NCBI RefSeq assembly: GCF_005153485.1
Contig: NZ_CP039740.1
Coordinates: 3,847,001 to 3,911,000, forward strand
Direction of reading: 5' to 3'
Length of the DNA: 64,000 nucleotides
Origin: Pseudolabrys sp. FHR47
GTDB taxonomy: Bacteria; Pseudomonadota; Alphaproteobacteria; Rhizobiales; Xanthobacteraceae
A program made the translations under genes and the position numbers. Below, in pieces: positions 1-64,000 of this stretch (within the stretch, counting starts at the first letter, position 1; each line of letters starts with the position of its first letter). The notes beneath the pieces were generated by a model. It did no database searches. It was not told the origin of the DNA and was given only the letters and a program-made list of their open reading frames with translations.

Positions 1-1
1 T

Positions 2-346
2 CCGGCCGCGCCGCCGGCGGCGATGATCGCCGCGGCGTCGACTGGCGCCAGCGCTGCGCAATTCGTGGCACCCGCGCTCACCGGCGGCGGCGGCCGCACC
101 GACAGCCCGTGGGTGCGTGCGGCGATACTGGCGCCCGATCTCTCAGGGTACATGACCGCGACTCACATGGGTGCGCGCGACATGAGCCAGTTCGGTCATC
201 TGCTGCACAAGCCGGCTCAGGCGGTGATGATGGGCTTCTCGGCTGATCCGGGCCTCGGCCTGGTGACGCACACTTTCACCGGCCGCGCCGTGAGCTTCCT
301 CGCGACGGCGACCTTCGTGTCGCAGACGACGGCGTCGCTGAGGTAA
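2..346 (+). CDS. C-terminal part of an unrecognised protein (5' end outside window)
   Basis: The frame is open from the window edge to a TAA at 344-346, so this is the end of a gene that begins upstream. The visible part starts with an Ala/Pro-rich stretch, then a compact region rich in Met, Phe and Gly with no motif I recognise, and ends in TASLR. An internal ATG at 23 exists, but the frame continues past it without a stop, so it is probably not the start. I cannot assign a function. The 3' end is followed by a palindromic repeat. Confidence 0.55.
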   Translation, partial: PAAPPAAMIAAASTGASAAQFVAPALTGGGGRTDSPWVRAAILAPDLSGYMTATHMGARDMSQFGHLLHKPAQAVMMGFSADPGLGLVTHTFTGRAVSFLATATFVSQTTASLR

Positions 347-372
347 CTCGGCAGTTCGCGCACCAATCCGTC

Positions 373-454
373 GTCATGCCCCGCGAAAGCGGGGCATCCA
401 GTAATCACATGTGTCTCTGAGGGTACTGGATCGCCCGCGTTCGCGGGCGATGAC
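373..454. repeat. 82-bp composite palindromic repeat, copy 1
   Basis: Two 31-bp arms (373-403 and 424-454) flank a 20-bp spacer. Each arm is a hairpin: GCCCCGCgaaaGCGGGGC on the left and CGCCCGCgttCGCGGGCG on the right. The arms also pair with each other through GTCAT/ATGAC ends and CCAGTA/TACTGG inner edges. A second copy of identical length lies at 43402-43483, with an identical left arm. This resembles REP/BIME-type intergenic repeats. It lies between convergent genes, where it may end transcription in both directions. Confidence 0.85.
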
Positions 455-480
455 AGTCTGAGAATGCCTTGGCGAAGCCT

Positions 481-756
481 CTACTGCAGCATCCCGAGGG
501 CGTGCATGTAGGTCTCGAGGATCTCTTCCTGCTCGCGGCGCTCATTGGCGTCCTGCTTACGCAGGCGCACGATGGTGCGCAGCGCCTTGGCGTCGAAACC
601 GTTCGACTTGGCCTCGGCGTAGACATCCTTGATATCGTCCGAAGTCGCCTTCTTCTCTTCTTCCAGCCGCTCGATACGCTCGATGATCGACTTGAGCTGG
701 TCCTTGGCGAAGCGGTGCGAGACTTCGTCCTTATCGGGCTCTGCGGGCATCGCCAT
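481..756 (-). CDS. GapR-like nucleoid-associated protein (DUF2312)
   Basis: This 91-residue protein is highly charged and helical. The core has [20 protein letters not shown] followed by a basic segment with [14 protein letters not shown]. Length and sequence fit the DUF2312 family, whose Caulobacter member GapR (89 aa) binds AT-rich, overtwisted DNA and helps replication; that role is family knowledge. The ATG at 756 is chosen because GAAGGAG lies nine bases upstream. An upstream in-frame ATG at 831 has no such site and would add 25 unconserved-looking residues. The predicted coiled-coil character fits a dimeric DNA clamp. Confidence 0.85.
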
Positions 757-926
757 TACCAGTAACTCCTTCAAATGCACGTTCGGCAGCCGCCCCAGCA
801 AGGCGGGCTTCAGCAACGTCTCAGGAGGCAAGGTTTCGGATTCCGGCCGCGCAAAATCAAGGCGGCGGAGGGGTCATCCACGTTGTCCACACGCCGGATC
901 GGCGCCGTGTCATGGAACGGACTTTT

Positions 927-1235
927 TTAGTGCTGCGGTCTGGACTTTTCGAACGCCGCTTTCTGGTCGGCCGAAGCCTCTTTCTGGTGCTTGGCGCGCC
1001 ATTGCTCGTAGGGCTCGCCATAGACGATCTCTCGGGCTTCGTCCTTGGACAGCGGTACGCCCGTAGCATCGGCGGCGTCCTTCATCCAGTTCGACAGGCA
1101 GTTGCGGCAAAAGCCGGCCAGATTCATCAGGTCGATGTTCTGCACGTCGGTCCGCTGGCGCAAATGCTCGACCAGGCGGCGGTACACGGCGGCTTCGAGC
1201 TCGGTGCGGGTCTTTTCATCGAATTCAGCGCTCAT
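927..1235 (-). CDS. DUF1244 family protein
   Basis: This 102-residue soluble protein carries the FCRNCLSNWM segment with two cysteines three residues apart, followed by an acidic region and EPYEQWRAKHQ near the C terminus. This matches the DUF1244 family, widespread in Proteobacteria and of unknown function. The start at 1235 gives MSAEFDEKT and follows an AGGAAAGG ribosome-binding site. A start at 1334 would read through the terminator hairpin of the neighbouring gene. No membrane segment or signal peptide is visible. It is probably monocistronic. Confidence 0.8.
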   Translation of the reverse strand: MSAEFDEKTRTELEAAVYRRLVEHLRQRTDVQNIDLMNLAGFCRNCLSNWMKDAADATGVPLSKDEAREIVYGEPYEQWRAKHQKEASADQKAAFEKSRPQH

Positions 1236-1296
1236 GGAACGGCCTTTCCTCGGTTTCTTCAAAGATAGGGGCGCCGGACGGCCGTTTCCATAAGAA

Positions 1297-1331
1297 AACC
1301 CGCCGCATTCCGGTCTGGAACGCGGCGGGTT
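1297..1331 (-). terminator. Intrinsic terminator of the iorAB-like operon
   Basis: A 10-bp perfect stem (AACCCGCCGC at 1297-1306, GCGGCGGGTT at 1322-1331) encloses a loop that can form four more pairs (TTCC/GGAA). Read on the minus strand it is followed by TTTCTTATG. It lies about 20 bp past the stop of the molybdopterin subunit gene. Confidence 0.8.
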
Positions 1332-1352
1332 CATTAGTGAAGCGTGGCGGTA

Positions 1353-3575
1353 TCAGGTTTTCATCGTCGCCTTCACCCGGTCCGGCGTCATCGGCAGGTG
1401 GCGCAGGCGCTTGCCGGTGAGCTGGAACATGGCGTTGGCAATCGCCGGCGCCACGGTGACGACACCGATCTCGCCCATCCCCGACGGCGCATTGTCTGTC
1501 GCGACGATGCGGGTGTGGATTTCCGGCACGTCGCTCATGCGCATCACCGGATAGCTGTCGAAATTCGAGGCCTGGACGGCGCCGTCCTTGACCGCGAACT
1601 CCTCGATCAGCGCCGCCGACAGGCCGTAAACCACGGCGCTCTCGAGTTGGGCATGGACATTATCCGGTTGAACGACGATGCCGGGGTCGACCGCGATCCA
1701 GTAATTATGAACCTTGATCTTGCCGGTCTTGTCGTCAAACGAGACCTCGGCCACGCCGGCCGAGAACGTGCCGTGATAATCGGAGAAGGCGATACCGAGG
1801 CCGTGCCCCGGCCGCTTGCGGCTGAAATCCGACATCTCGACCACCGCCTTCAGCACCGCCTGCGCGCGTGGATGATCCTTGGTCAGTTCGAGCCGCAGCG
1901 CGAGCGGATCCTTACCCGCCGCCTGCCCGACCTCATCAAGGAAGGCTTCGGCCGCGAACTTGTTGTAGCCCGAGCCGATGCCGCGCCAGGCATGAACGCG
2001 CATGCCGCGTTCTTCCCGGGCGTATTCGGCGAGCACGTTCGGGATCGCATAGAACGCCTGATCGAGCCCACGCGCACCGATATAGTCCTTGCCGCCGGTC
2101 GCCTTGAAACGTGGCGGTGAGGCAACGGCATCGACGTTCTCCGACACCAGACGATGATGCCAGCCGACGATATTGCCCTTGGCGTCGAGGCCGGCCTTCA
2201 TGGCGTGATGCGTCATCGGGCGCGGCCGCGCCGCGGCGACGTCTTCCTCGCGGGTGAGGATCAGCTTGACCGGCTTTTTGACGATATTAGAGAGGATGGT
2301 CGCCTGGATCGCCGCATCGGGCCAGATGCGCCGGCCATAGCCGCCGCCGAGGAATTGCTGGTGAATGCGGATCTTGTCCGGTGTCGTCTTGAGAATGCCG
2401 GACAGGATGAAGCCGGCGAGCGCACCGAACTGCGTGCCGGTCCAGACATCGGCGGACTTGCCGTCCTCCGACACTTGCGCCACGGCATTCATCGGCTCCA
2501 TCTGCGCATGGTAGGTGTATTCCGACCAATAGGCTGCCTCGATGGTCTTGACCGCGCCGGAAAGACCCGCCTTCACGTCGCCGGCCTGATACTCGACCTT
2601 GGTTTCGGTCGACGGATCCTTGCCCTTGGCGGCATAGTCGGCCTTCGCCTTCTCGCTGTCGAACTTAGCGGCGACCGCGCCCGAGGTATCCCAGGTCACC
2701 TTCAAGGCATCGATCGCCTTGCGTGTAGCCTCCACCGTATCGGCGATAACGGCGACGCCGAACGGCAGCGGCAGCACCTTGCTGACGCCTTTCACCTTCA
2801 TGACGTCATTGGTGTTGACCTCCTTGGGCTTGGCGCCTTCCATCGGCGACTGCAGGATCGATGCATAGACCATGCCCGGAACGCGCACGTCGATGCCGTA
2901 TTGCGCCTTGCCGGTCGCCTTCAGCGGCACATCGCTGCGGCCGATATCCTTGCGGCCGATCAGCTTGAACTCCGACGGCTTCTTCAGGTCGCCTTCGCCG
3001 ATCTTCGGCAGTTCGGCCGGGACCGTGGCAATTTTGACCACGTCGCCATAGCTCATACGCTTGCCGGACGCGCGATGGATGACCATCGAGCTCTCCGTGG
3101 TGAGCTCTGAAGCCGGCACCTTCCATTGCGCCGCGCAGGCATCGATCAGCACTTTGCGGGCTTGCGCGCCGGCGACACGCAGCGGCGTGAAATAACCGGG
3201 CACCGAGACGCTCGCCGCGGTGATTTGCGCGCCCTCGAACAGATGATGCGGATTGCCGTAGACCTTCGGATTGGCCGGCGCGAATTCGGTTTTGACTTTC
3301 GACCAGTCAGCATCCAGTTCTTCGGCGAGAATGAGCGGCAACGACGTATAGACGCCCTGCCCCATTTCGGCGCTCGGGCAGACGATCGTGATAGTGTTGT
3401 CTTCAGCGATGCTGACGAAGGCATTGAACTTCGTCGGCTGGGTGGCGCCGCGCGCCTCACCGCCACGGCCGAGACCGCCGAGCGTGAACGCAAAACTGAG
3501 ACCGACGGTGCCGGCCACGAAACCGCGGCGGCTCATACGGGTGTCGACGAACCCGTCCTTGACTGCGATGGTCAT
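1353..3575 (-). CDS. Molybdopterin-binding subunit of an IorB-type aldehyde/isoquinoline oxidoreductase
   Basis: The 740-residue protein begins with a twin-arginine signal (SRRGFV at residues 15-20, then a hydrophobic stretch), so it should be exported folded with its cofactor. The body contains GGGYGRR and long regions typical of the xanthine-oxidase-family large subunit of the isoquinoline 1-oxidoreductase beta (IorB) type. The partner small Fe-S subunit is encoded just upstream with a 4-nt gap. The ATG at 3575 is preceded by AAGGAGG and is preferred over a start at 3668 inside the small-subunit gene. Substrate is unknown; this group oxidises N-heterocycles or aldehydes. A cytochrome c third subunit, often nearby in this family, is not seen here. 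Confidence 0.85.
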   Translation of the reverse strand: MTIAVKDGFVDTRMSRRGFVAGTVGLSFAFTLGGLGRGGEARGATQPTKFNAFVSIAEDNTITIVCPSAEMGQGVYTSLPLILAEELDADWSKVKTEFAPANPKVYGNPHHLFEGAQITAASVSVPGYFTPLRVAGAQARKVLIDACAAQWKVPASELTTESSMVIHRASGKRMSYGDVVKIATVPAELPKIGEGDLKKPSEFKLIGRKDIGRSDVPLKATGKAQYGIDVRVPGMVYASILQSPMEGAKPKEVNTNDVMKVKGVSKVLPLPFGVAVIADTVEATRKAIDALKVTWDTSGAVAAKFDSEKAKADYAAKGKDPSTETKVEYQAGDVKAGLSGAVKTIEAAYWSEYTYHAQMEPMNAVAQVSEDGKSADVWTGTQFGALAGFILSGILKTTPDKIRIHQQFLGGGYGRRIWPDAAIQATILSNIVKKPVKLILTREEDVAAARPRPMTHHAMKAGLDAKGNIVGWHHRLVSENVDAVASPPRFKATGGKDYIGARGLDQAFYAIPNVLAEYAREERGMRVHAWRGIGSGYNKFAAEAFLDEVGQAAGKDPLALRLELTKDHPRAQAVLKAVVEMSDFSRKRPGHGLGIAFSDYHGTFSAGVAEVSFDDKTGKIKVHNYWIAVDPGIVVQPDNVHAQLESAVVYGLSAALIEEFAVKDGAVQASNFDSYPVMRMSDVPEIHTRIVATDNAPSGMGEIGVVTVAPAIANAMFQLTGKRLRHLPMTPDRVKATMKT

Positions 3576-3579
3576 GGCT

Positions 3580-4038
3580 TCAGGCCTCCTTCGCCGCACG
3601 CTGGATGGCTTTGACGATGCGCGGATAGGTGCCGCAGCGACAAATGTTGCCGTCCATGTGTTCGACAATCTGCTCGCGGCTCGGTTGTTTATTGGTCGCG
3701 AGTAAAGCCGCGGCCTGCATGATCTGACCCGACTGGCAGTAACCGCATTGCGGCACTTGCTCGGCGACCCAGGCCTTCTGCAGCGGATGCTGGCCGTTCG
3801 GCGACAGGCCTTCGATCGTCGTCACATTGCGACCGGCGACCTTTGACACGGCAATCTGGCAGGAGCGGAGTGGCTTGCCATCGACATGAACCGTGCAGGC
3901 GCCGCACAGGCCCGAACCGCAGCCGAATTTGGTGCCGGTCAGTTCGAGATGTTCTCTTACAACCCAGAGCAGAGCCGTGTCCGGCTCGGCTTCAACGCTT
4001 GCCGATTTTCCGTTGATTGTGAACGAAATTGCCGCCAT
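3580..4038 (-). CDS. (2Fe-2S) small subunit of an IorA-type molybdenum oxidoreductase
   Basis: This 152-residue ferredoxin-like subunit carries both expected clusters. The plant-type cluster ligands are C40, C45, C48 and C60 ([10 protein letters not shown]). The helical-domain cluster uses C98, C101, C133 and C135 (QCGYCQSG and [11 protein letters not shown]). Length and order match IorA/CoxS-type small subunits, which pass electrons from the molybdenum site. It is first in a two-gene leftward operon and is followed four bases later by the large subunit. The small subunit has no signal peptide, so it is presumably exported as a complex using the partner's twin-arginine signal. Confidence 0.9.
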
Positions 4039-4230
4039 CAGTTCCCTCCCTCGAGGAATGTCTTATGACCAGGGGCGCGGTTTTTCCGCGTTCGTTTCAG
4101 CCGGAGCCTTCATCGAGCCTGGTTAGCGCCACGCCTGGCGACCAAAGTTCGACGATGCGTCCATACTGTCTTGTTAGAACTGGACAAATTATAGACGGTA
4201 TTCGGTGACGGTCAGGTAGGAAAAGAATTG

Positions 4231-5520
4231 ATGAGTGACGGGCTGCGACCTTTTCTCACAGGATTGTTTCGCGCGGCGGTCGAGGCCGCCCACCCGTCGT
4301 CGTTCCTGCCGGCGCTCCTGCCCACGCCGCCGAAAGGCCGCATCGTCCTGCTCGCCGCCGGCAAGGCCGCCGGCTCCATGGTCGAAACCGCCGAGCGGCA
4401 CTATCTCGACACGCTCAAGTTGCCCACCGACCGGCTCGCTGGCGTTGCCGTGGCGCGGCACGGCTATGGCCGGCCCACCCGTGTGGTGACGATGATCGAG
4501 GCGGGACACCCCGTCCCCGACGAAGCCGGGCTCAAGGGCGCGGCGCGCGCGCTCGAACTCGCCGGCAGCGCAGGCGCCGACGATGTCGTGCTGGTGCTGA
4601 TGTCGGGCGGCGCCTCCGCCAACTGGATTGCGCCGGCCGACGGAATTTCGTTTGCCGACAAACAGGCAGTGACGCGCGCTTTGCTGCGCTGCGGCGCGCA
4701 TATCGGCGAGATCAACACGGTGCGCAAGCATCTCTCCCGCATCAAGGGCGGGCGCCTGGCGGCGCATGCCTTTCCGGCCAAGGTGATCACCATCGCCATT
4801 TCCGACGTGCCGGGCGACGATCCCTCCGCGATCGGCTCCGGCCCCACGGTGCCCGATCCGACGACGCTCGCCGATGCGCGCGCCATCGTCGCCAAATACA
4901 AACTCGACCTGCCGGCGTCGGTCACGCAGGCGCTGAACGATCCCGCCAACGAGTCGCCCAAGCCCGGCGATCCGAAGCTGGCGCATTCGTCCTATACACT
5001 CGCGGCGCGGCCGGCCGATGCGCTCGATGCGGCCGAGAAGGCTATCGTGGCCGCGGGCTATGAGTGCATCTCGCTCGGGGCTGACGTCGAGGGCGAGGCC
5101 CGCGAGGTGGCCGCCGCGCATGCGGCCATGGCGCACGACCTGCGCGCCCAGGGTCGGCGAGCCGTCATCGTCTCGGGCGGCGAGCTCACCGTGACCATGC
5201 GCGGCAAGGGCCGCGGCGGCCCCAACCAGGAATATGCGCTGGCGCTGGTGGCGCCTTTGACTGGAATGACCGGTGTAGCCGCGATCGCCGGCGATACAGA
5301 TGGCACAGATGGAGGTGGCGGTTCTGCCGCGGACCCCGCGGGGGCCCTGGTCGATGGCGACACTGCGTCCCGTGCTAAAGCAATTGGCCTCGATCCCGCC
5401 GCGTTTCTGGCCGATAATAACTCTACTGAATTTTTCGCTCGCCTCGGCGACCTGCTCGAACCGGGCCCTACCTTCACCAACGTCAACGACTTCCGCGCGA
5501 TCGTCGTCGACACGCCATGA
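4231..5520 (+). CDS. Glycerate 2-kinase (type II, TtuD/GckA family)
   Basis: The 429-residue protein matches MOFRL/DUF4147-type glycerate kinases, which phosphorylate D-glycerate to 2-phosphoglycerate. Visible hallmarks are LLAAGKAAGSM near the N terminus, LVLMSGGASANW, the IGEINTVRKHLSRIKGGRLA segment, SDVPGDDPSAIGSGPT, and the C-terminal GGPNQEYALA and GDTDGTDG motifs. The ATG at 4231 is used; a TTG directly before it is possible. It heads a rightward operon with a DUF1036 gene and pyruvate kinase, so glycerate can be fed to pyruvate (enolase lies elsewhere). It is divergent from the iorAB-like pair across about 190 bp. Confidence 0.9.
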   Translation: MSDGLRPFLTGLFRAAVEAAHPSSFLPALLPTPPKGRIVLLAAGKAAGSMVETAERHYLDTLKLPTDRLAGVAVARHGYGRPTRVVTMIEAGHPVPDEAGLKGAARALELAGSAGADDVVLVLMSGGASANWIAPADGISFADKQAVTRALLRCGAHIGEINTVRKHLSRIKGGRLAAHAFPAKVITIAISDVPGDDPSAIGSGPTVPDPTTLADARAIVAKYKLDLPASVTQALNDPANESPKPGDPKLAHSSYTLAARPADALDAAEKAIVAAGYECISLGADVEGEAREVAAAHAAMAHDLRAQGRRAVIVSGGELTVTMRGKGRGGPNQEYALALVAPLTGMTGVAAIAGDTDGTDGGGGSAADPAGALVDGDTASRAKAIGLDPAAFLADNNSTEFFARLGDLLEPGPTFTNVNDFRAIVVDTP

Positions 5521-5563
5521 CGGTCTGCTTTACAAACACGAATCGTCCGACCCCGCCGGCACC

Positions 5564-6130
5564 GTGATCGCTTTGCTCTTTTCACTCACCAGATGCCGCG
5601 CTCTTCGCCTTGCCGCTGTCCTGCTGCCGGCGCTGATGGCCTTCGCTATCGCCATGGCCGAGCCCGCGCGCGCCGATTTCCGGCTCTGCAACAACACCGG
5701 CAGCCGCGTTGGCGTCGCCATCGGTTACAAGGACGCCGAAGGCTGGATCACCGAAGGCTGGTGGAACATCTCGGCGCGCAGCTGCGATACGCTTTTGCGT
5801 GGTACGCTTGTCGCGCGTTACTATTACATTTACGCGGTCGATTATGACCGCGGCGGCGAATGGTCTGGCCATGCCTTCATGTGCTCGCGCGAAAAGGAAT
5901 TCACCATCCGCGGCACCGAGAATTGTCTGGCGCGCGGCTACGACCGCACTGGGTACTTCGAAGTCGATACGCAGGAGCAGCGGTCATGGACGGTCCAACT
6001 AACCGACACTGCCGAACAGCCGGTCGACCGGCCGTTGCTCCCGCGCGGAGGACCGCCGCCGCGCACACCAGGCCCGCCGCCGATGCCGCCTCAGCCGCCT
6101 GATCTCAACCGGGAAGGATTGCGCCGATGA
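5564..6130 (+). CDS. Secreted DUF1036 family protein
   Basis: The protein (about 188 residues) has a hydrophobic signal peptide ending near PARA, then a domain starting DFRLCNNTGSRVGVAIGYKD typical of DUF1036, and a Pro-rich tail. The domain is of unknown function and is usually found next to pyruvate kinase in Hyphomicrobiales. The start is uncertain: GTG at 5564 gives a good signal peptide, whereas ATG at 5636 gives a very short one. Its stop overlaps the pyruvate kinase start (ATGA), which suggests translational coupling. The tail has runs such as [11 protein letters not shown], likely disordered. Confidence 0.8.
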   Translation: MIALLFSLTRCRALRLAAVLLPALMAFAIAMAEPARADFRLCNNTGSRVGVAIGYKDAEGWITEGWWNISARSCDTLLRGTLVARYYYIYAVDYDRGGEWSGHAFMCSREKEFTIRGTENCLARGYDRTGYFEVDTQEQRSWTVQLTDTAEQPVDRPLLPRGGPPPRTPGPPPMPPQPPDLNREGLRR

Positions 6131-7560
6131 GACGTCACCGCCGCGCCAAGATCGTGGCCACGCTCGGGCCGTCTTCATCGACCCGGGACATGATCGACGC
6201 GCTGTTCAAGGCCGGGGCCGACGTCTTTCGCATCAATATGAGCCATACGAGCCAGGAGCGCCTGCGCGAGCTGGTGGCCATGATCCGCCAGGTCGAAGAG
6301 GACAATGGCCGTCCGATCGGCATCCTCGCCGACCTCCAGGGCCCGAAGCTGCGCCTCGGCACCATCGAGGGCGGCTCGATCGCGGTGAGGAAAGGCGACA
6401 CCGTCGTCCTCGACTCCAATCCCGCCATCGGCGGCGCGGATCGCATTTATCTGCCGCATCCGGAAATTATCTCGGCCGTGGAGCCGGGCCATACGCTGCT
6501 CATCGACGACGGCAAGGTGCGTCTCACCGTGACGAAGGCCGAGCCAGACCGCATCACCGCGCGCGTCGAGGTCGCGGGCAAGCTCGCGGATCGCAAGGGC
6601 GTCAGCGTTCCTGATACGACGATCCCGGTCTCCGCGCTCACCGCCAAGGATCTGTCGGATCTCGAAGCAGCGCTGGAAGCCGGTATCGACTGGCTCGCTC
6701 TATCTTTCGTGCAACGCCCCGAAGACGTCGCCGAAGCCAAGAAGCTGACGCGCGGCCGCGCGCTGGTGATGGTCAAGGTTGAGAAGCCACAGGCCGTCGC
6801 GCGGCTGAGCGAGATCATCGAGATCGCCGATGCGCTGATGGTGGCGCGCGGCGATCTTGGCGTCGAAATGCCGCTCGAAAAAGTGCCCGGCGTGCAGAAG
6901 CAGATGACGCGACTCGGCCGCGCCACCGGCAAGCCGGTCGTGGTTGCGACGCAGATGCTGGAGTCGATGATCTCCTCGCCGGTGCCGACGCGCGCCGAAG
7001 TCTCCGACGTCGCCACCGCGATCTACGAAGGCGCGGACGCCGTGATGCTGTCGGCGGAATCCGCGGCCGGCCAGTATCCGCTCGAAGCGGTGACGACCAT
7101 GAGCCGCATCGCGGCGCAGGTGGAAAGCGACGCGCCCTATCGCGAAATCATCAATGCGCAGCGCACCAAACCCGAGTCAACCGGCGCCGACGCGATTGCC
7201 GATGCCGCGCGTCACATCGCCGACACGCTCGACCTTGCCGCCGTGATCTGCTGGACCTCATCGGGCTCGACCGCCTTGCGCGTCGCGCGCGAACGTCCGC
7301 GGCCGCCCATCGTGGCACTGTCGCCCAAGTTGGAAACCGGCCGCCGCCTGTCCGTGGTGTGGGGCGTGCACTGCGTCGTCACGGAAGACGCCCACGACCA
7401 GGACGACATGGTCGACCGCGCCTGCCGCATCGCCTTCCGGGAAGGCTTCGCCAAGACCGGCCAGCGCGTCATCGTCGTCGCCGGCGTCCCGCTCGGCACG
7501 CCAGGCGCGACCAACATGCTGCGAATCGCCTATGTCGGTGCCGACGACAGCACCGATTGA
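6127..7560 (+). CDS. pyk: Pyruvate kinase
   Basis: The 477-residue enzyme converts phosphoenolpyruvate and ADP to pyruvate and ATP. The sequence shows RRAKIVATLGPSS at the N terminus, FRINMSH, the catalytic lysine/glutamate in MVKVEKPQA, and the signature ALMVARGDLGVEMPLEKVPG with the metal-binding acidic residues. The C-terminal domain contains CWTSSGSTALRVAR. Length is normal. The start overlaps the stop of the DUF1036 gene by four bases. Together with the glycerate kinase gene it forms a glycerate-utilisation operon. Confidence 0.97.
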   Translation: MRRHRRAKIVATLGPSSSTRDMIDALFKAGADVFRINMSHTSQERLRELVAMIRQVEEDNGRPIGILADLQGPKLRLGTIEGGSIAVRKGDTVVLDSNPAIGGADRIYLPHPEIISAVEPGHTLLIDDGKVRLTVTKAEPDRITARVEVAGKLADRKGVSVPDTTIPVSALTAKDLSDLEAALEAGIDWLALSFVQRPEDVAEAKKLTRGRALVMVKVEKPQAVARLSEIIEIADALMVARGDLGVEMPLEKVPGVQKQMTRLGRATGKPVVVATQMLESMISSPVPTRAEVSDVATAIYEGADAVMLSAESAAGQYPLEAVTTMSRIAAQVESDAPYREIINAQRTKPESTGADAIADAARHIADTLDLAAVICWTSSGSTALRVARERPRPPIVALSPKLETGRRLSVVWGVHCVVTEDAHDQDDMVDRACRIAFREGFAKTGQRVIVVAGVPLGTPGATNMLRIAYVGADDSTD

Positions 7561-7698
7561 GGCATTTGAACTGTTCTAGCCGCCAGCCGATTTGATTTAC
7601 CTGATTTAACTGTTCGGCAAGCACGACCGCGCGCGGATAGAACCGTAAAGCCGTTGTTAAGCCCCAAGGTGTCTTTAGGGCCCGGAACGGGGACAGGA

Positions 7699-8916
7699 AT
7701 GCAGAGCGACGTCAGGGTCTACAGCTTGCCGAGGTGGCGCGTGACCCGCTGGCTGGTCGATGCGGGCCCCGGCATTCCGGACGATATCCGTCAGGCGCTC
7801 ATTGCCAGTCTGTTCAGCGGCCTGCCGGTGTTCTTCGGTGGCGCCGTGAATGTCATTGCGGTGGCCGGGGCGATTGCGCTGAAAACGCAAAAGCCGGTGT
7901 TCATCGCCTGGCTCGTCTTCGAAGTCATCATCTGCGCTATGCGACTCATCGTGCTGATGATCGCGCGGCGGGCGGCGCTCGAAGGCCGCAGAACCCCCAC
8001 CGATCTCTATCTGATGCTTGGGCTGGCCTGGAGCTGCGGCGTCGGCTACGGCGTCCTGACCACCATGGCGAGCGGCGAATGGCTGATCGCCAGCGCCGCC
8101 TGCCTGTCTGGCGCCGCCATGGTCGGCGGCATCTGCCTGCGCAATTTCGGCGCACCGCGACTTGCGTCTGCAATGATCCTGACCAGCATCGGACCAAGCC
8201 TGGCCGGCGCAGCGCTCTCCGGCGAAGCGCTGTATTTCATCGTGTTCATCCAGGCGCCGATGTATTTCTTCGCCATGTCGGCGGGCGCTTTCCGGCTCAA
8301 CAAGATGCTGGTCACCAGCATGCTGGCCGAGCGCGAGAACGATCATCGTGCGCGCCACGACTCCCTCACCGGCCTGTCGAACCGGCACGGCCTGGTGAAC
8401 GTGGCCAATGCCAGGCTCACCGCCGCGCGCGACAGCGGCCGTTCGCTCTCGTTGCTGTTCATCGACCTCGACGGGTTCAAGGCGGTCAACGATACCTACG
8501 GCCATGCGGCGGGCGATACATTGCTCAAGCTGGTCGCCGAACGTTTGCGCCAGATGTTAGGCGCTGACGATATTGCCGCGCGTATCGGCGGCGACGAATT
8601 CGTAATGCTGGTAGACGATCGCGACGAAGCCGAAACTCTGGCGCTCGCCGAAACGCTGATTACCGAGGTGTCCTCGTCCTACGATCTCGGCGACGGTGCC
8701 ACCGCCAACATTGGCCTGAGCATCGGCATTGCCATGGCGCCGGAGCACGGCGAGTCGATCGAAGCACTTCTAGCCACAGCCGATGCCGCGCTGTACGAGG
8801 CCAAGTCGCAGGGCAAGTGCCGCTGCTGCATGGCCTCCGTGACGGCCAACGTCGCCGCGCTGCAGCGCCTGCGCGGCCGCACCGCATTGGCGGACGCAGC
8901 GGTGGCCGCGGCCTGA
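7699..8916 (+). CDS. Membrane-anchored diguanylate cyclase (GGDEF)
   Basis: This 405-residue protein has about six hydrophobic segments in residues 30-200 and a GGDEF domain in the C-terminal half. The catalytic motif is canonical GGDEF at residues 297-301, and DSLTGLSNR and LFIDLDGFKAVND are intact, so cyclic-di-GMP synthesis is expected. The inhibitory RxxD site five residues before GGDEF reads GADD, so product inhibition through that site is probably lost. The ATG at 7699 follows a GGGGACAGGA ribosome-binding region. The last 25 residues, after the GGDEF domain, are Ala-rich and probably disordered. No recognised ligand-binding module is visible in the sensor part. Confidence 0.9.
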   Translation: MQSDVRVYSLPRWRVTRWLVDAGPGIPDDIRQALIASLFSGLPVFFGGAVNVIAVAGAIALKTQKPVFIAWLVFEVIICAMRLIVLMIARRAALEGRRTPTDLYLMLGLAWSCGVGYGVLTTMASGEWLIASAACLSGAAMVGGICLRNFGAPRLASAMILTSIGPSLAGAALSGEALYFIVFIQAPMYFFAMSAGAFRLNKMLVTSMLAERENDHRARHDSLTGLSNRHGLVNVANARLTAARDSGRSLSLLFIDLDGFKAVNDTYGHAAGDTLLKLVAERLRQMLGADDIAARIGGDEFVMLVDDRDEAETLALAETLITEVSSSYDLGDGATANIGLSIGIAMAPEHGESIEALLATADAALYEAKSQGKCRCCMASVTANVAALQRLRGRTALADAAVAAA

Positions 8917-8983
8917 AGTGGCGACGTCGCGCTCTTGCTGATAACTAAAGCGGACAATTTGGCGATTGAGCGGACAACATACC

Positions 8984-10579
8984 ATGAGCGTCACGCTGCA
9001 GTTCTGTGGGGCCGCCCGAACCGTCACCGGCTCCTGCTATCTGCTGCAAAGCAAGGCCGGACGTCTGCTGGTCGACTGCGGAATGTATCAAGGCTCCAAG
9101 ACGCTCAAGGAGCTCAACTACGGCCGCTTCCCGTTCAACCCGTTCGACATCGATGCCGTGCTGCTGACGCACGCCCACATCGATCACAGCGGCCTGTTGC
9201 CCAAGCTGGTCCGTGCCGGCTTTGCCGGACGCATCATCGCGACACGCGGCACCATCGACCTGTGCTCCTACATGCTGCCGGACGCCGGCAGCATCCAGGA
9301 ATCCGAAGTCGTAGCGCTGAACCGGCGCAACGCCGCGCGCGGCCGTCCCGAGGTCACGCCGATCTATACCGAGGCCGACGCCATGGCGTCGCTCCAGGCC
9401 TTCCAGCCGGTGGAATACGAGACCTGGATCGAGCCGGTCCGCGGCGTCCGCGCGCGCTACTGGAATGCCGGCCACCTGCTCGGCTCGGCGTCTATCGAGA
9501 TCGAATTCGAGGGCGAAGGCAAAGGCGGCAAGCCGCTGCGCCTGCTGTTTTCCGGCGATGTCGGACCGGACGCCAAGCTGCTGCATCCGGATCCCGAAGC
9601 GCCGACGGGATTCGACTACGTCATTTCGGAATCCACCTATGGCGACACAGACCGGCCGCCGATCACGCCGCCATCGCGCCGCGCCCGGCTCGGCGACATG
9701 GTGCGTGCCGCCCATGCCGCCGGCGGCCCGCTGCTCATCCCGGCCTTCGCCGTCGAGCGCACCCAGGAGCTGATCGTCGAACTGATCGACCTGATGGAGG
9801 AAGGCCTCGTGCCGTCGGCGCCGATCTTTCTCGATTCACCGCTGGCGATCCGCGCCACCGAAGTCTTCCGCCAGCACGCCTCGGAGCTGACGACCGACAT
9901 CGAGGTCAACCGCATGCTGGCGTCGCCGCACTTGCGCTTCACCGAGACCGTCGACGAGAGCAAGTCGATCGCAAAATTCACCGGCTTTCACGTCATCATC
10001 GCCGGCAGCGGCATGTGCGACGCCGGCCGCATCCGCCATCATCTCAAGCGCTGGCTGTGGCGGCCCAATGCCACCGTGATGCTGTCCGGCTTTCAGGCAC
10101 AGGGCACGCTCGGCCGCTTCCTGGTGGACGGAGCGACTGCCGTCCGCATCCAGGGCGAGGAGATCAAGGTCAAGGCGCGCATCGTTTCGTTCGACGAGTA
10201 TTCCGGCCACGCCGACGGACCCGAGCTGGCGCGCTGGATCGCCGGGCGCCGGCCGATAGAACGCGCAGTGTTCCTGGTCCATGGCGAAGAGCCGGCGCTG
10301 GCCGGTCTGTCCGAACGCATCGCCGAGCGCATCGTGCCGGCCGCCAAAGTGCACGTGCCGATCCTCGACGACATCTATGAACTCACCACGTCGGCGCCGA
10401 CACCGCTCGACGGCAAGCAGCGCCGGCGGCTGACGCCGGAAGCGGTGATTTCGCTCGACTGGCACAACGAGATGTCGAAGCTGATCCTCGACATCAACGA
10501 TCGCATCGAGGCCGCCGCCGACGACCGCGCCCGCGGCGTCATCGTGCGCCGGCTGCGCCGGGCTCTCGATCAGAATTAA
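8984..10579 (+). CDS. Beta-CASP metallo-beta-lactamase-fold hydrolase (predicted RNA nuclease type)
   Basis: The 531-residue protein has the zinc-binding HAHIDHSG motif at residues 63-70 and a C-terminal RNA-specificity region. That region includes the MLSGFQAQGTLGR segment and DEYSGHAD, as in the YSH1/CPSF-like bacterial group that contains ribonucleases. Those features support a two-metal phosphodiesterase acting on RNA, although no specific substrate can be named. The ATG at 8984 gives the usual N terminus (VTLQFCGAARTVTGSCYLL). The ribosome-binding site is weak. It lies alone between the cyclase gene and a convergent TPR gene. Confidence 0.85.
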   Translation: MSVTLQFCGAARTVTGSCYLLQSKAGRLLVDCGMYQGSKTLKELNYGRFPFNPFDIDAVLLTHAHIDHSGLLPKLVRAGFAGRIIATRGTIDLCSYMLPDAGSIQESEVVALNRRNAARGRPEVTPIYTEADAMASLQAFQPVEYETWIEPVRGVRARYWNAGHLLGSASIEIEFEGEGKGGKPLRLLFSGDVGPDAKLLHPDPEAPTGFDYVISESTYGDTDRPPITPPSRRARLGDMVRAAHAAGGPLLIPAFAVERTQELIVELIDLMEEGLVPSAPIFLDSPLAIRATEVFRQHASELTTDIEVNRMLASPHLRFTETVDESKSIAKFTGFHVIIAGSGMCDAGRIRHHLKRWLWRPNATVMLSGFQAQGTLGRFLVDGATAVRIQGEEIKVKARIVSFDEYSGHADGPELARWIAGRRPIERAVFLVHGEEPALAGLSERIAERIVPAAKVHVPILDDIYELTTSAPTPLDGKQRRRLTPEAVISLDWHNEMSKLILDINDRIEAAADDRARGVIVRRLRRALDQN

Positions 10580-10597
10580 GACGGCGAGCGGCGAGCG

Positions 10598-11212
10598 TCA
10601 GATATCGCGGCCTTCGACCTCTTCCTGCAGCTTCTTCACCACATCGGGGATACGCTGCAGGCGCGGATAGACGTCGAGAGCGCGGCGATAGGCGTCAAGT
10701 GCGCGCTTGTCGTCGCCGATGTCCTGCAGGATGAGGCCGAGACCGGCCAGGGCGCCGAAGTGACGTGGCTCGCGGCGCAGCACTTCGCGGATGTCGGCGA
10801 GCGAACGGCCGTATTCCTTCTTCATGTAATAGAGCGTGGCGCGGCGGTTCCAGCCTTCGACGTAATCGGGCCGGATCTTGACGATGCCGTCGAGGAGCTT
10901 GATCGCCAGATCGGTGTCCTTGGCCTCGATGGCGGTCCGCACCCGCGTCATCAGCAGGTTGGCGGTGTCACTCGTCGACACCATCCACTGCGCCCAGATG
11001 CGCTGCTCGATGGCCTTGGCGCTGGTCTCGTCGGGCGCCACTTTCAGCGCACCGAACAGGAAATTGAGGTCTTCGCTGAACGGCTTGCGCTTGGGCACAT
11101 TGGCCGGCGGCTCGACCCAGCTGCCGGGCTCGGCATAGGACGGCGAGGCCACGGCGCCCGCGAGAGCTAAGGCGGCGGCAACGAGGATGGCGGGCGCGCG
11201 GAATCGGTCCAT
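10598..11212 (-). CDS. Exported tetratricopeptide-repeat protein
   Basis: The 204-residue protein starts with an N-terminal signal peptide (hydrophobic, Ala-rich, ending around SYAEPG). From about residue 85 it has at least two TPR units, seen in AIKLLDGIVKIRPDYVEGWN and in ALDAYRRALDVYPRL with a GLGLILQDIGDDKRA spacer. TPRs mediate protein-protein contacts; no catalytic motif is present. It is probably periplasmic. It ends 18 bp from the convergent beta-CASP gene. Confidence 0.8.
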   Translation of the reverse strand: MDRFRAPAILVAAALALAGAVASPSYAEPGSWVEPPANVPKRKPFSEDLNFLFGALKVAPDETSAKAIEQRIWAQWMVSTSDTANLLMTRVRTAIEAKDTDLAIKLLDGIVKIRPDYVEGWNRRATLYYMKKEYGRSLADIREVLRREPRHFGALAGLGLILQDIGDDKRALDAYRRALDVYPRLQRIPDVVKKLQEEVEGRDI

Positions 11213-11269
11213 GAGAGAAGACTAGCGTCTCCTCCAATCATGGCAAATCAGCAGCTTTTGATGAGGAAA

Positions 11270-11284
11270 CCGGCCTGAGGCCGG
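11270..11284 (-). terminator. Probable rpmJ terminator
   Basis: A perfect stem CCGGCC-tga-GGCCGG is flanked by A/T triplets (TTT CCGGCC on the minus strand and TTT after it). It lies 22 bp downstream of the rpmJ stop on the minus strand. The stem is short and the U-run weak, so efficiency is uncertain. Confidence 0.5.
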
Positions 11285-11306
11285 AAAGGGCCTGGCGGCG
11301 GTCGCC

Positions 11307-11432
11307 TTAGCCCTGACGGGCCTTAAAGCGCGGATTGGTCTTGTTGATGATGAAAACGCGGCCTTTGCGCCGGACCAGCTTGTTGTTCCGGTGGCGCCCA
11401 CGCAGCGATTTCAATGAGTTACGGATCTTCAT
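11307..11432 (-). CDS. rpmJ: 50S ribosomal protein L36
   Basis: A 41-codon minus-strand gene encodes [20 protein letters not shown] followed by [21 protein letters not shown]. This is a complete L36 of the long, Cys-poor type: the C+ zinc ligands are absent, as in the zinc-independent C- form. It is a basic component of the large ribosomal subunit. The ATG at 11432 fits the family N terminus. It stands alone, away from ribosomal operons, as is common for this paralogue in Alphaproteobacteria. Confidence 0.95.
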
Positions 11433-11586
11433 TGCAATCTCACAGGCTTTGAGTTGCGGGGTTTTTAGGGGTCCGGAGCCCCCCTGTCAACGAAAGGTGC
11501 GCCGGTGTGGTTTAGGCCTCCCCTGTGCTCTACATTCCCCGCCAAGGCCCCGAGAGGGTCTGGACAGAGGAATCCGAGGAGTAGCC

Positions 11587-12729
11587 ATGCAGCGCAGCCG
11601 CGACCGCTTTCTGACCACCCACACCGGCAGCCTGCCCCGCCCGGACGACCTGATCCGGATGATGTATGCCAAAGAGGAAGGCATCCCGGTCGAGCCCCAT
11701 GCGCTGGCCGAGCGGATCAGGTCCGCCGTCGCCGAGATCGTCAAAAAGCAGGCCGACGCGGGCGTCGATCTCATCAATGACGGCGAGATGTCGAAGCCGA
11801 GCTACGCGACCTATGTGAAAGACCGCCTCAACGGCTTCGGCGGCACCGGCAACACCTTCGTCTATCAGGACGTTCACGAATTCCCGGCTCTGGAAAAGAA
11901 GGTGTTCGGCGATCCCGGGCGCTCGCGCCGCAAGACGCCGGCCTGCAACGCGCCAATCAGTGTGCGCGACAAGCAGGCACCGCTCGACGACATCGCCAAC
12001 CTCAAAGATGCGCTCAAGACCGTGCCGCATGTCGGCGGCTTCATGAGCGCCGCCTCGCCGGGTGTCGTGTCGCTGTTCTTCCGCAACGACCACTACAAGG
12101 ATTTCGAGACCTATATCTACGCGATCGCAGACGCGATGAAATATGAGTACGAGGCCGTGGCCAATGCCGGCCTGGTCCTGCAGATCGACTGCCCCGATCT
12201 CGCCATGGGCCGGCACATCCAATATGCCGATCTCGACCTCGCCGGTTTCCGCAAGCGCGCGCAGCTCCATATCGAGGCGCTCAATCACGCGGTGGCCAAT
12301 ATTCCCGAAGAAAGCCTGCGCATGCATCTGTGCTGGGGCAACTACGAGGGCCCACATCATTTCGATGTGCCGCTGTCCGACGTCATCGATATCGTATTCA
12401 GGGCCAAGCCGGTCGCCGTCTCGCTCGAGGCGGCAAATCCGCGCCACGCGCATGAATGGGCCGTGTTCGAAAAGGTGAAGCTGCCGGACGGCAAAGTACT
12501 GATCCCCGGCGTGCTCGAATCGAAATCGAACTTCATCGAGCATCCCGAACTGATCGCGCAGCGTATCGGCCGTTACGCCAAGCTCGTCGGCCGCGAGAAC
12601 GTCATTGCCGGTTCGGATTGCGGCTACGGCACCTGGGTCGGCCAGGCCGCGGTCGATCCGCAGGTGGTGTTCGCCAAGCTCGCGGCCATGGCCGAAGGCG
12701 CAAGGATCGCGAGCAAGCAGTTCTGGTGA
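11587..12729 (+). CDS. MetE-like cobalamin-independent methionine synthase family protein
   Basis: The 380-residue single-domain protein resembles the C-terminal catalytic half of MetE. It starts RFLTTHTGSLPRP and has IDCPDLAM, MHLCWGNYEGPH, LEAANPRHAHEW and IAGSDCGYGTW, which together supply the His, Cys and acidic residues for a zinc/thiol methyltransferase site. It lacks the N-terminal MetE half, so it may transfer methyl or related C1 groups on a different donor; the exact reaction is not predicted. GAGGAG lies just upstream of the ATG at 11587. The gene converges on the VTT gene. Confidence 0.85.
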   Translation: MQRSRDRFLTTHTGSLPRPDDLIRMMYAKEEGIPVEPHALAERIRSAVAEIVKKQADAGVDLINDGEMSKPSYATYVKDRLNGFGGTGNTFVYQDVHEFPALEKKVFGDPGRSRRKTPACNAPISVRDKQAPLDDIANLKDALKTVPHVGGFMSAASPGVVSLFFRNDHYKDFETYIYAIADAMKYEYEAVANAGLVLQIDCPDLAMGRHIQYADLDLAGFRKRAQLHIEALNHAVANIPEESLRMHLCWGNYEGPHHFDVPLSDVIDIVFRAKPVAVSLEAANPRHAHEWAVFEKVKLPDGKVLIPGVLESKSNFIEHPELIAQRIGRYAKLVGRENVIAGSDCGYGTWVGQAAVDPQVVFAKLAAMAEGARIASKQFW

Positions 12730-12747
12730 CATCGCATCAAGAGTGTC

Positions 12748-12775
12748 GTCATCGCCCGCGAAAGCGGGCGATGAC
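12748..12775. repeat. Single 28-bp palindrome related to the 82-bp repeats
   Basis: GTCATCGCCCGC-gaaa-GCGGGCGATGAC is a perfect 12-bp inverted repeat with a GAAA loop. It resembles one arm of the composite repeats at 373 and 43402. It lies between the stops of the convergent MetE-like and VTT genes, so it can serve as a bidirectional terminator-like structure. Confidence 0.75.
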
Positions 12776-12783
12776 GGGACGCG

Positions 12784-13470
12784 CTAGACCGGCGGCGATT
12801 CCTGCTCGGCCTTGGCATTGCGCCAGCGCTTGTAGAAGTGCGGGGCGAAAATCACGAGCGCGATCACCGCCAGCATCAGCAATGCATAGCGGATATTGTC
12901 GGTGTCGCCGGCCAGCGCCTGGGTGCCGGCATAGCCGATATAGGTGTAGGCCACCGTTGACGGCGCCATGAATACGACCGTCGCCGTGACATAATGCCAG
13001 AACGGAATGCGCGTCAGCCCGAGCATGTAGTTGAGGATGGTGTAAGGGATCACCGGCACCAGCCGCACGAAGGCGACGAAGCGCCAGCCGTCTTCCTCAA
13101 CGCTCGTCATCACCTTCTGCACACGCGGTCCGGCGCGGCGGCGGACCCAGTCGGCCGCGCCGTGACGCGCGACAAGAAAGGCGCCGGCCGCGCCCAATGT
13201 GCCGCCGACAAGATTGATCAGGCTGCCATAGATGGGGCCGAACACCGCGCCGCCGACGACATCGAGGATGCCGCCGGGCAATCCCGCCACGGTGCTGATG
13301 GCATAAAGCAGAATAAAGCCGGCCGGCGCCCAGTGACCGAGGCTTGTGACGCGCGCCTGCAACGATGGCACATCGGTGACGCCCCAGAACAGCCAGACCA
13401 TGGCAAGAACAGTCGCCGCGACCGCGAGCGCGGTCAGGGCCAGTAACAGCCAGCGACGTTGACGTGTCAT
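12784..13470 (-). CDS. VTT/TVP38-TMEM64 (DedA-like) membrane protein
   Basis: The 228-residue protein has about five to six hydrophobic segments and the VTT-domain core with GGAVFGPIYGSLINLVGG followed by GAAGAFLVARHGAADW and FVRLVPVIPYTILNY. The family includes lipid scramblases; the role here is only inferred. The start at 13470 (MTRQRRW) gives a positively charged N terminus before the first membrane helix. No strong ribosome-binding site is seen, and an upstream start cannot be excluded. Location: inner membrane. Confidence 0.8.
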   Translation of the reverse strand: MTRQRRWLLLALTALAVAATVLAMVWLFWGVTDVPSLQARVTSLGHWAPAGFILLYAISTVAGLPGGILDVVGGAVFGPIYGSLINLVGGTLGAAGAFLVARHGAADWVRRRAGPRVQKVMTSVEEDGWRFVAFVRLVPVIPYTILNYMLGLTRIPFWHYVTATVVFMAPSTVAYTYIGYAGTQALAGDTDNIRYALLMLAVIALVIFAPHFYKRWRNAKAEQESPPV

Positions 13471-13709
13471 GGACTTGTGCGTGCTTGCGGAAGCGTTCGG
13501 AAAGATGGCGGGAACCTGAAAGCCGGCGGTGCCTACCACGCCGCGCCGGAACCGGTCAAACTGCTGATTTTCAAAGGGTATTAAGAAACCAGACGCGGCA
13601 ACCGGCCCTGCTCCCGGTGCAGAGCGGCCGCGACATTGGCGCGGTTTATTTCGGCGGCCCGCCGTGCCAAGCACCGCGGTACTCAACGCATTTCACGCAG
13701 AGGCCAGTT

Positions 13710-13988
13710 ATGACCACCGTCGCCCGTACCTTCTTTCACGTTCCCGTCTTCGGGTGGCTGCTGAAGGACGCTGTCCACGGCGCGGCGGACGCGAAGTACT
13801 ACTTCTTCGGTAATGTCCTCGTTCTGCTGGCGGTGCTAGTCTATTGGGTTGGCTATCCGCTGCTGATCGTGCTGGCGCTGACCGCCGCGGTCGTGACGCT
13901 GAGCATGATCCTCCTGTTAACGGCGACCGACCTGATTGATCAGCGCGCACGCCGCATCAGGGCGCGAGCGGCGGCCATGCGCCGTTAG
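13710..13988 (+). CDS. Small two-helix membrane protein, function unknown
   Basis: This 92-residue protein has hydrophobic segments at about 32-52 and 55-72, followed by a basic tail rich in Arg. The ATG at 13710 follows AGAGG at a normal distance, and the frame extends to TAG at 13986-13988. I do not recognise the family. It stands alone, upstream of the SMR gene, from which it is separated by 120 bp. Coding potential is plausible from the alternating hydrophobic pattern and positive-inside tail. Confidence 0.6.
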   Translation: MTTVARTFFHVPVFGWLLKDAVHGAADAKYYFFGNVLVLLAVLVYWVGYPLLIVLALTAAVVTLSMILLLTATDLIDQRARRIRARAAAMRR

Positions 13989-14108
13989 GCGCTCGCACGC
14001 AGGCGACACTATAATACAGGGCAAGTCCGCATTGCAGGCCGCTGCCAAAGCTCCATTAGAATGCGGCAGCGATTCGATGTCCCTTGCATGTAGAAAGCGG
14101 AGCAGCCC

Positions 14109-14426
14109 ATGGCATGGACGTATTTGATTCTCGCCGGTTTATTTGAAATCGGCTGGCCCATTGGCCTGAAGCTCGGCGGCACCGAATCCTTGTCACGCCT
14201 GATGTGGATCGGCTTCGCGGCGGTCTGCATGATCGCCAGCGGTTTCCTGCTTCTGTTGGCGCAGCGGGAAATTCCGATGGGGACAGCCTATGCGATCTGG
14301 ACCGGTATTGGCGCGGTGGGAGCCTTCACGGTCGGCATCATCGCTTTCGGCGACGCGAACACCGCAATGCGCTGGGCATCCGTCGCGCTGATCACCGCGG
14401 GCATTATCGGCCTGAAAATGGCCTGA
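14109..14426 (+). CDS. SMR-family exporter (SugE/Gdx-like)
   Basis: The 105-residue protein has the four-helix topology of small multidrug resistance transporters. The conserved glutamate is E13-E14 region (LFEIGWPIGLK), with the later AYAIWTGIGAVG motif typical of the family. The GWPIGLK context is closer to the SugE/Gdx branch, which exports guanidinium, than to the EmrE drug pumps; I infer rather than show this. No known guanidine riboswitch was recognised in the 120-bp upstream region. Proteins of this size act as antiparallel dimers in the inner membrane. Confidence 0.85.
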   Translation: MAWTYLILAGLFEIGWPIGLKLGGTESLSRLMWIGFAAVCMIASGFLLLLAQREIPMGTAYAIWTGIGAVGAFTVGIIAFGDANTAMRWASVALITAGIIGLKMA

Positions 14427-14490
14427 CGCGACAGCGCCGCCAACCTTGCGACCAGCTTCAAAGGTCAGGTCGGCATTTCGCCCGAAGATA

Positions 14491-15957
14491 TCAGAGGACA
14501 GCCCTCACACACTCGTCGATACGTCGTGGCAGCGCCGTATCGAGCACCTTGCCGATAATGACAAGCACGGGCCCCGTCAGTTGGGCTTGGGCGATGTCGT
14601 CATGCAGCGCGGCGATGGTCGACACGACGCGCCGCTCCGACGGGCGCGTTGCATTCGCGATCGCCACCGCGGGCATTCCCGCGTCGAGACCTGCCGCAAC
14701 GGCGCGCGTGACGAAAGCGGACAGCGTCTTCACCGGCATATAGATCGCCGTCGTCGCCGCGCCGTCAGCAATGCTCTGCCAGTCGATATCGTCCGGAAGT
14801 TCGCCATTGGCGGCATGGCCGGTGACGAGTTGCAGGCGGCGCGCTTGTCCGCGGCCCGTCAGCGACACGCCAAGCCGGCTCGCCGCGCCCTGAACGGCCG
14901 AGATTCCGGGGACGATTTCGACCGGGATGCCAGCCTGTTGGCAGGCCGCGATTTCTTCGCCGGCCCTGCCGAAGATCAACGGATCGCCGCCCTTGAGACG
15001 CACGACATGGCGGCCCTGCCGCGCGAGCGACACCATGATGTCGTTGACATCGCTCTGCCTGCAGGACGGGCCATGCCCGCGCTTGCCGACCAGAATTTTG
15101 CGGGCCTCACGACGGGCGAAATCGAGAACCTCGCCGGAAACGAGATCGTCGAACAAAATCACGTCGGCGCTCTGCAAGGCGCGCACAGCGCGCAGCGTGA
15201 GCAATTCCGGATCGCCGGGCCCGGCGCCAACCAGCGTCACCGATCCGGCATGCGCCGTCGGGCCGAGCCTGTCGACATCCGCCATGAGAGACGCAAGATC
15301 GCTTTCCGCCGGCGTGCGACCGGGATTGGCGATCGCCAGCCCAGCGAACAATTGCCAGAACTTGCGGCGCCCCGCGAACGACAGACCGCTCTCCTTGACG
15401 CGTCCGCGCCAGAAGCGCGCCGCCGCGGCCCAGGCCGCAAAGCCGTGCGGCAGCACGGCTTCGATCTTGGCGCGGACAGCCTGCGCAAACACCGGCGCGG
15501 CGCCATCGGTCGAGATACCCACCACCAGCGGCGAGCGATTCACGATGGAGCCGAAGGAGAAATCGCAATAGTCCGGCTTGTCGATGACGTTCACCGGCGC
15601 GCCGGCGGCTCGCGCCGCAGCGGCAAACCGCGCGGCATCGTCCTCGTCGTTCTCGCACGCGCCGACGGCCAGCGCCGCGCCCGCGAAATCCTCAGGCTGC
15701 CAGCCGCGCGCATGCCAGGTCACAGTACCGGGCAACGCCGCGCCGATAACGGCCTGCATCTCTTCGCCGATCTCCTGTGCATAGACGGCGACATGAGCGC
15801 CGGCCGCGAGCAGAAGCTCAACCTTCCACGCGGCGGCAGCGCTGCCACCGGCAACCAGCGTCTGCCGTCCGGACAACGCGAAGAACACCGGAAGCCGCGC
15901 CAGCGTCCCCATGCGTGCGCTACGCTGCTCCATCGGCTGGCGCGGCACGATCGTCAT
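14491..15957 (-). CDS. cysG: Siroheme synthase (precorrin-2 dehydrogenase/ferrochelatase and uroporphyrinogen-III C-methyltransferase)
   Basis: The 488-residue protein is a full-length CysG. The N-terminal Rossmann part has VAGGSAAAAWKVELLLAAGA for NAD-dependent precorrin-2 oxidation and iron insertion. The C-terminal methyltransferase starts VTLVGAGPGDPELLTLRAVR and has the RLKGGDPLIFGRAGEE motif. It makes siroheme for the sulfite reductase encoded just upstream. The start overlaps the cysI stop by four bases (ATGA), so translation is likely coupled. It is the last gene of the leftward cysJ-cysI-cysG operon. Confidence 0.93.
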   Translation of the reverse strand: MTIVPRQPMEQRSARMGTLARLPVFFALSGRQTLVAGGSAAAAWKVELLLAAGAHVAVYAQEIGEEMQAVIGAALPGTVTWHARGWQPEDFAGAALAVGACENDEDDAARFAAAARAAGAPVNVIDKPDYCDFSFGSIVNRSPLVVGISTDGAAPVFAQAVRAKIEAVLPHGFAAWAAAARFWRGRVKESGLSFAGRRKFWQLFAGLAIANPGRTPAESDLASLMADVDRLGPTAHAGSVTLVGAGPGDPELLTLRAVRALQSADVILFDDLVSGEVLDFARREARKILVGKRGHGPSCRQSDVNDIMVSLARQGRHVVRLKGGDPLIFGRAGEEIAACQQAGIPVEIVPGISAVQGAASRLGVSLTGRGQARRLQLVTGHAANGELPDDIDWQSIADGAATTAIYMPVKTLSAFVTRAVAAGLDAGMPAVAIANATRPSERRVVSTIAALHDDIAQAQLTGPVLVIIGKVLDTALPRRIDECVRAVL

Positions 15958-17705
15958 GCGCTGCGCCTTGCGCCGGTGTTGGCGTGGAAGTCGCGCCCGT
16001 TCGAGGTCTGCGCGACGAAGCCCGCGCGGACGGTGAAATCGCCGAAGTGTTCGCCCGCGTGCCGATCGCGCGCATAGGCGGCGAACACGGGGTCAAGCGT
16101 GTTGACGATGCCATCATGATCGAGGCTCTCGGCATAGAGCTTCGACAGACGGGAGCCGTCGAACGCCGCGCCGAGATAAAGATTGTATCGGCCCGGCCCT
16201 TTGCCGACGAGGCCGATCTCGGCGAGATAAGGCCGTGCGCAACCGTTCGGGCAGCCGGTCATGCGGATGACGATGTCGTCTGCCGACAGGCCGTGACGCG
16301 CCAAGCTCTCATCCAGCGCATCCATCAATTGCGGCAGGTAGCGCTCGCTTTCGGCTAGGGCGAGACCGCAGGTCGGCAGCGCGACGCAAGCCATCGAATT
16401 ACGCCGCAGGCCCGACCACGGCGCGAGCAAGCCGTTGGTTTTGGCGATCTCGTCGATCTGCGCCTGCTTCTCGACCGGCACATTGGCGACGATGAGATTC
16501 TGGTTCGGCGTGATGCGGATATCGCCGACGCCGAGCCGCGCGATCTGCCGCAAGGCCGACATTTGCTGCGCGCCCGGCCCGGCATCGCGCAGCCGCCCGT
16601 TCTGCACGAACAAGGTGAGATGTGCCTTGCCGTCATCGCCTTGCGTCCAGCCATAGCGGTCGCCCATCGAGGTGAAGGCGAACAACTTCGGCGCTTCGAA
16701 CTTGATCCCGGCGCGCGTTTCCACCTCGGCGCGGAATACGTCGAGACCGCGATCCTCGACGGTGTATTTCAGCCGCGCATGCTTGCGGCTGGTGCGGTCG
16801 CCCCAGTCGCGCTGGACCGTGACGACTGCTTCGGCCACACGCAGCGCTTCATCGGGCTTGCAGAAGCCGAGCAAATCGGCCGTGCGCGGATAGGTGTCGG
16901 TCTCGCCATGGGTCATGCCCATGCCGCCGCCGATGGTGACATTCCATCCCGTCACATCGCCCGCCGCGTCGACGATGGCGATAAAGCCGAGATCGTGGGC
17001 ATAGACATCGACGTCGTTCGACGGCGGCACCGCGATAACGGTTTTGAACTTTCGCGGCAAATAGGTCTTGCCGTAGATCGGCTCGACATCGTCCTTGGGC
17101 TCGCCGCCAGCGATCTTCTCGCCCTCCAGCCAGATTTCCCGATAGGCCGCCGTCTTCGGCGTCAGATGGTCGGAGATGGCCTGCGCCAATTTGAGCGCCA
17201 CGCCGTGGGCGCGCGACTGATACGGGTTGGGATTGCTCATGACATTGCGGTTGACGTCGCCGCATGCCGCAATGGTGTTGAGCAGTTGCTTGTCGATCTC
17301 CTTCAACGTCGCGCGCAGGTTCGACTTGATGACGCCGTGAAGCTGCACCGTCTGCCGCGTGGTCAGGCGCATCGTGCCGTTGGCGTAAGTGCGGGCGACA
17401 TGATCGAGCGCCAGCCACTGCTCCGGCGTCACTACGCCGCCGGAAATGCGCACGCGCAGCATGAAGGAAAACGCCTTCTCCATGCGCTTGCGGCCGCGCT
17501 CGGCGCGCAGGTCGCGGTCGTCCTGCAGATACATCCCGTGGAATTTGACCAGCTGCTGATCGTCCTCGACGATCGCGCCGGTGATGGCGTCCTCAAGGCC
17601 CTCGGTCAGCGTGCCACGCAGATACTCACTGGCTTCCTTGATGTACTCGTTGCGGGCCAGTTCTTTGGTCATGGTCGGGGTCCCGGCCAGAAGCGCGGCG
17701 CTCAT
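15954..17705 (-). CDS. cysI: Sulfite reductase hemoprotein (beta subunit)
   Basis: The 583-residue protein reduces sulfite to sulfide with six electrons. The [4Fe-4S]/siroheme ligands are C440, C446, C485 and C489 (ACVALPTC and TGCPNGCARP), which marks a siroheme enzyme. RLTTRQTVQLHGV and GGMGMTH are also typical. The neighbouring cysJ supplies NADPH electrons, so the assimilatory sulfite role is much more likely than nitrite reduction. The GTG/ATG choice is an ATG at 17705; an internal ATG at 17672 (MTKELARNEY) is an alternative. It overlaps cysG and lies 16 bp after cysJ. Confidence 0.92.
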   Translation of the reverse strand: MSAALLAGTPTMTKELARNEYIKEASEYLRGTLTEGLEDAITGAIVEDDQQLVKFHGMYLQDDRDLRAERGRKRMEKAFSFMLRVRISGGVVTPEQWLALDHVARTYANGTMRLTTRQTVQLHGVIKSNLRATLKEIDKQLLNTIAACGDVNRNVMSNPNPYQSRAHGVALKLAQAISDHLTPKTAAYREIWLEGEKIAGGEPKDDVEPIYGKTYLPRKFKTVIAVPPSNDVDVYAHDLGFIAIVDAAGDVTGWNVTIGGGMGMTHGETDTYPRTADLLGFCKPDEALRVAEAVVTVQRDWGDRTSRKHARLKYTVEDRGLDVFRAEVETRAGIKFEAPKLFAFTSMGDRYGWTQGDDGKAHLTLFVQNGRLRDAGPGAQQMSALRQIARLGVGDIRITPNQNLIVANVPVEKQAQIDEIAKTNGLLAPWSGLRRNSMACVALPTCGLALAESERYLPQLMDALDESLARHGLSADDIVIRMTGCPNGCARPYLAEIGLVGKGPGRYNLYLGAAFDGSRLSKLYAESLDHDGIVNTLDPVFAAYARDRHAGEHFGDFTVRAGFVAQTSNGRDFHANTGARRSA

Positions 17706-17721
17706 GGCGCCACGCCCGGCG

Positions 17722-19467
17722 TTAATAGGTGTCGGTCAGGTAGCGTTTGTCGCGCTCGATTTGAGCCACGGCGGCTTCGGCGGCCTCGGCGCTCAGCGAT
17801 TTGACGTCCTGATAGGAGCGCACCAGCGCGGCGCGGACGTCCTTGGCCATCGCCTTGGCGTCGCCGCACACGTAGAAATTGGCGCCGCCATCCAACCATT
17901 CGACGATGTCGCGCCGGCGCTCCCAGATGCGGTCCTGGACGTAGATCTTCTCGGGCTGGTCGCGCGAGAAAGTGACGTCCATGCGTGTCAGGTCGCCTTC
18001 CTTCAAGGCCTCCTGCCATTCGAGCTGATACAGGAAGTCGTGAGTGAAGTGACGGTCGCCGAAGAACAGCCAACTGCGGCCCTTCGCGCCGGCCGCGCGG
18101 CGCTCCTGCACAAAGGCGCGAAACGGCGCGATGCCGGTGCCGGGTCCGACCATGATGATGTCACGGCCGTCGGAGGGCAGACGGAAATGCTTGTTGGAAC
18201 GAACCTTGACGCGAACCTTGTCGCCGCGCTTGCGCCTCTCCGCGATATAGTTCGACGCGACCCCCTTGCGGGCGCGGCCGTGCGTCTCGTAGCGCACGGC
18301 GGAGATCAGGAGATGGGCTTCGTCTTCGTTTTCGCGGCGGGATGACGCGACCGAGTAAGCGCGGGGCGCCAGCGTGCGCGTCACGGCGCGCAAATTCTCG
18401 GCGGTCAGGGCGATCGGGAAGTTCGAGACGAGATCGATCAGCTGACGGCCCTGGATCCAGTCGCGGGCTTCACCGCTCTCGATCAGTTCTTTGACGTATT
18501 GCTGGCCCGTCGCGGTGGCGTAGGTCTCCAGACTCTTCAGCGAAAGCGTGTGAATGTCACGCTGCGAGACCAATTCGTCGCGCAACGCACGATCTTCCGA
18601 TAGCCCTGCGGCCTTGAGCAGCTCATCCACCTCAGCCGGATCGTTCTCAATGTAGAGATCGAGCGAGTCGCCCGGCTCGTAGGGCAGCACCGTGTCGGTG
18701 AAACGCAGCGCGAGGTGAACGGTCTCCTTGTCCGAGCGGGACGAGTTAAGATTGGTCAGTTCAACGATCTCCGCCTCGACAATGTCGGGCTTGACCGCGG
18801 CGGCCTTGCCGAACTCGACGGGAATGATCTTGCCGCGCGCAGCTTCCGGCGGCGCCAGCGCCTTGACAGCCTTGTCTGTCCAAGCCGCCGCCGGCTTCTC
18901 GAAATCGAGGTCGCAATCGAGGCGATCGACCACACGCTTGCCGCCCAGAGCTGCGAGGCGTTCGTCGATCTTGCGGCCAACCGCGCAAAACTCGGCATAG
19001 GCCGTATCGCCAAGCGCCAGCACGGCGTATTCCACGCCATCGAGCGGGCCGAAATCAGCCGTCATCAATTCATTGTATTTCGCTGCAACCCGCGACGGCG
19101 GCTCGCCCTCGCCCCATGTCGCCGCCACGAAGACCAGCCGCCTGGCGGATTTCAGGGTCGCCATATCAAGATCGGCAAGGTCGATGACCGACGGCTTGAG
19201 ACCGCTCTTGCGGGCGTTACGCGCAATGTCGTTGGCGAGGCGCTCGGAGTTGCCGGATTCGGTCGCGAACACGATGGTCAACGGCTCGGCGGCAACGGCG
19301 GCCGGCGCCGCGATCTCCACGACTTCGCCGGAGACGGATTCGACGCCGGCGAGAAAACCCGCGAGCCAGGCGCGCTGCGTGGCGGTAGCACCACCAACGA
19401 CCTGATTAAGAAGCGCGATGTCTTCGTCCCCGAACGGCGCTGTTTTCGGGATCTGCACCACAGCCAT
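17722..19467 (-). CDS. cysJ: NADPH-sulfite reductase flavoprotein (alpha subunit)
   Basis: The 581-residue diflavin reductase passes electrons from NADPH through FAD and FMN to CysI. The flavodoxin FMN loop is TESGNSE at residues 69-75. The FAD domain has RAYSVASS, and the NADPH part has GPGTGIAPFRAF and the family C terminus RYLTDTY. The ATG at 19467 follows GGGAG eight bases upstream and gives the usual start. It is the first gene of the cysJIG operon and faces cysD across about 540 bp. Confidence 0.93.
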   Translation of the reverse strand: MAVVQIPKTAPFGDEDIALLNQVVGGATATQRAWLAGFLAGVESVSGEVVEIAAPAAVAAEPLTIVFATESGNSERLANDIARNARKSGLKPSVIDLADLDMATLKSARRLVFVAATWGEGEPPSRVAAKYNELMTADFGPLDGVEYAVLALGDTAYAEFCAVGRKIDERLAALGGKRVVDRLDCDLDFEKPAAAWTDKAVKALAPPEAARGKIIPVEFGKAAAVKPDIVEAEIVELTNLNSSRSDKETVHLALRFTDTVLPYEPGDSLDLYIENDPAEVDELLKAAGLSEDRALRDELVSQRDIHTLSLKSLETYATATGQQYVKELIESGEARDWIQGRQLIDLVSNFPIALTAENLRAVTRTLAPRAYSVASSRRENEDEAHLLISAVRYETHGRARKGVASNYIAERRKRGDKVRVKVRSNKHFRLPSDGRDIIMVGPGTGIAPFRAFVQERRAAGAKGRSWLFFGDRHFTHDFLYQLEWQEALKEGDLTRMDVTFSRDQPEKIYVQDRIWERRRDIVEWLDGGANFYVCGDAKAMAKDVRAALVRSYQDVKSLSAEAAEAAVAQIERDKRYLTDTY

Positions 19468-20008
19468 CGCACAACTCCCAGCGTCGGGACACGGCAGCAA
19501 GCCGCCTGATGCCCGCAATTACTTGAGGTTGTTAGATAGAAGGCTCCGGCAGAAACAGGCAATAGAACCGCTGAAATAAGAAGGAAACCATTGTCCCCGC
19601 CGTCATCACGGCGATAATTTTTCACGACCTTGGCGAAAGCGACCAACCTCACCTACGCGGCTGCGTCCATTCGTAAGGCGTTAATAACGTCAAGCTTCGG
19701 ATACCTTTCATCGCCACGCCACTCATCACGGAGGACAGTCGAAAAGCAGGCAAAAACTTTCGGCTTTCGAACGCCGCGTTAGAACACAATACTTCTCCGC
19801 CTATCACGAGCCCCGGAAGATATTTCCAAATATTCATTCGTATCAGTCAGTTCATTGACCACCGCAGATTCAGGTTTAAAACAACTCGCATGGAGCGCGT
19901 GCAATTGTCGCTTCAAGTTCATAACTGCTCCGATGACACGCCGCGCCCATCAGAAACGTTTTCTTCGTTTCCAGTCCGCGCGGCGCCCGGAGTGCGAATT
20001 GGTGCCCG
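19468..20008. promoter_or_regulatory. Divergent intergenic region between cysJ and cysD
   Basis: This 541-bp gap holds no convincing gene. It should contain the promoters of both sulfate-assimilation operons. A stem (CGCCGT-catc-ACGGCG, 19598-19613) followed by ATAATTTTT looks like a terminator or leader hairpin on the plus strand. The right half is AT-richer than its neighbours. No regulator binding motif that I can name was recognised. Confidence 0.5.
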
Positions 20009-20803
20009 ATGGAACGTCTCGATGAACTCGAAGCACAGAGCATATTCATTCTGCGCGAGGCCTTTGCGCGCCTGAACAAGATCGCGCTGCTCTGGTCGCT
20101 CGGCAAAGACTCGAATGTGATGATCTGGCTGGCGCGCAAGGCCTTCTTCGGCCGCGTGCCCTTCCCGGTCATGCATGTCGACACGGGCAAGAAGTTTCCC
20201 GAAATGTACGCTTTTCGCGATCGCTACGCGAAGGAGTGGAATCTCGACTTTATCGCGGAAGAGTGCCCGCCGATCGACGCCGTCGATCCGTCATTGCCGC
20301 CCGCGGCGCGGTCCGCAGCGCGCAAGACGGAAGGCCTCAAACTAGCTTTGGCCAAACACGGCTTCGACGGGCTTATCGCCGGCATCCGCCGCGACGAGGA
20401 GCCGACGCGCGCCAAGGAACGTGTGTTCTCGCCACGCGGCGCCGAAGGCATCTGGGATGTCCGCGACCAGCCGCCGGAGTTCTGGAACCACTTCAACGCC
20501 TCACCGCCGCCCGGGGCGCATCTGCGCATCCATCCGATCCTGCATTGGACCGAAGCCGATATCTGGGCCTATACGCGCCGCGAGAGCATCCCGATCATTT
20601 CGCTCTATCTGAGCAGGAACGGCCAGCGCTACCGATCGCTCGGCGACATGGACATCACTTCCCCCGTCGCGTCGGACGCGTCATCGATCGACGAGATCAT
20701 CGCCGAACTCGATTCCACCAAAGTGCCGGAGCGTTCCGGCCGCGCCATGGATCACGAATCCGAGGACGCGTTCGAGCGCCTGCGCACCGCCGGATATCTC
20801 TAG
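20009..20803 (+). CDS. cysD: Sulfate adenylyltransferase small subunit
   Basis: The 264-residue ATP-pyrophosphatase-family subunit makes adenylyl-sulfate (APS) from ATP and sulfate. The PP-loop is SLGKDSNVM (usually SIGKDS), followed by VMHVDTGKKFPEMYAFRD and GIRRDEEPTRAKERVFS. The C-terminal region has SIDEIIAELDSTKVPERSGR. It works with the GTPase subunit encoded 11 bp downstream. The ATG at 20009 has only a distant GGAG, so the start is slightly uncertain. First gene of the cysD-cysNH operon. Confidence 0.93.
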   Translation: MERLDELEAQSIFILREAFARLNKIALLWSLGKDSNVMIWLARKAFFGRVPFPVMHVDTGKKFPEMYAFRDRYAKEWNLDFIAEECPPIDAVDPSLPPAARSAARKTEGLKLALAKHGFDGLIAGIRRDEEPTRAKERVFSPRGAEGIWDVRDQPPEFWNHFNASPPPGAHLRIHPILHWTEADIWAYTRRESIPIISLYLSRNGQRYRSLGDMDITSPVASDASSIDEIIAELDSTKVPERSGRAMDHESEDAFERLRTAGYL

Positions 20804-20814
20804 GGTCGCCCACC

Positions 20815-22854
20815 ATGAACGTTCTGGTCTCTCCGCACACCGTCACCAACCTCCAGCAACCGCAGGCAACCCGCATCGTCATCGTCGGTGACGTCGATCA
20901 CGGCAAATCGACCTTGATCGGCCGGCTGCTCTACGAAACCGGCAGCCTGCCGGACGGCAAGTTCGAGAGCCTCAAGGCCATGAGCGCGCGGCGCGGGATG
21001 CCGTTCGAATGGTCGTTCCTTCTGGACGCGCTGCAGACCGAACGCGATCAGGGCATCACCATCGACACCAGCCAGATCCGCTTCCGTACCGCGCTCCGCG
21101 ATTTCGTGCTGATCGACGCGCCGGGCCACATCGAATTCCTGCGTAACATGATCACCGGCGCGGCCCAGGCTGACGCCGCGCTGCTGCTCATCGACGCCAC
21201 CGAAGGGGTTCGCGAGCAGACTCGGCGCCACGGCTATCTCCTGCATCTGCTCGGCATCCGGCAGGCCGCCGTTATCATCAACAAGATGGATCGGGTCGGC
21301 TACAGCCAAGACCGTTATCGCGAAATCGCCGATGAGATTGCCACCTATCTCGGTGCGCTCGACATCGAGCCGGTTGCGATCGTGCCGATCTCGGCCCGCG
21401 AGGGCGACGGGATCACCGTGAAGACCCGGGCTATTGCCTGGTATGACGGCCCGACGGTCGCGGAAGCCCTCGATCAATTCACCGTGGCGACGCCGCCTCA
21501 GGATCTCGATCTGCGCCTGCCGGTGCAAGCTGTCTATAAATTCGACGACCGGCGCATTATCGCCGGCCGAATTGAAAGCGGTCGTATTGCCATCGGCGAC
21601 GAGATCGTTGTCCTGCCCGGCAACAAGGTTGCGCGCGTGAAATCCATCGAAAGCTGGCCGGTGGCCGACGCCGCGCACCCGCCGTCGAGCCTCGAGGCCG
21701 GCCGCTCGGTCGGCGTGACGCTCGACCGCGAACTGTTCATCGAGCGCGGCCATATCCTGGCGCTCGCCACGGCGCCGTCTCCGATCGTTAATGGCATTCG
21801 CGCACGGATATTCTGGCTGCACCCGGCGCCGCTCAAGGCGGGCACGCCGATCGTTGTGCGATCGGGCACAGCTGAAATCCGCGGCCGCGTGTCGGCGATC
21901 GTCGACGCGCTCGATCCCGCCGATTTGCAATCGGATGGCATCGAGATTATCGCCCAGAACCGGATCGGCGAGATCGATATCGCCCTCGCCGCACCGGCGG
22001 CGTTCGATACCTTCGCGGACAATCCGTTTACCGGCCGCTTCGCCATCGAAGTCGATGGCCGCATTGCCGGCGGCGGCATTGCCGTCGAGCTAAAGCAGGC
22101 GGGCACCGAACGGCATCGCCCTGCCGCGAACGGCCGCGATGCCGAGGCGGTGGAACGCCGTGTCGCCGCCCTGCTCCCCCGGTTGAAAGAGCAGACCGCG
22201 ACTGAGCGGCTGGCGACCTTGCGCGATTCAATCGACGGCAAGATCGTCTTCACCACCAGCTTCGGCATCGAGGATCAGGCCATCCTGCACATGATCGCCA
22301 AGGGAGGCCTCGATATCGACGTGGTCAGCCTCGACACCGGACGGCTGTTCCCGCAGACCTACGATCTCTGGGCGGAAACCGAGCGTCACTTCGGCCTTCG
22401 CATCAAGGCATTCTATCCGCGCCATTTCGAACTCGAAGCCCTGGTCGAGCGCCAGGGAATCAACGGCTTCTACGAAAGCCGCGATGCACGCCAAGCCTGC
22501 TGTTTCGTCCGCAAGGTCGAACCGCTCAGCCGTGCGCTGGCCAATTCGGCCGCGTGGGTCACAGGCCTGCGCGCCGATCAGTCCGCGAACCGGAAGGACA
22601 TGGCGCTCGTTTCCGCCGACAAGGCGCACGGTCTCGTCAAGCTGAGCCCGCTGTTCGACTGGTCGCGTGAGCAAGTTGTCGCCTTCACGGCATCGAACGG
22701 CGTGCCTGTGAACGCGCTGCACGACAAAGGCTTTGCGTCGATCGGCTGCGCCCCATGCACCCGCGCGCTGCGCCCCGGCGAACCGGAGCGCGCCGGGCGT
22801 TGGTGGTGGGAAGACGAGACGAAGAAGGAATGCGGCCTGCATCCTGGCCGCTAG
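20815..22854 (+). CDS. cysN-cysH: Fused sulfate adenylyltransferase GTPase subunit and APS reductase (CysN-CysH)
   Basis: One uninterrupted 679-residue frame joins two enzymes. Residues 1 to about 425 are CysN, an EF-Tu-like GTPase: G1 loop GDVDHGKST at 25-33, DAPGH at 101-105, NKMD at 156-159, then two beta-barrel domains. Residues from about 443 are a CysH-type reductase: TSFGIEDQ, LDTGRLFPQTY, the C562-C563 and C645-C648 Fe-S ligands (CC and CAPC), and the C-terminal ECGLH with catalytic C673. The CC...CxxC pattern points to an APS rather than PAPS reductase. Both halves are near full length. The common CysN partner, CysC kinase, is absent, so APS could be reduced directly. The stop TAG lies in an inverted-repeat element. 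Confidence 0.93.
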   Translation: MNVLVSPHTVTNLQQPQATRIVIVGDVDHGKSTLIGRLLYETGSLPDGKFESLKAMSARRGMPFEWSFLLDALQTERDQGITIDTSQIRFRTALRDFVLIDAPGHIEFLRNMITGAAQADAALLLIDATEGVREQTRRHGYLLHLLGIRQAAVIINKMDRVGYSQDRYREIADEIATYLGALDIEPVAIVPISAREGDGITVKTRAIAWYDGPTVAEALDQFTVATPPQDLDLRLPVQAVYKFDDRRIIAGRIESGRIAIGDEIVVLPGNKVARVKSIESWPVADAAHPPSSLEAGRSVGVTLDRELFIERGHILALATAPSPIVNGIRARIFWLHPAPLKAGTPIVVRSGTAEIRGRVSAIVDALDPADLQSDGIEIIAQNRIGEIDIALAAPAAFDTFADNPFTGRFAIEVDGRIAGGGIAVELKQAGTERHRPAANGRDAEAVERRVAALLPRLKEQTATERLATLRDSIDGKIVFTTSFGIEDQAILHMIAKGGLDIDVVSLDTGRLFPQTYDLWAETERHFGLRIKAFYPRHFELEALVERQGINGFYESRDARQACCFVRKVEPLSRALANSAAWVTGLRADQSANRKDMALVSADKAHGLVKLSPLFDWSREQVVAFTASNGVPVNALHDKGFASIGCAPCTRALRPGEPERAGRWWWEDETKKECGLHPGR

Positions 22855-22974
22855 AGCGTTTGGGAGCGAAGTGGAAACCGGTTCGCATCCCTTTCACAGG
22901 TGTCTGTGATCACGCCGTGGTCTCGAGCGCGTAGCGCGTTCGCGCACGACGCTCGACACCACTCAATGCTCTAG
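22851..22974. repeat. 124-bp element with terminal inverted repeats (MITE-like)
   Basis: The element is bounded by CTAGAGC (22851-22857) and GCTCTAG (22968-22974). Its left part, GAGCGAAGTGGAAACCGGTT, resembles a short intergenic element I recall as common in Hyphomicrobiales genomes; this is recollection, not a search. It fills the gap between convergent genes, and each terminal repeat contains the TAG stop of the adjacent gene. No transposase is present. Confidence 0.6.
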
Positions 22975-23954
22975 CTAACCGCCCGGGCCGCAGCCAGGTG
23001 AGGCGCGTCGACATCGAACATCTCATGCTGCCACGCCTTGTACCAATCCTTGAACAGCCGGTGCTGCGTCTCGACATAACGACGCTGGCTTTCGGAAAGC
23101 GCATCGGCCGGATTGAAATGAAGGACGTACTCCTGATGTCCTTCAAGCACCATCAGATACTTGTAGTAGAGGACGAGATCGACGCCTTCGTCGAAGGACG
23201 ACAACACCCCCAACGCACGCTCGAGTTCTTGAGCGCGGCGCATGGCGGTCGGATCGCCTTTCGCCGCCTGCTCGCACAATGCAACGAGGTGCAGAACCTC
23301 CTTCGGCAGGGCATTGCCGATTCCCGTGATAGCGCCACGGGCGCCGCAATTGATATAGCCGTGGAACACCTGCGTATCCACACCGACCATCAGCGTCAGA
23401 TCCGGATCGCGGCCGGTGATATGCTCCGCAGCGTAGCGCAGAGACTCGGCGCCGCCGAATTCCTTGAAGCCAATCAAATTCTTGTGGCGGGCGCGCAACT
23501 CGAAGAAAAGATCCGCCTTCGTTTCGTACCCATAATAAGGGCTATTGTAGATGACCGCGGGCAAGCCGCCCGCCTCCAGCACGCTTTCGAAGTGGTCGCG
23601 CTGCGCCGCGACCGACGATCCGCGTGACAAGACGCGCGGAATGACCATCAAGCCGCCGGCGCCCACCTTCTTGGCGTGCGCGGCTATCGCCGCGGCCCGG
23701 CGGGTATTCTGCGCGCCGGTGCCCACGATAACCGGTACACCCGCCGCGGTGAGCCGGGCGACGCCCTCCATGCGCTGTTCGTCATCGAGCAACGGCCAGT
23801 CGCCCATCGACCCGCAGTAAACGACAGCCGACATGCCGCTCTTGATGAGGCTCTTGCCGGTCTCGACCAACGCGTCGAAATTGGGTTGCCGCGACGGGGT
23901 GCAAGGGGTCATCAGCGCCGGAATCGTGCCGGAAAAGATGTTTGATGTCTTCAC
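22971..23954 (-). CDS. Dihydrodipicolinate synthase family aldolase/lyase
   Basis: The 327-residue TIM-barrel protein belongs to the DapA/NAL superfamily. The Schiff-base lysine is in IGFKEFGG and the catalytic tyrosine in VIYNSPYYGYE. The GTG at 23954 is chosen because AGGAGG lies nine bases upstream; a longer start at 23990 would place that site inside the gene. The C-terminal extension after the barrel is longer than in DapA. It lies in a leftward run with a TRAP transporter, so it probably splits or forms a 2-keto acid imported by that system rather than making lysine. Substrate unknown. Confidence 0.85.
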   Translation of the reverse strand: MKTSNIFSGTIPALMTPCTPSRQPNFDALVETGKSLIKSGMSAVVYCGSMGDWPLLDDEQRMEGVARLTAAGVPVIVGTGAQNTRRAAAIAAHAKKVGAGGLMVIPRVLSRGSSVAAQRDHFESVLEAGGLPAVIYNSPYYGYETKADLFFELRARHKNLIGFKEFGGAESLRYAAEHITGRDPDLTLMVGVDTQVFHGYINCGARGAITGIGNALPKEVLHLVALCEQAAKGDPTAMRRAQELERALGVLSSFDEGVDLVLYYKYLMVLEGHQEYVLHFNPADALSESQRRYVETQHRLFKDWYKAWQHEMFDVDAPHLAAARAVS

Positions 23955-24063
23955 GACGGGTTTCCTCCTGTGTTGTTGGCCCCCGGCCACCCGACGGCCG
24001 CGACCAAGAGAGGCGCCCGGTCGCGGTTTGCGCGACCGGACATCTCAGGCGGTTAGCGATGGA

Positions 24064-25047
24064 TCAGAGCGTCTTTCCGACCTTGCGCAGTTCGGCGAGG
24101 ACAGGCGCTTTCGGCAGCCAGATCTTGTCGTACTCGGCGACAACGGCAGCCGCGTCGGCAGGATTCGCCGTCTTGACCGGAATTGAGGCGGCCTTGAACT
24201 GCGCAACAAGCTTCGGCTCGTTGGCGGCCAGTTCATCGATCTGACGATCGAGCTGCTTCTTGACGACTTTGGTGATGAGATCCTTGTCGGCCGCGGGGAG
24301 CGCCTGCCAGACGCGGCCCGATGCCAGTGCGATGACCGGCATGAAGATCGCGTTCATCATCAGGATCGTCTTCGAAACCTTGTCGAACCGTTGGTTCCAC
24401 GAGAACTCGAGATCGGCCTCAAGGCCATCGACCTGACCATTGGTCATGGCATCGAAAACCTGAGGCGTCGGGATCGGCGTCGGCGCAGCGCCGAGAAGCT
24501 GGTAGAAGTCGCGGTAAGCCGGCGTCGGATTGATGCGCAGCTTCATCCCCTTGAGATCCGCGATGGAGGAAATTTCCCGCGCGGAGAAGACAGCGCGCAT
24601 GCCGGTGATGCCCCAGGCCAGGCCGACAGTGCCGGTTTCGCGCGGCAGCACATCGAATAGGCTTAAGGCAACCGGATGCCGGACGAGTTTGGCAATCTTG
24701 TCGGTGGAGTCGACGACGTAGGGCGCCGTGATCGCGGCGATCGACGGCACGCGCGAACCAAGTTCGGCCGCCATGATCCATCCCATGTCGAGCGCGCCGG
24801 ATTGCATCTGCTGCAGCATAGCCGCCTCGCTGCCGAGCTGGCCGGCGTGAAACACCGTCATGGTCAGTCGGCCGCTGGTCTCGGCCTTGAGTTCGTCCGC
24901 CACGCGCAGCGCCGCATTGTTCCAGGGGTGACCGGTCGGCGTCAGGATACCGAGGCGAAGCTCGCGTGCCTGAGCCCGCAGGATGGTCGGCGCGGCGAGC
25001 GGCAGAGTCGCGCCCGCAGCGAGGAGAAGACGACGAGATATCTTCAT
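24064..25047 (-). CDS. TRAP transporter solute-binding protein (DctP family)
   Basis: The 327-residue periplasmic protein starts with an export signal (MKISRR then hydrophobic, ending near LRAQ). The DctP-fold signatures include GILTPTGHPWN near the N terminus, AWGITGMRAVFS and MKLRINPTPAYRDFYQLLGAAP, the last containing the carboxylate-binding arginine region. It delivers an organic acid to the membrane subunits encoded upstream. TCAGGAG precedes the ATG at 25047. Order on the minus strand is dctQ, dctM, dctP, then the aldolase. Confidence 0.9.
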   Translation of the reverse strand: MKISRRLLLAAGATLPLAAPTILRAQARELRLGILTPTGHPWNNAALRVADELKAETSGRLTMTVFHAGQLGSEAAMLQQMQSGALDMGWIMAAELGSRVPSIAAITAPYVVDSTDKIAKLVRHPVALSLFDVLPRETGTVGLAWGITGMRAVFSAREISSIADLKGMKLRINPTPAYRDFYQLLGAAPTPIPTPQVFDAMTNGQVDGLEADLEFSWNQRFDKVSKTILMMNAIFMPVIALASGRVWQALPAADKDLITKVVKKQLDRQIDELAANEPKLVAQFKAASIPVKTANPADAAAVVAEYDKIWLPKAPVLAELRKVGKTL

Positions 25048-25073
25048 TGGATTTCTCCTGATGATGGTCCAGG

Positions 25074-26339
25074 TCATTTGACCAGAACGAGTGAGAGGGA
25101 AGGAAATATCGAGAGAAACACGAGCAGAATGCAGGCAACGATGAAGAAGGGCAGCGTCACCATGAACATGCGGCCGGGCTTTGCCCCCGTCACGGCGGCT
25201 GCGACGAAGAAGCAGAGCCCAACGGGAGGCGAGAGCAGCCCGAGCACCAGATTGATCACCGCCACCACGCCGAAGTGCCGAGGGTCGATGCCGTAAATAT
25301 CGGTCGCGATCGGCAGGAGGATCGGCACGGTCATGATCAGGCCGGGGATGCCGTCGATCACGGTTCCGATGACCAGCAGCGCCAGATTGGCGAGCAACAT
25401 GAACTCGACCGGGCTATGCGCGATGGTCTGGATAGACGCCGCGAGCGATTGCGGGACCTTTGCGTAGATCAGGACCCAGGAAAACACGCTAGCCGCTGCG
25501 ACCAGGAACAACACGATCGCTGCGTAGATGCCGGCCCGAAGCAGCATGTGCGGCAGCTGCTCAAAGCGGAACTGCTTTGTCCAATAGCGGCCAACCAATG
25601 CCGAGGCCACCGATCCGATGGCGGCCGATTCAGTCGGGTTCGCCAGACCGCCAAGGATCGAGCCGACGATGACGATCGGAATCAATAATGTGGGCGCAGC
25701 GCCTGCCACGATCACTGCCCGCTCCTTGAGCGTGCGTCTTTCGCCGGGCGGGTAATTGTAGAAAAACCCAAGCGCGGCGATCGTGGCAAAGAACAGCAAC
25801 GTCAGAAGTATGCCGGGAACAACACCCGCGGCCAGCATATCGCTTACAGAAACCTGCGCGAGCACGCTGTAGACGACGAACATGACCGAAGGCGGAATGA
25901 TCGGGCCCAACATACCACCATAGGCGGTGAGACCCGCGGCGAATGTCTTGTCGTACCCCTTCTTCTCCATCTCCGGCACCATGATCTGTGCCATGACCGC
26001 GACCTGGGCGGTCGCCGAACCGAGAATGGCCGCGACGAACATGTTTGCGAGCACATTGACGTAAGCAAGGCCGCCCTTGAGCGATCCGACGAACGCCATG
26101 GCAAGGTCCACAATGCGCCGGGTGATGCCACCGCCATTCATGATTTCGCCGATCAAAATGAACAGCGGAATGGCGATAAGCCCGTAACTATCGACGCCAC
26201 CGAAGAGCTGAAGCGGATAGTTCTGAAAGAGAATTGGATTTCCGGACAACGTCAGGAAAACGATGGCCCCCAGACAAAGGCACATGCCAATCGGAACGCC
26301 GACCAGCATGATGGCAACGATGGCGGCGATCGACGTCAT
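25074..26339 (-). CDS. TRAP transporter large permease (DctM family)
   Basis: This 421-residue, about 12-helix membrane protein forms the sodium-coupled channel of a TRAP importer. GLIAIPLFILIGEIMN, GGMLGPIIPPSVMFVVY and GLLSPPVGLCFFVAA are characteristic DctM segments. It follows the small permease gene by one base and precedes the solute-binding protein gene. The substrate is probably a carboxylate, but the sequence does not say which. Confidence 0.92.
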   Translation of the reverse strand: MTSIAAIVAIMLVGVPIGMCLCLGAIVFLTLSGNPILFQNYPLQLFGGVDSYGLIAIPLFILIGEIMNGGGITRRIVDLAMAFVGSLKGGLAYVNVLANMFVAAILGSATAQVAVMAQIMVPEMEKKGYDKTFAAGLTAYGGMLGPIIPPSVMFVVYSVLAQVSVSDMLAAGVVPGILLTLLFFATIAALGFFYNYPPGERRTLKERAVIVAGAAPTLLIPIVIVGSILGGLANPTESAAIGSVASALVGRYWTKQFRFEQLPHMLLRAGIYAAIVLFLVAAASVFSWVLIYAKVPQSLAASIQTIAHSPVEFMLLANLALLVIGTVIDGIPGLIMTVPILLPIATDIYGIDPRHFGVVAVINLVLGLLSPPVGLCFFVAAAVTGAKPGRMFMVTLPFFIVACILLVFLSIFPSLSLVLVK

Positions 26340-26340
26340 G

Positions 26341-26970
26341 TCAGTTCACAATGCCTTCGGCCGGTGTCGACGCGAAGTCGGGCAAAGTGGACCGCTCGGC
26401 GAGGCCGAGGTCTTCAAGCAGGTTGGCCGTTCCGTGAACGACCAACTCCGCGGCAAAGATCGGCATGATGAGATAGAGGACCCATGTCGGCCAATTCAGC
26501 GTCTGGGTTCTCTCGGTGTAGAGGAAATTGAAGCTTTGGGCGGCGAACTCCTTGGCGTCGAACCCGGAAGCGGCGATCCCTACCGGGTCCATCCAAAGAC
26601 AGCACATCCAGCCGAGCATCAGCCCGAATGCGAGAACGCAGGCCGTTGACACGGCGCGGGCTACCGCCGCGGCCCGGCTCGACAGGCGTTCGGTCACCAG
26701 TGTCATTGCGAAATCGAGACGCATACGCGTCATCGCCGAACCGCCGATAAATGTCAGCCAGACGACAGAAAACACCGCGGATTCGTCGACCCAGTAAATC
26801 GGAACACCGGCGTACCGCGTCACCACGTTGAGCAAAACCAGCACGCACAGCAGCGCCATAAGCCCTTTCACCGCCGCGTGTTCGGCCCGCAACAGGTGGC
26901 GGGACAACGCCATCAGATAGCGGACTGCGGCCGGCGATGTGGCTGGGCGAAGCGTCACGGTACGTCCCAT
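26341..26970 (-). CDS. TRAP transporter small permease (DctQ family)
   Basis: The 209-residue protein has four hydrophobic helices and the DctQ core with VLLNVVTRYAGVPIYWVDE followed by VVWLTFIGGSAMTR. It partners DctM. Start choice is open: ATG at 26970 is used, but ATG at 26913 also precedes the first helix and neither has a clear ribosome-binding site. It is the first gene of the leftward TRAP/aldolase operon and is divergent from the GntR regulator, 51 bp away. Confidence 0.85.
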   Translation of the reverse strand: MGRTVTLRPATSPAAVRYLMALSRHLLRAEHAAVKGLMALLCVLVLLNVVTRYAGVPIYWVDESAVFSVVWLTFIGGSAMTRMRLDFAMTLVTERLSSRAAAVARAVSTACVLAFGLMLGWMCCLWMDPVGIAASGFDAKEFAAQSFNFLYTERTQTLNWPTWVLYLIMPIFAAELVVHGTANLLEDLGLAERSTLPDFASTPAEGIVN

Positions 26971-27005
26971 TCGCGGAGCTTGGCTCTGGATATTGTTGAT
27001 TGTAG

Positions 27006-27017
27006 ATTGTATAAAAT
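27006..27017. promoter_or_regulatory. Candidate GntR operator overlapping a TATA-like -10 element
   Basis: ATTGTATAAAAT is one base away from the perfect palindrome ATTGTATACAAT, a kind of site bound by GntR-family regulators. It lies between the divergent TRAP operon and the GntR gene and overlaps TATAAAAT, so binding could block both promoters. It also suggests that transcription starts close to the gene, leaving little room for a leader. Confidence 0.4.
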
Positions 27018-27021
27018 ATTT

Positions 27022-27720
27022 ATGTCAAAGGATTTGTGGGTCGAATCGACTAAAAGCGTCCCCGTCATGAGGCAGATCGGTCACCGCACCCTGTCGTCGG
27101 CCATTAGCGAGCAAATCCGTCAGGAGATCCTGAGCGGAAAACACCCGGCCGGCAGTCAGTTACGCCAGGACGCGCTTGCCGCGTCGTTTGGGGTCAGCCG
27201 CATTCCGGTGCGGGAGGCATTGATCCAACTGGAGTCCGAAGGGCTCGTGCAAATCCTGCCGCACAAGGGCGCGATCGTAACGCCCCTTGTCCTGGACGAG
27301 ATCAATGACGTGTTCGACCTCCGCGTTATGCTGGAGGTTCGGCTGCTCAAAGCGGCCTGCCCCAAGATGACGGCCGAGACTTTCGTTAAGCTCGACGCAA
27401 TCCAGGACTCTTTCGCCGCCGCCATCGCAAGTAACGATATCCGGCGCTGGGGCGAGTTGAATGCCGAATTTCATCTCGCCCTATATGCAAATGCAAACCT
27501 GCCACGTAGCCTTCAATTCGTGACCGGGCTGCTGCAAACGAGCGACCGCTACACCCGCCTGCAACTGTCATCCAAAGAGGCATTGCTGCGCGCTCAAAAC
27601 GAGCACAAGAAGCTGATAAAGCTGTGCAAGGATGGCCGGACCAAGGATGCCTGCGCGCTTCTCGTCTCGCATATCGAAGCGGTGCGGGCCGATCTGGTTC
27701 AGATCATCAGCGCGCTCTGA
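27022..27720 (+). CDS. GntR-family (FCD) transcriptional regulator
   Basis: The protein (about 232 residues from the ATG at 27022) has an N-terminal winged helix with GSQLRQDALAASFGVSRIPV followed by REALIQLESEGLV. An all-helical FCD ligand domain carries the expected metal/ligand residues in LNAEFHLALY and the C-terminal SHIEAVRADL. Such proteins sense organic acids. An alternative ATG at 27067 lies just before the first DNA-binding helix and would suit the predicted transcription start. It is divergent from the TRAP/aldolase operon, which it probably controls. Confidence 0.88.
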   Translation: MSKDLWVESTKSVPVMRQIGHRTLSSAISEQIRQEILSGKHPAGSQLRQDALAASFGVSRIPVREALIQLESEGLVQILPHKGAIVTPLVLDEINDVFDLRVMLEVRLLKAACPKMTAETFVKLDAIQDSFAAAIASNDIRRWGELNAEFHLALYANANLPRSLQFVTGLLQTSDRYTRLQLSSKEALLRAQNEHKKLIKLCKDGRTKDACALLVSHIEAVRADLVQIISAL

Positions 27721-27721
27721 G

Positions 27722-27745
27722 GGGCGAGAGTTCATTCTCTCGCCC
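27722..27745 (+). terminator. Terminator-like hairpin after the GntR gene
   Basis: GGGCGAGAG-ttcatt-CTCTCGCCC is a perfect 9-bp stem two bases after the GntR stop. The following tract (TTGCTTTCG) is only partly U-rich. It lies between convergent genes (GntR and the TonB receptor). Confidence 0.6.
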
Positions 27746-27782
27746 TTGCTTTCGCCCTTGCCGCCATATCAGCTCATTATTC

Positions 27783-30044
27783 CTAGAACGTATGTTGCAA
27801 CTTCATGGTGAAGTTGCGACCGACCTCGAGCAAAGGATTGGTCATCGACTGGGCATAGGACCTGTTGGAGAAGGTCGAAGCGTCGCGGTATGCAGTGTCG
27901 AAGATGTTTTCCAATCCCAGGATGAGCTTGGTGTCACCCAGTTTCGGCGACACCAACTTGCCGAGATGCAAGGTCGCGTAGATCTTGGGAACAGCATAGC
28001 CCGCGGTTTCGTACTCCTGCGCGGTGTCGATGCGGCTCTTTTGGGTCGCCCAGTCGATGACGCCCATGACCGAGTAAGCCGAATCGACCGCGACATATTG
28101 AATGCCAACGCGGCCGCGGAACGGGGCGATATAAGGTAGCGGCTTGCCCGAGGTGAGGTTGGTGCCATAGGTGTGAGCGGCACTTCCGAAGACGTTGTAA
28201 CGGGGCGTGACCTGCCACCGCCCTTCGATTTCGACGCCTTTGACTTCGGCTTCCGCGACGTTTTGGGTCTGGGTGTAGCCGGACGCGCCCTGATAGGTCA
28301 CCGACACGGTTTGCAGGAAGTTTTCGTAGCGGCTGTTGTAGCCTGTAATCTTCACGTTCCCGTTTGCAGTGTGAAAATTGAAGCCGGCTTCGTAAGTCAC
28401 GCCTTTTTCGGGCTCCAACGCGGGATTCGGCACGGTCGTCGACGACGAGGAGTACATTTCCGAGTTGGTCGGCTGACGGAAAGATGTCGCCACATTGGCC
28501 AGCACGTCGACCATTGGCAGCACCCGATAGACAATGCCGAAGCTCCCGGTCGGCGCGCTATTGGTGACGTTGTCGCGGCCGATGAAGGCCGGCAGCATAA
28601 CCGCCGAGATCGGCGACAATTCGCTTGTCGTGTTGAACCAGTCGTAGCGGCCGCCGAAGGATACGGTCAGCGGGCTCACCGGCGTCCACTCGTTCAGAAT
28701 GAAGGCGCCGATATTCGACTGGGTCGTGTCCGGACCGGATTTCGCATTGGCCGAATTGGTGACGCTGGTCACGACACCCGAGGCATTCCGTACCTCGGTC
28801 CGAGACCATTGCTCGCTGCCCGGCCGCTCTTCGCGGAATGTGTCCGTGCCGACGGTCGTCTTCAGCTCTCCGAAGGCTCCTTGAAAGGGCATGACGCCCT
28901 GCAGCCTGCCACCATAGATCAACGGGCCGACGACGTGATTGCTCGACGTTACAGTCCGGTTCGCCACGGTGTTGTTGATCGTTTCCACCGTGGTGTTGAA
29001 ATAATTGACATAAGTCGATGCCTGAACTTCCCGGAACAGGCCGGAATCGAATTCGCCCTTGTAGGCAAGCCGCGCCATCGTCACTTCGTTCGGGCTTTGC
29101 CTGACCTGCAGATAAGGATAGCCCGGCGTGCCGCCGACACCGCCGGCGCGGCCGTCGGTCTCGGTGTATTTGCGGAATGAGAACTCGAGACGTTGACCGA
29201 GCGTCGGCGTGTAGCCGAGCTTGAGACTACCCCCGAGGCTCCGATAGTCGCTGTTGCGAGCCGCACCATCCGGCGTCTGGTAGTCGCCACCCCAGCGACC
29301 GCTAACGCCGCCGAGCACATCGAAACCGTGGCCAGCACCTTGCGCCCATTCATAGGTATCGAACGATTTGGCCGCCGTTCCATATCCCGCCGACCAGCCA
29401 CCACCGGTGAAGCGAAACGGGCCATTCGGATCGCCCTTCGGTGTGCGGGTAACGACATTGATGAGACCGCTGAGCGCCTCGCTGCCGTAAACCACCGAAC
29501 CCGGGCCGCGAATGACTTCGACGCGCTCGATTTCTTCCGGCGAGAAGTAGCTGAGCTGCAACGTATTGCGTCCGCGGAAGCGATCGCCATCGACATACAT
29601 CGGCACCCGGAAGGAATTGGTGGTGAAGCCGCGCAGGTACACTTGTCCGCCGATTCCGCCCGCACGCGCCACCGAGACTCCAGGCACCGTGGCAAGGACG
29701 TCAAGCAACGAAGTCGGACTCGTCTGCTCGATCTGTCCGCGCTCGACCACCGAAATGCTCTGCGTTGGCGTGTGGGTCATCTTCGGCTTCGGCAATGTGG
29801 TGCCGAGCGTCTGTAGCGACGACGACATGCCCTCGCCGATCACGTCGATCGTCGGCAGCTGCACGCTACCTCCGGCCGCGGTCTGCGCTGCAGTGCTCTG
29901 GGACTGCGCGCTCGCGACGTTCAGCGTCATCAGAGCGCCGATCACCGGTGCTGCCGATCGCAGCAGGACATGGCGCGATTGGCGCCGCGCCCCAGCCTTA
30001 CCCTTGGCCGCCCCACGTGAACTATTAATACTGTCGTCTGACAT
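27783..30044 (-). CDS. TonB-dependent outer-membrane receptor
   Basis: The 753-residue protein has a long N-terminal signal, a TonB-box-like TIDVIG, a plug domain with LLDVLATVPGVSVARAGG, GGQVYLRGF and IERVEVIRGPGSVVYGSEAL, and a C-terminal beta-barrel ending in Phe (KLQHTF). It should import a metal chelate, heme, cobalamin or similar ligand, with energy from TonB. It is divergent from a matching ABC importer, which would carry the ligand through the inner membrane. The ATG at 30044 is used. No signalling extension is visible. The ligand is not predictable here. Confidence 0.9.
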   Translation of the reverse strand: MSDDSINSSRGAAKGKAGARRQSRHVLLRSAAPVIGALMTLNVASAQSQSTAAQTAAGGSVQLPTIDVIGEGMSSSLQTLGTTLPKPKMTHTPTQSISVVERGQIEQTSPTSLLDVLATVPGVSVARAGGIGGQVYLRGFTTNSFRVPMYVDGDRFRGRNTLQLSYFSPEEIERVEVIRGPGSVVYGSEALSGLINVVTRTPKGDPNGPFRFTGGGWSAGYGTAAKSFDTYEWAQGAGHGFDVLGGVSGRWGGDYQTPDGAARNSDYRSLGGSLKLGYTPTLGQRLEFSFRKYTETDGRAGGVGGTPGYPYLQVRQSPNEVTMARLAYKGEFDSGLFREVQASTYVNYFNTTVETINNTVANRTVTSSNHVVGPLIYGGRLQGVMPFQGAFGELKTTVGTDTFREERPGSEQWSRTEVRNASGVVTSVTNSANAKSGPDTTQSNIGAFILNEWTPVSPLTVSFGGRYDWFNTTSELSPISAVMLPAFIGRDNVTNSAPTGSFGIVYRVLPMVDVLANVATSFRQPTNSEMYSSSSTTVPNPALEPEKGVTYEAGFNFHTANGNVKITGYNSRYENFLQTVSVTYQGASGYTQTQNVAEAEVKGVEIEGRWQVTPRYNVFGSAAHTYGTNLTSGKPLPYIAPFRGRVGIQYVAVDSAYSVMGVIDWATQKSRIDTAQEYETAGYAVPKIYATLHLGKLVSPKLGDTKLILGLENIFDTAYRDASTFSNRSYAQSMTNPLLEVGRNFTMKLQHTF

Positions 30045-30129
30045 CCTCAACCCCAGGTTTTACTGCTTTATTGCGGTATTGAGGGCACAATATTATGGGC
30101 CTTAACGTAATGTATAGTATTAAGTGCCG

Positions 30130-30146
30130 TCTTATATTATTCTAAA
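30130..30146. promoter_or_regulatory. Possible iron-control (Irr/ICE-like) site
   Basis: The right half reads ATTCTAAA, matching the downstream half of the Irr consensus (TTTAGAA-NNN-TTCTAAA), but the left half fits poorly. A separate TTTAGAA half-site follows at 30179-30185. Both are in the AT-rich divergent promoter region of the TonB receptor and ABC genes. The assignment rests on partial matches only. Confidence 0.25.
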
Positions 30147-30167
30147 CTGAGAATGCTCCTTCTTTTT

Positions 30168-30180
30168 AATTATTATAATT
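30168..30180. promoter_or_regulatory. AT-rich palindrome shared with the FmdE-like cassette promoter
   Basis: AATTATTATAATT lies between the TonB receptor and ABC genes. A 12/13 match (AATTATTGTAATT) lies at 35079-35091, upstream of the leftward FmdE-like cassette. The near-symmetric shape suits a dimeric regulator, but AT-rich sequence can match by chance. Confidence 0.35.
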
Positions 30181-30320
30181 TAGAACCAAAAGTATTCGTC
30201 TCTTAGTTCTTGCCTCAATACACATCCGGCGCCTAAGAAAGGCGTTGAAGGTCGGATGCGTAAGGCGCGTCCTGCCGATCGCGTCACGGACAGCCAACGT
30301 TGCAGGCACACACGGATTTC

Positions 30321-31406
30321 ATGGCCGCGCCGACCCGGAGAATCCAGATCGCAGCAGCGGCGATGCTCGTGATCACGACTGCCGCGGCGCAGGCCATCGA
30401 GATCACCGATCAGCGCAGCCGCACGGTCACATTAGACAAGCTGCCGCAGCGGCTGGTCTTCATGCCGATCCCGGCGCCGTCGACCTTTGTCACCATCGAC
30501 GGCAGCGGCGACAAGATCGTCGGTATGAATTCGTATTCAGCGACGGCAATGCGCGACGGCATCATGGGCAAGCTTTTCCCAAGCCTGTCGAAAATCAAAA
30601 CCGACGTCGTGATGAACGCAAGCGACCCGAGCAGCTTCGCGCCCAACGTCGAGAGCATCCTCTCTTTGCAGCCCGATCTGGTCTTCCAGTGGGCAACCGG
30701 CGCCGACAACATCAGCGTCCTGGACCGGACGGGTATTCCAACGATCGGCCTACGTGTCTCGACTGACACGGATTTCATCCGATACGTCACAATCATGGGA
30801 CAGGTCGCCGGCAAGGAGCAGCGCGCGGCGACGCTGCTGCAGCGACAGAATGACGAGCGCCAGCGGTTGAAGAAGGAGCTCGGCGCACTCAAGCCGGAGG
30901 AGCGGCCGCGCATTCTCTACTTCAACCGCGCCACCAACATGCTCCGCGTCAGCGGCAAGGGCACTTTCAACGACTACTCCATCGGCCTCGCGGGTGGCCG
31001 GAACGTCGCGACCGAAATATCGTCGTTCAATACCGCGACGGTCGAACAAATAATCACCTGGGATCCACAAGTCATCCTGTTAGGCAACTTCGATCAAGCC
31101 ATGCCAGCCGACATCTACGCCGACCCGCGCTGGCAGGGCATCGACGCCATCAAGAATCGAAGGGTATATCGCGTGCCCCTCGGGGGTTATCGCTGGGATC
31201 CGCCGAGCCAGGAGTCGGCCTTGAACTGGCTATGGCTCGCCGGCCTCCTTCATCCCGAAATCGTGCGCACCGATCTGCGTGGCGCCATGCGTGACTGGTA
31301 CATGTTTCTCTATGCTCATACGCTGACCGATGACGAGATCGACAGCATCCTGTTCATGGACAAGAATCGCGGGTCCGCCGGCTACGAGCGTTACGCCAAG
31401 CAATGA
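30321..31406 (+). CDS. ABC transporter substrate-binding protein (siderophore/heme/B12/oxyanion class)
   Basis: The 361-residue protein has a short basic N terminus and hydrophobic signal, then a two-lobe class III binding-protein fold linked by a long helix. ITDQRSRTVTLDKLPQRLVF, NVESILSLQPDLVF and the RVPLGGYRWDPPSQES segment are typical of this group. It probably captures a metal chelate delivered through the nearby TonB receptor; members of the same fold also bind cobalamin, heme or molybdate. The ATG at 30321 is used; a TTG at 30300 is possible. Its stop overlaps the permease start by four bases. Confidence 0.85.
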   Translation: MAAPTRRIQIAAAAMLVITTAAAQAIEITDQRSRTVTLDKLPQRLVFMPIPAPSTFVTIDGSGDKIVGMNSYSATAMRDGIMGKLFPSLSKIKTDVVMNASDPSSFAPNVESILSLQPDLVFQWATGADNISVLDRTGIPTIGLRVSTDTDFIRYVTIMGQVAGKEQRAATLLQRQNDERQRLKKELGALKPEERPRILYFNRATNMLRVSGKGTFNDYSIGLAGGRNVATEISSFNTATVEQIITWDPQVILLGNFDQAMPADIYADPRWQGIDAIKNRRVYRVPLGGYRWDPPSQESALNWLWLAGLLHPEIVRTDLRGAMRDWYMFLYAHTLTDDEIDSILFMDKNRGSAGYERYAKQ

Positions 31407-32476
31407 CACAGGCGGCACCGATCGGGCAGATCACGGCGGAGAACAATCGCACCCGCCCCTCGGATCTATCGTTCATGACAGCCTTGTACATCGGGCTGAC
31501 CGTGACCCTGATCGCGGCACTGCTTTGGAGTGTTACGTCCGGGCGCTTTGCCGTCCCCTTCGCCAAGGTGATCGCCATTCTCATGGCACATGTTGTCGAT
31601 CAGGCGCCCACATGGACACCGACCGAGGCCATCGTCGTCAATGTCGTCCGGCTGCCACGCGTCCTGACGGCGGCCATCGCCGGTGCCGGCCTTTCGCTCT
31701 GTGGTGCCGTTCTGCAGGGCCTATTTCGCAATCCACTGGTCGGGCCACAAACCATCGGCGTTTCATCAGGCGCCGCACTTGGCGGCGTGACGGCCATCCT
31801 TCTGACCGGCTTCGGCGTGCTGGTGCCGGTGGGAGCCTTTGTTGGCGCGGCGGCCGCATTGCTGGCCGTACTCGCGCTTCAGCGAAGCGACAGCGTATCA
31901 CCGGTATTGACGCTGGTGCTGGCTGGCGTCGTGGTGAGCGCATTCTGCGGCGCGCTGGTCGGCTTCGTTACTTATATCGCCGATCCGGAAAGCAAACTCC
32001 CCGACATCGTATACTGGCTGCTCGGCAGCTTCGCGGCAGCAACATGGTCGAAACTTCTGCTGATTACCGGGTGGACCGTACTCGCCTCGATCATCATGCT
32101 CGGCATGCGTTGGCGCATCAACGTATTGTCGCTCGGCGACGAGGATGCCAGAACGCTCGGGGTCAATCCGGTTCGCGACCGCCTGATCCTGCTGGCCGCA
32201 TCATGCGTCGTGATATCCGCGCAGGTCGCGGTGAGCGGCATCATCGGCTGGGTCGGGCTGGTGGTACCGAATCTCGCGCGCCTCATCGTCGGTGCAGATC
32301 ATCGCCGCCTGTTACCGGTTTCGGCGCTGATGGGTGCGATCTTTCTCGTCGTCGCCGACACCTTGTCGCGTAACCTGACCGCTGCCGAGATTCCGGTTGG
32401 CATCGTCACCGCGATCGTCGGCACGCCGATCTTCGCCGTTCTGCTGCGCCGGACGACACGGAGCAGCGCCGCATGA
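31403..32476 (+). CDS. FecCD/BtuC-type ABC permease
   Basis: The 357-residue protein has about ten membrane helices and the family motifs VVRLPRVLTAAIAGAGLSL and GAVLQGLFRNPLVGPQTIG, ending with GWVGLVVPNLARLIVGADHR. Such homodimeric permeases move iron chelates, heme or cobalamin. It overlaps its neighbours by four bases on both sides, which indicates a tight three-gene operon with the binding protein and ATPase. Confidence 0.93.
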   Translation: MTQAAPIGQITAENNRTRPSDLSFMTALYIGLTVTLIAALLWSVTSGRFAVPFAKVIAILMAHVVDQAPTWTPTEAIVVNVVRLPRVLTAAIAGAGLSLCGAVLQGLFRNPLVGPQTIGVSSGAALGGVTAILLTGFGVLVPVGAFVGAAAALLAVLALQRSDSVSPVLTLVLAGVVVSAFCGALVGFVTYIADPESKLPDIVYWLLGSFAAATWSKLLLITGWTVLASIIMLGMRWRINVLSLGDEDARTLGVNPVRDRLILLAASCVVISAQVAVSGIIGWVGLVVPNLARLIVGADHRRLLPVSALMGAIFLVVADTLSRNLTAAEIPVGIVTAIVGTPIFAVLLRRTTRSSAA

Positions 32477-33249
32477 TAAACATCGAGAAAGCTGGACACT
32501 GGTTCCGGCCAGGGCATTGGCTGTTCCGCGATCTGTCCTTCACGCTGACCGCTGGATCGATTACCGCTATGCTGGGACCCAATGGCACCGGCAAGACGAC
32601 ACTGCTGAGAGCTCTTTGCGGCACGCTCGCCCTGCGTGAAGGCAGCATCGCCGCCGACGCCGCGATCGGCTACGTACCGCAAGCGCTCAATGCCAGCCAC
32701 GCCTATAGTGCACTCGACATGGTGCTGCTCGGCCGCGCCCGTTACCTTGGACGCTTCGGTGCGCCGCGCCGCGCCGACAATGAACGCGCCATGGAATGCC
32801 TGTCTGAAGTCGGACTCGCCCATATCGCGGTACAACGTTACGACCGCTTGAGCGGCGGGCAGCGTCAGCTGGTTCTTCTGGCCCGCGCCCTGGCCAGCGA
32901 TTGCCGAATTCTGGTGCTCGACGAACCTGCTTCTGCTCTTGATCTTGCCAATCAAGGCATCGTTTTACGTTTGCTGCGCGAATTGGCGGCGCGGCGCGGA
33001 CTGGCTGTGCTGTTCACGACCCATCACCCCGATCATGCGCTCGCCATTGCCGATGCCGTGCTGTTGATGTTGCGCGATGCACGCCACGTTCATGGGCCGA
33101 TCGACGCCGTTCTGACAGAGATGAACCTGTCGGAGCTTTACGGCGTGCCGGTGCGGCGGATCGATGCGATTGCCGAGCATGAAACGGCAACCGCGTTTAT
33201 TCCGCTCTACGGCTTGCGAGCGGCCCCGTCGCGAGCCGGGACAACCTGA
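32473..33249 (+). CDS. FecE/BtuD-type ABC ATPase
   Basis: The 258-residue nucleotide-binding protein has a Walker A (GPNGTGKTT), a Q-loop (VPQAL), the signature LSGGQRQLVLLARALA, and a Walker B (ILVLDEPASALD). It powers the FecCD-type importer. Its 3' end overlaps the convergent downstream gene by 43 bp, so the last residues are encoded opposite the other gene's last codons. The extended C-terminal tail after the ABC core is unusual in length but not disruptive. Confidence 0.93.
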   Translation: MINIEKAGHWFRPGHWLFRDLSFTLTAGSITAMLGPNGTGKTTLLRALCGTLALREGSIAADAAIGYVPQALNASHAYSALDMVLLGRARYLGRFGAPRRADNERAMECLSEVGLAHIAVQRYDRLSGGQRQLVLLARALASDCRILVLDEPASALDLANQGIVLRLLRELAARRGLAVLFTTHHPDHALAIADAVLLMLRDARHVHGPIDAVLTEMNLSELYGVPVRRIDAIAEHETATAFIPLYGLRAAPSRAGTT

Positions 33250-33869
33250 GAACTCGCCTGGTTTTTGGCCCAAGGCAGGAAGCTGTCGAGGAAGCGCGTC
33301 GTGGCCGGCATGAAGCCGCTGCCATGATGATAAAATGGATCCAGTGTCGCCACGATGATGCGCCCGCGGGTGGTGACAGTATCTTCGTAAAGAAGCGCTC
33401 CGCCAGGATAGTCCCCCTCGGCTGGCACATCGATCAATGTCCGGGCACCGGCCGGCGGCGTCAGGACACCATGGAAGTGCCAGATCGTATCTTCGAAGCG
33501 AACCGCTTCGAATAGCGCATGGCGGGGATCAACCAACCGGTGTGGCGGTTTCGCGCCAGGCTCGAGCCACCACCAGAAATTGGTCGGGCGTGACGCCCAG
33601 ACCGCGCCGGGGAGCCACGTCTCCGCCTCGTTCTCTCCAAACACGATCAGCGTGTTGCCGGCATCGGCGAATTCGATGAGCAATTGGTGATGCGCACGCA
33701 ACTGATCCGGATTGATCCGGTCAGGCACGATCAGAAGGCTGATGCCATCGAGATCCCGCGGCGCAAGTTCACGCACGTAGATTGCGCGGTGGAAGTTCGC
33801 ACGATAACGCGGACCATAAATCGTGTCGTGATGATAAAACGTGCCGCCGTCGAGCACCGCGAGCGTCAT
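33207..33869 (-). CDS. Uncharacterised protein, possible class I amidotransferase-like fold
   Basis: The 220-residue soluble protein has alternating hydrophobic strands and segments such as LDGISLLIVPDRINPDQLRA, FADAGNTLIVFGEN and RGRIIVATLDPFYHHGSG. These suggest a glutamine-amidotransferase/ThuA-like Rossmann fold. No Cys-His-Glu triad is obvious, so activity is doubtful. It has no signal peptide. It is the last of three leftward genes and overlaps its upstream neighbour by four bases. Its end overlaps the ABC ATPase gene. I cannot assign a role. Confidence 0.7.
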   Translation of the reverse strand: MTLAVLDGGTFYHHDTIYGPRYRANFHRAIYVRELAPRDLDGISLLIVPDRINPDQLRAHHQLLIEFADAGNTLIVFGENEAETWLPGAVWASRPTNFWWWLEPGAKPPHRLVDPRHALFEAVRFEDTIWHFHGVLTPPAGARTLIDVPAEGDYPGGALLYEDTVTTRGRIIVATLDPFYHHGSGFMPATTRFLDSFLPWAKNQASSQVVPARDGAARKP

Positions 33870-34468
33870 ATCGAATCTCCGAACAGCCAGGCAATCAGTT
33901 GCGGCGCAATTAGCGCCGTACTATCGCCACCACCGTACTGCCAGAGATCATTGCCACCGTGAATCAACACACGGCCGGCTCCGAGCCGGTAAATGAAATC
34001 GACCGGCTGCGCATCCTGACCGACAGTATGGATGACGGTTGCGCCCGGCGGAGGCTGATGACCGCCGCGTCCGTAGAACCCGGCAACCCCGCGCCGGAAC
34101 GTCAGGTCGTCTTCATTGACGCCTTTCCATATCGCATGTTCCGCGACGCGACGAATCCGGAGATGCTTGAGGCTTTGCCCCGGCGCAGGAGTGTAAGCTC
34201 CAATATCCGGCAAAAAAGGGTAAGCGATGTGCCCGTTCGCAAGCACTGTGCCACCGTTCCGAACAAACTCCGCAATGCGCCCGGCGCGCGCCGCCAGGAA
34301 CCGCTGATCGGCATGCATGCTGAATAGAAGAACACTGACGTCATCAAGGTTGATATCGTCGAAGTCATAAAGGTCGCGGCGAATGATGCGTCCGGCAGCG
34401 GCAGGATGCTCCGCGAAAGAGCCCATCGCGCGGTCGCGATAGCCGAATGTAAACAGGAGCGCCGACAT
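33866..34468 (-). CDS. Second uncharacterised amidotransferase-fold-like protein
   Basis: The 200-residue protein resembles the previous one in layout: LDDVSVLLFSMHADQRFLAA, FVRNGGTVLANGHIAYP and GAGRVLIHGGNDLWQYGG. The repeated strand-turn pattern and IHGGNDLW-like motif fit a ThuA/amidotransferase-like fold. It may be a diverged paralogue of its neighbour. The ATG at 34468 follows AAGGA at a normal distance; an upstream TTG at 34486 is weaker. It is the middle gene of the cassette, ten bases after the FmdE-like gene. Function unknown. Confidence 0.7.
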   Translation of the reverse strand: MSALLFTFGYRDRAMGSFAEHPAAAGRIIRRDLYDFDDINLDDVSVLLFSMHADQRFLAARAGRIAEFVRNGGTVLANGHIAYPFLPDIGAYTPAPGQSLKHLRIRRVAEHAIWKGVNEDDLTFRRGVAGFYGRGGHQPPPGATVIHTVGQDAQPVDFIYRLGAGRVLIHGGNDLWQYGGGDSTALIAPQLIAWLFGDSI

Positions 34469-34478
34469 GCCCTGTCCT

Positions 34479-35000
34479 TCAGACAACGGTCAGTGTGAAA
34501 AGCTGGTCAGCGGGTCTTGCCAGCACATTCTCCGCAATAGACCGCTTCAATGCGCTCAGTTCGCGCTCTTGTTCCGCGGTTCGTGACGGCGTGAAGTTGA
34601 GCGTGAAGAACCTTTCCGGTAACGCGTCCGGCCGAAGGCCTAGAATGGCCGTCCGCCCGGATATCGAAACACGGAAACTGTAGGAAATGTCGGCGCCAGG
34701 AACGAGGCGGCTTTCAGCGAAAGAACGATCAACGACATAAGAGTTGCGGGTAACTGCCCGGGTTACGAACTCGAAAGCGTCGCGCACGCCCGGGCCCGGA
34801 TGACCGCTTGTAATCGTTATGTCCTTGCGCCGCGGCGGAACCGACGGCGACAGCGCCGCGAATGCGAGCCGCAGCGCCTGGAAAGTTACCGCGAGCATCG
34901 CAAGCGCTGCTTGGCCGTGATAGGCCGCTACGGCATCGAAGCCGATACGTATGATTTCTTCTTCACCTTCGATCAGAACGATCGGCGCCACGCCATCCAT
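34479..35000 (-). CDS. FmdE-like domain protein (tentative)
   Basis: The protein (about 173 residues) contains FDAVAAYHGQAALAMLAVTF and the ITITSGHPGPGVRDAFEFVT segment. This pattern recalls the FmdE (formylmethanofuran dehydrogenase subunit E-like) domain: a His-Gly helix followed by a glycine-rich loop. The Cys that usually follows the first His-Gly is not obvious. The assignment is tentative. Start choice between ATG at 35000 and GTG at 35015 is open. First gene of the leftward cassette beside a TonB/ABC system. Confidence 0.5.
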   Translation of the reverse strand: MDGVAPIVLIEGEEEIIRIGFDAVAAYHGQAALAMLAVTFQALRLAFAALSPSVPPRRKDITITSGHPGPGVRDAFEFVTRAVTRNSYVVDRSFAESRLVPGADISYSFRVSISGRTAILGLRPDALPERFFTLNFTPSRTAEQERELSALKRSIAENVLARPADQLFTLTVV

Positions 35001-35078
35001 GCCAAAAACCCACACCTCAACGAGGGCATCGCTTTAGGTCCTCATCAGATGCAACGCAAGACGCCGTTCAAAGATTAT

Positions 35079-35091
35079 AATTATTGTAATT
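35079..35091. promoter_or_regulatory. AT-rich palindrome upstream of the cassette
   Basis: AATTATTGTAATT differs by one base from the element at 30168-30180 in the TonB/ABC promoter. It sits about 80 bp upstream of the leftward FmdE-like gene, consistent with a shared regulator. Confidence 0.35.
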
Positions 35092-35237
35092 CGTATAAAT
35101 GAGCCCGTGTTTTTCTGACGGTTTCGTCCGATCGAGAAGTTGATCGGTTCAAGAGCGACGACACTATCGAAGGATTTGGCAGCATCGAAGAGGCGCAGGC
35201 CTTCTTACGGCGCGCCGCCGGGACAGTCGGACCCGCT

Positions 35238-35897
35238 TTAAAGACCGACGAGCACCCACAGCACCACCGCGTCCTTGGCACCTTTCGAAGTCCAAGTATG
35301 TTCGGTGGTTGCGTCGTAATAAACGCTGTCGCCCTTGTTCAGCTCCAGCGGCTCGTAAAGCCGGCTGTGCACCACCAGCGTGCCTTCGAGCACCATCACA
35401 AAAATCTCGGCGTCGGACTTGGCCCAGGCTGCGTACTCGTCGGGCGAGCGCGCGGTGACGGTGGTCAGAATCGGCGTAGCGCGCTTGTTCTTGAGATCGG
35501 CGCAGAGCAGAACGTTGTTGCAGGTCGCGGTCGCATGCGCGCTACCGGCGCCGGCCCGCGTAATGCTGCGTCGGCCGCCCAGACCTGCCGGTTCGTCGTC
35601 CTGACCGCCGAGCAGAGTCACCAATTCGACGCCGAGCCCCTCGGCGATGCGCTGCATCGTCGAGATGGTCGGCGACAACTCGTTGCGCTCGATCTTGGAG
35701 AAGGCCGACGCGGAAACGCCGGTCTGGGCGCTGGCATCCTGCAGTGTCAGGCGGCGGGCTTTGCGAATTCGGTGCAGCCGGGCGCCGACATCGACGGGCG
35801 ACCTCGAATCGTCATGAGTGACGGCGCTGTGGTGTTCGCCGCGGCGGCTTCGGACACGCTCCATATCCCCATGATCCGCTTGCGAAATTTCCGGCAT
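35238..35897 (-). CDS. XRE-family regulator with C-terminal cupin domain
   Basis: The 219-residue protein has an N-terminal helix-turn-helix (LHRIRKARRLTLQDASAQTG followed by VSASAFSKIERNELSPT) and a C-terminal cupin with FVMVLEGTLVVHSRLYEPLE and GDSVYYDATTEHTW. Such proteins sense small molecules and often control amino-acid or polyamine catabolism. The ATG at 35897 follows GGGAG eight bases upstream. It faces the rightward catabolic operon across about 240 bp of AT-rich DNA and probably regulates it. Confidence 0.9.
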   Translation of the reverse strand: MPEISQADHGDMERVRSRRGEHHSAVTHDDSRSPVDVGARLHRIRKARRLTLQDASAQTGVSASAFSKIERNELSPTISTMQRIAEGLGVELVTLLGGQDDEPAGLGGRRSITRAGAGSAHATATCNNVLLCADLKNKRATPILTTVTARSPDEYAAWAKSDAEIFVMVLEGTLVVHSRLYEPLELNKGDSVYYDATTEHTWTSKGAKDAVVLWVLVGL

Positions 35898-36137
35898 TCT
35901 CGATCTCCCTGCCCGTCCCGCAACCGCAGGGACGGCCTCTGCCCGGCCAAGCTGTAGCATATACAGTCAGACCGCTTCATTTATAATCATAGCGATATTT
36001 TTTCGGATAGTACATTTTTTGTCTTTTAGTGTTGACAGCCATAAAATAGTCGATGAGGCTATAAGCACGAAAAATGCCGATGACTTGAGCTCGGCAGGCC
36101 GAAAGGCCTCGCCGCCAGTGAGCACAGGACCTCGGCT

Positions 36138-37055
36138 ATGCAGGGACCTTCAGGAATGCCGCTCGCCAAGTCCGATCTCACCGGCCTCTTTACCGCTATC
36201 GTCACGCCGCTCACGGCCGACGGATCTGTCGATATCAAGGCCCTTCAGGCGCTGGTCCGCTTCCAGCTGGAAGCCGGCGCGTCTGGCATCGTCCCGATTG
36301 GTGGCACCGGCGAGTACCCCGCATTCTCCCGCAGCGAGCGGCGCGACATCGTCGCCGCCTGTGTCGATGCGGCTGGGGGCAAGCCCGTCATCCCTGGAGT
36401 TTTGTCCACCGGTTTTGCCGATGCGCTCGAGGCGGGCCGCGATTTCGCCGCCGCCGGCGCCGCCGCCGTCATGACGGTGACGCCCTATTACGCGCCGGGC
36501 ACCCAGGCTGGAATGCGGGCCTACTTCCAGCGCTACCGCGACAGCCTCGACCTACCGGTGATGCTCTATCAGATCCCGCGCCGTACCACGGTGGCAGCGA
36601 TGGCCGACACCGTGCAGGCGATGGCCGAAGACGGTTCTATCATCGGCATGAAGTATTCGTCGTACGACATGCCGGACTTCATCCGCACCATCAAATACTG
36701 CGGCGACAAGATCGCGATCCTCAGCGGCGAGGAGCCGCTCTTTGCCACCCATGTCGCACTCGGCGCGCAGGGCGGCGTGCTCGCTTCGGCGACGATTTAT
36801 CCGAAAATCTGGCTGGAGATCTTCGCTCTCGCGAAGCAGGGCAAGCTGAAGGAAGCGCTCAAGCTCCAGGACAGCATCGATCCGGTTGTCGACTCCATCT
36901 ATGTCGAAACCAATCCGGGTCCTCTGAAGACCTACATGGAACTGGCCGGCATGCCGGTCGGTGGGGTGCGCCTGCCTTTGCTCGGCCCCTCGCCTGAAAC
37001 GCTCGTCAAGCTCAAGGCCGCCGCGCAGTACGCCAAATCCGTCAAACTGGCCTGA
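36138..37055 (+). CDS. Dihydrodipicolinate synthase family lyase
   Basis: The 305-residue TIM-barrel protein carries the DapA-family lysine in IIGMKYSSYD, the tyrosine in VMLYQIPRRT, and the GGTGEYPAFSRSER loop. In this operon it is more likely a catabolic lyase or deaminase than a lysine enzyme. Related proteins include the pyrroline-4-hydroxy-2-carboxylate deaminase of hydroxyproline breakdown. The ATG at 36138 follows AGGACC; a second ATG at 36156 is possible. First gene of a rightward catabolic run. Confidence 0.88.
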   Translation: MQGPSGMPLAKSDLTGLFTAIVTPLTADGSVDIKALQALVRFQLEAGASGIVPIGGTGEYPAFSRSERRDIVAACVDAAGGKPVIPGVLSTGFADALEAGRDFAAAGAAAVMTVTPYYAPGTQAGMRAYFQRYRDSLDLPVMLYQIPRRTTVAAMADTVQAMAEDGSIIGMKYSSYDMPDFIRTIKYCGDKIAILSGEEPLFATHVALGAQGGVLASATIYPKIWLEIFALAKQGKLKEALKLQDSIDPVVDSIYVETNPGPLKTYMELAGMPVGGVRLPLLGPSPETLVKLKAAAQYAKSVKLA

Positions 37056-37069
37056 GCGGAGACGCGCCC

Positions 37070-38560
37070 GTGCTCGAACGCCTGCGCACCATCGTCGGAG
37101 ACAAGGGATTGCTCAGCAATCCCACCGACATGGCGCCATGGCTGTCGGATTGGCGCGTTCGTCGTACCGGTCACGCCATCGCCGTCGTATCGCCGGCCAA
37201 CACCACCGAGGCCGCCGCGGTTATCGCGCTGTGCGCCGAGGAAGAACAACCGATCTTTCCGGTTGGGGGCAATACCGGGCTTTGCTTCGGCGCCGTGCCG
37301 GAAAGCGACCAGCCGAACAAACCCGGCATCGTCATTTCGACACGGCGCATGAACCGTATTCGCGCCATCGATCGCGCGACCGGACTGGTGACGGTTGATG
37401 CCGGCGTCGTACTCGGCGACTTGCACAACGCCGCCGCCGACATCAGTCGTCAGTTTCCGCTTTATCTTGGCAGCGAAGGCAGCGCGCAGATCGGCGGCCT
37501 GATCTCCACCAATGCCGGTGGCACCGGCGTCGTGCGCTACGGCCCGATGCGCGATCTCGTCGCTGGCCTCGAGGTTGTCATGGCGGACGGCCGCGTTCTC
37601 TCCGACCTGACCGGCCTGCGCAAAGACAATACCGGCTACATGCTGCGGCACCTGTTCATCGGCGCCGAAGGCACGCTCGGCCTCATCACCGGCGCGACCT
37701 TAAAACTCCATCCGCGTATGTCGAACGCGGCTCATGCCTGGGTGTCGGTTCCGGACCCTGCCGCCGCGGTTACCCTGCTCGCGGCGTTCCAGGATCGCGC
37801 CGGTTCCTACATCCAGGCATTCGAACTCGTCTCTGCTTCGCAATTCGAATTCGTGAAGCGTCACATCGACCGCGTTCGTTTTCCATTCGACACCATTCCC
37901 GCCTGGTCCGTCATGATCGAACTCGGCAGCGAAGACTCCTCGACCGCGCTCGCCGATATTCTTGAGAAGATGCTCGGCGAATACCTCGAGAACGGCACCG
38001 TGCTCGATGCCGCGATTGCCGCTTCCAAACAGCAGGCGGCCGACTTCTGGCACGTGCGCCATTCGGTATCGGAAGCCAACAAGAAGGAAGGCATCGGCAT
38101 CGTGCACGACGTCGCGGTCCGCACGTCCGACGTCGCCGCTTTTATCGCCGATGCCGACAAGGTCGCTGCTGCGCGCTATCCGCAGGCCGTGACGGCGGTC
38201 GTCTGCCATCTTGGCGACGGCAACGTGCATTACATCCTGATGTTTCCGCGCGAATTCTGGAACGCACTCAAAGACCCGGACGCTTTCGCGCTCGAGGTCG
38301 AACAGGCGGTGCATGACGTCGCCGCGAAATATTCAGGCACGTTCAGCGCCGAACACGGCGTCGGCCGCAAGCTGACCGAGGAACTACAACGCCTCGCCGA
38401 CCCGCTTCGCTACGAACTGATGGGCCGGGTCAAACAGATGTTTGATCCGAAAGGCCTGATGAATCCCGGTGTCCTGCTGGCCCGCCCGGCCGGCAAGACG
38501 CCACACCTGATGCCGGTCGCGTCTTCACTGAAGCAAGTACCAACCAAGGGGAGTTTCTAA
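37070..38560 (+). CDS. FAD-linked 2-hydroxyacid oxidase/dehydrogenase (GlcD/D2HGDH family)
   Basis: The 496-residue protein has the PCMH-type FAD-binding motif PVGGNTGLCFGA and LISTNAGGTGVVRYG, and the C-terminal AEHGVGRKLTEEL region. Members oxidise D-2-hydroxy acids such as glycolate, D-lactate or D-2-hydroxyglutarate. The start is GTG at 37070, with GGAG eight bases upstream. The stop overlaps the next ATG by one base (TAATG), so it is in the same operon. The true substrate is unknown. Confidence 0.88.
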   Translation: MLERLRTIVGDKGLLSNPTDMAPWLSDWRVRRTGHAIAVVSPANTTEAAAVIALCAEEEQPIFPVGGNTGLCFGAVPESDQPNKPGIVISTRRMNRIRAIDRATGLVTVDAGVVLGDLHNAAADISRQFPLYLGSEGSAQIGGLISTNAGGTGVVRYGPMRDLVAGLEVVMADGRVLSDLTGLRKDNTGYMLRHLFIGAEGTLGLITGATLKLHPRMSNAAHAWVSVPDPAAAVTLLAAFQDRAGSYIQAFELVSASQFEFVKRHIDRVRFPFDTIPAWSVMIELGSEDSSTALADILEKMLGEYLENGTVLDAAIAASKQQAADFWHVRHSVSEANKKEGIGIVHDVAVRTSDVAAFIADADKVAAARYPQAVTAVVCHLGDGNVHYILMFPREFWNALKDPDAFALEVEQAVHDVAAKYSGTFSAEHGVGRKLTEELQRLADPLRYELMGRVKQMFDPKGLMNPGVLLARPAGKTPHLMPVASSLKQVPTKGSF

Positions 38561-39405
38561 TGATCGGAAGAAGAGATCTTGCTGGCCTTCTGGGCGCTGG
38601 TGCCGTCACCGCGACCGCACTGACCCTCACCTCGACCGCCGCCAAGGCGCAAGCCGCGCAGAACACCTTCGACAAGGTGATGGCGGCCAAGAAAGTCCGC
38701 GTCGGCTCCGTCGCCGCCGGCCTGCCGTGGTGGTACCGCGACAACGCCACCGGCAAATGGGGCGGCCAGTTCTACGACATCTCCTCGGCGCTCGCCGAAG
38801 ACATGGGCGTGCAGCTCGAACTCGTCGAGACCACCTGGGGTAACGCGGTGCTCGATCTGCAGGCCGACAAGATCGACGTGATGTTCGGCCTCAACCCGAC
38901 GCCGAAGCGCGCCATGGCTGTCGATTTCACCGGCAAGGTCTATGACAGCGCGCTCGTCATCATTGCCCGCCCCGGCTACGAGCCGAAGACCTGGAACGAA
39001 CTCAACGATCCGAAGGTCAAGATCTCGGTCGACGTCGGTTCGGCGCACGATCAGGTCGCCGGCCGTCTCGCCCCGAAGGCGGAGATCATCCGCTTCAAGT
39101 CCATCGACGAAGCCACGCTCGCCCTGCGCAGCGGCCGTGTCGACGCACAAGTGATCTTCTGGATGGGCGCCGTTCGCGCTGTGAAGAAGGACCCGCAGCT
39201 CGGCAAGGTCGTGGTGCCGCAGCCGTTGTTCGGCTCGACCTCGAACGCCGCGGTCCGCCGCGAAGCCGACAAGACCTGGCGCGATTTCCTCACGACCTGG
39301 ATCACCTACTCGGCAGGCCTCGGCATCATCCGCACCGCGGTTGTCCGCAGCCTCGAGCATGTCGGCCTGTCGCTCGACGACATCCCGCCGGGCGTGACTT
39401 TCTGA
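38560..39405 (+). CDS. Polar amino-acid ABC transporter substrate-binding protein
   Basis: The 281-residue periplasmic protein has an export signal ([12 protein letters not shown] then hydrophobic) and the family-III binding-protein layout: [16 protein letters not shown], then DIMFGL-like [21 protein letters not shown] and the repeat of the two lobes. It resembles GlnH/HisJ-type proteins. A hairpin after its stop probably makes it more abundant than the permease genes that follow. Confidence 0.88.
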
Positions 39406-39415
39406 TAGCAACCTC

Positions 39416-39445
39416 GCGAAGGCTCCCGGCGACGGGAGCCTTCGC
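39416..39445 (+). terminator. Hairpin between binding-protein and permease genes
   Basis: A 12-bp stem (GCGAAGGCTCCC at 39416-39427, GGGAGCCTTCGC at 39434-39445) encloses a six-base loop. There is no U-run, so it is probably a transcript-end stabiliser or partial attenuator that keeps more binding-protein mRNA, a common arrangement in ABC operons. Confidence 0.6.
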
Positions 39446-39504
39446 CCCGTTCGTCGCGGCGGGGCGTGCCCTTTTACCGACACGCAGAAAGAGCGGTTCG
39501 TTAA

Positions 39505-40167
39505 ATGTATACTTGGGATTTCAACGTCGTCTGGAAGTACCACAATCTGTTTCTGGTCGGCACAGGCGTCACCATCGGCCTGACGATCGCCATCGTGATT
39601 CTCGGCCTTCTGATCGGCCTCGTCGCCGGACTCATGCAAATTTCCCGCTCGCCGACATTGCGCTGGCTTTCCTGGGCCTACATCGAGATGTTCCGGCTGA
39701 CGCCACTTCTCGTGCTGCTGCTGTGGTTCTATTACGCGCTGCCGATCATGACTGGCATCAAGCTGGACGCCCTGTCGGCATCGGTCATCACACTGTCGCT
39801 CTATGGCGGCTCGTTCTATGCCGAGGTCATTCGTGGCGGCATCGTCTCCATCGAGCCGGGTCAGAGCGAAGCAGGCCTGGCGCTGGGCATGACGCCGGGC
39901 CGCGTCATGCGCCGCATCGTACTGCCGCAGGCGATCAAGCGCATGATCCCGCCGCTGATGAATCAGTCGATCATCCAGTTCAAGAACACCTCCCTGGTGT
40001 CGGTGCTGGCGGTGCCGGACCTGCTCTACCAGGGCCAGATCGTCGCCATGGACACCTACCGAGCACTCGAGGTCTACACGACCATCGCGGCCATTTACGT
40101 CATCGTGCTGCTGCCGCTGACCGTCATCGTCAAGCGCGCCGAACAGCATCTGGCGCAGAGCAATTGA
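39505..40167 (+). CDS. Polar amino-acid ABC permease (HisM/GlnP family)
   Basis: The 220-residue protein has about five helices and the EAA motif [39 protein letters not shown] and [22 protein letters not shown] are typical. Only one permease gene is present, so the channel may be a homodimer. Confidence 0.9.
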
Positions 40168-40175
40168 GGCCCGGT

Positions 40176-40943
40176 ATGACCGAACCCTGCAAAATCGAGG
40201 TCGCCGGCCTGCGCAAGAGCTTCGGCTCGCTCACGGTGCTGCACGAGATCAGCCTGAAGATCGACACCGGCTCGGTGGTGGCGCTGATCGGGCCGTCCGG
40301 CTCCGGCAAGTCGACATTGTTGCGCTGTCTCAACCTGCTGGTGCTGCCCGAGGCCGGCCGCATCCGCATCGGTGATGACATCTTCTCCTTTGACGACGGC
40401 AGCAAACTGCCGTCAGCGCGCGAGCAGGCGCGCTTCCGCTCCAACACCGGCATGGTGTTCCAGCACTTCAACCTGTTCCCGCATATGACGGTGCTGCAGA
40501 ACGTCATGGAAGGCCCGCTCTCGGTCAGGAACAAGCCGAAGGTCGAGGCCGAAGCCATCGCCCGCAAGCTGCTCGACAAGGTCGGTCTCAGCGAAAAGGG
40601 CGACGTGTTTCCGAACAAGCTGTCCGGCGGCCAGAAGCAGCGCGTAGCGATCGCCCGGGCGCTCGCCATGGAGCCGTCGGTGATGCTGTTCGACGAGGCG
40701 ACCTCCGCGCTCGACCCCGAACTGGTGGGCGAGGTGCTCAATGTCATGCGGGCGCTGGCCGCCGAAGGTATGACCATGATCATCGTGACCCATGAAATCG
40801 GTTTCGCCCGCGAAGTCGCCGACCGCGTCATCTTCATGCGCGAGGGCCGGATTGTCGAGGAAGGCCCGGCTCGCGAGGTCATCGAGACTCCCAAAGAGGA
40901 GTCCACCCGCGTATTCTTGAGCCACTTCCACAACAGAAGCTGA
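40176..40943 (+). CDS. Polar amino-acid ABC transporter ATPase
   Basis: The 255-residue ATPase has a Walker A (GPSGSGKST), the signature [16 protein letters not shown] and a Walker B ([14 protein letters not shown]). It belongs to the GlnQ/HisP family. The ATG at 40176 starts [16 protein letters not shown]. It is 8 bp downstream of the permease and completes the transporter. Confidence 0.93.
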
Positions 40944-40955
40944 GTCGGGACGACC

Positions 40956-42245
40956 GTGAACGATGAGAAGAAGCTGACCGTCGCCGTCATCGGTGCCGGC
41001 ATTGTCGGCCTTTGCACCGCGCTGGAATTGCAACGCGACGGTCATGACGTCGTGATCATCGAGCCGGACGCGCCCGGCGGTCGTCAGGCCGCCTCGTATG
41101 GCAACGGCACCTGGCTCAACCCGGGTTCGGTCCTGCCGATGTCGACGCCCGGCCTATGGAAGCAGGTGCCGGGCTTCCTGCTCGATCCCAATGGTCCCTT
41201 CATCATCCGCTGGCGCCACCTGCCCGGTCTGATGGGCTGGCTGATCCGCTTTGTGCTGGCGGGCCGCACCTGGCCGCAGATCGAAACCTGCGCGGCGCAG
41301 CGTTACGAATTAAGCCGGACGACGGCGCAGGATCACGCCGCGCTGGCGGAAGAAGCCGGCCACCCCGAACTGATTCGCCGCAACGGCCTGATGTTCATCT
41401 ACCCCAAACAGGCCGATATCGATGCCGAGGGGCAGGCCTGGCGCCTGCGCGAAAGCCTCGGCATCCGCTTCCGCAAGATCGGCAGCGCCGAATTGCGCGA
41501 ACGTGTGCCCGAGCTGAGCGGCAGCTATACGCTCGGCATGCAGATCGATGAGGGCGGTCAGGTCACCGATCCGGGCGCTTATTGCAACGCGCTGTTCCAA
41601 CTGGCGATGCGCCGCGGCGCGTCGCACAAGAAAGCGCGCGCCACGGGCTTCAGCTTCAATGGCAACCGGCTCGCGGCCGTCATCACCGATGCGGGCGCGG
41701 TGACCTGCGACCGCGCCGTGATCGCCGCCGGTGTCCACTCGCGCGACCTCGCGATGAAGGCCGGCGACACGGTGCCGCTGATTTCCGAGCGTGGCTATCA
41801 CGTCGTCATCCCCGATCCGGGCTTCGATATCCCGACCGGCCTGATGCCGTCCGACGGCAAGATGGGCGTCATCATGACGCCGCAAGGTCTGCGTCTTGCC
41901 GGTCAGGTTGAACTGGCCTCGGTCTCCGCGACGCCGAACTGGCAGCGTGCGAAGATCCTGCTCAATTACGTGCGCCGGATGTTTCCGGGGCTCGCCGCCA
42001 AGGTCGATGCGATCGAGAACGATGTCGGCTCGCCGCACTATTGGATGGGGCATCGGCCTTCGACACCGGACGGCCTGCCCTGCATCGGCGCGGCGTCCGG
42101 ATCGACCGACATATTCCACGCCTTCGGCCACGGCCATGTCGGCATGATTCAGGCGCCGGCAACCGGCAAACTCGTTGCGACATTGGTCGCCGGCCGGCAG
42201 CCGGCCTACGACGCCACGCTATTTTCGGCGCGCCGGTTCGCGTGA
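40956..42245 (+). CDS. FAD-dependent D-amino-acid dehydrogenase-like oxidoreductase
   Basis: The 429-residue protein has the N-terminal dinucleotide fold VAVIGAGIVGLCTALELQRD and the C-terminal GHRPSTPDGLPCIG and GHGHVGMIQAPATGK of the DadA group. This group oxidises D-amino acids, D-hydroxyproline or sarcosine-like amines with membrane or quinone acceptors. Start is GTG at 40956. With the adjacent transporter, DapA-type lyase and downstream aldehyde dehydrogenase it could form a hydroxyproline-like breakdown route, which is an inference. Confidence 0.88.
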   Translation: MNDEKKLTVAVIGAGIVGLCTALELQRDGHDVVIIEPDAPGGRQAASYGNGTWLNPGSVLPMSTPGLWKQVPGFLLDPNGPFIIRWRHLPGLMGWLIRFVLAGRTWPQIETCAAQRYELSRTTAQDHAALAEEAGHPELIRRNGLMFIYPKQADIDAEGQAWRLRESLGIRFRKIGSAELRERVPELSGSYTLGMQIDEGGQVTDPGAYCNALFQLAMRRGASHKKARATGFSFNGNRLAAVITDAGAVTCDRAVIAAGVHSRDLAMKAGDTVPLISERGYHVVIPDPGFDIPTGLMPSDGKMGVIMTPQGLRLAGQVELASVSATPNWQRAKILLNYVRRMFPGLAAKVDAIENDVGSPHYWMGHRPSTPDGLPCIGAASGSTDIFHAFGHGHVGMIQAPATGKLVATLVAGRQPAYDATLFSARRFA

Positions 42246-42249
42246 TGGA

Positions 42250-43392
42250 ATGGGTTCATTCGCGCATATCCTGAGCATCGAAGACGCCCGCAAGGCGGCG
42301 AAACGCCGCCTGCCTCGCCTGCTGTTCGAATACATTGATCGCGGCGCCGAGGATGAAATCTCCATCGCCGCCAACCGTGAGCGGCTCGATGCCATCGAGC
42401 TTGCGCCTTCGGTATTGATCGATGTCACCGGTCGCTCGATGGCAGCCGAGCTCTTTGGTGCGGTGCAGCCGAGCCCGCTGATCATCGCGCCGACCGCGGT
42501 CGCCGGCCTTGTCTGGCATGACGGCGAGATCGCCCTCGCTAAGGCCGCGGCCAAGGCCGGCATTCCGTTCTGCGTGTCGACGCAATCGATCACGCCGATC
42601 GAACGCATTGCCGCCGAATCCGGAGCGCGGCTGTGGTTCCAGCTTTATGTCTGGAAGAACCGCCAGCGCACATTGGCGCTGATCGACCGCGCCTTTCAGG
42701 CCGGCGCCGAAGCACTGGTGCTGACGGTCGATACCGCCGTCGGCCCGATCCGTGAGTACAATCTGCGCAACGGCTTTAGCATTCCCTTGAAGCCGTCGCT
42801 GCGCGCCGGCATCGACGTCGCACTGCATCCACGTTGGACCGCGAATGTGATGTTGCGTGCGCTTCTGACGTCCGGTGTACCGACTTATGCGCATTACCCG
42901 GATGAATTCCGCACGCCCATCGGCCGCAAGTCGCTGTCCACGGAGGTCGATCTCGCGCCCGACGTCACTTGGGACGATGTGCGCCTGCTGCGTGAGCGCT
43001 GGAAGGGCAAGCTGATCCTCAAGGGCATTCTCACGGTCGAGGACGCCGAGAAGGCGCTCGCGCATGGTGTCGACGGCATCGTCGTGTCGAACCACGGCGC
43101 GCGCAATCTCGATTGCGCACCGGGACCGACCGATGCGCTGCCGGCGATTGTCGCAGCGGTTGGCGAAAAACTGGAAGTGCTCGCCGACAGCGGCGTGCGC
43201 CGCGGCGCCGACATCGCGCGCTTCATCGCGCTCGGCGCCAAAGGTGTGATGATTGGACGCGCCACGCTTTTCGGGGTTGCCATCGGCGGCGCCGATGGCG
43301 CCAGCCATGTTCTCAATTTGCTGCACCAGCAATTGAGCGCGACGATGGGCATGCTCGGCGCGCGCGAATTAAGCGACATCCGCCTCGCCTGA
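42250..43392 (+). CDS. FMN-dependent 2-hydroxyacid oxidase/dehydrogenase (LldD family)
   Basis: The 380-residue TIM-barrel flavoprotein has the N-terminal RLLFEYIDRGAEDE-type segment (LPRLLFEYIDRGAEDEISI), the catalytic His/Arg motif in VVSNHGARNLD, and the ADSGVRRG FMN phosphate loop. Family members include L-lactate dehydrogenase, glycolate oxidase and mandelate dehydrogenase. The ATG at 42250 lies 5 bp past the upstream stop. It ends the rightward operon and is followed by the second 82-bp repeat. Confidence 0.88.
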   Translation: MGSFAHILSIEDARKAAKRRLPRLLFEYIDRGAEDEISIAANRERLDAIELAPSVLIDVTGRSMAAELFGAVQPSPLIIAPTAVAGLVWHDGEIALAKAAAKAGIPFCVSTQSITPIERIAAESGARLWFQLYVWKNRQRTLALIDRAFQAGAEALVLTVDTAVGPIREYNLRNGFSIPLKPSLRAGIDVALHPRWTANVMLRALLTSGVPTYAHYPDEFRTPIGRKSLSTEVDLAPDVTWDDVRLLRERWKGKLILKGILTVEDAEKALAHGVDGIVVSNHGARNLDCAPGPTDALPAIVAAVGEKLEVLADSGVRRGADIARFIALGAKGVMIGRATLFGVAIGGADGASHVLNLLHQQLSATMGMLGARELSDIRLA

Positions 43393-43401
43393 TCCCCCCG
43401 T

Positions 43402-43483
43402 GTCATGCCCCGCGAAAGCGGGGCATCCAGTATTCTCCGAAGAACGGGTGGCTACTGGATCGCCCGCTTTCGCAGGCGATGAC
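43402..43483. repeat. 82-bp composite palindromic repeat, copy 2
   Basis: This copy has the same 31+20+31 layout as the element at 373-454. The left arm is identical over 31 bp, the right arm differs at two positions, and the 20-bp spacer is unrelated. It lies between the convergent LldD-like and aldehyde dehydrogenase genes. Confidence 0.85.
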
Positions 43484-43665
43484 AACGGTGGAAATGGTCT
43501 GACAGCGAATGCTCAGCCTTTCCGCTTCATCTTCCCACAGGCCACTGCGATGCGGCGCAGCGTCTCGATCAGTTCCGCTTCCGACGTCGTGCGACGTCGA
43601 CTACCTTCCGACCCGACGAAGTAGAAAAGCACATCGCTCCAGACCCAGCTGGTTCACTCGCGGCC

Positions 43666-45162
43666 TCATCCGGCTTTCTTGAACCGGATGTGGATATTCT
43701 TCTCCTGCGTGAAGGAGAACATTTCCTCGAAACATTCCTCGCGGCCGATGCCCGATTGCTTGAAGCCGCCGAACGGGGCGCCGAGGAAATGCTTGCTCAC
43801 CTCGTTGACCCAGACGAAGCCAGCCTCCACGCGCGCGGCCGTGCGCATCGCGGTGTTGATGTCATTGGTCCAGATCGAACAGGTGAGCCCGTATTCCGGC
43901 GCGTTGACGGTCTTGATCATCTCGGCCTCGTCCGACCATTTCAGAACCGCCTGTACAGGCCCGAAGATTTCCTCGCGGGCGATGCGCATCGTCGGCGTCA
44001 CATCGGCAAAAACCGTCGGCTCAACATAGAAGCCGTTCTTTAGGGCTTCGTCGTCCGGCCGCTTGCCGCCGGTAAGTAAGCGAGCGCCCTCCTCCTTGGC
44101 CGAGGCGATGTAGCTCAGCACGCGCTCATACTGCAGTTTCGAGACGATGGCGCCCATCGTCGTCTTCGGGTCGGTCGGGATGCCGGGCTTGAAGCGCGCA
44201 ATGCGCTGCTTCATCAGCTCGAGCACCCTGTCGTAGATCTTCTCGTGCAGAAACAGCCGGCTGGTCGAGCCGCAGGACTGCCCGCACCAGGTGAAGTTCA
44301 TGCCCCCGACGGCAGCGGCGGCCACTTCTTCAGGATCCGCATCCGGATAGGCGATCAGGGCGTTCTTGCCGCCGAGTTCGAGCAGCACCGGCTTCACCGT
44401 CTCGGCGGCGGCACGCATCACCGCCTTGCCAGTCGGCAGGCTGCCGATCAGCGCGACCTTGGCGATGCCCGGATGACCCGCCAGCGCCGCGCCGACTTCA
44501 CGACCGCCCGGCAGCACATTGAACACACCCTTTGGCAACACGCCATCCAGCAATTCGGCAAGGCGCAGCGACGACAAAGGCGCCTGCTCCGGCGGCTTGA
44601 TAATCACAACATTGCCGGCCGCCAGCGGCGCCGCGGATTTGCCGGCGCAGAACATGAACGGGTGGTTGAAGGGGATGATGCGGCCAACGACACCGAGCGG
44701 CTCACGGACCGAGAAATTCATCACATTCGGACCCATCGGGATCGAATTGCCCTTCATTTCGGTGACGAGCCCGGCGAAGAATTCGATCTGCGCCGCCGCG
44801 ACCATGGCGTCGCTGACCATCTCACTGACCGGGTTGCCACCATCGGCGGCATCGATCATCGCCAGTTCGCCGGCATTGTCGCGCAGGATCGCGGCGATTC
44901 GCTTGAGGATTTTCGCGCGCTCCAGAGGCAGCACGTCGCGCCATTCACGATACGCCGCCTGCGCCGCGGCGACCGTGCGGTCGACATCGGCGCCGTCGCA
45001 GACCGCGACCTTGCCGAGGCTCTCGCCGGTGCCGGGATTGATGGTGTCTGCATAACCGCCGCCCACCGGCTTGTGCCAGGCCCCGTCATAATAGGCGTCC
45101 CGATGCTCGGGCAGTCGCACAGTCGACGGAAACGGTTGAGGCGTGGTCACATGAGCGGTCAT
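43666..45162 (-). CDS. NAD(P)-dependent aldehyde dehydrogenase
   Basis: The 498-residue enzyme has the expected catalytic Glu in LELGGKN and the nucleophilic Cys in WCGQSCGSTSR, with IIPFNHPFMF and IGREECFEEMFSFTQEKNI nearby. It oxidises an aldehyde to a carboxylic acid. The neighbouring catabolic genes suggest a pathway-specific semialdehyde, perhaps 2-oxoglutarate semialdehyde, but the sequence does not prove it. It lies on the opposite strand from the amino-acid operon and upstream of the NitT/TauT ABC genes by 71 bp. Confidence 0.9.
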   Translation of the reverse strand: MTAHVTTPQPFPSTVRLPEHRDAYYDGAWHKPVGGGYADTINPGTGESLGKVAVCDGADVDRTVAAAQAAYREWRDVLPLERAKILKRIAAILRDNAGELAMIDAADGGNPVSEMVSDAMVAAAQIEFFAGLVTEMKGNSIPMGPNVMNFSVREPLGVVGRIIPFNHPFMFCAGKSAAPLAAGNVVIIKPPEQAPLSSLRLAELLDGVLPKGVFNVLPGGREVGAALAGHPGIAKVALIGSLPTGKAVMRAAAETVKPVLLELGGKNALIAYPDADPEEVAAAAVGGMNFTWCGQSCGSTSRLFLHEKIYDRVLELMKQRIARFKPGIPTDPKTTMGAIVSKLQYERVLSYIASAKEEGARLLTGGKRPDDEALKNGFYVEPTVFADVTPTMRIAREEIFGPVQAVLKWSDEAEMIKTVNAPEYGLTCSIWTNDINTAMRTAARVEAGFVWVNEVSKHFLGAPFGGFKQSGIGREECFEEMFSFTQEKNIHIRFKKAG

Positions 45163-45233
45163 CGGTGTTTCTTTGTCCTGGTTCGCCCGCGGCGTCGCCG
45201 CCGCGGGCCTGAAGTCGCGGCATCAAATGCCGG

Positions 45234-46202
45234 TTATTTCTTTTTCGGTGGTACCTGGAAAAATTCCGCCAGCTGCTCCTTGGACAGCGGCGCCGATAGG
45301 AACTTCGTGGCGATCGCGTCGGCCATCACGCTGTCGATGCCCTGAATGCGATCCGGATCGAGGGCGGCCTCGGAATAGAACTCCGACATCGCTTTCTTGG
45401 TTAGATTCTCCGGGATGCCCGAAAAGTCCTTGTAATATTCGAGTGCCTTTGGATCGGTGTACATCCAATGCAGCGTCTCGCGATAAGCATCCATAAAGCG
45501 CGCGATGACCGGCCCATCCTTTTTAAGCCGGTTGGCATTGGCTATTACGAGGCGCACGGTCTGATCGCGCATCGACGGCACGTCGCTGCCACGGCCGATG
45601 ATGCGGATTTTGCCCTCTTCTATTTCCTTGAGTCCGAAAGGCGGCGCAGCCCAACCGACATCCACCTGCCCGGACATCACGGCCGTGAGCGTCGCCGGCG
45701 GGCTGCCGGTTTTTTCCGCCTTGGATTTCAGATTGAAGGTATTAAGGAAGCCGAGCACGATCATGTTGGTCGATGACCCGGCGGTCGAATAGGCGATCGT
45801 CGTCTTTTCGGTAGCGTCCTTGATGCTCTTGAGCGGCGAGTCCGACTTCACGTACCAGTAAAGGTCGTTTGAGCCCACCGTGGCCGAACCGATGCCGCGG
45901 ATCGGCGCGCCCTTGTCGAAGGCGCGCAACGCTCCGCTGGTGCCGACGCCAATACCAATATCGGCGGCGCCGGAGATGATGGTCTGCAGCGTCTCGCCCG
46001 CGCCCGCGGTGTACAGCAGCTCCAGCGCCAGGCCGTGCTTTTTGAAGATGCCCGCGCGGTTCCCGAGTTCCGCAATCGCGGTCTCCCAGTTGCCGCGCTG
46101 GCCGATGGCCAGCTTGAGGCTATCCTCAGCGAATGCGCCCGTTGCTGTCGCGGCGAGCATCGCCAGGGCGAGGGCCTGCCGTCCCCATCGTCCGTATCGC
46201 AT
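45234..46202 (-). CDS. NitT/TauT-type ABC transporter substrate-binding protein
   Basis: The 322-residue protein starts with a signal peptide (GRWGRQALALAMLAA then ending near AFAE) and has the SsuA/TauA/THI5-like layout with GAGETLQTIISGAADIGIGV and DATEKTTIAYSTAGSSTN. Such proteins bind sulfonates, nitrate, bicarbonate, thiamine precursors or aromatic acids. The ligand here is unknown. It is the last gene of the leftward ABC operon and lies 30 bp after the second permease gene. Confidence 0.88.
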   Translation of the reverse strand: MRYGRWGRQALALAMLAATATGAFAEDSLKLAIGQRGNWETAIAELGNRAGIFKKHGLALELLYTAGAGETLQTIISGAADIGIGVGTSGALRAFDKGAPIRGIGSATVGSNDLYWYVKSDSPLKSIKDATEKTTIAYSTAGSSTNMIVLGFLNTFNLKSKAEKTGSPPATLTAVMSGQVDVGWAAPPFGLKEIEEGKIRIIGRGSDVPSMRDQTVRLVIANANRLKKDGPVIARFMDAYRETLHWMYTDPKALEYYKDFSGIPENLTKKAMSEFYSEAALDPDRIQGIDSVMADAIATKFLSAPLSKEQLAEFFQVPPKKK

Positions 46203-46232
46203 TGTCTCCTCCTTTGGTTGACGTTTTTGGTC

Positions 46233-47003
46233 TTATTTTCGCGTTTCGAGGCCGCCGAAGCGGCTGACGATTGCGTTCGCGCCGATCGCGAAGGCAAACA
46301 GGGTAATCAGGAGCGCGTACATGCGCGGCATGTCGAAGATGCTGTAGGCCTGCATGATCAGGTAGCCGATGCCGCGGTTCGACAGCTTCGTCTCGGCGAG
46401 CAGCGTGCCGATAATGGCGATGCCGAGGCCCAGGCGGATACCATTCATGACCGAAGGTCGCATTGCCGGCAGATAGACCTTCTGCGCCATCTGCCATCCC
46501 TTCGCCCGGAAACTGCGGCCGACGCGGATCAGCACCGGATCGATCTGGCGCATCCCGGCGGCGGCGCTCAACGCAATTGGGAAGAAGCAAGACACAGCGC
46601 CCATCGCGATCTTCGATCCAGGACCGACGCCGAACCACATGATCATGATCGGAAAGAAAATGATCTTGGGCGTGGGCCCGAGATAATAGATGTAGGGTTC
46701 GAGGGCGCGGCCGAAGAAGCGGGAGCCGCCAAGCAGAACCCCGGTCATGAATCCGATCGAGCCGCCGATGGCCAGCGCCGCCAGCACTTCCGACACGGTG
46801 ACCAGCAAGTTCCAGTAGAAGACCTGACTCACGAGCAGCCCCGCCAGTGCCCCACCGATGGTCAGAAGCGACGGAACGACGTCGCGGTAAAGCCAGCCCG
46901 AACGCGCCAGGATTTCCCACCCTGCCAGCAGCAGCAGAAGCAGCAGAATTCGCAGTTGCATGACGCCGATCAGTGGCGCCGCACTCTTGGGTTTCGCGCT
47001 CAT
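46233..47003 (-). CDS. NitT/TauT-type ABC permease
   Basis: The 256-residue permease has about six helices and the EAA motif VGRSFRAKGWQMAQKVYLPA. It starts at an ATG at 47003 that overlaps the stop of the previous gene (ATGA). It pairs with the second permease gene to form a heterodimeric channel. Confidence 0.88.
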   Translation of the reverse strand: MSAKPKSAAPLIGVMQLRILLLLLLLAGWEILARSGWLYRDVVPSLLTIGGALAGLLVSQVFYWNLLVTVSEVLAALAIGGSIGFMTGVLLGGSRFFGRALEPYIYYLGPTPKIIFFPIMIMWFGVGPGSKIAMGAVSCFFPIALSAAAGMRQIDPVLIRVGRSFRAKGWQMAQKVYLPAMRPSVMNGIRLGLGIAIIGTLLAETKLSNRGIGYLIMQAYSIFDMPRMYALLITLFAFAIGANAIVSRFGGLETRK

Positions 47004-47770
47004 GATGCCCGCCGAAGCCATTGTTCCAGCCTCTCGGTAACGATGAAGAACAGGACGCTGACCAGGACAACGAACACGATGGTCGCATACATGCCGGCCA
47101 TGTCGTAACGCTCGGCAAGGTCGTTGATGAGCTGGCCGAGCCCGCCGAAATTGATGAGAAACTCGACGCCGACGATATTGATCAGTGCGAAAATCAGTCC
47201 GAGCCGCAAGCCGACGAAGATCGTCGGCAGCGCCGACGGGAGCATGATCTTGGTGATCATCTGCGACCGCGTCAGGCGGAAGCTGCGACCGACATTGACC
47301 AGCGATTGCCGCGTGCCCGACAGTCCTTCAATAGTCTTTAGAATGAGGGGTGGCAGCCCGGCAATGACGCCCATTACGATAATGGTCGCCGCCGAGCGAC
47401 CAAAGATAACGAGGAACAGCGGATACATCAGAACGATCGGTGCCGAAGCGAGCGCCGAAATCCAGGTCTCTGTCGCCTTGCGCAATAGCGGCATCTGATA
47501 GAGCAAGACGCCAATCGGAATTCCGATCAGAGCCAGAGCCACCATCGCGTAAAAGCATTCCTGCAGTGTGGCCAGGAAGCGCGTCATCAAATGTTCTTCG
47601 CCGAACAGACGACCGAAGCTGGCCATGATCTCTGTCGGCAGCGGCACGATGAACCGGTTGAGGACGCCGGCGCGCAACAGTCCTTCGATAATGACGGCGG
47701 CCGATACAAGGCACAGGAAGCCGAAGGCTGGCGGCAGATATCGCCCGGCGTTTCCGGCAACCGCCCTCAT
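47000..47770 (-). CDS. NitT/TauT-type ABC permease
   Basis: The 256-residue permease has the EAA segment [21 protein letters not shown] and six hydrophobic helices. It overlaps the ATPase gene (four bases) and the other permease gene. The pair belongs to the same importer. Confidence 0.88.
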
Positions 47771-48603
47771 CGCGCCCGCTCCGATTCCTGCATGCCGCGG
47801 CTCGCTTCCTCCCGCAGATCGCCCCAGATCCGGCCGACATAGGCGCCGAACTCGGGGCTGCTAACGACATCCGAGGTGCGCGGACGCGGCAGGTCGATCT
47901 CGACCATGCGCTTGAGCTTGCCCGGGCGGTAAGTCATCACCAAGATGCGATCCGAGAGCTGCACCGCCTCGGTGATATTGTGCGTGATGAGCAATGTCGT
48001 CTGCTTCAGCTCCTGCTGAATCTGCAGGACCTTGTCGCCGAGCAGGAGGCGCGTCTGCTCGTCGAGCGCGGCGAACGGCTCGTCCATCAGCAGAATCTTG
48101 GGTTGCGACACCAGCGTGCGCGCGATCGCAACACGCTGGCGCATGCCACCCGAGAGTTCCGACGGATGCCGGTTCTCGAAGCCGCTCAAGCCCACGAGGT
48201 TGATGAAATGGCGCGCCTTCTCTTTTCGTTCGGCTTTCGGAACATGCGCGATCTCGAGCGGAAAGCAGACATTGTCCATGACCGTGCGCCATGGGAATGT
48301 CGACTCCTCTTGGAACACCATGCCGATCGAGGGATGCGGGCCACGCACCACCTCGCCATCGACCGTAACGGTGCCATCATGGTCGGGCGTCAGCCCGCCA
48401 ATGATGTTGAACAAGGTCGACTTGCCGCAGCCCGATGGTCCAATGACGCTGAGGAATTCGCCGGATTCGACACCGAAGGAAATATTGTCGACGGCGACGA
48501 TCGGGCCTTCGCGAGTTTCGAACGTCTTGGTGACGTCCACTGCCGACAGGACGTACGCGGCGGCGGCTTGCACCGATGCATTCTTTTTCAGGGCTTGTGT
48601 CAT
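47767..48603 (-). CDS. NitT/TauT-type ABC ATPase
   Basis: The 278-residue ATPase has a Walker A (GPSGCGKST), the signature [16 protein letters not shown] and a Walker B ([12 protein letters not shown]). It has the SsuB/TauB character ([20 protein letters not shown]). The ATG at 48603 overlaps the stop of the ThDP enzyme gene. The C terminus has an extra Ser/Glu-rich tail. Confidence 0.92.
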
Positions 48604-50405
48604 TCCGCCCCCTTTCGCAGCATGACATTGGTGGTGGCCGCCGCATAGCCGGGCTCGACCCGGACATCGATCACGGCCACGCCGCCGGCCTCGACCACGG
48701 CAATCGCATCGGCGTAAGCCTTGTCCATCTCCGCCACCGTCCGCACCGGGCCGTAGCCTTCCGCACCCTGCGATCGCGCCATCGTGGCGATGTCGATCTC
48801 GGGGTCGGCCATCCGCTGGCCAATCCATCGGTTTTCGACCGGACGGTCGCGCATGCGAGCGACCCGCTCCTGGTGCAGTTCATCGTTGAAGAACGAGCGG
48901 TTGTTGGCGATGACGAAGAGCAGCGGGATGCGGTAGTGCACCGCGGTCCAGACGGCCGTATTGCCCATCAGGAAATCGCCGTCGCCGCAGATCGCGACGG
49001 GCATCCGGCCGCTGCCCTTCAGCGCCAGCGCCGCGCCGACGGAAATGCCGGGGCCGCCGCCAATGCCGCCGCCACCATCGCTGCCGAGGAAGTCGAGCGG
49101 ATGGCGCAACGGCCACCATCCCCCGTTCCACGACAACGGCAGATGAGTCAGCGATACGGCGCGTTCGCCGAGCGCACGGCGCAAGCCCATCGCCAGATGC
49201 TCGACGCTGAGCGCCGTGCCTTCCGACGGCATAACAGCTAGCGCACGCGGCTGAACCCGCGCCGCCGGCGACGCATTCGACGCCCGAGCCAGCGCGATGA
49301 CGGCTTCGTCGGGGTCGCAGCCGACAAAAAGGTCGACCGGCGCCAGAGCCTGGTAATCCATGCTCCAGCCATTGTGGATCTGCTGGTCGGCGGAAATCTG
49401 GATCACCTTGGCGGAAGGCTTCGCGCCTGCCGAACGCAAGGCCCCGGCAAGATCGACCCAGTCGAGGCTGAGAATGAGATCGGCGTTGGCGATGGCGTTC
49501 GCCGCCTCGCCGCCCGGTACCAGCATCACCGGATCGCCGGCATGCAGCGGATGATCGGTCGGGAACGAAGCGCCGACCTTGATGTCGGTCAGCACACGGG
49601 CGTTGAGCTGTTCGGCAAGGCCGACACGTGCGCTCCACGCATCGATCCGGCGCGAGGCGCGGCCGGCCAGAATGACCGGAGACTTCGCCGCCTTGAGCAG
49701 CTGCATCGCTTCATCGAGCGCGCCGGCGGTGATGCCAGAGGCAATCGGCGGGGAGAGCCGCGCCACATCGGGAATCGCGATCGGCGCCGCTAGCTTCGCC
49801 TCCTGCATCTCGGCGTCGAGCACGACATAGGTCGGCCCCTGCGGCACCGTATTGGCGATCCAGTTGGCGCGCACCAAGGATTCGCAAGCGGCTCCCGCCG
49901 ACGCCGGCTGATCGTCCCATTTGGTGTAGTGACGAACGACCGCACCTTGATCGCGTGCAGTGTGGATCCAGTCGATCCACGGCCGCCGCTTCATCGCATC
50001 GACGGGACCGGTGGCGCCGATGACCAAAACCGGCATGCGATCGCACCAAGCGTTGAAGATCGCCATGGTCGCGTGAAACAGACCGACGTTGGAATGCACG
50101 GCGGCCGCCATGGCACGGCCGGTGACCTTGGCCCAGCCATGCGCAATCGCGACCGCGGTTTCCTCGTGCAGGCAAAGCAGCATCTGCGGTTGCTCGTTGC
50201 CGAGGTGATTGACGAGCGAATCGTGCAGGCCGCGATAGCTCGCTCCGGGGTTGACTGCGATGTATGGGATATCGAGCGCCCGCAGCGTTTCGGCGACCGC
50301 GTCGCTACCGAAGCCCGCCGCATTGCCGCCCGTCCGTACAGGACGTTCGATCGCGCCGTCGCCGTTTTCAGGCACAGGCAATTGCTCGCTGGCGCGTCGC
50401 GTCAC
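48600..50405 (-). CDS. Thiamine-diphosphate-dependent enzyme (acetolactate synthase-like family)
   Basis: The 601-residue protein has the three-domain layout of ThDP decarboxylases/synthases. The catalytic Glu is in [13 protein letters not shown] and the diphosphate/metal motif is [13 protein letters not shown] ending in ANNRSF (GDG-x-NN). A glycine-rich [19 protein letters not shown] is nearby. Family members include benzoylformate, oxalyl-CoA and sulfopyruvate decarboxylases and acetolactate synthase. It is first in the operon with the NitT/TauT ABC genes, so its substrate is probably imported by it. Exact reaction unknown. Confidence 0.87.
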
Positions 50406-50508
50406 GGCGAGTCCTCTCTATTTCATTCAGCCGCTTGGCGCGGCCGTTATCTTGGCATCACGATAGGCTTTGACATTCGCCATGAGAAGCCACTAAATTC
50501 GCGCCGCT

Positions 50509-50529
50509 TTGTTGCAAAATAATCAACAA
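50509..50529. promoter_or_regulatory. Candidate LysR binding site
   Basis: TTGTTG-(9)-CAACAA is a perfect 6-bp inverted repeat containing a T-N11-A core, the usual LysR motif. It lies 15-35 bp before the LysR gene start in the 138-bp gap to the divergent ThDP/ABC operon, so it may serve both. Confidence 0.55.
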
Positions 50530-50543
50530 TCGAGGGAACGCCA

Positions 50544-51575
50544 TTGGATCGCTTCCGCACCATGGAAAGCTTCGTCCGGGTTGCGCGAACGGGCAGTTTT
50601 ACGGCCGCCGCCGACCAACTGGGGCTGTCGCGCGCCCTGATCTCGCGCCATGTCAGCGATCTTGAACGGCGGCTCGGCGTCCGGCTGATGACCCGCTCCA
50701 CCCGCACCCTGCAACTGACCGAAGAAGGCCGCGCCTATCTCGATTACTGCGAAACGCTGTTTCGCGACATCGAGGACAAGGAGCGCTCGATCGTGATGAC
50801 CAAGACCGAGCCGGCGGGAACCTTGAAACTGATCACGCCGAAATCCTTCGGCCAATTGCATCTCGCCGACGCCATCATCGATTTCGCCCGCGCCCAGCCG
50901 CGCCTGACGATTTCGCACATCCTGGAAAACATCTCGTTTCGGGCCAGCGAATTCGCCGAACGTGGCATCGACCTGGCCTTGCGCTTTTCGCCAATCGCCA
51001 ACCGGACGCTGGTGTCGCAGCATATCGCCGACATGGAATGGGTGCTTTGCGCCGCGCCGGACTATCTGTCGAGCACCGAGCGGCTAACCAAGCCGTCCGA
51101 CCTGACCCATCATCCCTGCCTCGTGCATATCCATGCCGCGCCCGACGATCATTTCTGGCGCTTCGAGGGGCCGCGCGGCAATGTTGCCGCCCGCATTTCG
51201 GGATCGTTCTATTCGAACAGCGCACTGACATTGCGCAAGGCCGCCCTGGCCGGGCTCGGCATCACGCTGGTTCCGCGCTACAGCGTGGCCGACGACCTCG
51301 CCAATGGTATGCTGGTCAATGTTCTGCCGCGCTATCGCGTGCCGTCGCGGCCGCTGCTCGCCATCTATCCGCGCGCCAACCAGGTGCCGCGAAAGGTGCA
51401 GACCTTCATCGAGTTTCTCACCAAATGGATTGCGACGCGCGACGTCGGCCGCCAGCCGTCCCGCCACCACCGTCCCGGCATCCCGGCGCGGCCGGTGCCC
51501 GCGGCCTCGCCCAAGCCTCAACCGCGGCGGACTGCCCGCATCGCCCAGCGCTCCCAGGCGCGATCAACCGCGTAA
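50544..51575 (+). CDS. LysR-family transcriptional regulator
   Basis: The 343-residue protein has an N-terminal winged helix (MESFVRVARTGSFTAAADQL then GLSRALISRHVSDLERRLGV) and a two-lobe periplasmic-binding-like effector domain. It is longer than usual at the C terminus, with an Arg/Pro-rich tail (residues about 300-343). The start is TTG at 50544 with GAGGG seven bases upstream; an ATG at 50562 is an alternative. It is divergent from the ThDP/ABC operon, which it probably controls. Its 3' end overlaps the aldolase gene by 58 bp. Confidence 0.88.
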   Translation: MDRFRTMESFVRVARTGSFTAAADQLGLSRALISRHVSDLERRLGVRLMTRSTRTLQLTEEGRAYLDYCETLFRDIEDKERSIVMTKTEPAGTLKLITPKSFGQLHLADAIIDFARAQPRLTISHILENISFRASEFAERGIDLALRFSPIANRTLVSQHIADMEWVLCAAPDYLSSTERLTKPSDLTHHPCLVHIHAAPDDHFWRFEGPRGNVAARISGSFYSNSALTLRKAALAGLGITLVPRYSVADDLANGMLVNVLPRYRVPSRPLLAIYPRANQVPRKVQTFIEFLTKWIATRDVGRQPSRHHRPGIPARPVPAASPKPQPRRTARIAQRSQARSTA

Positions 51576-52231
51576 GGCCTCAGATTGAATTCGCCGGACA
51601 TGGCGACTTCGCCGGGCGTCAGCGTCTCGTATTGCCCAAGTTGCGCCGCCGCAAGCTGCGTGCGTGCATTGTTGGCAAGGTAGACGCAGCGGAACACCGC
51701 CTCGCGCACCGAACGGCCAGCCACTGTGGCGCCATGCCGACGCATCAGAACGACGAAGTTCTCACCGAGCGCCCGGGCCAGCGAAGCGCCCTCCTCCGGC
51801 TTGGCGACAAGCAGATTGGTGTCGCCGAATTCATCCTGACTGTCCCACACCGGTACCGTCGCGCCGATGGTCGCACCGAGATGGGTAACGGGCCGCAACG
51901 GCACATTGGCGATGCAGAACGGCATCACCGCAGGCGCATGATGATGGCATACCGCCATCACATCCGGCCTCGCTTTGTAGATTTCGCCATGAATGACTCG
52001 CTCGGAGTAATACGATCGCTTGTCCGCTTCGAGCGGGTCGCTATCGAGCGTGAAGCGGACGATGTCGGCTTCCTCGACCAGTTCGGGCGCCCGCGCGCGT
52101 GATAATAGATAGGTCGATGGATCGTCCGGCGCCCGCATGCTGATGTGCCCGAAGCCGTCCAGCACATCCTCATTCGCCAGCACATGATTGGCGACGACCA
52201 GTTCGGCAATGCAGTCCTTAAGCGACGCCAT
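51518..52231 (-). CDS. Class II aldolase/adducin-family protein
   Basis: The 237-residue protein has the zinc-binding His cluster in CHHHAPAVMPF and the later RRHGATVAGRSV, with N-terminal GFGHISMRAPDD. Class II aldolases act on phosphorylated or hydroxylated substrates such as fuculose-1-phosphate, and related proteins act on aromatic or hydroxy-acid lactones. It is 14 bp downstream of the decarboxylase-like gene. The convergent LysR gene overlaps its 3' end by 58 bp. Confidence 0.85.
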   Translation of the reverse strand: MASLKDCIAELVVANHVLANEDVLDGFGHISMRAPDDPSTYLLSRARAPELVEEADIVRFTLDSDPLEADKRSYYSERVIHGEIYKARPDVMAVCHHHAPAVMPFCIANVPLRPVTHLGATIGATVPVWDSQDEFGDTNLLVAKPEEGASLARALGENFVVLMRRHGATVAGRSVREAVFRCVYLANNARTQLAAAQLGQYETLTPGEVAMSGEFNLRPYAVDRAWERWAMRAVRRG

Positions 52232-52245
52232 GGGCTCAATCCTTG

Positions 52246-53232
52246 TCAGATGCTGAACTGCTCGTGAGTCCCCGGGTGAAACAGTTCCTCGGGCGTTACC
52301 AATCGCGACGACAGGCCCTGCGCATGATGGTGCTTGAGGAACACCTCCAGCGTCTTGCGATTGGCGTGAAGGCCGTAGGACCAGAAATCATCGCCCATCG
52401 TCGCGCGCGCCTCGGCGACGCGTTCCTCCATGAACGGCAAAGTGACCTTGCTGGCGGAAGGATCGGCGAGCAATTCCAGACCGACATTCTTCGCCTGCGA
52501 AAATGCCTTGAACACCGCGGCCGGCAGCCACGGATGCTGCTCGACAATGGTGCGCCTCACCCCGACCAGATGCATGATCGGGAAAACACCGGTGCGCTTG
52601 AAATTGTCCTGCGCCGCCGCGACCGGGTCTGAAAACAACCAGCCGACGTTGGGCGTGTCGCGCGGCAATGCCGGCGGACGCGGCGCAATAAAGCCGTCGA
52701 TCATGCCTTCGGCGAGGAGCGCCGAAATCGACTTCCCGGCCGGAGCATCCTCCAGATGCACATCCGTCGGCAGCGTGATCTTGATCTTCTCGGGCCGGTC
52801 GGCGTCGGCAATGCCGCCGCGCACCCAGTGAATATCGGACGGCTTGACGCCGAAATCGTCTTCGAGAATGGCACGCGCCCACACATTGGCCGTAAGCTGA
52901 TATTCCGGCAGGCCGACCTTCTTGCCCTTCAGATCCGCCGGCTTCTTGATCCGGTCGGTGCGGACCCAGATGGCGTTGTGTCGAAAGGCCCGCGAAAGGA
53001 AGCACGGCACGCCGACATAGGGCCCGCCACCCTGCGCCGTCTTCACCGTGAAACTCGACAGCGACAATTCGCAAATATCGAATTCGGCATGACGCAGCGC
53101 ACGGAAGAAGATTTCTTCCGGCGACAGCGTCATGAAGGTGGGATCAACACCGTCGATCTGAACGGTGCGGTCGATCAGCGCGCGCGTGCGATCATAGGGA
53201 CCGACGGCGACGGAAAGATTGAGCTGGGCCAT
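52246..53232 (-). CDS. 4,5-dihydroxyphthalate decarboxylase-like protein
   Basis: The 328-residue soluble protein begins NLSVAVGPYDRTRALIDRTV and has CELSLSSFTV, GLPEYQLTANVWAR and LFHPGTHEQF, resembling the Pht5/PhtD decarboxylase group. The fold is related to periplasmic binding proteins, and it lacks a signal peptide, which favours an intracellular enzyme over a transport protein. It may remove CO2 from a substrate related to an aromatic dicarboxylate. The adjacent class II aldolase gene is in the same leftward pair. The specific substrate cannot be read from the sequence. Confidence 0.75.
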   Translation of the reverse strand: MAQLNLSVAVGPYDRTRALIDRTVQIDGVDPTFMTLSPEEIFFRALRHAEFDICELSLSSFTVKTAQGGGPYVGVPCFLSRAFRHNAIWVRTDRIKKPADLKGKKVGLPEYQLTANVWARAILEDDFGVKPSDIHWVRGGIADADRPEKIKITLPTDVHLEDAPAGKSISALLAEGMIDGFIAPRPPALPRDTPNVGWLFSDPVAAAQDNFKRTGVFPIMHLVGVRRTIVEQHPWLPAAVFKAFSQAKNVGLELLADPSASKVTLPFMEERVAEARATMGDDFWSYGLHANRKTLEVFLKHHHAQGLSSRLVTPEELFHPGTHEQFSI

Positions 53233-53333
53233 GACCTCGCCTTTACGATTATAGCTGCCGCCGATTGTTCCGCGACGGAAGACTTACTTTCAAGGCTATG
53301 GCCCATATCGTCACCCGCATCCGCACGCAATGA

Positions 53334-53462
53334 ATAAATCAGCTCCGCAGCTCGCCCATCGGCCCGCATACGCTCCGACACACCGCCGCGACCTGGCTCA
53401 TGCAGCGCGGCGTTCCCACCTGGGAGGCTGCGGGCCATTTAGGTATGTCTACCGAAAAGGGC
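53334..53462 (+). pseudogene. Tyrosine recombinase (integrase) remnant
   Basis: A plus-strand open stretch between stops encodes [20 protein letters not shown] and then [20 protein letters not shown]. This contains the conserved box II of tyrosine recombinases, with the catalytic His and Arg of HTLRHT. It is cut off by a stop right at the start of the tRNA-fragment repeat. The catalytic tyrosine and most of the protein are missing, so it is non-functional. Its position beside a tRNA-3' duplicate marks an old integration. Confidence 0.85.
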
Positions 53463-53516
53463 TGAAAACGTTGGTGGGCCCGACAAGACTCGAACCTGCA
53501 ACCAGACCGTTATGAG
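53455..53516 (-). repeat. tRNA-Ile 3'-half fragment and flank (att-like direct repeat, copy A)
   Basis: About 62 bp matches 60959-61019 with five differences including one extra base. The tRNA part runs from the anticodon loop (TTATGAG) to the encoded CCA end, plus about 17 bp of downstream flank. It lacks the 5' half of a tRNA. Homology from the anticodon loop to the 3' end is the usual footprint of a tyrosine-integrase attachment site. Confidence 0.85.
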
Positions 53517-53538
53517 TGGCCTAATCTACCTGGGAAGG

Positions 53539-55182
53539 TCAGGCCTCGGCATCCCAAGCATCACTACGCAGATCCTTAATTCCGGCGACGAGGTTCCGCT
53601 TCTCGATCTTGTTGGAGACCGTGCGCGGAAAGCTATCGACGTAAGCGTAAAAGCGCGGCACCTTGAAAGCCGCGAGATGACGGCGCGCATGGGCGAGCAC
53701 TGCCTGCGGCGGCAAATCTGATTGCTGAAGACCGGGCTTGAGCTGCAGATAAATCTTCACCTCCTCGCCCCGCATCGGGTCCGGAACCGGCACGGCGGCG
53801 CAATCCTCGATCTGCGGCAGCTCGCGGATAACAGCTTCCACCTCGCGGGCAGCGATATTCTCGGACGACCTTCGGATCATGTCCTTCAGCCGCCCGACGA
53901 GCCACAGAAAACCCTGTTCATCCACCTCGAACAAATCGCCGGTCCGGAACCAGCGCGCCCCGCCATCGTCCGCTTCCCGAAAGGCGTCCGCATCGGCGTC
54001 CGGGCGGTTCCAATATCCTTTGAGGATGCCGCGACCTCGTACCCACAATTCACCGCGCTCACCGGGCGACACTGGCCGGCCGGCTTCGTCGCGAATTGTC
54101 GTTTCGCGAAACGGACCGTCAATACCGACCGAGCCGGAATCGTACATTGTATCGAGCGCAGGCGGCATTTGCATGCCGAGGCCGATCTCAGTCATGCCGA
54201 AGGCTTCGCGCGCGAGTACATTGAAACGCCGCTTGAAGTCGCGGCAGGTCTCGCCGTCCCAACCGAAGGTCGCGACCTGTTTGAGCGCCGTCGTATTATC
54301 GTCGGGAGCTTCCGGCTGGCGCGTCATCAGGATCGGAAACTGGCACCATTCGATGCGGTACTTCTTCACCCAGCCGATAAAGCGCGTCGACGACAACTGA
54401 GGGGCAATGAACAAAGTGCCGCCGACGACCATCGTCTTAAGCAAATGCCATTGCGGGTCCATGTAGAAAAACGGCTGCGCCGTCATCAGCCGGGACGCAG
54501 GCACGGCGTCCCACGCTGCCGCCGCTTGTGCCAGGACCATCCAGTAGTCGTGGCTGAGCATGCAGCCCTTGGGGAAGCCGGTCGTCCCAGAGGTGTACTG
54601 GATGTTCATCAGGTCGTCCGGGCCGATGCCCGGATCAGCCGCCCGCGTTTCCGGCGCCGCTGCGATAAGCGCATCGAAATCCGCCATGCCCGACGCGGCC
54701 GCGCCATCCGGCACAAGAATGCGCCCAGCCGGCGGCAACCGATCGCGCTCCTCCACATCCGCCAGGACCGCGAGGAAAGATGGGTCGATCACCAGGGCGG
54801 ATGCGCCGGAGTCGCCGGTGACATATGCGATCTCGCGCGGCGTGTACCGCGTGTTGACCGGCACATGGATCGCGCCGATCTTGGCCAGGGCAAGGAACAG
54901 GAGCGGGTAGAGGATCCGGTTCGGCAGCATGACCGCAACACGATCGCCACGGCGGATACCCAAAGCGGCCAGAGCATTGGCGATCTGGTTCGACCGGCGA
55001 TCGGCCTCCGCGTATGTCGCGACTTCGCCTCTATCGAACACGTTGATGAGGCAGCGATCGCCAAATTCGCTCGCACGCCCGCGGCAGAAATCGCCGATCG
55101 TCGTGGTCAGGAAACCGGCTTCAAGCGCCTTGACGCGCGCCTTCTCAATCGCAAGCGCGGCGGCGGATACCCGTCCCGTCAT
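53539..55182 (-). CDS. Acyl-CoA synthetase (AMP-dependent ligase, CaiC/FadD-like)
   Basis: The 547-residue protein has the P-loop YTSGTTGFPKG, the FGMTEIG motif, RGRGILKGYWNRP, and the C-terminal DMIRRSSENIAAREVE and the catalytic-lysine region NKIEKRNL. It activates an unknown organic acid with ATP and CoA. The ATG at 55182 follows AGGATTGACGG; a TTG at 55191 would overlap the previous stop. It is the last gene of the leftward island operon and ends about 22 bp from the tRNA-fragment repeat. Confidence 0.9.
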   Translation of the reverse strand: MTGRVSAAALAIEKARVKALEAGFLTTTIGDFCRGRASEFGDRCLINVFDRGEVATYAEADRRSNQIANALAALGIRRGDRVAVMLPNRILYPLLFLALAKIGAIHVPVNTRYTPREIAYVTGDSGASALVIDPSFLAVLADVEERDRLPPAGRILVPDGAAASGMADFDALIAAAPETRAADPGIGPDDLMNIQYTSGTTGFPKGCMLSHDYWMVLAQAAAAWDAVPASRLMTAQPFFYMDPQWHLLKTMVVGGTLFIAPQLSSTRFIGWVKKYRIEWCQFPILMTRQPEAPDDNTTALKQVATFGWDGETCRDFKRRFNVLAREAFGMTEIGLGMQMPPALDTMYDSGSVGIDGPFRETTIRDEAGRPVSPGERGELWVRGRGILKGYWNRPDADADAFREADDGGARWFRTGDLFEVDEQGFLWLVGRLKDMIRRSSENIAAREVEAVIRELPQIEDCAAVPVPDPMRGEEVKIYLQLKPGLQQSDLPPQAVLAHARRHLAAFKVPRFYAYVDSFPRTVSNKIEKRNLVAGIKDLRSDAWDAEA

Positions 55183-55187
55183 CGCCG

Positions 55188-55997
55188 TCAATCCTGCTTG
55201 CCGTTATTGCCGTTGCGGAAAAAGCCGGTGCCCGCACCGGGGCCGGCATAAGCAACCCGCTGGAAGCGGAACAGGGTTCCCGCGTAATCCATGGCCTGCT
55301 CGCGCGGCATATCCATCGCACGGTTATAGGCATCGAGTTCGACCTGCACGGCGACCGGCGGATGAGCGGCGATGACATCGGCCATCGCACGCGCTTCGTC
55401 CATCAAGCGATCCGGCGACACCACACGGTTAATGAGATGGACCGAGAGCGCCTTCTCGGCGCTGATGGTTTCGCCGAGCAACAACATTTCCATAGCCACA
55501 GCCTGCGGCACGATGCGGCCGAGCCGCGTCATAGCGCCGGCGCCGCCCATCCCGTAGGCGATCTCGGGCAATCCGAACTGGGCGCGATGCGTCGCAATGC
55601 GCAGTTCCGTCAGCAACAGGAGATAAATGAGGCCCTGCCCCAGGCAATAGCGATCGACCGCGCCGATGATCGGCTTGACGCGGCGCAGTCGCATCACGTC
55701 CTGCTCCCAGCCTGGACGCGTCAGGCCGGTGCGCGGCTCATGAACGTGCGGCGACAAATGCGCTTCGAGCGCCTCCTGTGGTGTCAGGCTGGGCAATTCG
55801 GTGCGAATGTCATCGCCGGCACAGAAACTCTTGTCGGCAGAGCCGGTGATGATGCCAACGTGGATATCCGGGTCGCAATTGAAATCGACCAGCGCGTCAT
55901 ACAATTCGCGATGCATCTGCGGGGCGAAAACATTGACCTTGCCATTGTCGATGGTGAAGGTCGCGATGGCGCCGGATTTTGAATAGACGATTGGCAT
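55188..55997 (-). CDS. Enoyl-CoA hydratase/isomerase family protein
   Basis: The 269-residue crotonase-fold protein has oxyanion-hole regions CAGDDI and LGQGLIYLLLLTELRIATHR, and the IVPQAVAMEMLLLGETISAE segment. The usual catalytic Glu is not clearly placed, so the reaction (hydration, isomerisation or hydrolysis) is uncertain. It acts on the CoA ester formed by the downstream acyl-CoA synthetase. The genes overlap or nearly touch. Confidence 0.85.
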   Translation of the reverse strand: MPIVYSKSGAIATFTIDNGKVNVFAPQMHRELYDALVDFNCDPDIHVGIITGSADKSFCAGDDIRTELPSLTPQEALEAHLSPHVHEPRTGLTRPGWEQDVMRLRRVKPIIGAVDRYCLGQGLIYLLLLTELRIATHRAQFGLPEIAYGMGGAGAMTRLGRIVPQAVAMEMLLLGETISAEKALSVHLINRVVSPDRLMDEARAMADVIAAHPPVAVQVELDAYNRAMDMPREQAMDYAGTLFRFQRVAYAGPGAGTGFFRNGNNGKQD

Positions 55998-56006
55998 GGC
56001 TGATTT

Positions 56007-57716
56007 CTACGGGTTGTTGCGCAGACGCGCGGCGAACAGAATGACCGCGCTCATGACAAAGAGAACGAGCGTCGATACGGCGGCTAATAGGGGAGAGAAC
56101 CGCAATGTCGCTTCATCCCACATCAGCTTCGGCAGCGTCGATTGCAGCCCGCCTGACGTGAACAGCGCGACGTTTAATTCATCGAGCGAGATGACAAATG
56201 CGAACAATGAGGCCGCGATGACGCCGCCGGCAATCAGCGGCAGCGTTACATGCCGCACCGTGGCAAAGGGCGTCGCGCCGAGCGACGCGGCGGCAAGATC
56301 GAAGCGGCGGTCGTAGGTCTTCAGGACCGCCGTCACTGCGATAAATACATACGGCAACGCGATGATGGTGTGGCCGATCACCAGTCCGATGGTCGTGCCG
56401 ACTAAGCCGAGCCGGGCATAGACGTAGAACAGCGCGACCGCGATCACCATGCGCGGCACCAGCAGCGGGGCGATCATCGCAGCGAAGGCCGCGCTCGCGC
56501 TACCGCCTTTCAAGCGCATGAAGGCGAAAGCCGCAGGCACGGCAACGACAAGACACAACGCCGTCGTCGACAGCGCGACGAGAAGAGAACGGCCGGCCGC
56601 ATCAAGCCAGTTCGACGACGAGAGAACCTCGCGATACCAGCGCAAGCCAGGTTGGCCGGGGGGCCAGGCCAAAAATTCGCGTTCGGAGAACGACACCGGC
56701 AGCAACACAAGAAGCGGCACGATCAGAAACAGAATGGTGCCGACGGCGAGCGCGGTCGTTGCCTGGCCGCGGCGGCCCGGCAACGGCGCCGGTAGGCGCA
56801 AAGCCTCGGCAATGCCGGCAAACATATCGCCCAGCGCCCCGACGATCCGCCGGCCGAGAATGCTTTCGCCCGACGTCTGGCGCGCGGTTCCCGACAGCGT
56901 TGAAAGGCCGACCAGCCGGTCGAACAGAAAGAACAGCAGCAGCGCCGTCAGCAGCAGCAGCAGACACAGAATGGCGGCGAACGGCCAGTTCACCAGTTCG
57001 GTGACCTGCTGGATGACGAGCTGGGTGATCATCGTCTCTCGCGCGCTGCCGAGCAGCGCCGGCGCCATGAAGAAACCGAGCGCCGAGATGAAGACGAGCA
57101 GGAACGCCGCCGTGGCGCCGGGAAACGACAGCGGCAGGTAAACCCGGAAGAAAGCCTGCACCGGCCGCGCGCCGAGCGTGCCGGCGGCAACGACCAGACG
57201 CCGGTCGATCCGCTCCATCACCCCGACCATGGTCAGAATGGCGAAAGGCACGAGCACATTGGTCATGCCGATAACCACCGCGCTCCAGCCATAGAGCAGT
57301 TCAAGCGGCTGCCCGGTAAGACCGAGCGCCGTCAGCGTCGCATTGACCGGCCCCTGCCGCCCGAGAATGACGATCCAGGCGAAGGTCCGCACCAGGAAGC
57401 TCGACCAGAATGGCAGCAACACCAGCACCGTCCAGGTCGATTTGCTGCGGGGATCGGCATTGGCAAGGATGAAGGCCGCCGGATAGCCGACGACGACGCT
57501 CAACACCGCGACCCACAGCGAAATGTTCACCGAGGCCAACATCACCTGCATGTAGGTGCCGGCCTCCCACATGCGCCTGACGTGGTCCAGCGTGATCGAA
57601 CCATCCGCTCCGACGAAACCTTGCGTCATGAACCCGCCGATCGGCACGACGAAGAATAGCCCTAGCAGCAAGGCTGCCGGAACAAACAGAATGATTGGGC
57701 CTGCCGCCTTCCTCAC
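56007..57716 (-). CDS. Fused PotB-PotC-type ABC permease
   Basis: This 569-residue protein joins two permease units. Each has an EAA loop: AAGTLGARPVQAFFRVYLPL in the first half and AAASLGATPFATVRHVTLPL in the second. Together they give about twelve helices and a complete heterodimer-like channel in one chain. The type is the spermidine/putrescine (PotBC) or 2-aminoethylphosphonate (Phn) class. It lies between the ATPase (overlap of four bases) and the hydratase gene (9-bp gap). Confidence 0.9.
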   Translation of the reverse strand: MRKAAGPIILFVPAALLLGLFFVVPIGGFMTQGFVGADGSITLDHVRRMWEAGTYMQVMLASVNISLWVAVLSVVVGYPAAFILANADPRSKSTWTVLVLLPFWSSFLVRTFAWIVILGRQGPVNATLTALGLTGQPLELLYGWSAVVIGMTNVLVPFAILTMVGVMERIDRRLVVAAGTLGARPVQAFFRVYLPLSFPGATAAFLLVFISALGFFMAPALLGSARETMITQLVIQQVTELVNWPFAAILCLLLLLTALLLFFLFDRLVGLSTLSGTARQTSGESILGRRIVGALGDMFAGIAEALRLPAPLPGRRGQATTALAVGTILFLIVPLLVLLPVSFSEREFLAWPPGQPGLRWYREVLSSSNWLDAAGRSLLVALSTTALCLVVAVPAAFAFMRLKGGSASAAFAAMIAPLLVPRMVIAVALFYVYARLGLVGTTIGLVIGHTIIALPYVFIAVTAVLKTYDRRFDLAAASLGATPFATVRHVTLPLIAGGVIAASLFAFVISLDELNVALFTSGGLQSTLPKLMWDEATLRFSPLLAAVSTLVLFVMSAVILFAARLRNNP

Positions 57717-58771
57717 GGAGCCTCCACGAGCGGCACAACATCTTCGGGCGAAACTGCCATCGCGATGGTCGCTCCCTGCTCGAGCAGATGGGCACCGCCC
57801 AGCACCGTCATGGTGAGCGTCAGACCGCCACCCACAGCAATGACCAGTCGATGCACAGCGCCAAGATGGATGATGTCGATCACGGTGCCCGTGAATGCGG
57901 AGTTTTCCGAAACTGCAGCAATCCGCAGACGCTCCGGCCTAACAAGCACCGTCACCTTGTGCCCTTCCGGCGGCAGACGGCCCGGATAGGCCGTACGCAA
58001 GAGGCAGCCTGCCACATCGATCGCGCCGCCGCGAACGACGCCGTCGATAAGATTGCTCTCGCCGACAAAGGCGGCAGCGAAGCGGCTGCGCGGCCGGTCG
58101 TACAACGCCACCGGCGTGTCGATCTGTTCGACGCAGGCCTCGTTCATGAGACAAACGCGATCGGACAGCAGCATTGCTTCTTCCTGATCGTGCGTCACAT
58201 AAACGATGGTCTTCTTCAATTCAGCATGGAGTTTACGGATTTCGAGCTTGAGTTCGTCGCGCAGCTTCTTGTCCAGCGCGCCGAGCGGTTCATCCATCAG
58301 GACGAGTTGCGGTTCGAACACGATGGCGCGTGCGAAAGCGACGCGCTGCTGCTGACCGCCGGAAAGCTCGTTCGGCAGGCGCGAGGCAAGGTGCCCAAGC
58401 CGCACGAGATCGAGCGCACGGCCAACCGCGGCTTTCACTCTGCCTTGCTCCTGCTTCCGCATGCGCAGAGGAAACGCCACGTTCTCGAAGACGCTCAGAT
58501 GCGGGAACAGCGCGTAATTCTGGAACACGACGCCGATTTCGCGGCGATAGGCCGGGCTTAACGTGATGTCATGACCGTCGAGCAGGATATGGCCGCCGGA
58601 CGTCTCGGTTAGCCCCGCGATCATCATCAGCAAGGTCGTTTTGCCTGAACCCGAAGGCCCCAGCAGCGTGAGAAACTCGCCGTTGGCCACAGTGAGGTCG
58701 GTCGGGTGCAACGCCACCGCATCGCCGTAGCGCTTGGTGACGCCCCGAAGGTCGAGCTTGGGAGGTGTCAT
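57713..58771 (-). CDS. PotA-type ABC ATPase
   Basis: The 352-residue ATPase has a Walker A (GPSGSGKTT), the signature LSGGQQQRVAFARAIV, a Walker B (LVLMDEPLGALD) and a C-terminal TOBE-like regulatory domain from about residue 270. It belongs to the spermidine/putrescine or iron/phosphonate group. The start is ATG at 58771. Its stop overlaps the permease start by four bases, so the genes are coupled. Confidence 0.92.
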   Translation of the reverse strand: MTPPKLDLRGVTKRYGDAVALHPTDLTVANGEFLTLLGPSGSGKTTLLMMIAGLTETSGGHILLDGHDITLSPAYRREIGVVFQNYALFPHLSVFENVAFPLRMRKQEQGRVKAAVGRALDLVRLGHLASRLPNELSGGQQQRVAFARAIVFEPQLVLMDEPLGALDKKLRDELKLEIRKLHAELKKTIVYVTHDQEEAMLLSDRVCLMNEACVEQIDTPVALYDRPRSRFAAAFVGESNLIDGVVRGGAIDVAGCLLRTAYPGRLPPEGHKVTVLVRPERLRIAAVSENSAFTGTVIDIIHLGAVHRLVIAVGGGLTLTMTVLGGAHLLEQGATIAMAVSPEDVVPLVEAP

Positions 58772-58852
58772 GGAATCTGCAACCGGATCATGACGCCGTA
58801 GCGCCGAGGGCGCTACGGCAGACCTTGATAAGACCGAGCGAGCGCGCCGGGA

Positions 58853-59911
58853 TCAACCCACCAGCCATTTGGTAAAGCGCTCGGTCGCCACATCGCGCGT
58901 CCGCGTCCAGAAATCGACGTCGACATTGAGCGCGGTCGCGCGGTTCGCCGCGAATGTCGGCATGGTCTTGGCGATATCGGGCGCGATCTTGTCGAGCGCG
59001 GCCGCGATCGTCGGGCCATAGCCAGTCGCGGTGGCGAATTTCGCCTGACGCTCCGGCGCCAGCGCGAACTTGATGAATTCGCGGCAGACATCGACATTGG
59101 GACCACCCTTGAGAATGACCCAGCCTTCCGTCTGCCACAGCGCATGGTCCCACATGATGGCGACAGGCGCGCCGGCCTTGATCGCGGCCTGGATACGGCC
59201 GTTCCAGCTCGGGCAAAAATCGACCTCACCGGATTGCAGCAACTGCGTCGATTGCGCGCCCGAGGTCCACCAGACGGCGATATCCTTCTTGACGCTGTCG
59301 AGCTTCTTGAACGCTCGATCGAAGTCGAGCGGGAACAGCTTGTCAGGCGCGACGCCATCGGCGAGCAAAGCCTGTTCGATACTGTCGACCGGCGAGCGGC
59401 GCATGGCGCGGCGGCCTGGGAACTTCGCGGTATCGAGGAAATCCGCCCAACTCTTCGGCGGGGTTTTGACCCGGTCGGTACGATAGCCGAGCACGGTGGC
59501 CACGACGTCATTGCCCGCATAGAACGGTGAACGGAATGCCTCCGGCAGCGCTTTCCAGCCAGCGGAGTCTTCGATTTTCAGGGGCTCCAGATAGCCCGGC
59601 CCATCCGCGGCAAGTTGATTGGCGACCTGGCGCGCGACGATCGACATGTCCCACGTATAGGTCTTGGTGCCGACCATCTGCTTGATCTGGCCGATCGGAT
59701 CGTTGGCGCCGGTGATCGGCTGCACTTCGATACCCGTCGCCTTGGTGAATTCGAGGGCATAAGCATCGTTGAACGAGGTGCCGATGCCGAGATCGCGCAC
59801 GACGATGCGCCGCTTTTGCGCCACAACAATCGTCGGCATGCCCAGCGCCGCGATGGCCGATCCGGCCGCACCCACGAATTTACGCCGCGAGATTTTCCCC
59901 TGCTTCGTCAT
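58853..59911 (-). CDS. PotD-type ABC substrate-binding protein
   Basis: The 352-residue protein has a twin-arginine-type signal (ISRRKFVGAAGSAIAALGM) and the extended PotD fold, with RIVVRDLGIGTSFNDAYALE and WWTSGAQSTQLLQSGEVDF. The ATG at 59911 follows GAGGG. The ligand may be a polyamine, phosphonate or amine-containing acid; the fold does not decide. It is the first gene of the leftward island operon, facing the TetR regulator across about 106 bp. Confidence 0.88.
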   Translation of the reverse strand: MTKQGKISRRKFVGAAGSAIAALGMPTIVVAQKRRIVVRDLGIGTSFNDAYALEFTKATGIEVQPITGANDPIGQIKQMVGTKTYTWDMSIVARQVANQLAADGPGYLEPLKIEDSAGWKALPEAFRSPFYAGNDVVATVLGYRTDRVKTPPKSWADFLDTAKFPGRRAMRRSPVDSIEQALLADGVAPDKLFPLDFDRAFKKLDSVKKDIAVWWTSGAQSTQLLQSGEVDFCPSWNGRIQAAIKAGAPVAIMWDHALWQTEGWVILKGGPNVDVCREFIKFALAPERQAKFATATGYGPTIAAALDKIAPDIAKTMPTFAANRATALNVDVDFWTRTRDVATERFTKWLVG

Positions 59912-59933
59912 GCCGTGACCCTCTTTTATTTTG

Positions 59934-59973
59934 TGACACAAATGTCAGTTTTTATAAGCTGACATACGTGTTA
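59934..59973. promoter_or_regulatory. Two TetR operator-like palindromes
   Basis: Two spaced sites have the same form: TGACA-caaa-TGTCA (59934-59947) and TGACA-tacg-TGTTA (59960-59973), 26 bp apart centre to centre. They lie in the divergent gap between the island operon and the TetR gene. Regular spacing and shared half-sites suggest cooperative repression of both promoters. Confidence 0.65.
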
Positions 59974-60017
59974 GTTTTTGGCAAGCTGATTTTCATGATT
60001 AGGAGGCGACGACAGGA

Positions 60018-60737
60018 ATGAGACCGGCACGGCAAAAGCGAACGCCCACTCGGGCGGATCGCAGCTCTTTGAGTTCGGCCGGTGCGGTGAAGCCTGCCTT
60101 GGGCTTGATCGACATTCTGGAAGCAGCGGCGGCGGAGCCCGAGTTGCGCAAGGGCGAACGAACGCGCCGGCGCGTGGTCTGGGCGAGCGCCGTCGCGCTC
60201 GAACGAACGCCTTTCGCGGAACTGTCAATGAACGACATCGCCGAGATCGCGGACGTATCGCGCGCGGCGCTCTATCAATATGTCACGTCGAAGGAAGAAG
60301 CAGCCCGCCTCGTCCTGCTGGCGCTGCAGGATCTGACGCTCGCAATGCCGAATGCTGGCTCAAGCGGACGCACGCCGCTCGAAGCCATCATCAACACGAA
60401 CCGCTACTACATTAGCTATTTCGAGAAGAACGCGATCTTCATGGAGCGCGTGCGTGAGCTCCGCGAGGTGATGCCTGATTTGCTCGCCGAGAAGCAACGC
60501 GTCAATCGCCGCTGGGCCGAGCGCATCCTCGCGCACGTCGTCAAGCATCGGCGTACTCCCCTTAATCTCACGATGCTGAAGATGCGGGTGTTCGCCATGG
60601 AGTGCATGATCGATGACGTGCTGCGCGAACTGTTCGTTATTCGAAATCCTGACCTGATTGAATTGGCGCAGGATCGGGAAGCGTTTATCCAGCAATTGTC
60701 CCTCATTTGGTTCAATGCACTGTATAGCGACGACTAG
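60018..60737 (+). CDS. TetR-family transcriptional regulator
   Basis: The 239-residue protein has the TetR helix-turn-helix in its first third (AVALERTPFAELSMNDIAEI and ADVSRAALYQYVTSKEEAARL). The remainder is an all-helical ligand domain with an early basic stretch. CAGGA lies directly before the ATG at 60018. It is divergent from the island operon and next to the operator-like palindromes, so it probably represses the operon and itself until a substrate or its CoA ester appears. Confidence 0.9.
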   Translation: MRPARQKRTPTRADRSSLSSAGAVKPALGLIDILEAAAAEPELRKGERTRRRVVWASAVALERTPFAELSMNDIAEIADVSRAALYQYVTSKEEAARLVLLALQDLTLAMPNAGSSGRTPLEAIINTNRYYISYFEKNAIFMERVRELREVMPDLLAEKQRVNRRWAERILAHVVKHRRTPLNLTMLKMRVFAMECMIDDVLRELFVIRNPDLIELAQDREAFIQQLSLIWFNALYSDD

Positions 60738-60832
60738 AAATGACTTCAGAATTCATGGGATGTCTTCGGGCGTCGCCGATCCTTCCATCTTCCTGCACTA
60801 GTGGTTTCAATTGTCGTTGCCGTGGCGTCGCC

Positions 60833-60925
60833 GGTCATAGCGGGCCGGGTCTTAGCCATCACAGCTCCGAGGATCTGAGGAAGGCGGCGGAGGCGATACA
60901 CGGAAGACTGAAAGTACTTCTGTGA
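60833..60925 (+). pseudogene. Possible C-terminal integrase remnant
   Basis: The last 30 codons before a TGA encode GHSGPGLSHHSSEDLRKAAE and AIHGRLKVLL. The GHS and HHSSEDLRKAAEAI pattern fits the C-terminal tail of tyrosine recombinases, which has a similar GHS...Y-HH...LR-AA layout. The catalytic tyrosine position is lost (Leu) and no upstream catalytic domain is seen. It ends 33 bp before the repeat that includes the intact tRNA. Confidence 0.5.
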
Positions 60926-60958
60926 TCGTGGATGCCAATGCCCGCCTCAACCGCCACT

Positions 60959-61019
60959 AAAAGGCCGAAAACATTGGTGGGCCCGGCAGGACTCGAACCT
61001 GCAACCAGACCGTTATGAG
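60959..61019. repeat. att-like direct repeat, copy B (within intact tRNA-Ile)
   Basis: This is the counterpart of 53455-53516. It spans about 16 bp past the tRNA 3' end and the tRNA 3' half to the anticodon loop. The two copies delimit a 7.5-kb segment. Confidence 0.8.
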
Positions 61020-61050
61020 CGGTCGGCTCTAACCATTGAGCTACGGGCCC
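60975..61050 (-). tRNA. tRNA-Ile(CAU), lysidine-modified type
   Basis: A 76-nt tRNA with encoded CCA. The acceptor stem is GGGCCCG paired with CGGGCCC, with GTTCGAGTC in the T arm. The anticodon CAT is at 61015-61017 in the loop CTCATAA. The CTCATAAC context and the acceptor and T-arm sequences match tRNA-Ile2 better than elongator or initiator tRNA-Met. It needs TilS to read AUA. Its 3' half is duplicated 7.5 kb away. Confidence 0.87.
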
Positions 61051-61260
61051 GGCGCCGCCGAGGCTTCAAGACGGGGCGGCGGCCTCATCTAACAAAGCGC
61101 AGGCGGGTCACGCAATTGGCGTGCGGCCAGCCTGTCATTCGCGGATCAAGGCAGCCCCGTGAGCACGACTCGCATTGCGTGCAATTTACAGGTTCGCGCA
61201 GGACAAAGATGAGCGGCCGCAAGCCTTTGGCGTTTTCCACGACTCAGTTATGCACAGGTC

Positions 61261-61998
61261 ATGCTGCCGATCTTCCGAATTATTTCAGTGGGCGGCGTAA
61301 CTCTCGCCATAACAATCCTGGTCCTGGCACTCATCCCGCCGGGCGGAACACGTTTGGTGCGACCGCAGCACGACGTCGTTGTCGCGCGTGGTCCGTTGAT
61401 GGATTCTGGCACGCATCCGGAGTGGCGGCAGTTTCTCATTCATGCGGCGCTCCGCCGCGCGGGTGAACTGGAGCGCTTGCGCGATCTCCGCGACACCATC
61501 GTTCGTACACCGGACATCGTTGAACCTGGACCGGAATTCGAGACCACCGTCGAAACGCCGGCCGCGCCCGACCGGCCGTTGTTGGCCGGCTTGACGTCCG
61601 GTGCCGAGAACCGCGATCCGGAGGAGTTCACCGGCTCGATCGGCCGCGCGTCGGGCTCCACCATTCCGATCGAGATCGGCGAAGCTTCCTCGACTGAATT
61701 GCCGGTCGCCTCTGCCGAAGAGACACCGCCCGTCATTCGCCTTCCGGCTCTGCAAATGCCATCGCTCGAACCGATGCCGGCGGTCGAACCTCCGGCCGTC
61801 AGCGGGCCGGCCAAGAAGCCGGAGATGCGTTCACGCGCGGTTCAACAACGCCCACGTCGCAAACCGCCCGCGGCGCCCGAACCGCAGCCACTCCCGCCAC
61901 CTTTCAATATTCTTGCGGCGATCTTCGGCAGCCTGGCCAATGCCCCGCAGCCAACGGGCAATCGGCAGGCGCTGAATACGCGCGCCGTGACCCGGTAG
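61261..61998 (+). CDS. Uncharacterised membrane-anchored Pro-rich protein
   Basis: The 245-residue protein has one N-terminal hydrophobic helix (residues about 7-27), then a long charged and Pro/Ala-rich region including PAAPEPQPLPPP near the C terminus. It is probably tethered to the inner membrane with a disordered periplasmic or cytoplasmic part. No catalytic motif or known family is visible. The ATG at 61261 has only a weak ribosome-binding site. Function unknown. Confidence 0.6.
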   Translation: MLPIFRIISVGGVTLAITILVLALIPPGGTRLVRPQHDVVVARGPLMDSGTHPEWRQFLIHAALRRAGELERLRDLRDTIVRTPDIVEPGPEFETTVETPAAPDRPLLAGLTSGAENRDPEEFTGSIGRASGSTIPIEIGEASSTELPVASAEETPPVIRLPALQMPSLEPMPAVEPPAVSGPAKKPEMRSRAVQQRPRRKPPAAPEPQPLPPPFNILAAIFGSLANAPQPTGNRQALNTRAVTR

Positions 61999-62051
61999 GG
62001 TGCCGCCGCTCTCAGAATCGATTGCGTGATTGCGCCACAGCCGCCGCCGTA

Positions 62052-62642
62052 TCAGTGCGAGCTGACGACGACAGCATCGCCCGAGCTGACCGCTTCGGCC
62101 GGGACCATCTCAGCCATCGCGTCATCGCTGGCTTCGGCCCGCGCGGACAAAGGAGCGTCGGCCACCGCCGAGGCGACCGCAGCGGCAGCGGCGTCGGTCG
62201 CCGGCATCGCTACGCCCTTGCTCTTGGCAGCGTAATAGTAGCCGGCGGCATAGTAGCGCACGGCACGGTCGGCGTTACCGTTGGCAACCTTATAAGCCCC
62301 TGCGAGATACTTCACCGCATAGGCCATGTTGGTGTCGGCATCGAGCAGGCCGGCGACATCGCCGCGGTAGCCCATGGCGCGCGCCGTGCCGAGGCGGATC
62401 TGCATCAACCCATAATTGCCTTTGGAAATGGCGCGGGGATTGCCGCCGCTCTCACGCTTGATGACACGGCGCACCAGGGCCTCCGGGACATTGTGCGCGG
62501 CGGCGTGCTTGGCGATGAGACTGTCGAGATGGCTGCCGTTTCCGTCTATTGCCTTGCCGGCCTTCTGCGCCAGGGCCGGTGTGCCCACGACGACAGCTCC
62601 AAGAACCAAAGCAAACGACAATCCATGGCAAGCACCGCGCAT
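62052..62642 (-). CDS. Lytic transglycosylase (SLT-domain protein)
   Basis: The 196-residue protein has a signal peptide (residues about 1-26, ending at PALAQ) and a single SLT domain with the catalytic Glu in VIKRESGGNP and the GNYGLMQIRLGTARAMGY segment. It cleaves peptidoglycan glycan strands. The C-terminal quarter is Ala-rich, likely disordered. GGAG precedes the ATG at 62642. It is a short, periplasmic member of the family. Confidence 0.88.
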   Translation of the reverse strand: MRGACHGLSFALVLGAVVVGTPALAQKAGKAIDGNGSHLDSLIAKHAAAHNVPEALVRRVIKRESGGNPRAISKGNYGLMQIRLGTARAMGYRGDVAGLLDADTNMAYAVKYLAGAYKVANGNADRAVRYYAAGYYYAAKSKGVAMPATDAAAAAVASAVADAPLSARAEASDDAMAEMVPAEAVSSGDAVVVSSH

Positions 62643-62802
62643 CAGTCCAACTCCGTGTGGTGGGGGTAGTGCGCTTCTGAAGGCCAAGTCCGGCGACTTT
62701 GTGGCCGCACAGCAGCCGAAAATCAGCCAATTTGACCTAAATCAACGATACCGCCCGGGTCCGATGCCTAATTTTTCGAAACTAGAACTGGGGGAAAAGC
62801 TC

Positions 62803-62904
62803 ATGCCGACCGACACGGTCATCGTCGTTACGGGCGTCGTCGCCGCCTTCATCGTGTTTGCCGTCGCCCTGGCCTGGGCGGAACACCGCACCAACCGAGG
62901 CTGA
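62803..62904 (+). CDS. Small single-helix membrane protein (33 aa)
   Basis: A 33-residue protein, MPTDTVIVVTGVVAAFIVFA then VALAWAEHRTNRG, has one central hydrophobic helix and a charged tail. GGGGGAAAAG lies just upstream of the ATG at 62803; an upstream in-frame ATG at 62764 is weaker. Many alphaproteobacterial genomes have similar unannotated small proteins, but I cannot name a family. Function unknown. Confidence 0.55.
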   Translation: MPTDTVIVVTGVVAAFIVFAVALAWAEHRTNRG

Positions 62905-63032
62905 CGCAGCGGCTGCGGCGCCATCCTCGAAGGGTTGGCGAAGCGGTAAAATCCGGTTATTCGGACAATCAGGTCGTGACGCGGACCTATGCGCCGCGCC
63001 GCCGACTTAATTGCCGGGAGCCATCGCGCCGC

Positions 63033-64000
63033 ATGCGGAACAGTCTCGGTCCGATCGCATCTCTGCTGCTCGGCATTGGTTTTCTGCTGTCCGGCAATGG
63101 CCTGCTGTTCACATTGCTGCCGCTGCGCGGCGCCGCGGAGAATTTCGGCGCGGTCGGCCTCGGCATCATCGGCTCCTCCTACTATGTCGGCTTTGTCGCC
63201 GGCTGCGTGCTGGCGCCCTATGCGATCCTGAGCGCGGGGCATATCCGTGCCTTCGCTGCACTCGTCGCGCTCGCCGTCACCGTTGCGCTCGCTTACGGCC
63301 TTGCACCCAACGTGTATGCCTGGATCGGCTTGCGGCTTCTGAACGGCTTCTGCCTCGCCGGCATCTATCTTGTCATTGAAAGCTGGCTCAACAGCAGCAC
63401 CACCAATGACACCCGCGGCCTGCTGATGTCCGCGTATGTGATGGTGAACTTTGGTGCCTTCACCGTCGGTCAGTTTCTGGTCACGCTCTATCCGGTCGAG
63501 CAGGCGAACAGCTTCATGATCGCCGCGATCCTTGCCTCGCTCGGCATCATCCCGGTAGCGCTGACGCGCTCGGCGCAACCGGCGCCGATCACCATCGTGC
63601 GCTTCCATCCGGTCCGGCTTTATAAGGCCGCGCCTGTCGGCCTGATCGCGGCCTTCATGGTCGGCGTCGCCAATGGCGCGTTCTGGAGTCTGGGGCCGAT
63701 TTCAGCGGCCGGCAGCGGTCTCGACGTCTCCCATGTCGCGATGTTCATGAGCGCGGCGACGCTCGCCGGTGCGTTGTCGCAATGGCCGGTCGGCCGCCTG
63801 TCCGACCGCGTCGACCGTCGTCTCGTCCTGTTCACGGTCCTGACCGGCGCGTCCCTTGTCGGATTGACGCTATGGCTGTCAGCGGCGTCCGGCACGTTGC
63901 TGATCGTGTTCGGCCTTGCCTTCGGTGCGCTGACACTGCCGACCTATTCGCTGGCAGCCGCCCACGCCTATGACAAGACGCCGGCCAGCGAGACGGTGCC
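63033..64000 (+). CDS. MFS transporter, 3' end beyond the window
   Basis: The frame from the ATG at 63033 stays open to the window edge, giving 322 codons. It has about nine hydrophobic helices, with GIGFLLSGNGLLFTLLPLRG first, IGLRLLNGFCLAGIYLVIES and the QWPVGRLSDRVDRRLVL loop between helices 6 and 7, a typical major facilitator motif. It resembles the YcaD-type group. Substrate unknown. GGGAG lies 12 bases before the start. Confidence 0.85.
   Translation, partial: MRNSLGPIASLLLGIGFLLSGNGLLFTLLPLRGAAENFGAVGLGIIGSSYYVGFVAGCVLAPYAILSAGHIRAFAALVALAVTVALAYGLAPNVYAWIGLRLLNGFCLAGIYLVIESWLNSSTTNDTRGLLMSAYVMVNFGAFTVGQFLVTLYPVEQANSFMIAAILASLGIIPVALTRSAQPAPITIVRFHPVRLYKAAPVGLIAAFMVGVANGAFWSLGPISAAGSGLDVSHVAMFMSAATLAGALSQWPVGRLSDRVDRRLVLFTVLTGASLVGLTLWLSAASGTLLIVFGLAFGALTLPTYSLAAAHAYDKTPASETV

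Follow-up and report, generated by a model that had tools for sequence, protein, structure and literature searches.

The locus studied here raises the question of whether a single bacterial protein can join sulfate activation to APS reduction, and what such a joint would mean for the cell. Within the window, the 64,000-nucleotide stretch of Pseudolabrys sp. FHR47 DNA that was analysed, translation together with Pfam and NCBIfam searches identified a forward-strand frame (20815..22854), free of internal stops, that encodes a 679-aa CysN-CysH fusion, here called cysNH. Domain models and motifs assign residues 1-421 (20815..22077, forward strand) to CysN, an EF-1alpha/EF-Tu-like GTPase, and residues 463-679 with the stop codon (22201..22854, forward strand) to a CysH of the APS-reductase type. 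Comparison with other fusions indicated that the intervening residues 422-462 (22078..22200, forward strand), which comprise a linker and the start of the CysH N-terminal region, are variable in length and sequence.

Both parts were recognized by Pfam: GTP_EFTU (PF00009) at residues 19-220 (E 1.1e-45), GTP-eEF1A_C at 328-422 (E 5.9e-15) and PAPS_reduct (PF01507) at 476-651 (E 2.1e-43), with only a weak match to EF-Tu domain 2 (20.8 bits against a cut-off of 30.3). Neither an APS kinase domain (PF01583) nor a Sat-type ATP sulfurylase domain (PF01747) matched the protein at E 1e-3. The GTPase motifs GDVDHGKST (25-33), DAPGH (101-105) and NKMD (156-159), and the reductase cysteines C562-C563, C645-xx-C648 and C673 in the C-terminal ECGLH, all lie where the initial annotation had placed them. 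NCBIfam models for CysN and CysNC covered residues 13-430, and those for CysH residues 443-677. The protein scored 329 bits with the CysN model TIGR02034, 7 bits under its cut-off of 336.1 (three further fusions: 321, 328 and 335 bits), and 234.3 with the APS reductase model TIGR02055, 1 bit under its cut-off of 235.3; among other fusions, that of genome G032 scored above the latter cut-off (239.6), and those at loci L223 (214.6) and L077 (221.8) below it. The general CysH model NF002537 (phosphoadenylyl-sulfate reductase) was passed with 254 bits, the cut-off being 154. By sequence, the nearest solved structure to the CysH part is the Pseudomonas aeruginosa APS reductase 2goy (167 bits), followed by a PAPS reductase (107 bits). 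At the level of sequence, these matches confirm the in-frame fusion first proposed for this locus, in which a complete CysN GTPase subunit is joined to a complete, predicted [4Fe-4S]-type APS reductase.

To establish its distribution, the full fusion was used as a query, and matches extending over both parts in one frame were counted, the window's own genome included. The architecture was found in 17 genomes, 16 of them in the window's family (six genera) and one in an alphaproteobacterium outside it; as all share the same contiguous arrangement, a sequencing frameshift is untenable, and an assembly artefact at the joint is likewise ruled out. Among the matches listed, the fusion was present in 5 of 43 genomes in the genus scan and 16 of 391 in the family scan (genus g1, five; g27, seven; g33, g36, g39 and g46, one each), and the class scan (385 genomes) added one more, in genome G1148 of family f165; the order (397 genomes) and phylum (398) scans listed no fusion besides the window's own. 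The scans from genus to phylum overlap, and the four larger ones scored two to three candidates per genome, and may therefore overlook a fusion that has diverged strongly. Even within the genus the distribution is patchy, 38 of the 43 members having no fusion among the matches listed. In a collection of named strains, the best 80 of 580 loci contained one fusion, that of Xanthobacteraceae bacterium JOPF034 (L077, in G257). The outlying G1148 is a draft of 130 contigs (96% complete, 5% contamination), in which the fusion (L223) lies on a 22-kb contig and which also has another CysN (51% identity) and a PF01747 (Sat) match; horizontal transfer, an independent fusion and a mis-binned contig are candidate readings of this occurrence.

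Several apparent fusions were rejected. At two Bacteroidota loci (L053, L056), matches that looked contiguous turned out to span a pair of neighboring ORFs; the match in G1132 (L224), in a 581-aa frame, was a CysH beside canonical CysD and CysN; and those in G462 and G715 (L225, L226) were long-frame CysHs that lacked a CysN match and had a CysI-like ORF beside or overlapping them. Of 543 matching plasmid records, 12 had a place covering at least 80% of the query, and all 12 were in two pieces over about 2.7-3.2 kb, and thus unfused. None of the 29 phage records with a match covered 80% of the query.

Immediately upstream of the fusion lies cysD (20009..20803, forward strand; 264 aa), identified by NCBIfam and by alignment to canonical CysD; its adjacency, noted at the outset, was borne out, with 11 bp separating its stop from the cysNH start codon. 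This CysD passed the general model NF003587 (343 bits against 195) but missed TIGR02039 (251.7 against 396.6), and it is a short form without a 29-residue segment that the genome's canonical CysD has. The short CysD adjoins the fusion in all 17 loci (in L221 it is cut by the contig end), and also stands beside CysNC in 14 mapped loci of Bradyrhizobium, Rhodopseudomonas, Afipia and Tardiphaga type (82-86% identity); the short form therefore belongs to the chassis rather than to the fusion. Divergent from cysD-cysNH, on the reverse strand, are genes for a CysJ-like sulfite reductase flavoprotein (17722..19518; TIGR01931, 562 bits, below the cut-off of 668), the sulfite reductase hemoprotein CysI (15954..17705; NF010029, 832 bits, cut-off 457) and the siroheme synthase CysG (14491..15957; NF007922, 506 bits, cut-off 400). 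The region thus forms one divergent cluster for sulfate activation, APS reduction, sulfite reduction and siroheme synthesis. Comparison of the cysJ-cysD intergenic region (19519..20008) revealed blocks conserved in G033 and G032, which together with the window are the three fusion loci of 17 in which cysJ-cysI linkage was mapped. In the stretches examined around the other 14 fusions, none was mapped, save CysI-like ORFs at L217 (25% identity) and L223 (44% identity).

The genome as a whole (G000; one contig of 4,517,519 bases) has a second route to APS. A second CysN, 37% identical, forms part of a 626-residue CysNC beside the canonical CysD (L238; G000:C1:3564388-3567020), about 0.3 Mb from the fusion. 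The initial annotation saw no cysC, which holds at the sulfur locus but not genome-wide: PF01583 matched one APS kinase, the CysC part of this CysNC. It also saw no separate cysH, and this is true of the entire genome, as the three PF01507 matches are the two CysDs, one canonical and one short, and the fusion, which thus carries the only CysH. The suggested genome check for further copies thus returned a cysN and a cysC, both within CysNC, and no other cysH. ORFs beside the canonical pair appear by eye to be nucleotide-sugar dehydrogenase- and glycosyltransferase-like; these neighbors suggest a role in sulfation, and the canonical CysD-CysNC is probably a sulfation system. The genome seems, then, to show a division, with CysD-CysNH in the sulfite reductase locus and CysD-CysNC beside nucleotide-sugar/glycosyl-transfer-like ORFs. 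Given the canonical pair, the fusion is not the sole source of APS in this organism.

We compared the sulfur genes of the other fusion genomes, searching the 16 of the family with PF01583 and PF01507, and these plus G1148 with PF01747. APS kinase gave a strong match in five of the 16 (G000, G001, G015, G257, G264), a partial or weak one in five (G220, G249, G300, G080, G117) and no match in six (G033, G032, G087, G195, G290, G284). A second complete CysH was absent from 15 of the 16, G284 having extra fragments on other contigs. Sat matched in G001 and G257, as well as in G1148; in G001, which also has the fusion, APS kinase and Sat-type matches adjoin on the same strand (G001:C134:1318-2455). 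Three of the six genomes without a PF01583 match are near-complete (G033 and G032, 99%; G087, 100%). Each has two PF01507 matches, one CysD and the fusion, with no PF01583 or PF01747 match and no other CysD or CysH; no further CysN above the EF-Tu-like level was among the genus-scan matches listed for G033 and G032, and no second CysD was found in G087. CysD and the fusion should therefore take sulfate to sulfite via APS in these genomes. If they assimilate sulfate by the CysD-fusion route, the attached CysH should reduce the APS that CysD-CysN produces without its conversion to PAPS, and genome content thus supports the bypass of PAPS that had been suggested from the window.

On this evidence, CysD and CysNH are very probably the assimilatory sulfate-to-sulfite enzyme of Pseudolabrys sp. 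FHR47, with PAPS not an intermediate. CysD would adenylylate sulfate, and GTP hydrolysis on the CysN part would drive this unfavorable reaction; APS would then be reduced by the CysH part of the same chain, where Cys673 would attack the sulfur, a [4Fe-4S] cluster would be seated on C562-C563/C645-C648, and thioredoxin would then free sulfite, from which CysJ-CysI, encoded next door, would make sulfide. We infer the chemistry, the electron donor and the formation of a CysD-CysNH complex from the protein families concerned. Iron-sulfur cysteine pairs of this kind are linked to a preference for APS. It is highly improbable that the CysH part instead reduces PAPS supplied by the genome's CysNC, its joint to CysN being incidental: although an APS kinase is encoded in the window genome, and the best-passing NCBIfam model of the CysH part is that for phosphoadenylyl-sulfate reductase (NF002537), the cysteine pairs are present, the nearest solved structure is an APS reductase (2goy), and no APS kinase was matched in three near-complete fusion genomes.

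Both parts of the fusion are conserved. The P-loop and NKxD motifs are kept in 17 of 17 fusions, and DAPGH in 16 (the CysN part of G080, L212, has HAPGH, an unusual change of the switch-II Asp in DxxG); no fusion whose C terminus is intact (16 of the 17, the remaining one being cut by a contig end) has lost CC, CxxC or ECGLH. Across six fusion pairs, dN/dS was 0.10-0.21 for CysN, 0.09-0.18 for CysH and 0.15-0.87 for the linker, whose length between fixed points is 49-64 residues in the 17 fusions. The CysN and CysH parts are under purifying selection, and the overall pattern is as expected of two working domains on a loose tether.

We examined the ancestry of the two parts separately, with careful trees of 42 of 128 CysN rows and 55 of 112 CysH rows, and quick trees of 74 of 128 and 112 of 112 rows. 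The careful CysH tree excludes G284, whose CysH is truncated. A single clade (bootstrap/SH-aLRT 100/100) unites the fusion CysNs with those of the family's CysNCs, and the latter form a clade of their own inside it (100/99); the fusion CysN groups with that of the Bradyrhizobium/Rhodopseudomonas/Afipia-type CysNC. (Rhodopseudomonas L042 and Afipia L044 carry the label Nitrobacteraceae on the tree and are filed under Xanthobacteraceae in the genome taxonomy used.) The closest non-fusion CysNs (61-69% identity in the best rows) belong to family CysNCs beside the same short CysD, and in CysNC relatives read by eye the kinase domain is attached to CysN at the corresponding end; the CysH of the fusion thus occupies the position of CysC. 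The early suggestion that the reductase takes the place of CysC is thus supported, the nearest non-fusion relatives being CysN-CysC. The starting point of the fusion was very probably a short-CysD/CysN chassis, which in its nearest relatives has CysC at that end.

The joint may have formed once or several times: the AU tests do not reject one fusion clade, yet the best trees do not contain one. Fusion CysNs came together in 28% of 200 bootstrap trees, and a single clade gave p 0.322. In the CysH tree, 15 fusion CysHs group with nine standalone CysHs of the window's genus (99/84), with the CysH of G1148 outside; all fusion CysHs came together in 0% of 200 bootstrap trees and the well-supported branches call for two changes, with a single clade giving p 0.295, or 0.103 without G1148. 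The nine standalone CysHs (L228-L236) fall among those of the fusions, and no CysD, CysN, CysI or CysJ was mapped near them in the stretches examined. They may be either (i) fusions that have split or (ii) heirs of the donor, in the pre-fusion state, and they imply that a CysH of this type can do without the joint. The Bradyrhizobium-type standalone CysHs examined also carry the cysteine pairs, so that APS reduction extends beyond the fusion lineage.

Fusions of CysN with CysC are well known (e.g., PMC3141025), and the CysNC family (NF004035/PRK05506; NodQ-like) resembles cysNH in its CysN chassis, its C-terminal APS-using enzyme and its cysD neighbor. The two differ in that CysNC carries APS kinase and cysNH APS reductase, which should lead to reduction rather than to PAPS. 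Standalone thioredoxin-dependent CysHs (TIGR02055; 2goy) have the same cysteine pairs and C-terminal ECGLH, whereas in cysNH the CysH is joined to CysN; 96 standalone CysHs compared with the CysH part were 31-65% identical to it. In other alphaproteobacteria and in Bacteroidota, unfused cysH-cysD-cysN operons place the same three genes side by side, but as separate proteins. The eukaryotic APR-ATPS fusions share with cysNH an ATP sulfurylase component and an APS reductase on one chain; we take their ATP sulfurylase to be of the Sat type. Such one-chain proteins have been described in the dinoflagellates Heterocapsa and Amphidinium, in Chromera and in Capsaspora (PMC2275785, PMC4220642). In these proteins the reductase precedes the ATP sulfurylase domain (PMC4220642), whereas that of cysNH is C-terminal and attached to CysN, the GTPase subunit of a two-subunit enzyme with CysD.

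The initial annotation knew of no described example, and this stands in part. Among the matches listed in the open-access literature, there was no bacterial CysN-CysH fusion; still, 17 genomes carry one and the eukaryotic analogue is published (PMC2275785, PMC4220642). In the passages available of an archaeal fusion survey, CysH is joined to SufS or ThrC, with no CysN partner among them (PMC11237513). The string "cysDNH" in the open-access papers examined came from gene lists. As far as open-access literature listings go, then, CysN-CysH is a conserved and taxonomically modest architecture that is new in bacteria.

What the joint achieves could be simple. It may do no more than fix expression and a 1:1 stoichiometry, with APS diffusing freely and the domains not functionally coupled, a reading we consider about evenly balanced between true and false. 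It agrees with the variable length of the linker (49-64 residues) and with its rapid evolution (dN/dS 0.15-0.87), which leave no conserved interface visible in the linker, and with the frequency with which separate cysH, cysD and cysN genes are neighbors elsewhere; moreover, among the matches listed, 38 of 43 genus members have no joint, and nine have a related standalone CysH. What it explains less well is the persistence of the joint in 17 genomes from several genera, though an operon neighborhood could give co-expression. That same retention across genera would be expected if APS passes from CysD-CysN to the attached CysH without being fully released, reduction then pulling the unfavorable adenylylation of sulfate; we regard such channelling as possible, if somewhat doubtful. 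It would fit the position of CysH, which occupies the place that CysC, the enzyme that follows on the other branch, has in the nearest relatives, and the ATPS-APR fusion of Heterocapsa has been suggested to channel APS rapidly (PMC2275785). The linker, however, is not conserved, and PMC4220642 notes that the eukaryotic fusion lacks both activity and kinetic data.

A stronger form of channelling, in which CysD-CysNH kinetically couples GTP hydrolysis, sulfate adenylylation and APS reduction, with no release of APS and with reductase turnover gating the GTPase, appears unlikely. If true, bacteria would have on the reductive branch a channelling complex that parallels CysNC on the PAPS branch. 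One and the same end of CysN carries either APS kinase (CysNC) or a competing APS-using enzyme (CysNH), so that the make-up of the protein can decide whether APS goes to sulfation (through PAPS) or to reduction (to sulfite). With closely related CysN chassis, CysNH and CysNC together constitute a clean system for asking whether attachment to CysN channels APS.

Separate translation of CysH from an internal start was considered and rejected for the window, where start codons occur in the junction region but none with an upstream purine-rich word; such a pair was present in 3 of 17 fusions (L215, L216 and L223, at positions 4, 5 and 12 of the examined stretch). Rfam models at gathering thresholds found only a tRNA in the window, and promoter-like sites (2 against 0.8 expected) and terminator-like sites (5 against 3.3 expected) were little above chance. 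Downstream of the fusion (22971-26339, reverse strand) are, by eye, a dihydrodipicolinate synthase-like ORF and TRAP transporter-like ORFs, apparently not sulfur-related. Elsewhere in the window, a 569-aa reverse-strand ORF (56007-57716), by eye two joined ABC permease domains, is followed by an ATPase-like ORF (57713-58771); AT skew reaches 0.24-0.51 at 56400-57899, which hydrophobic minus-strand coding may explain.
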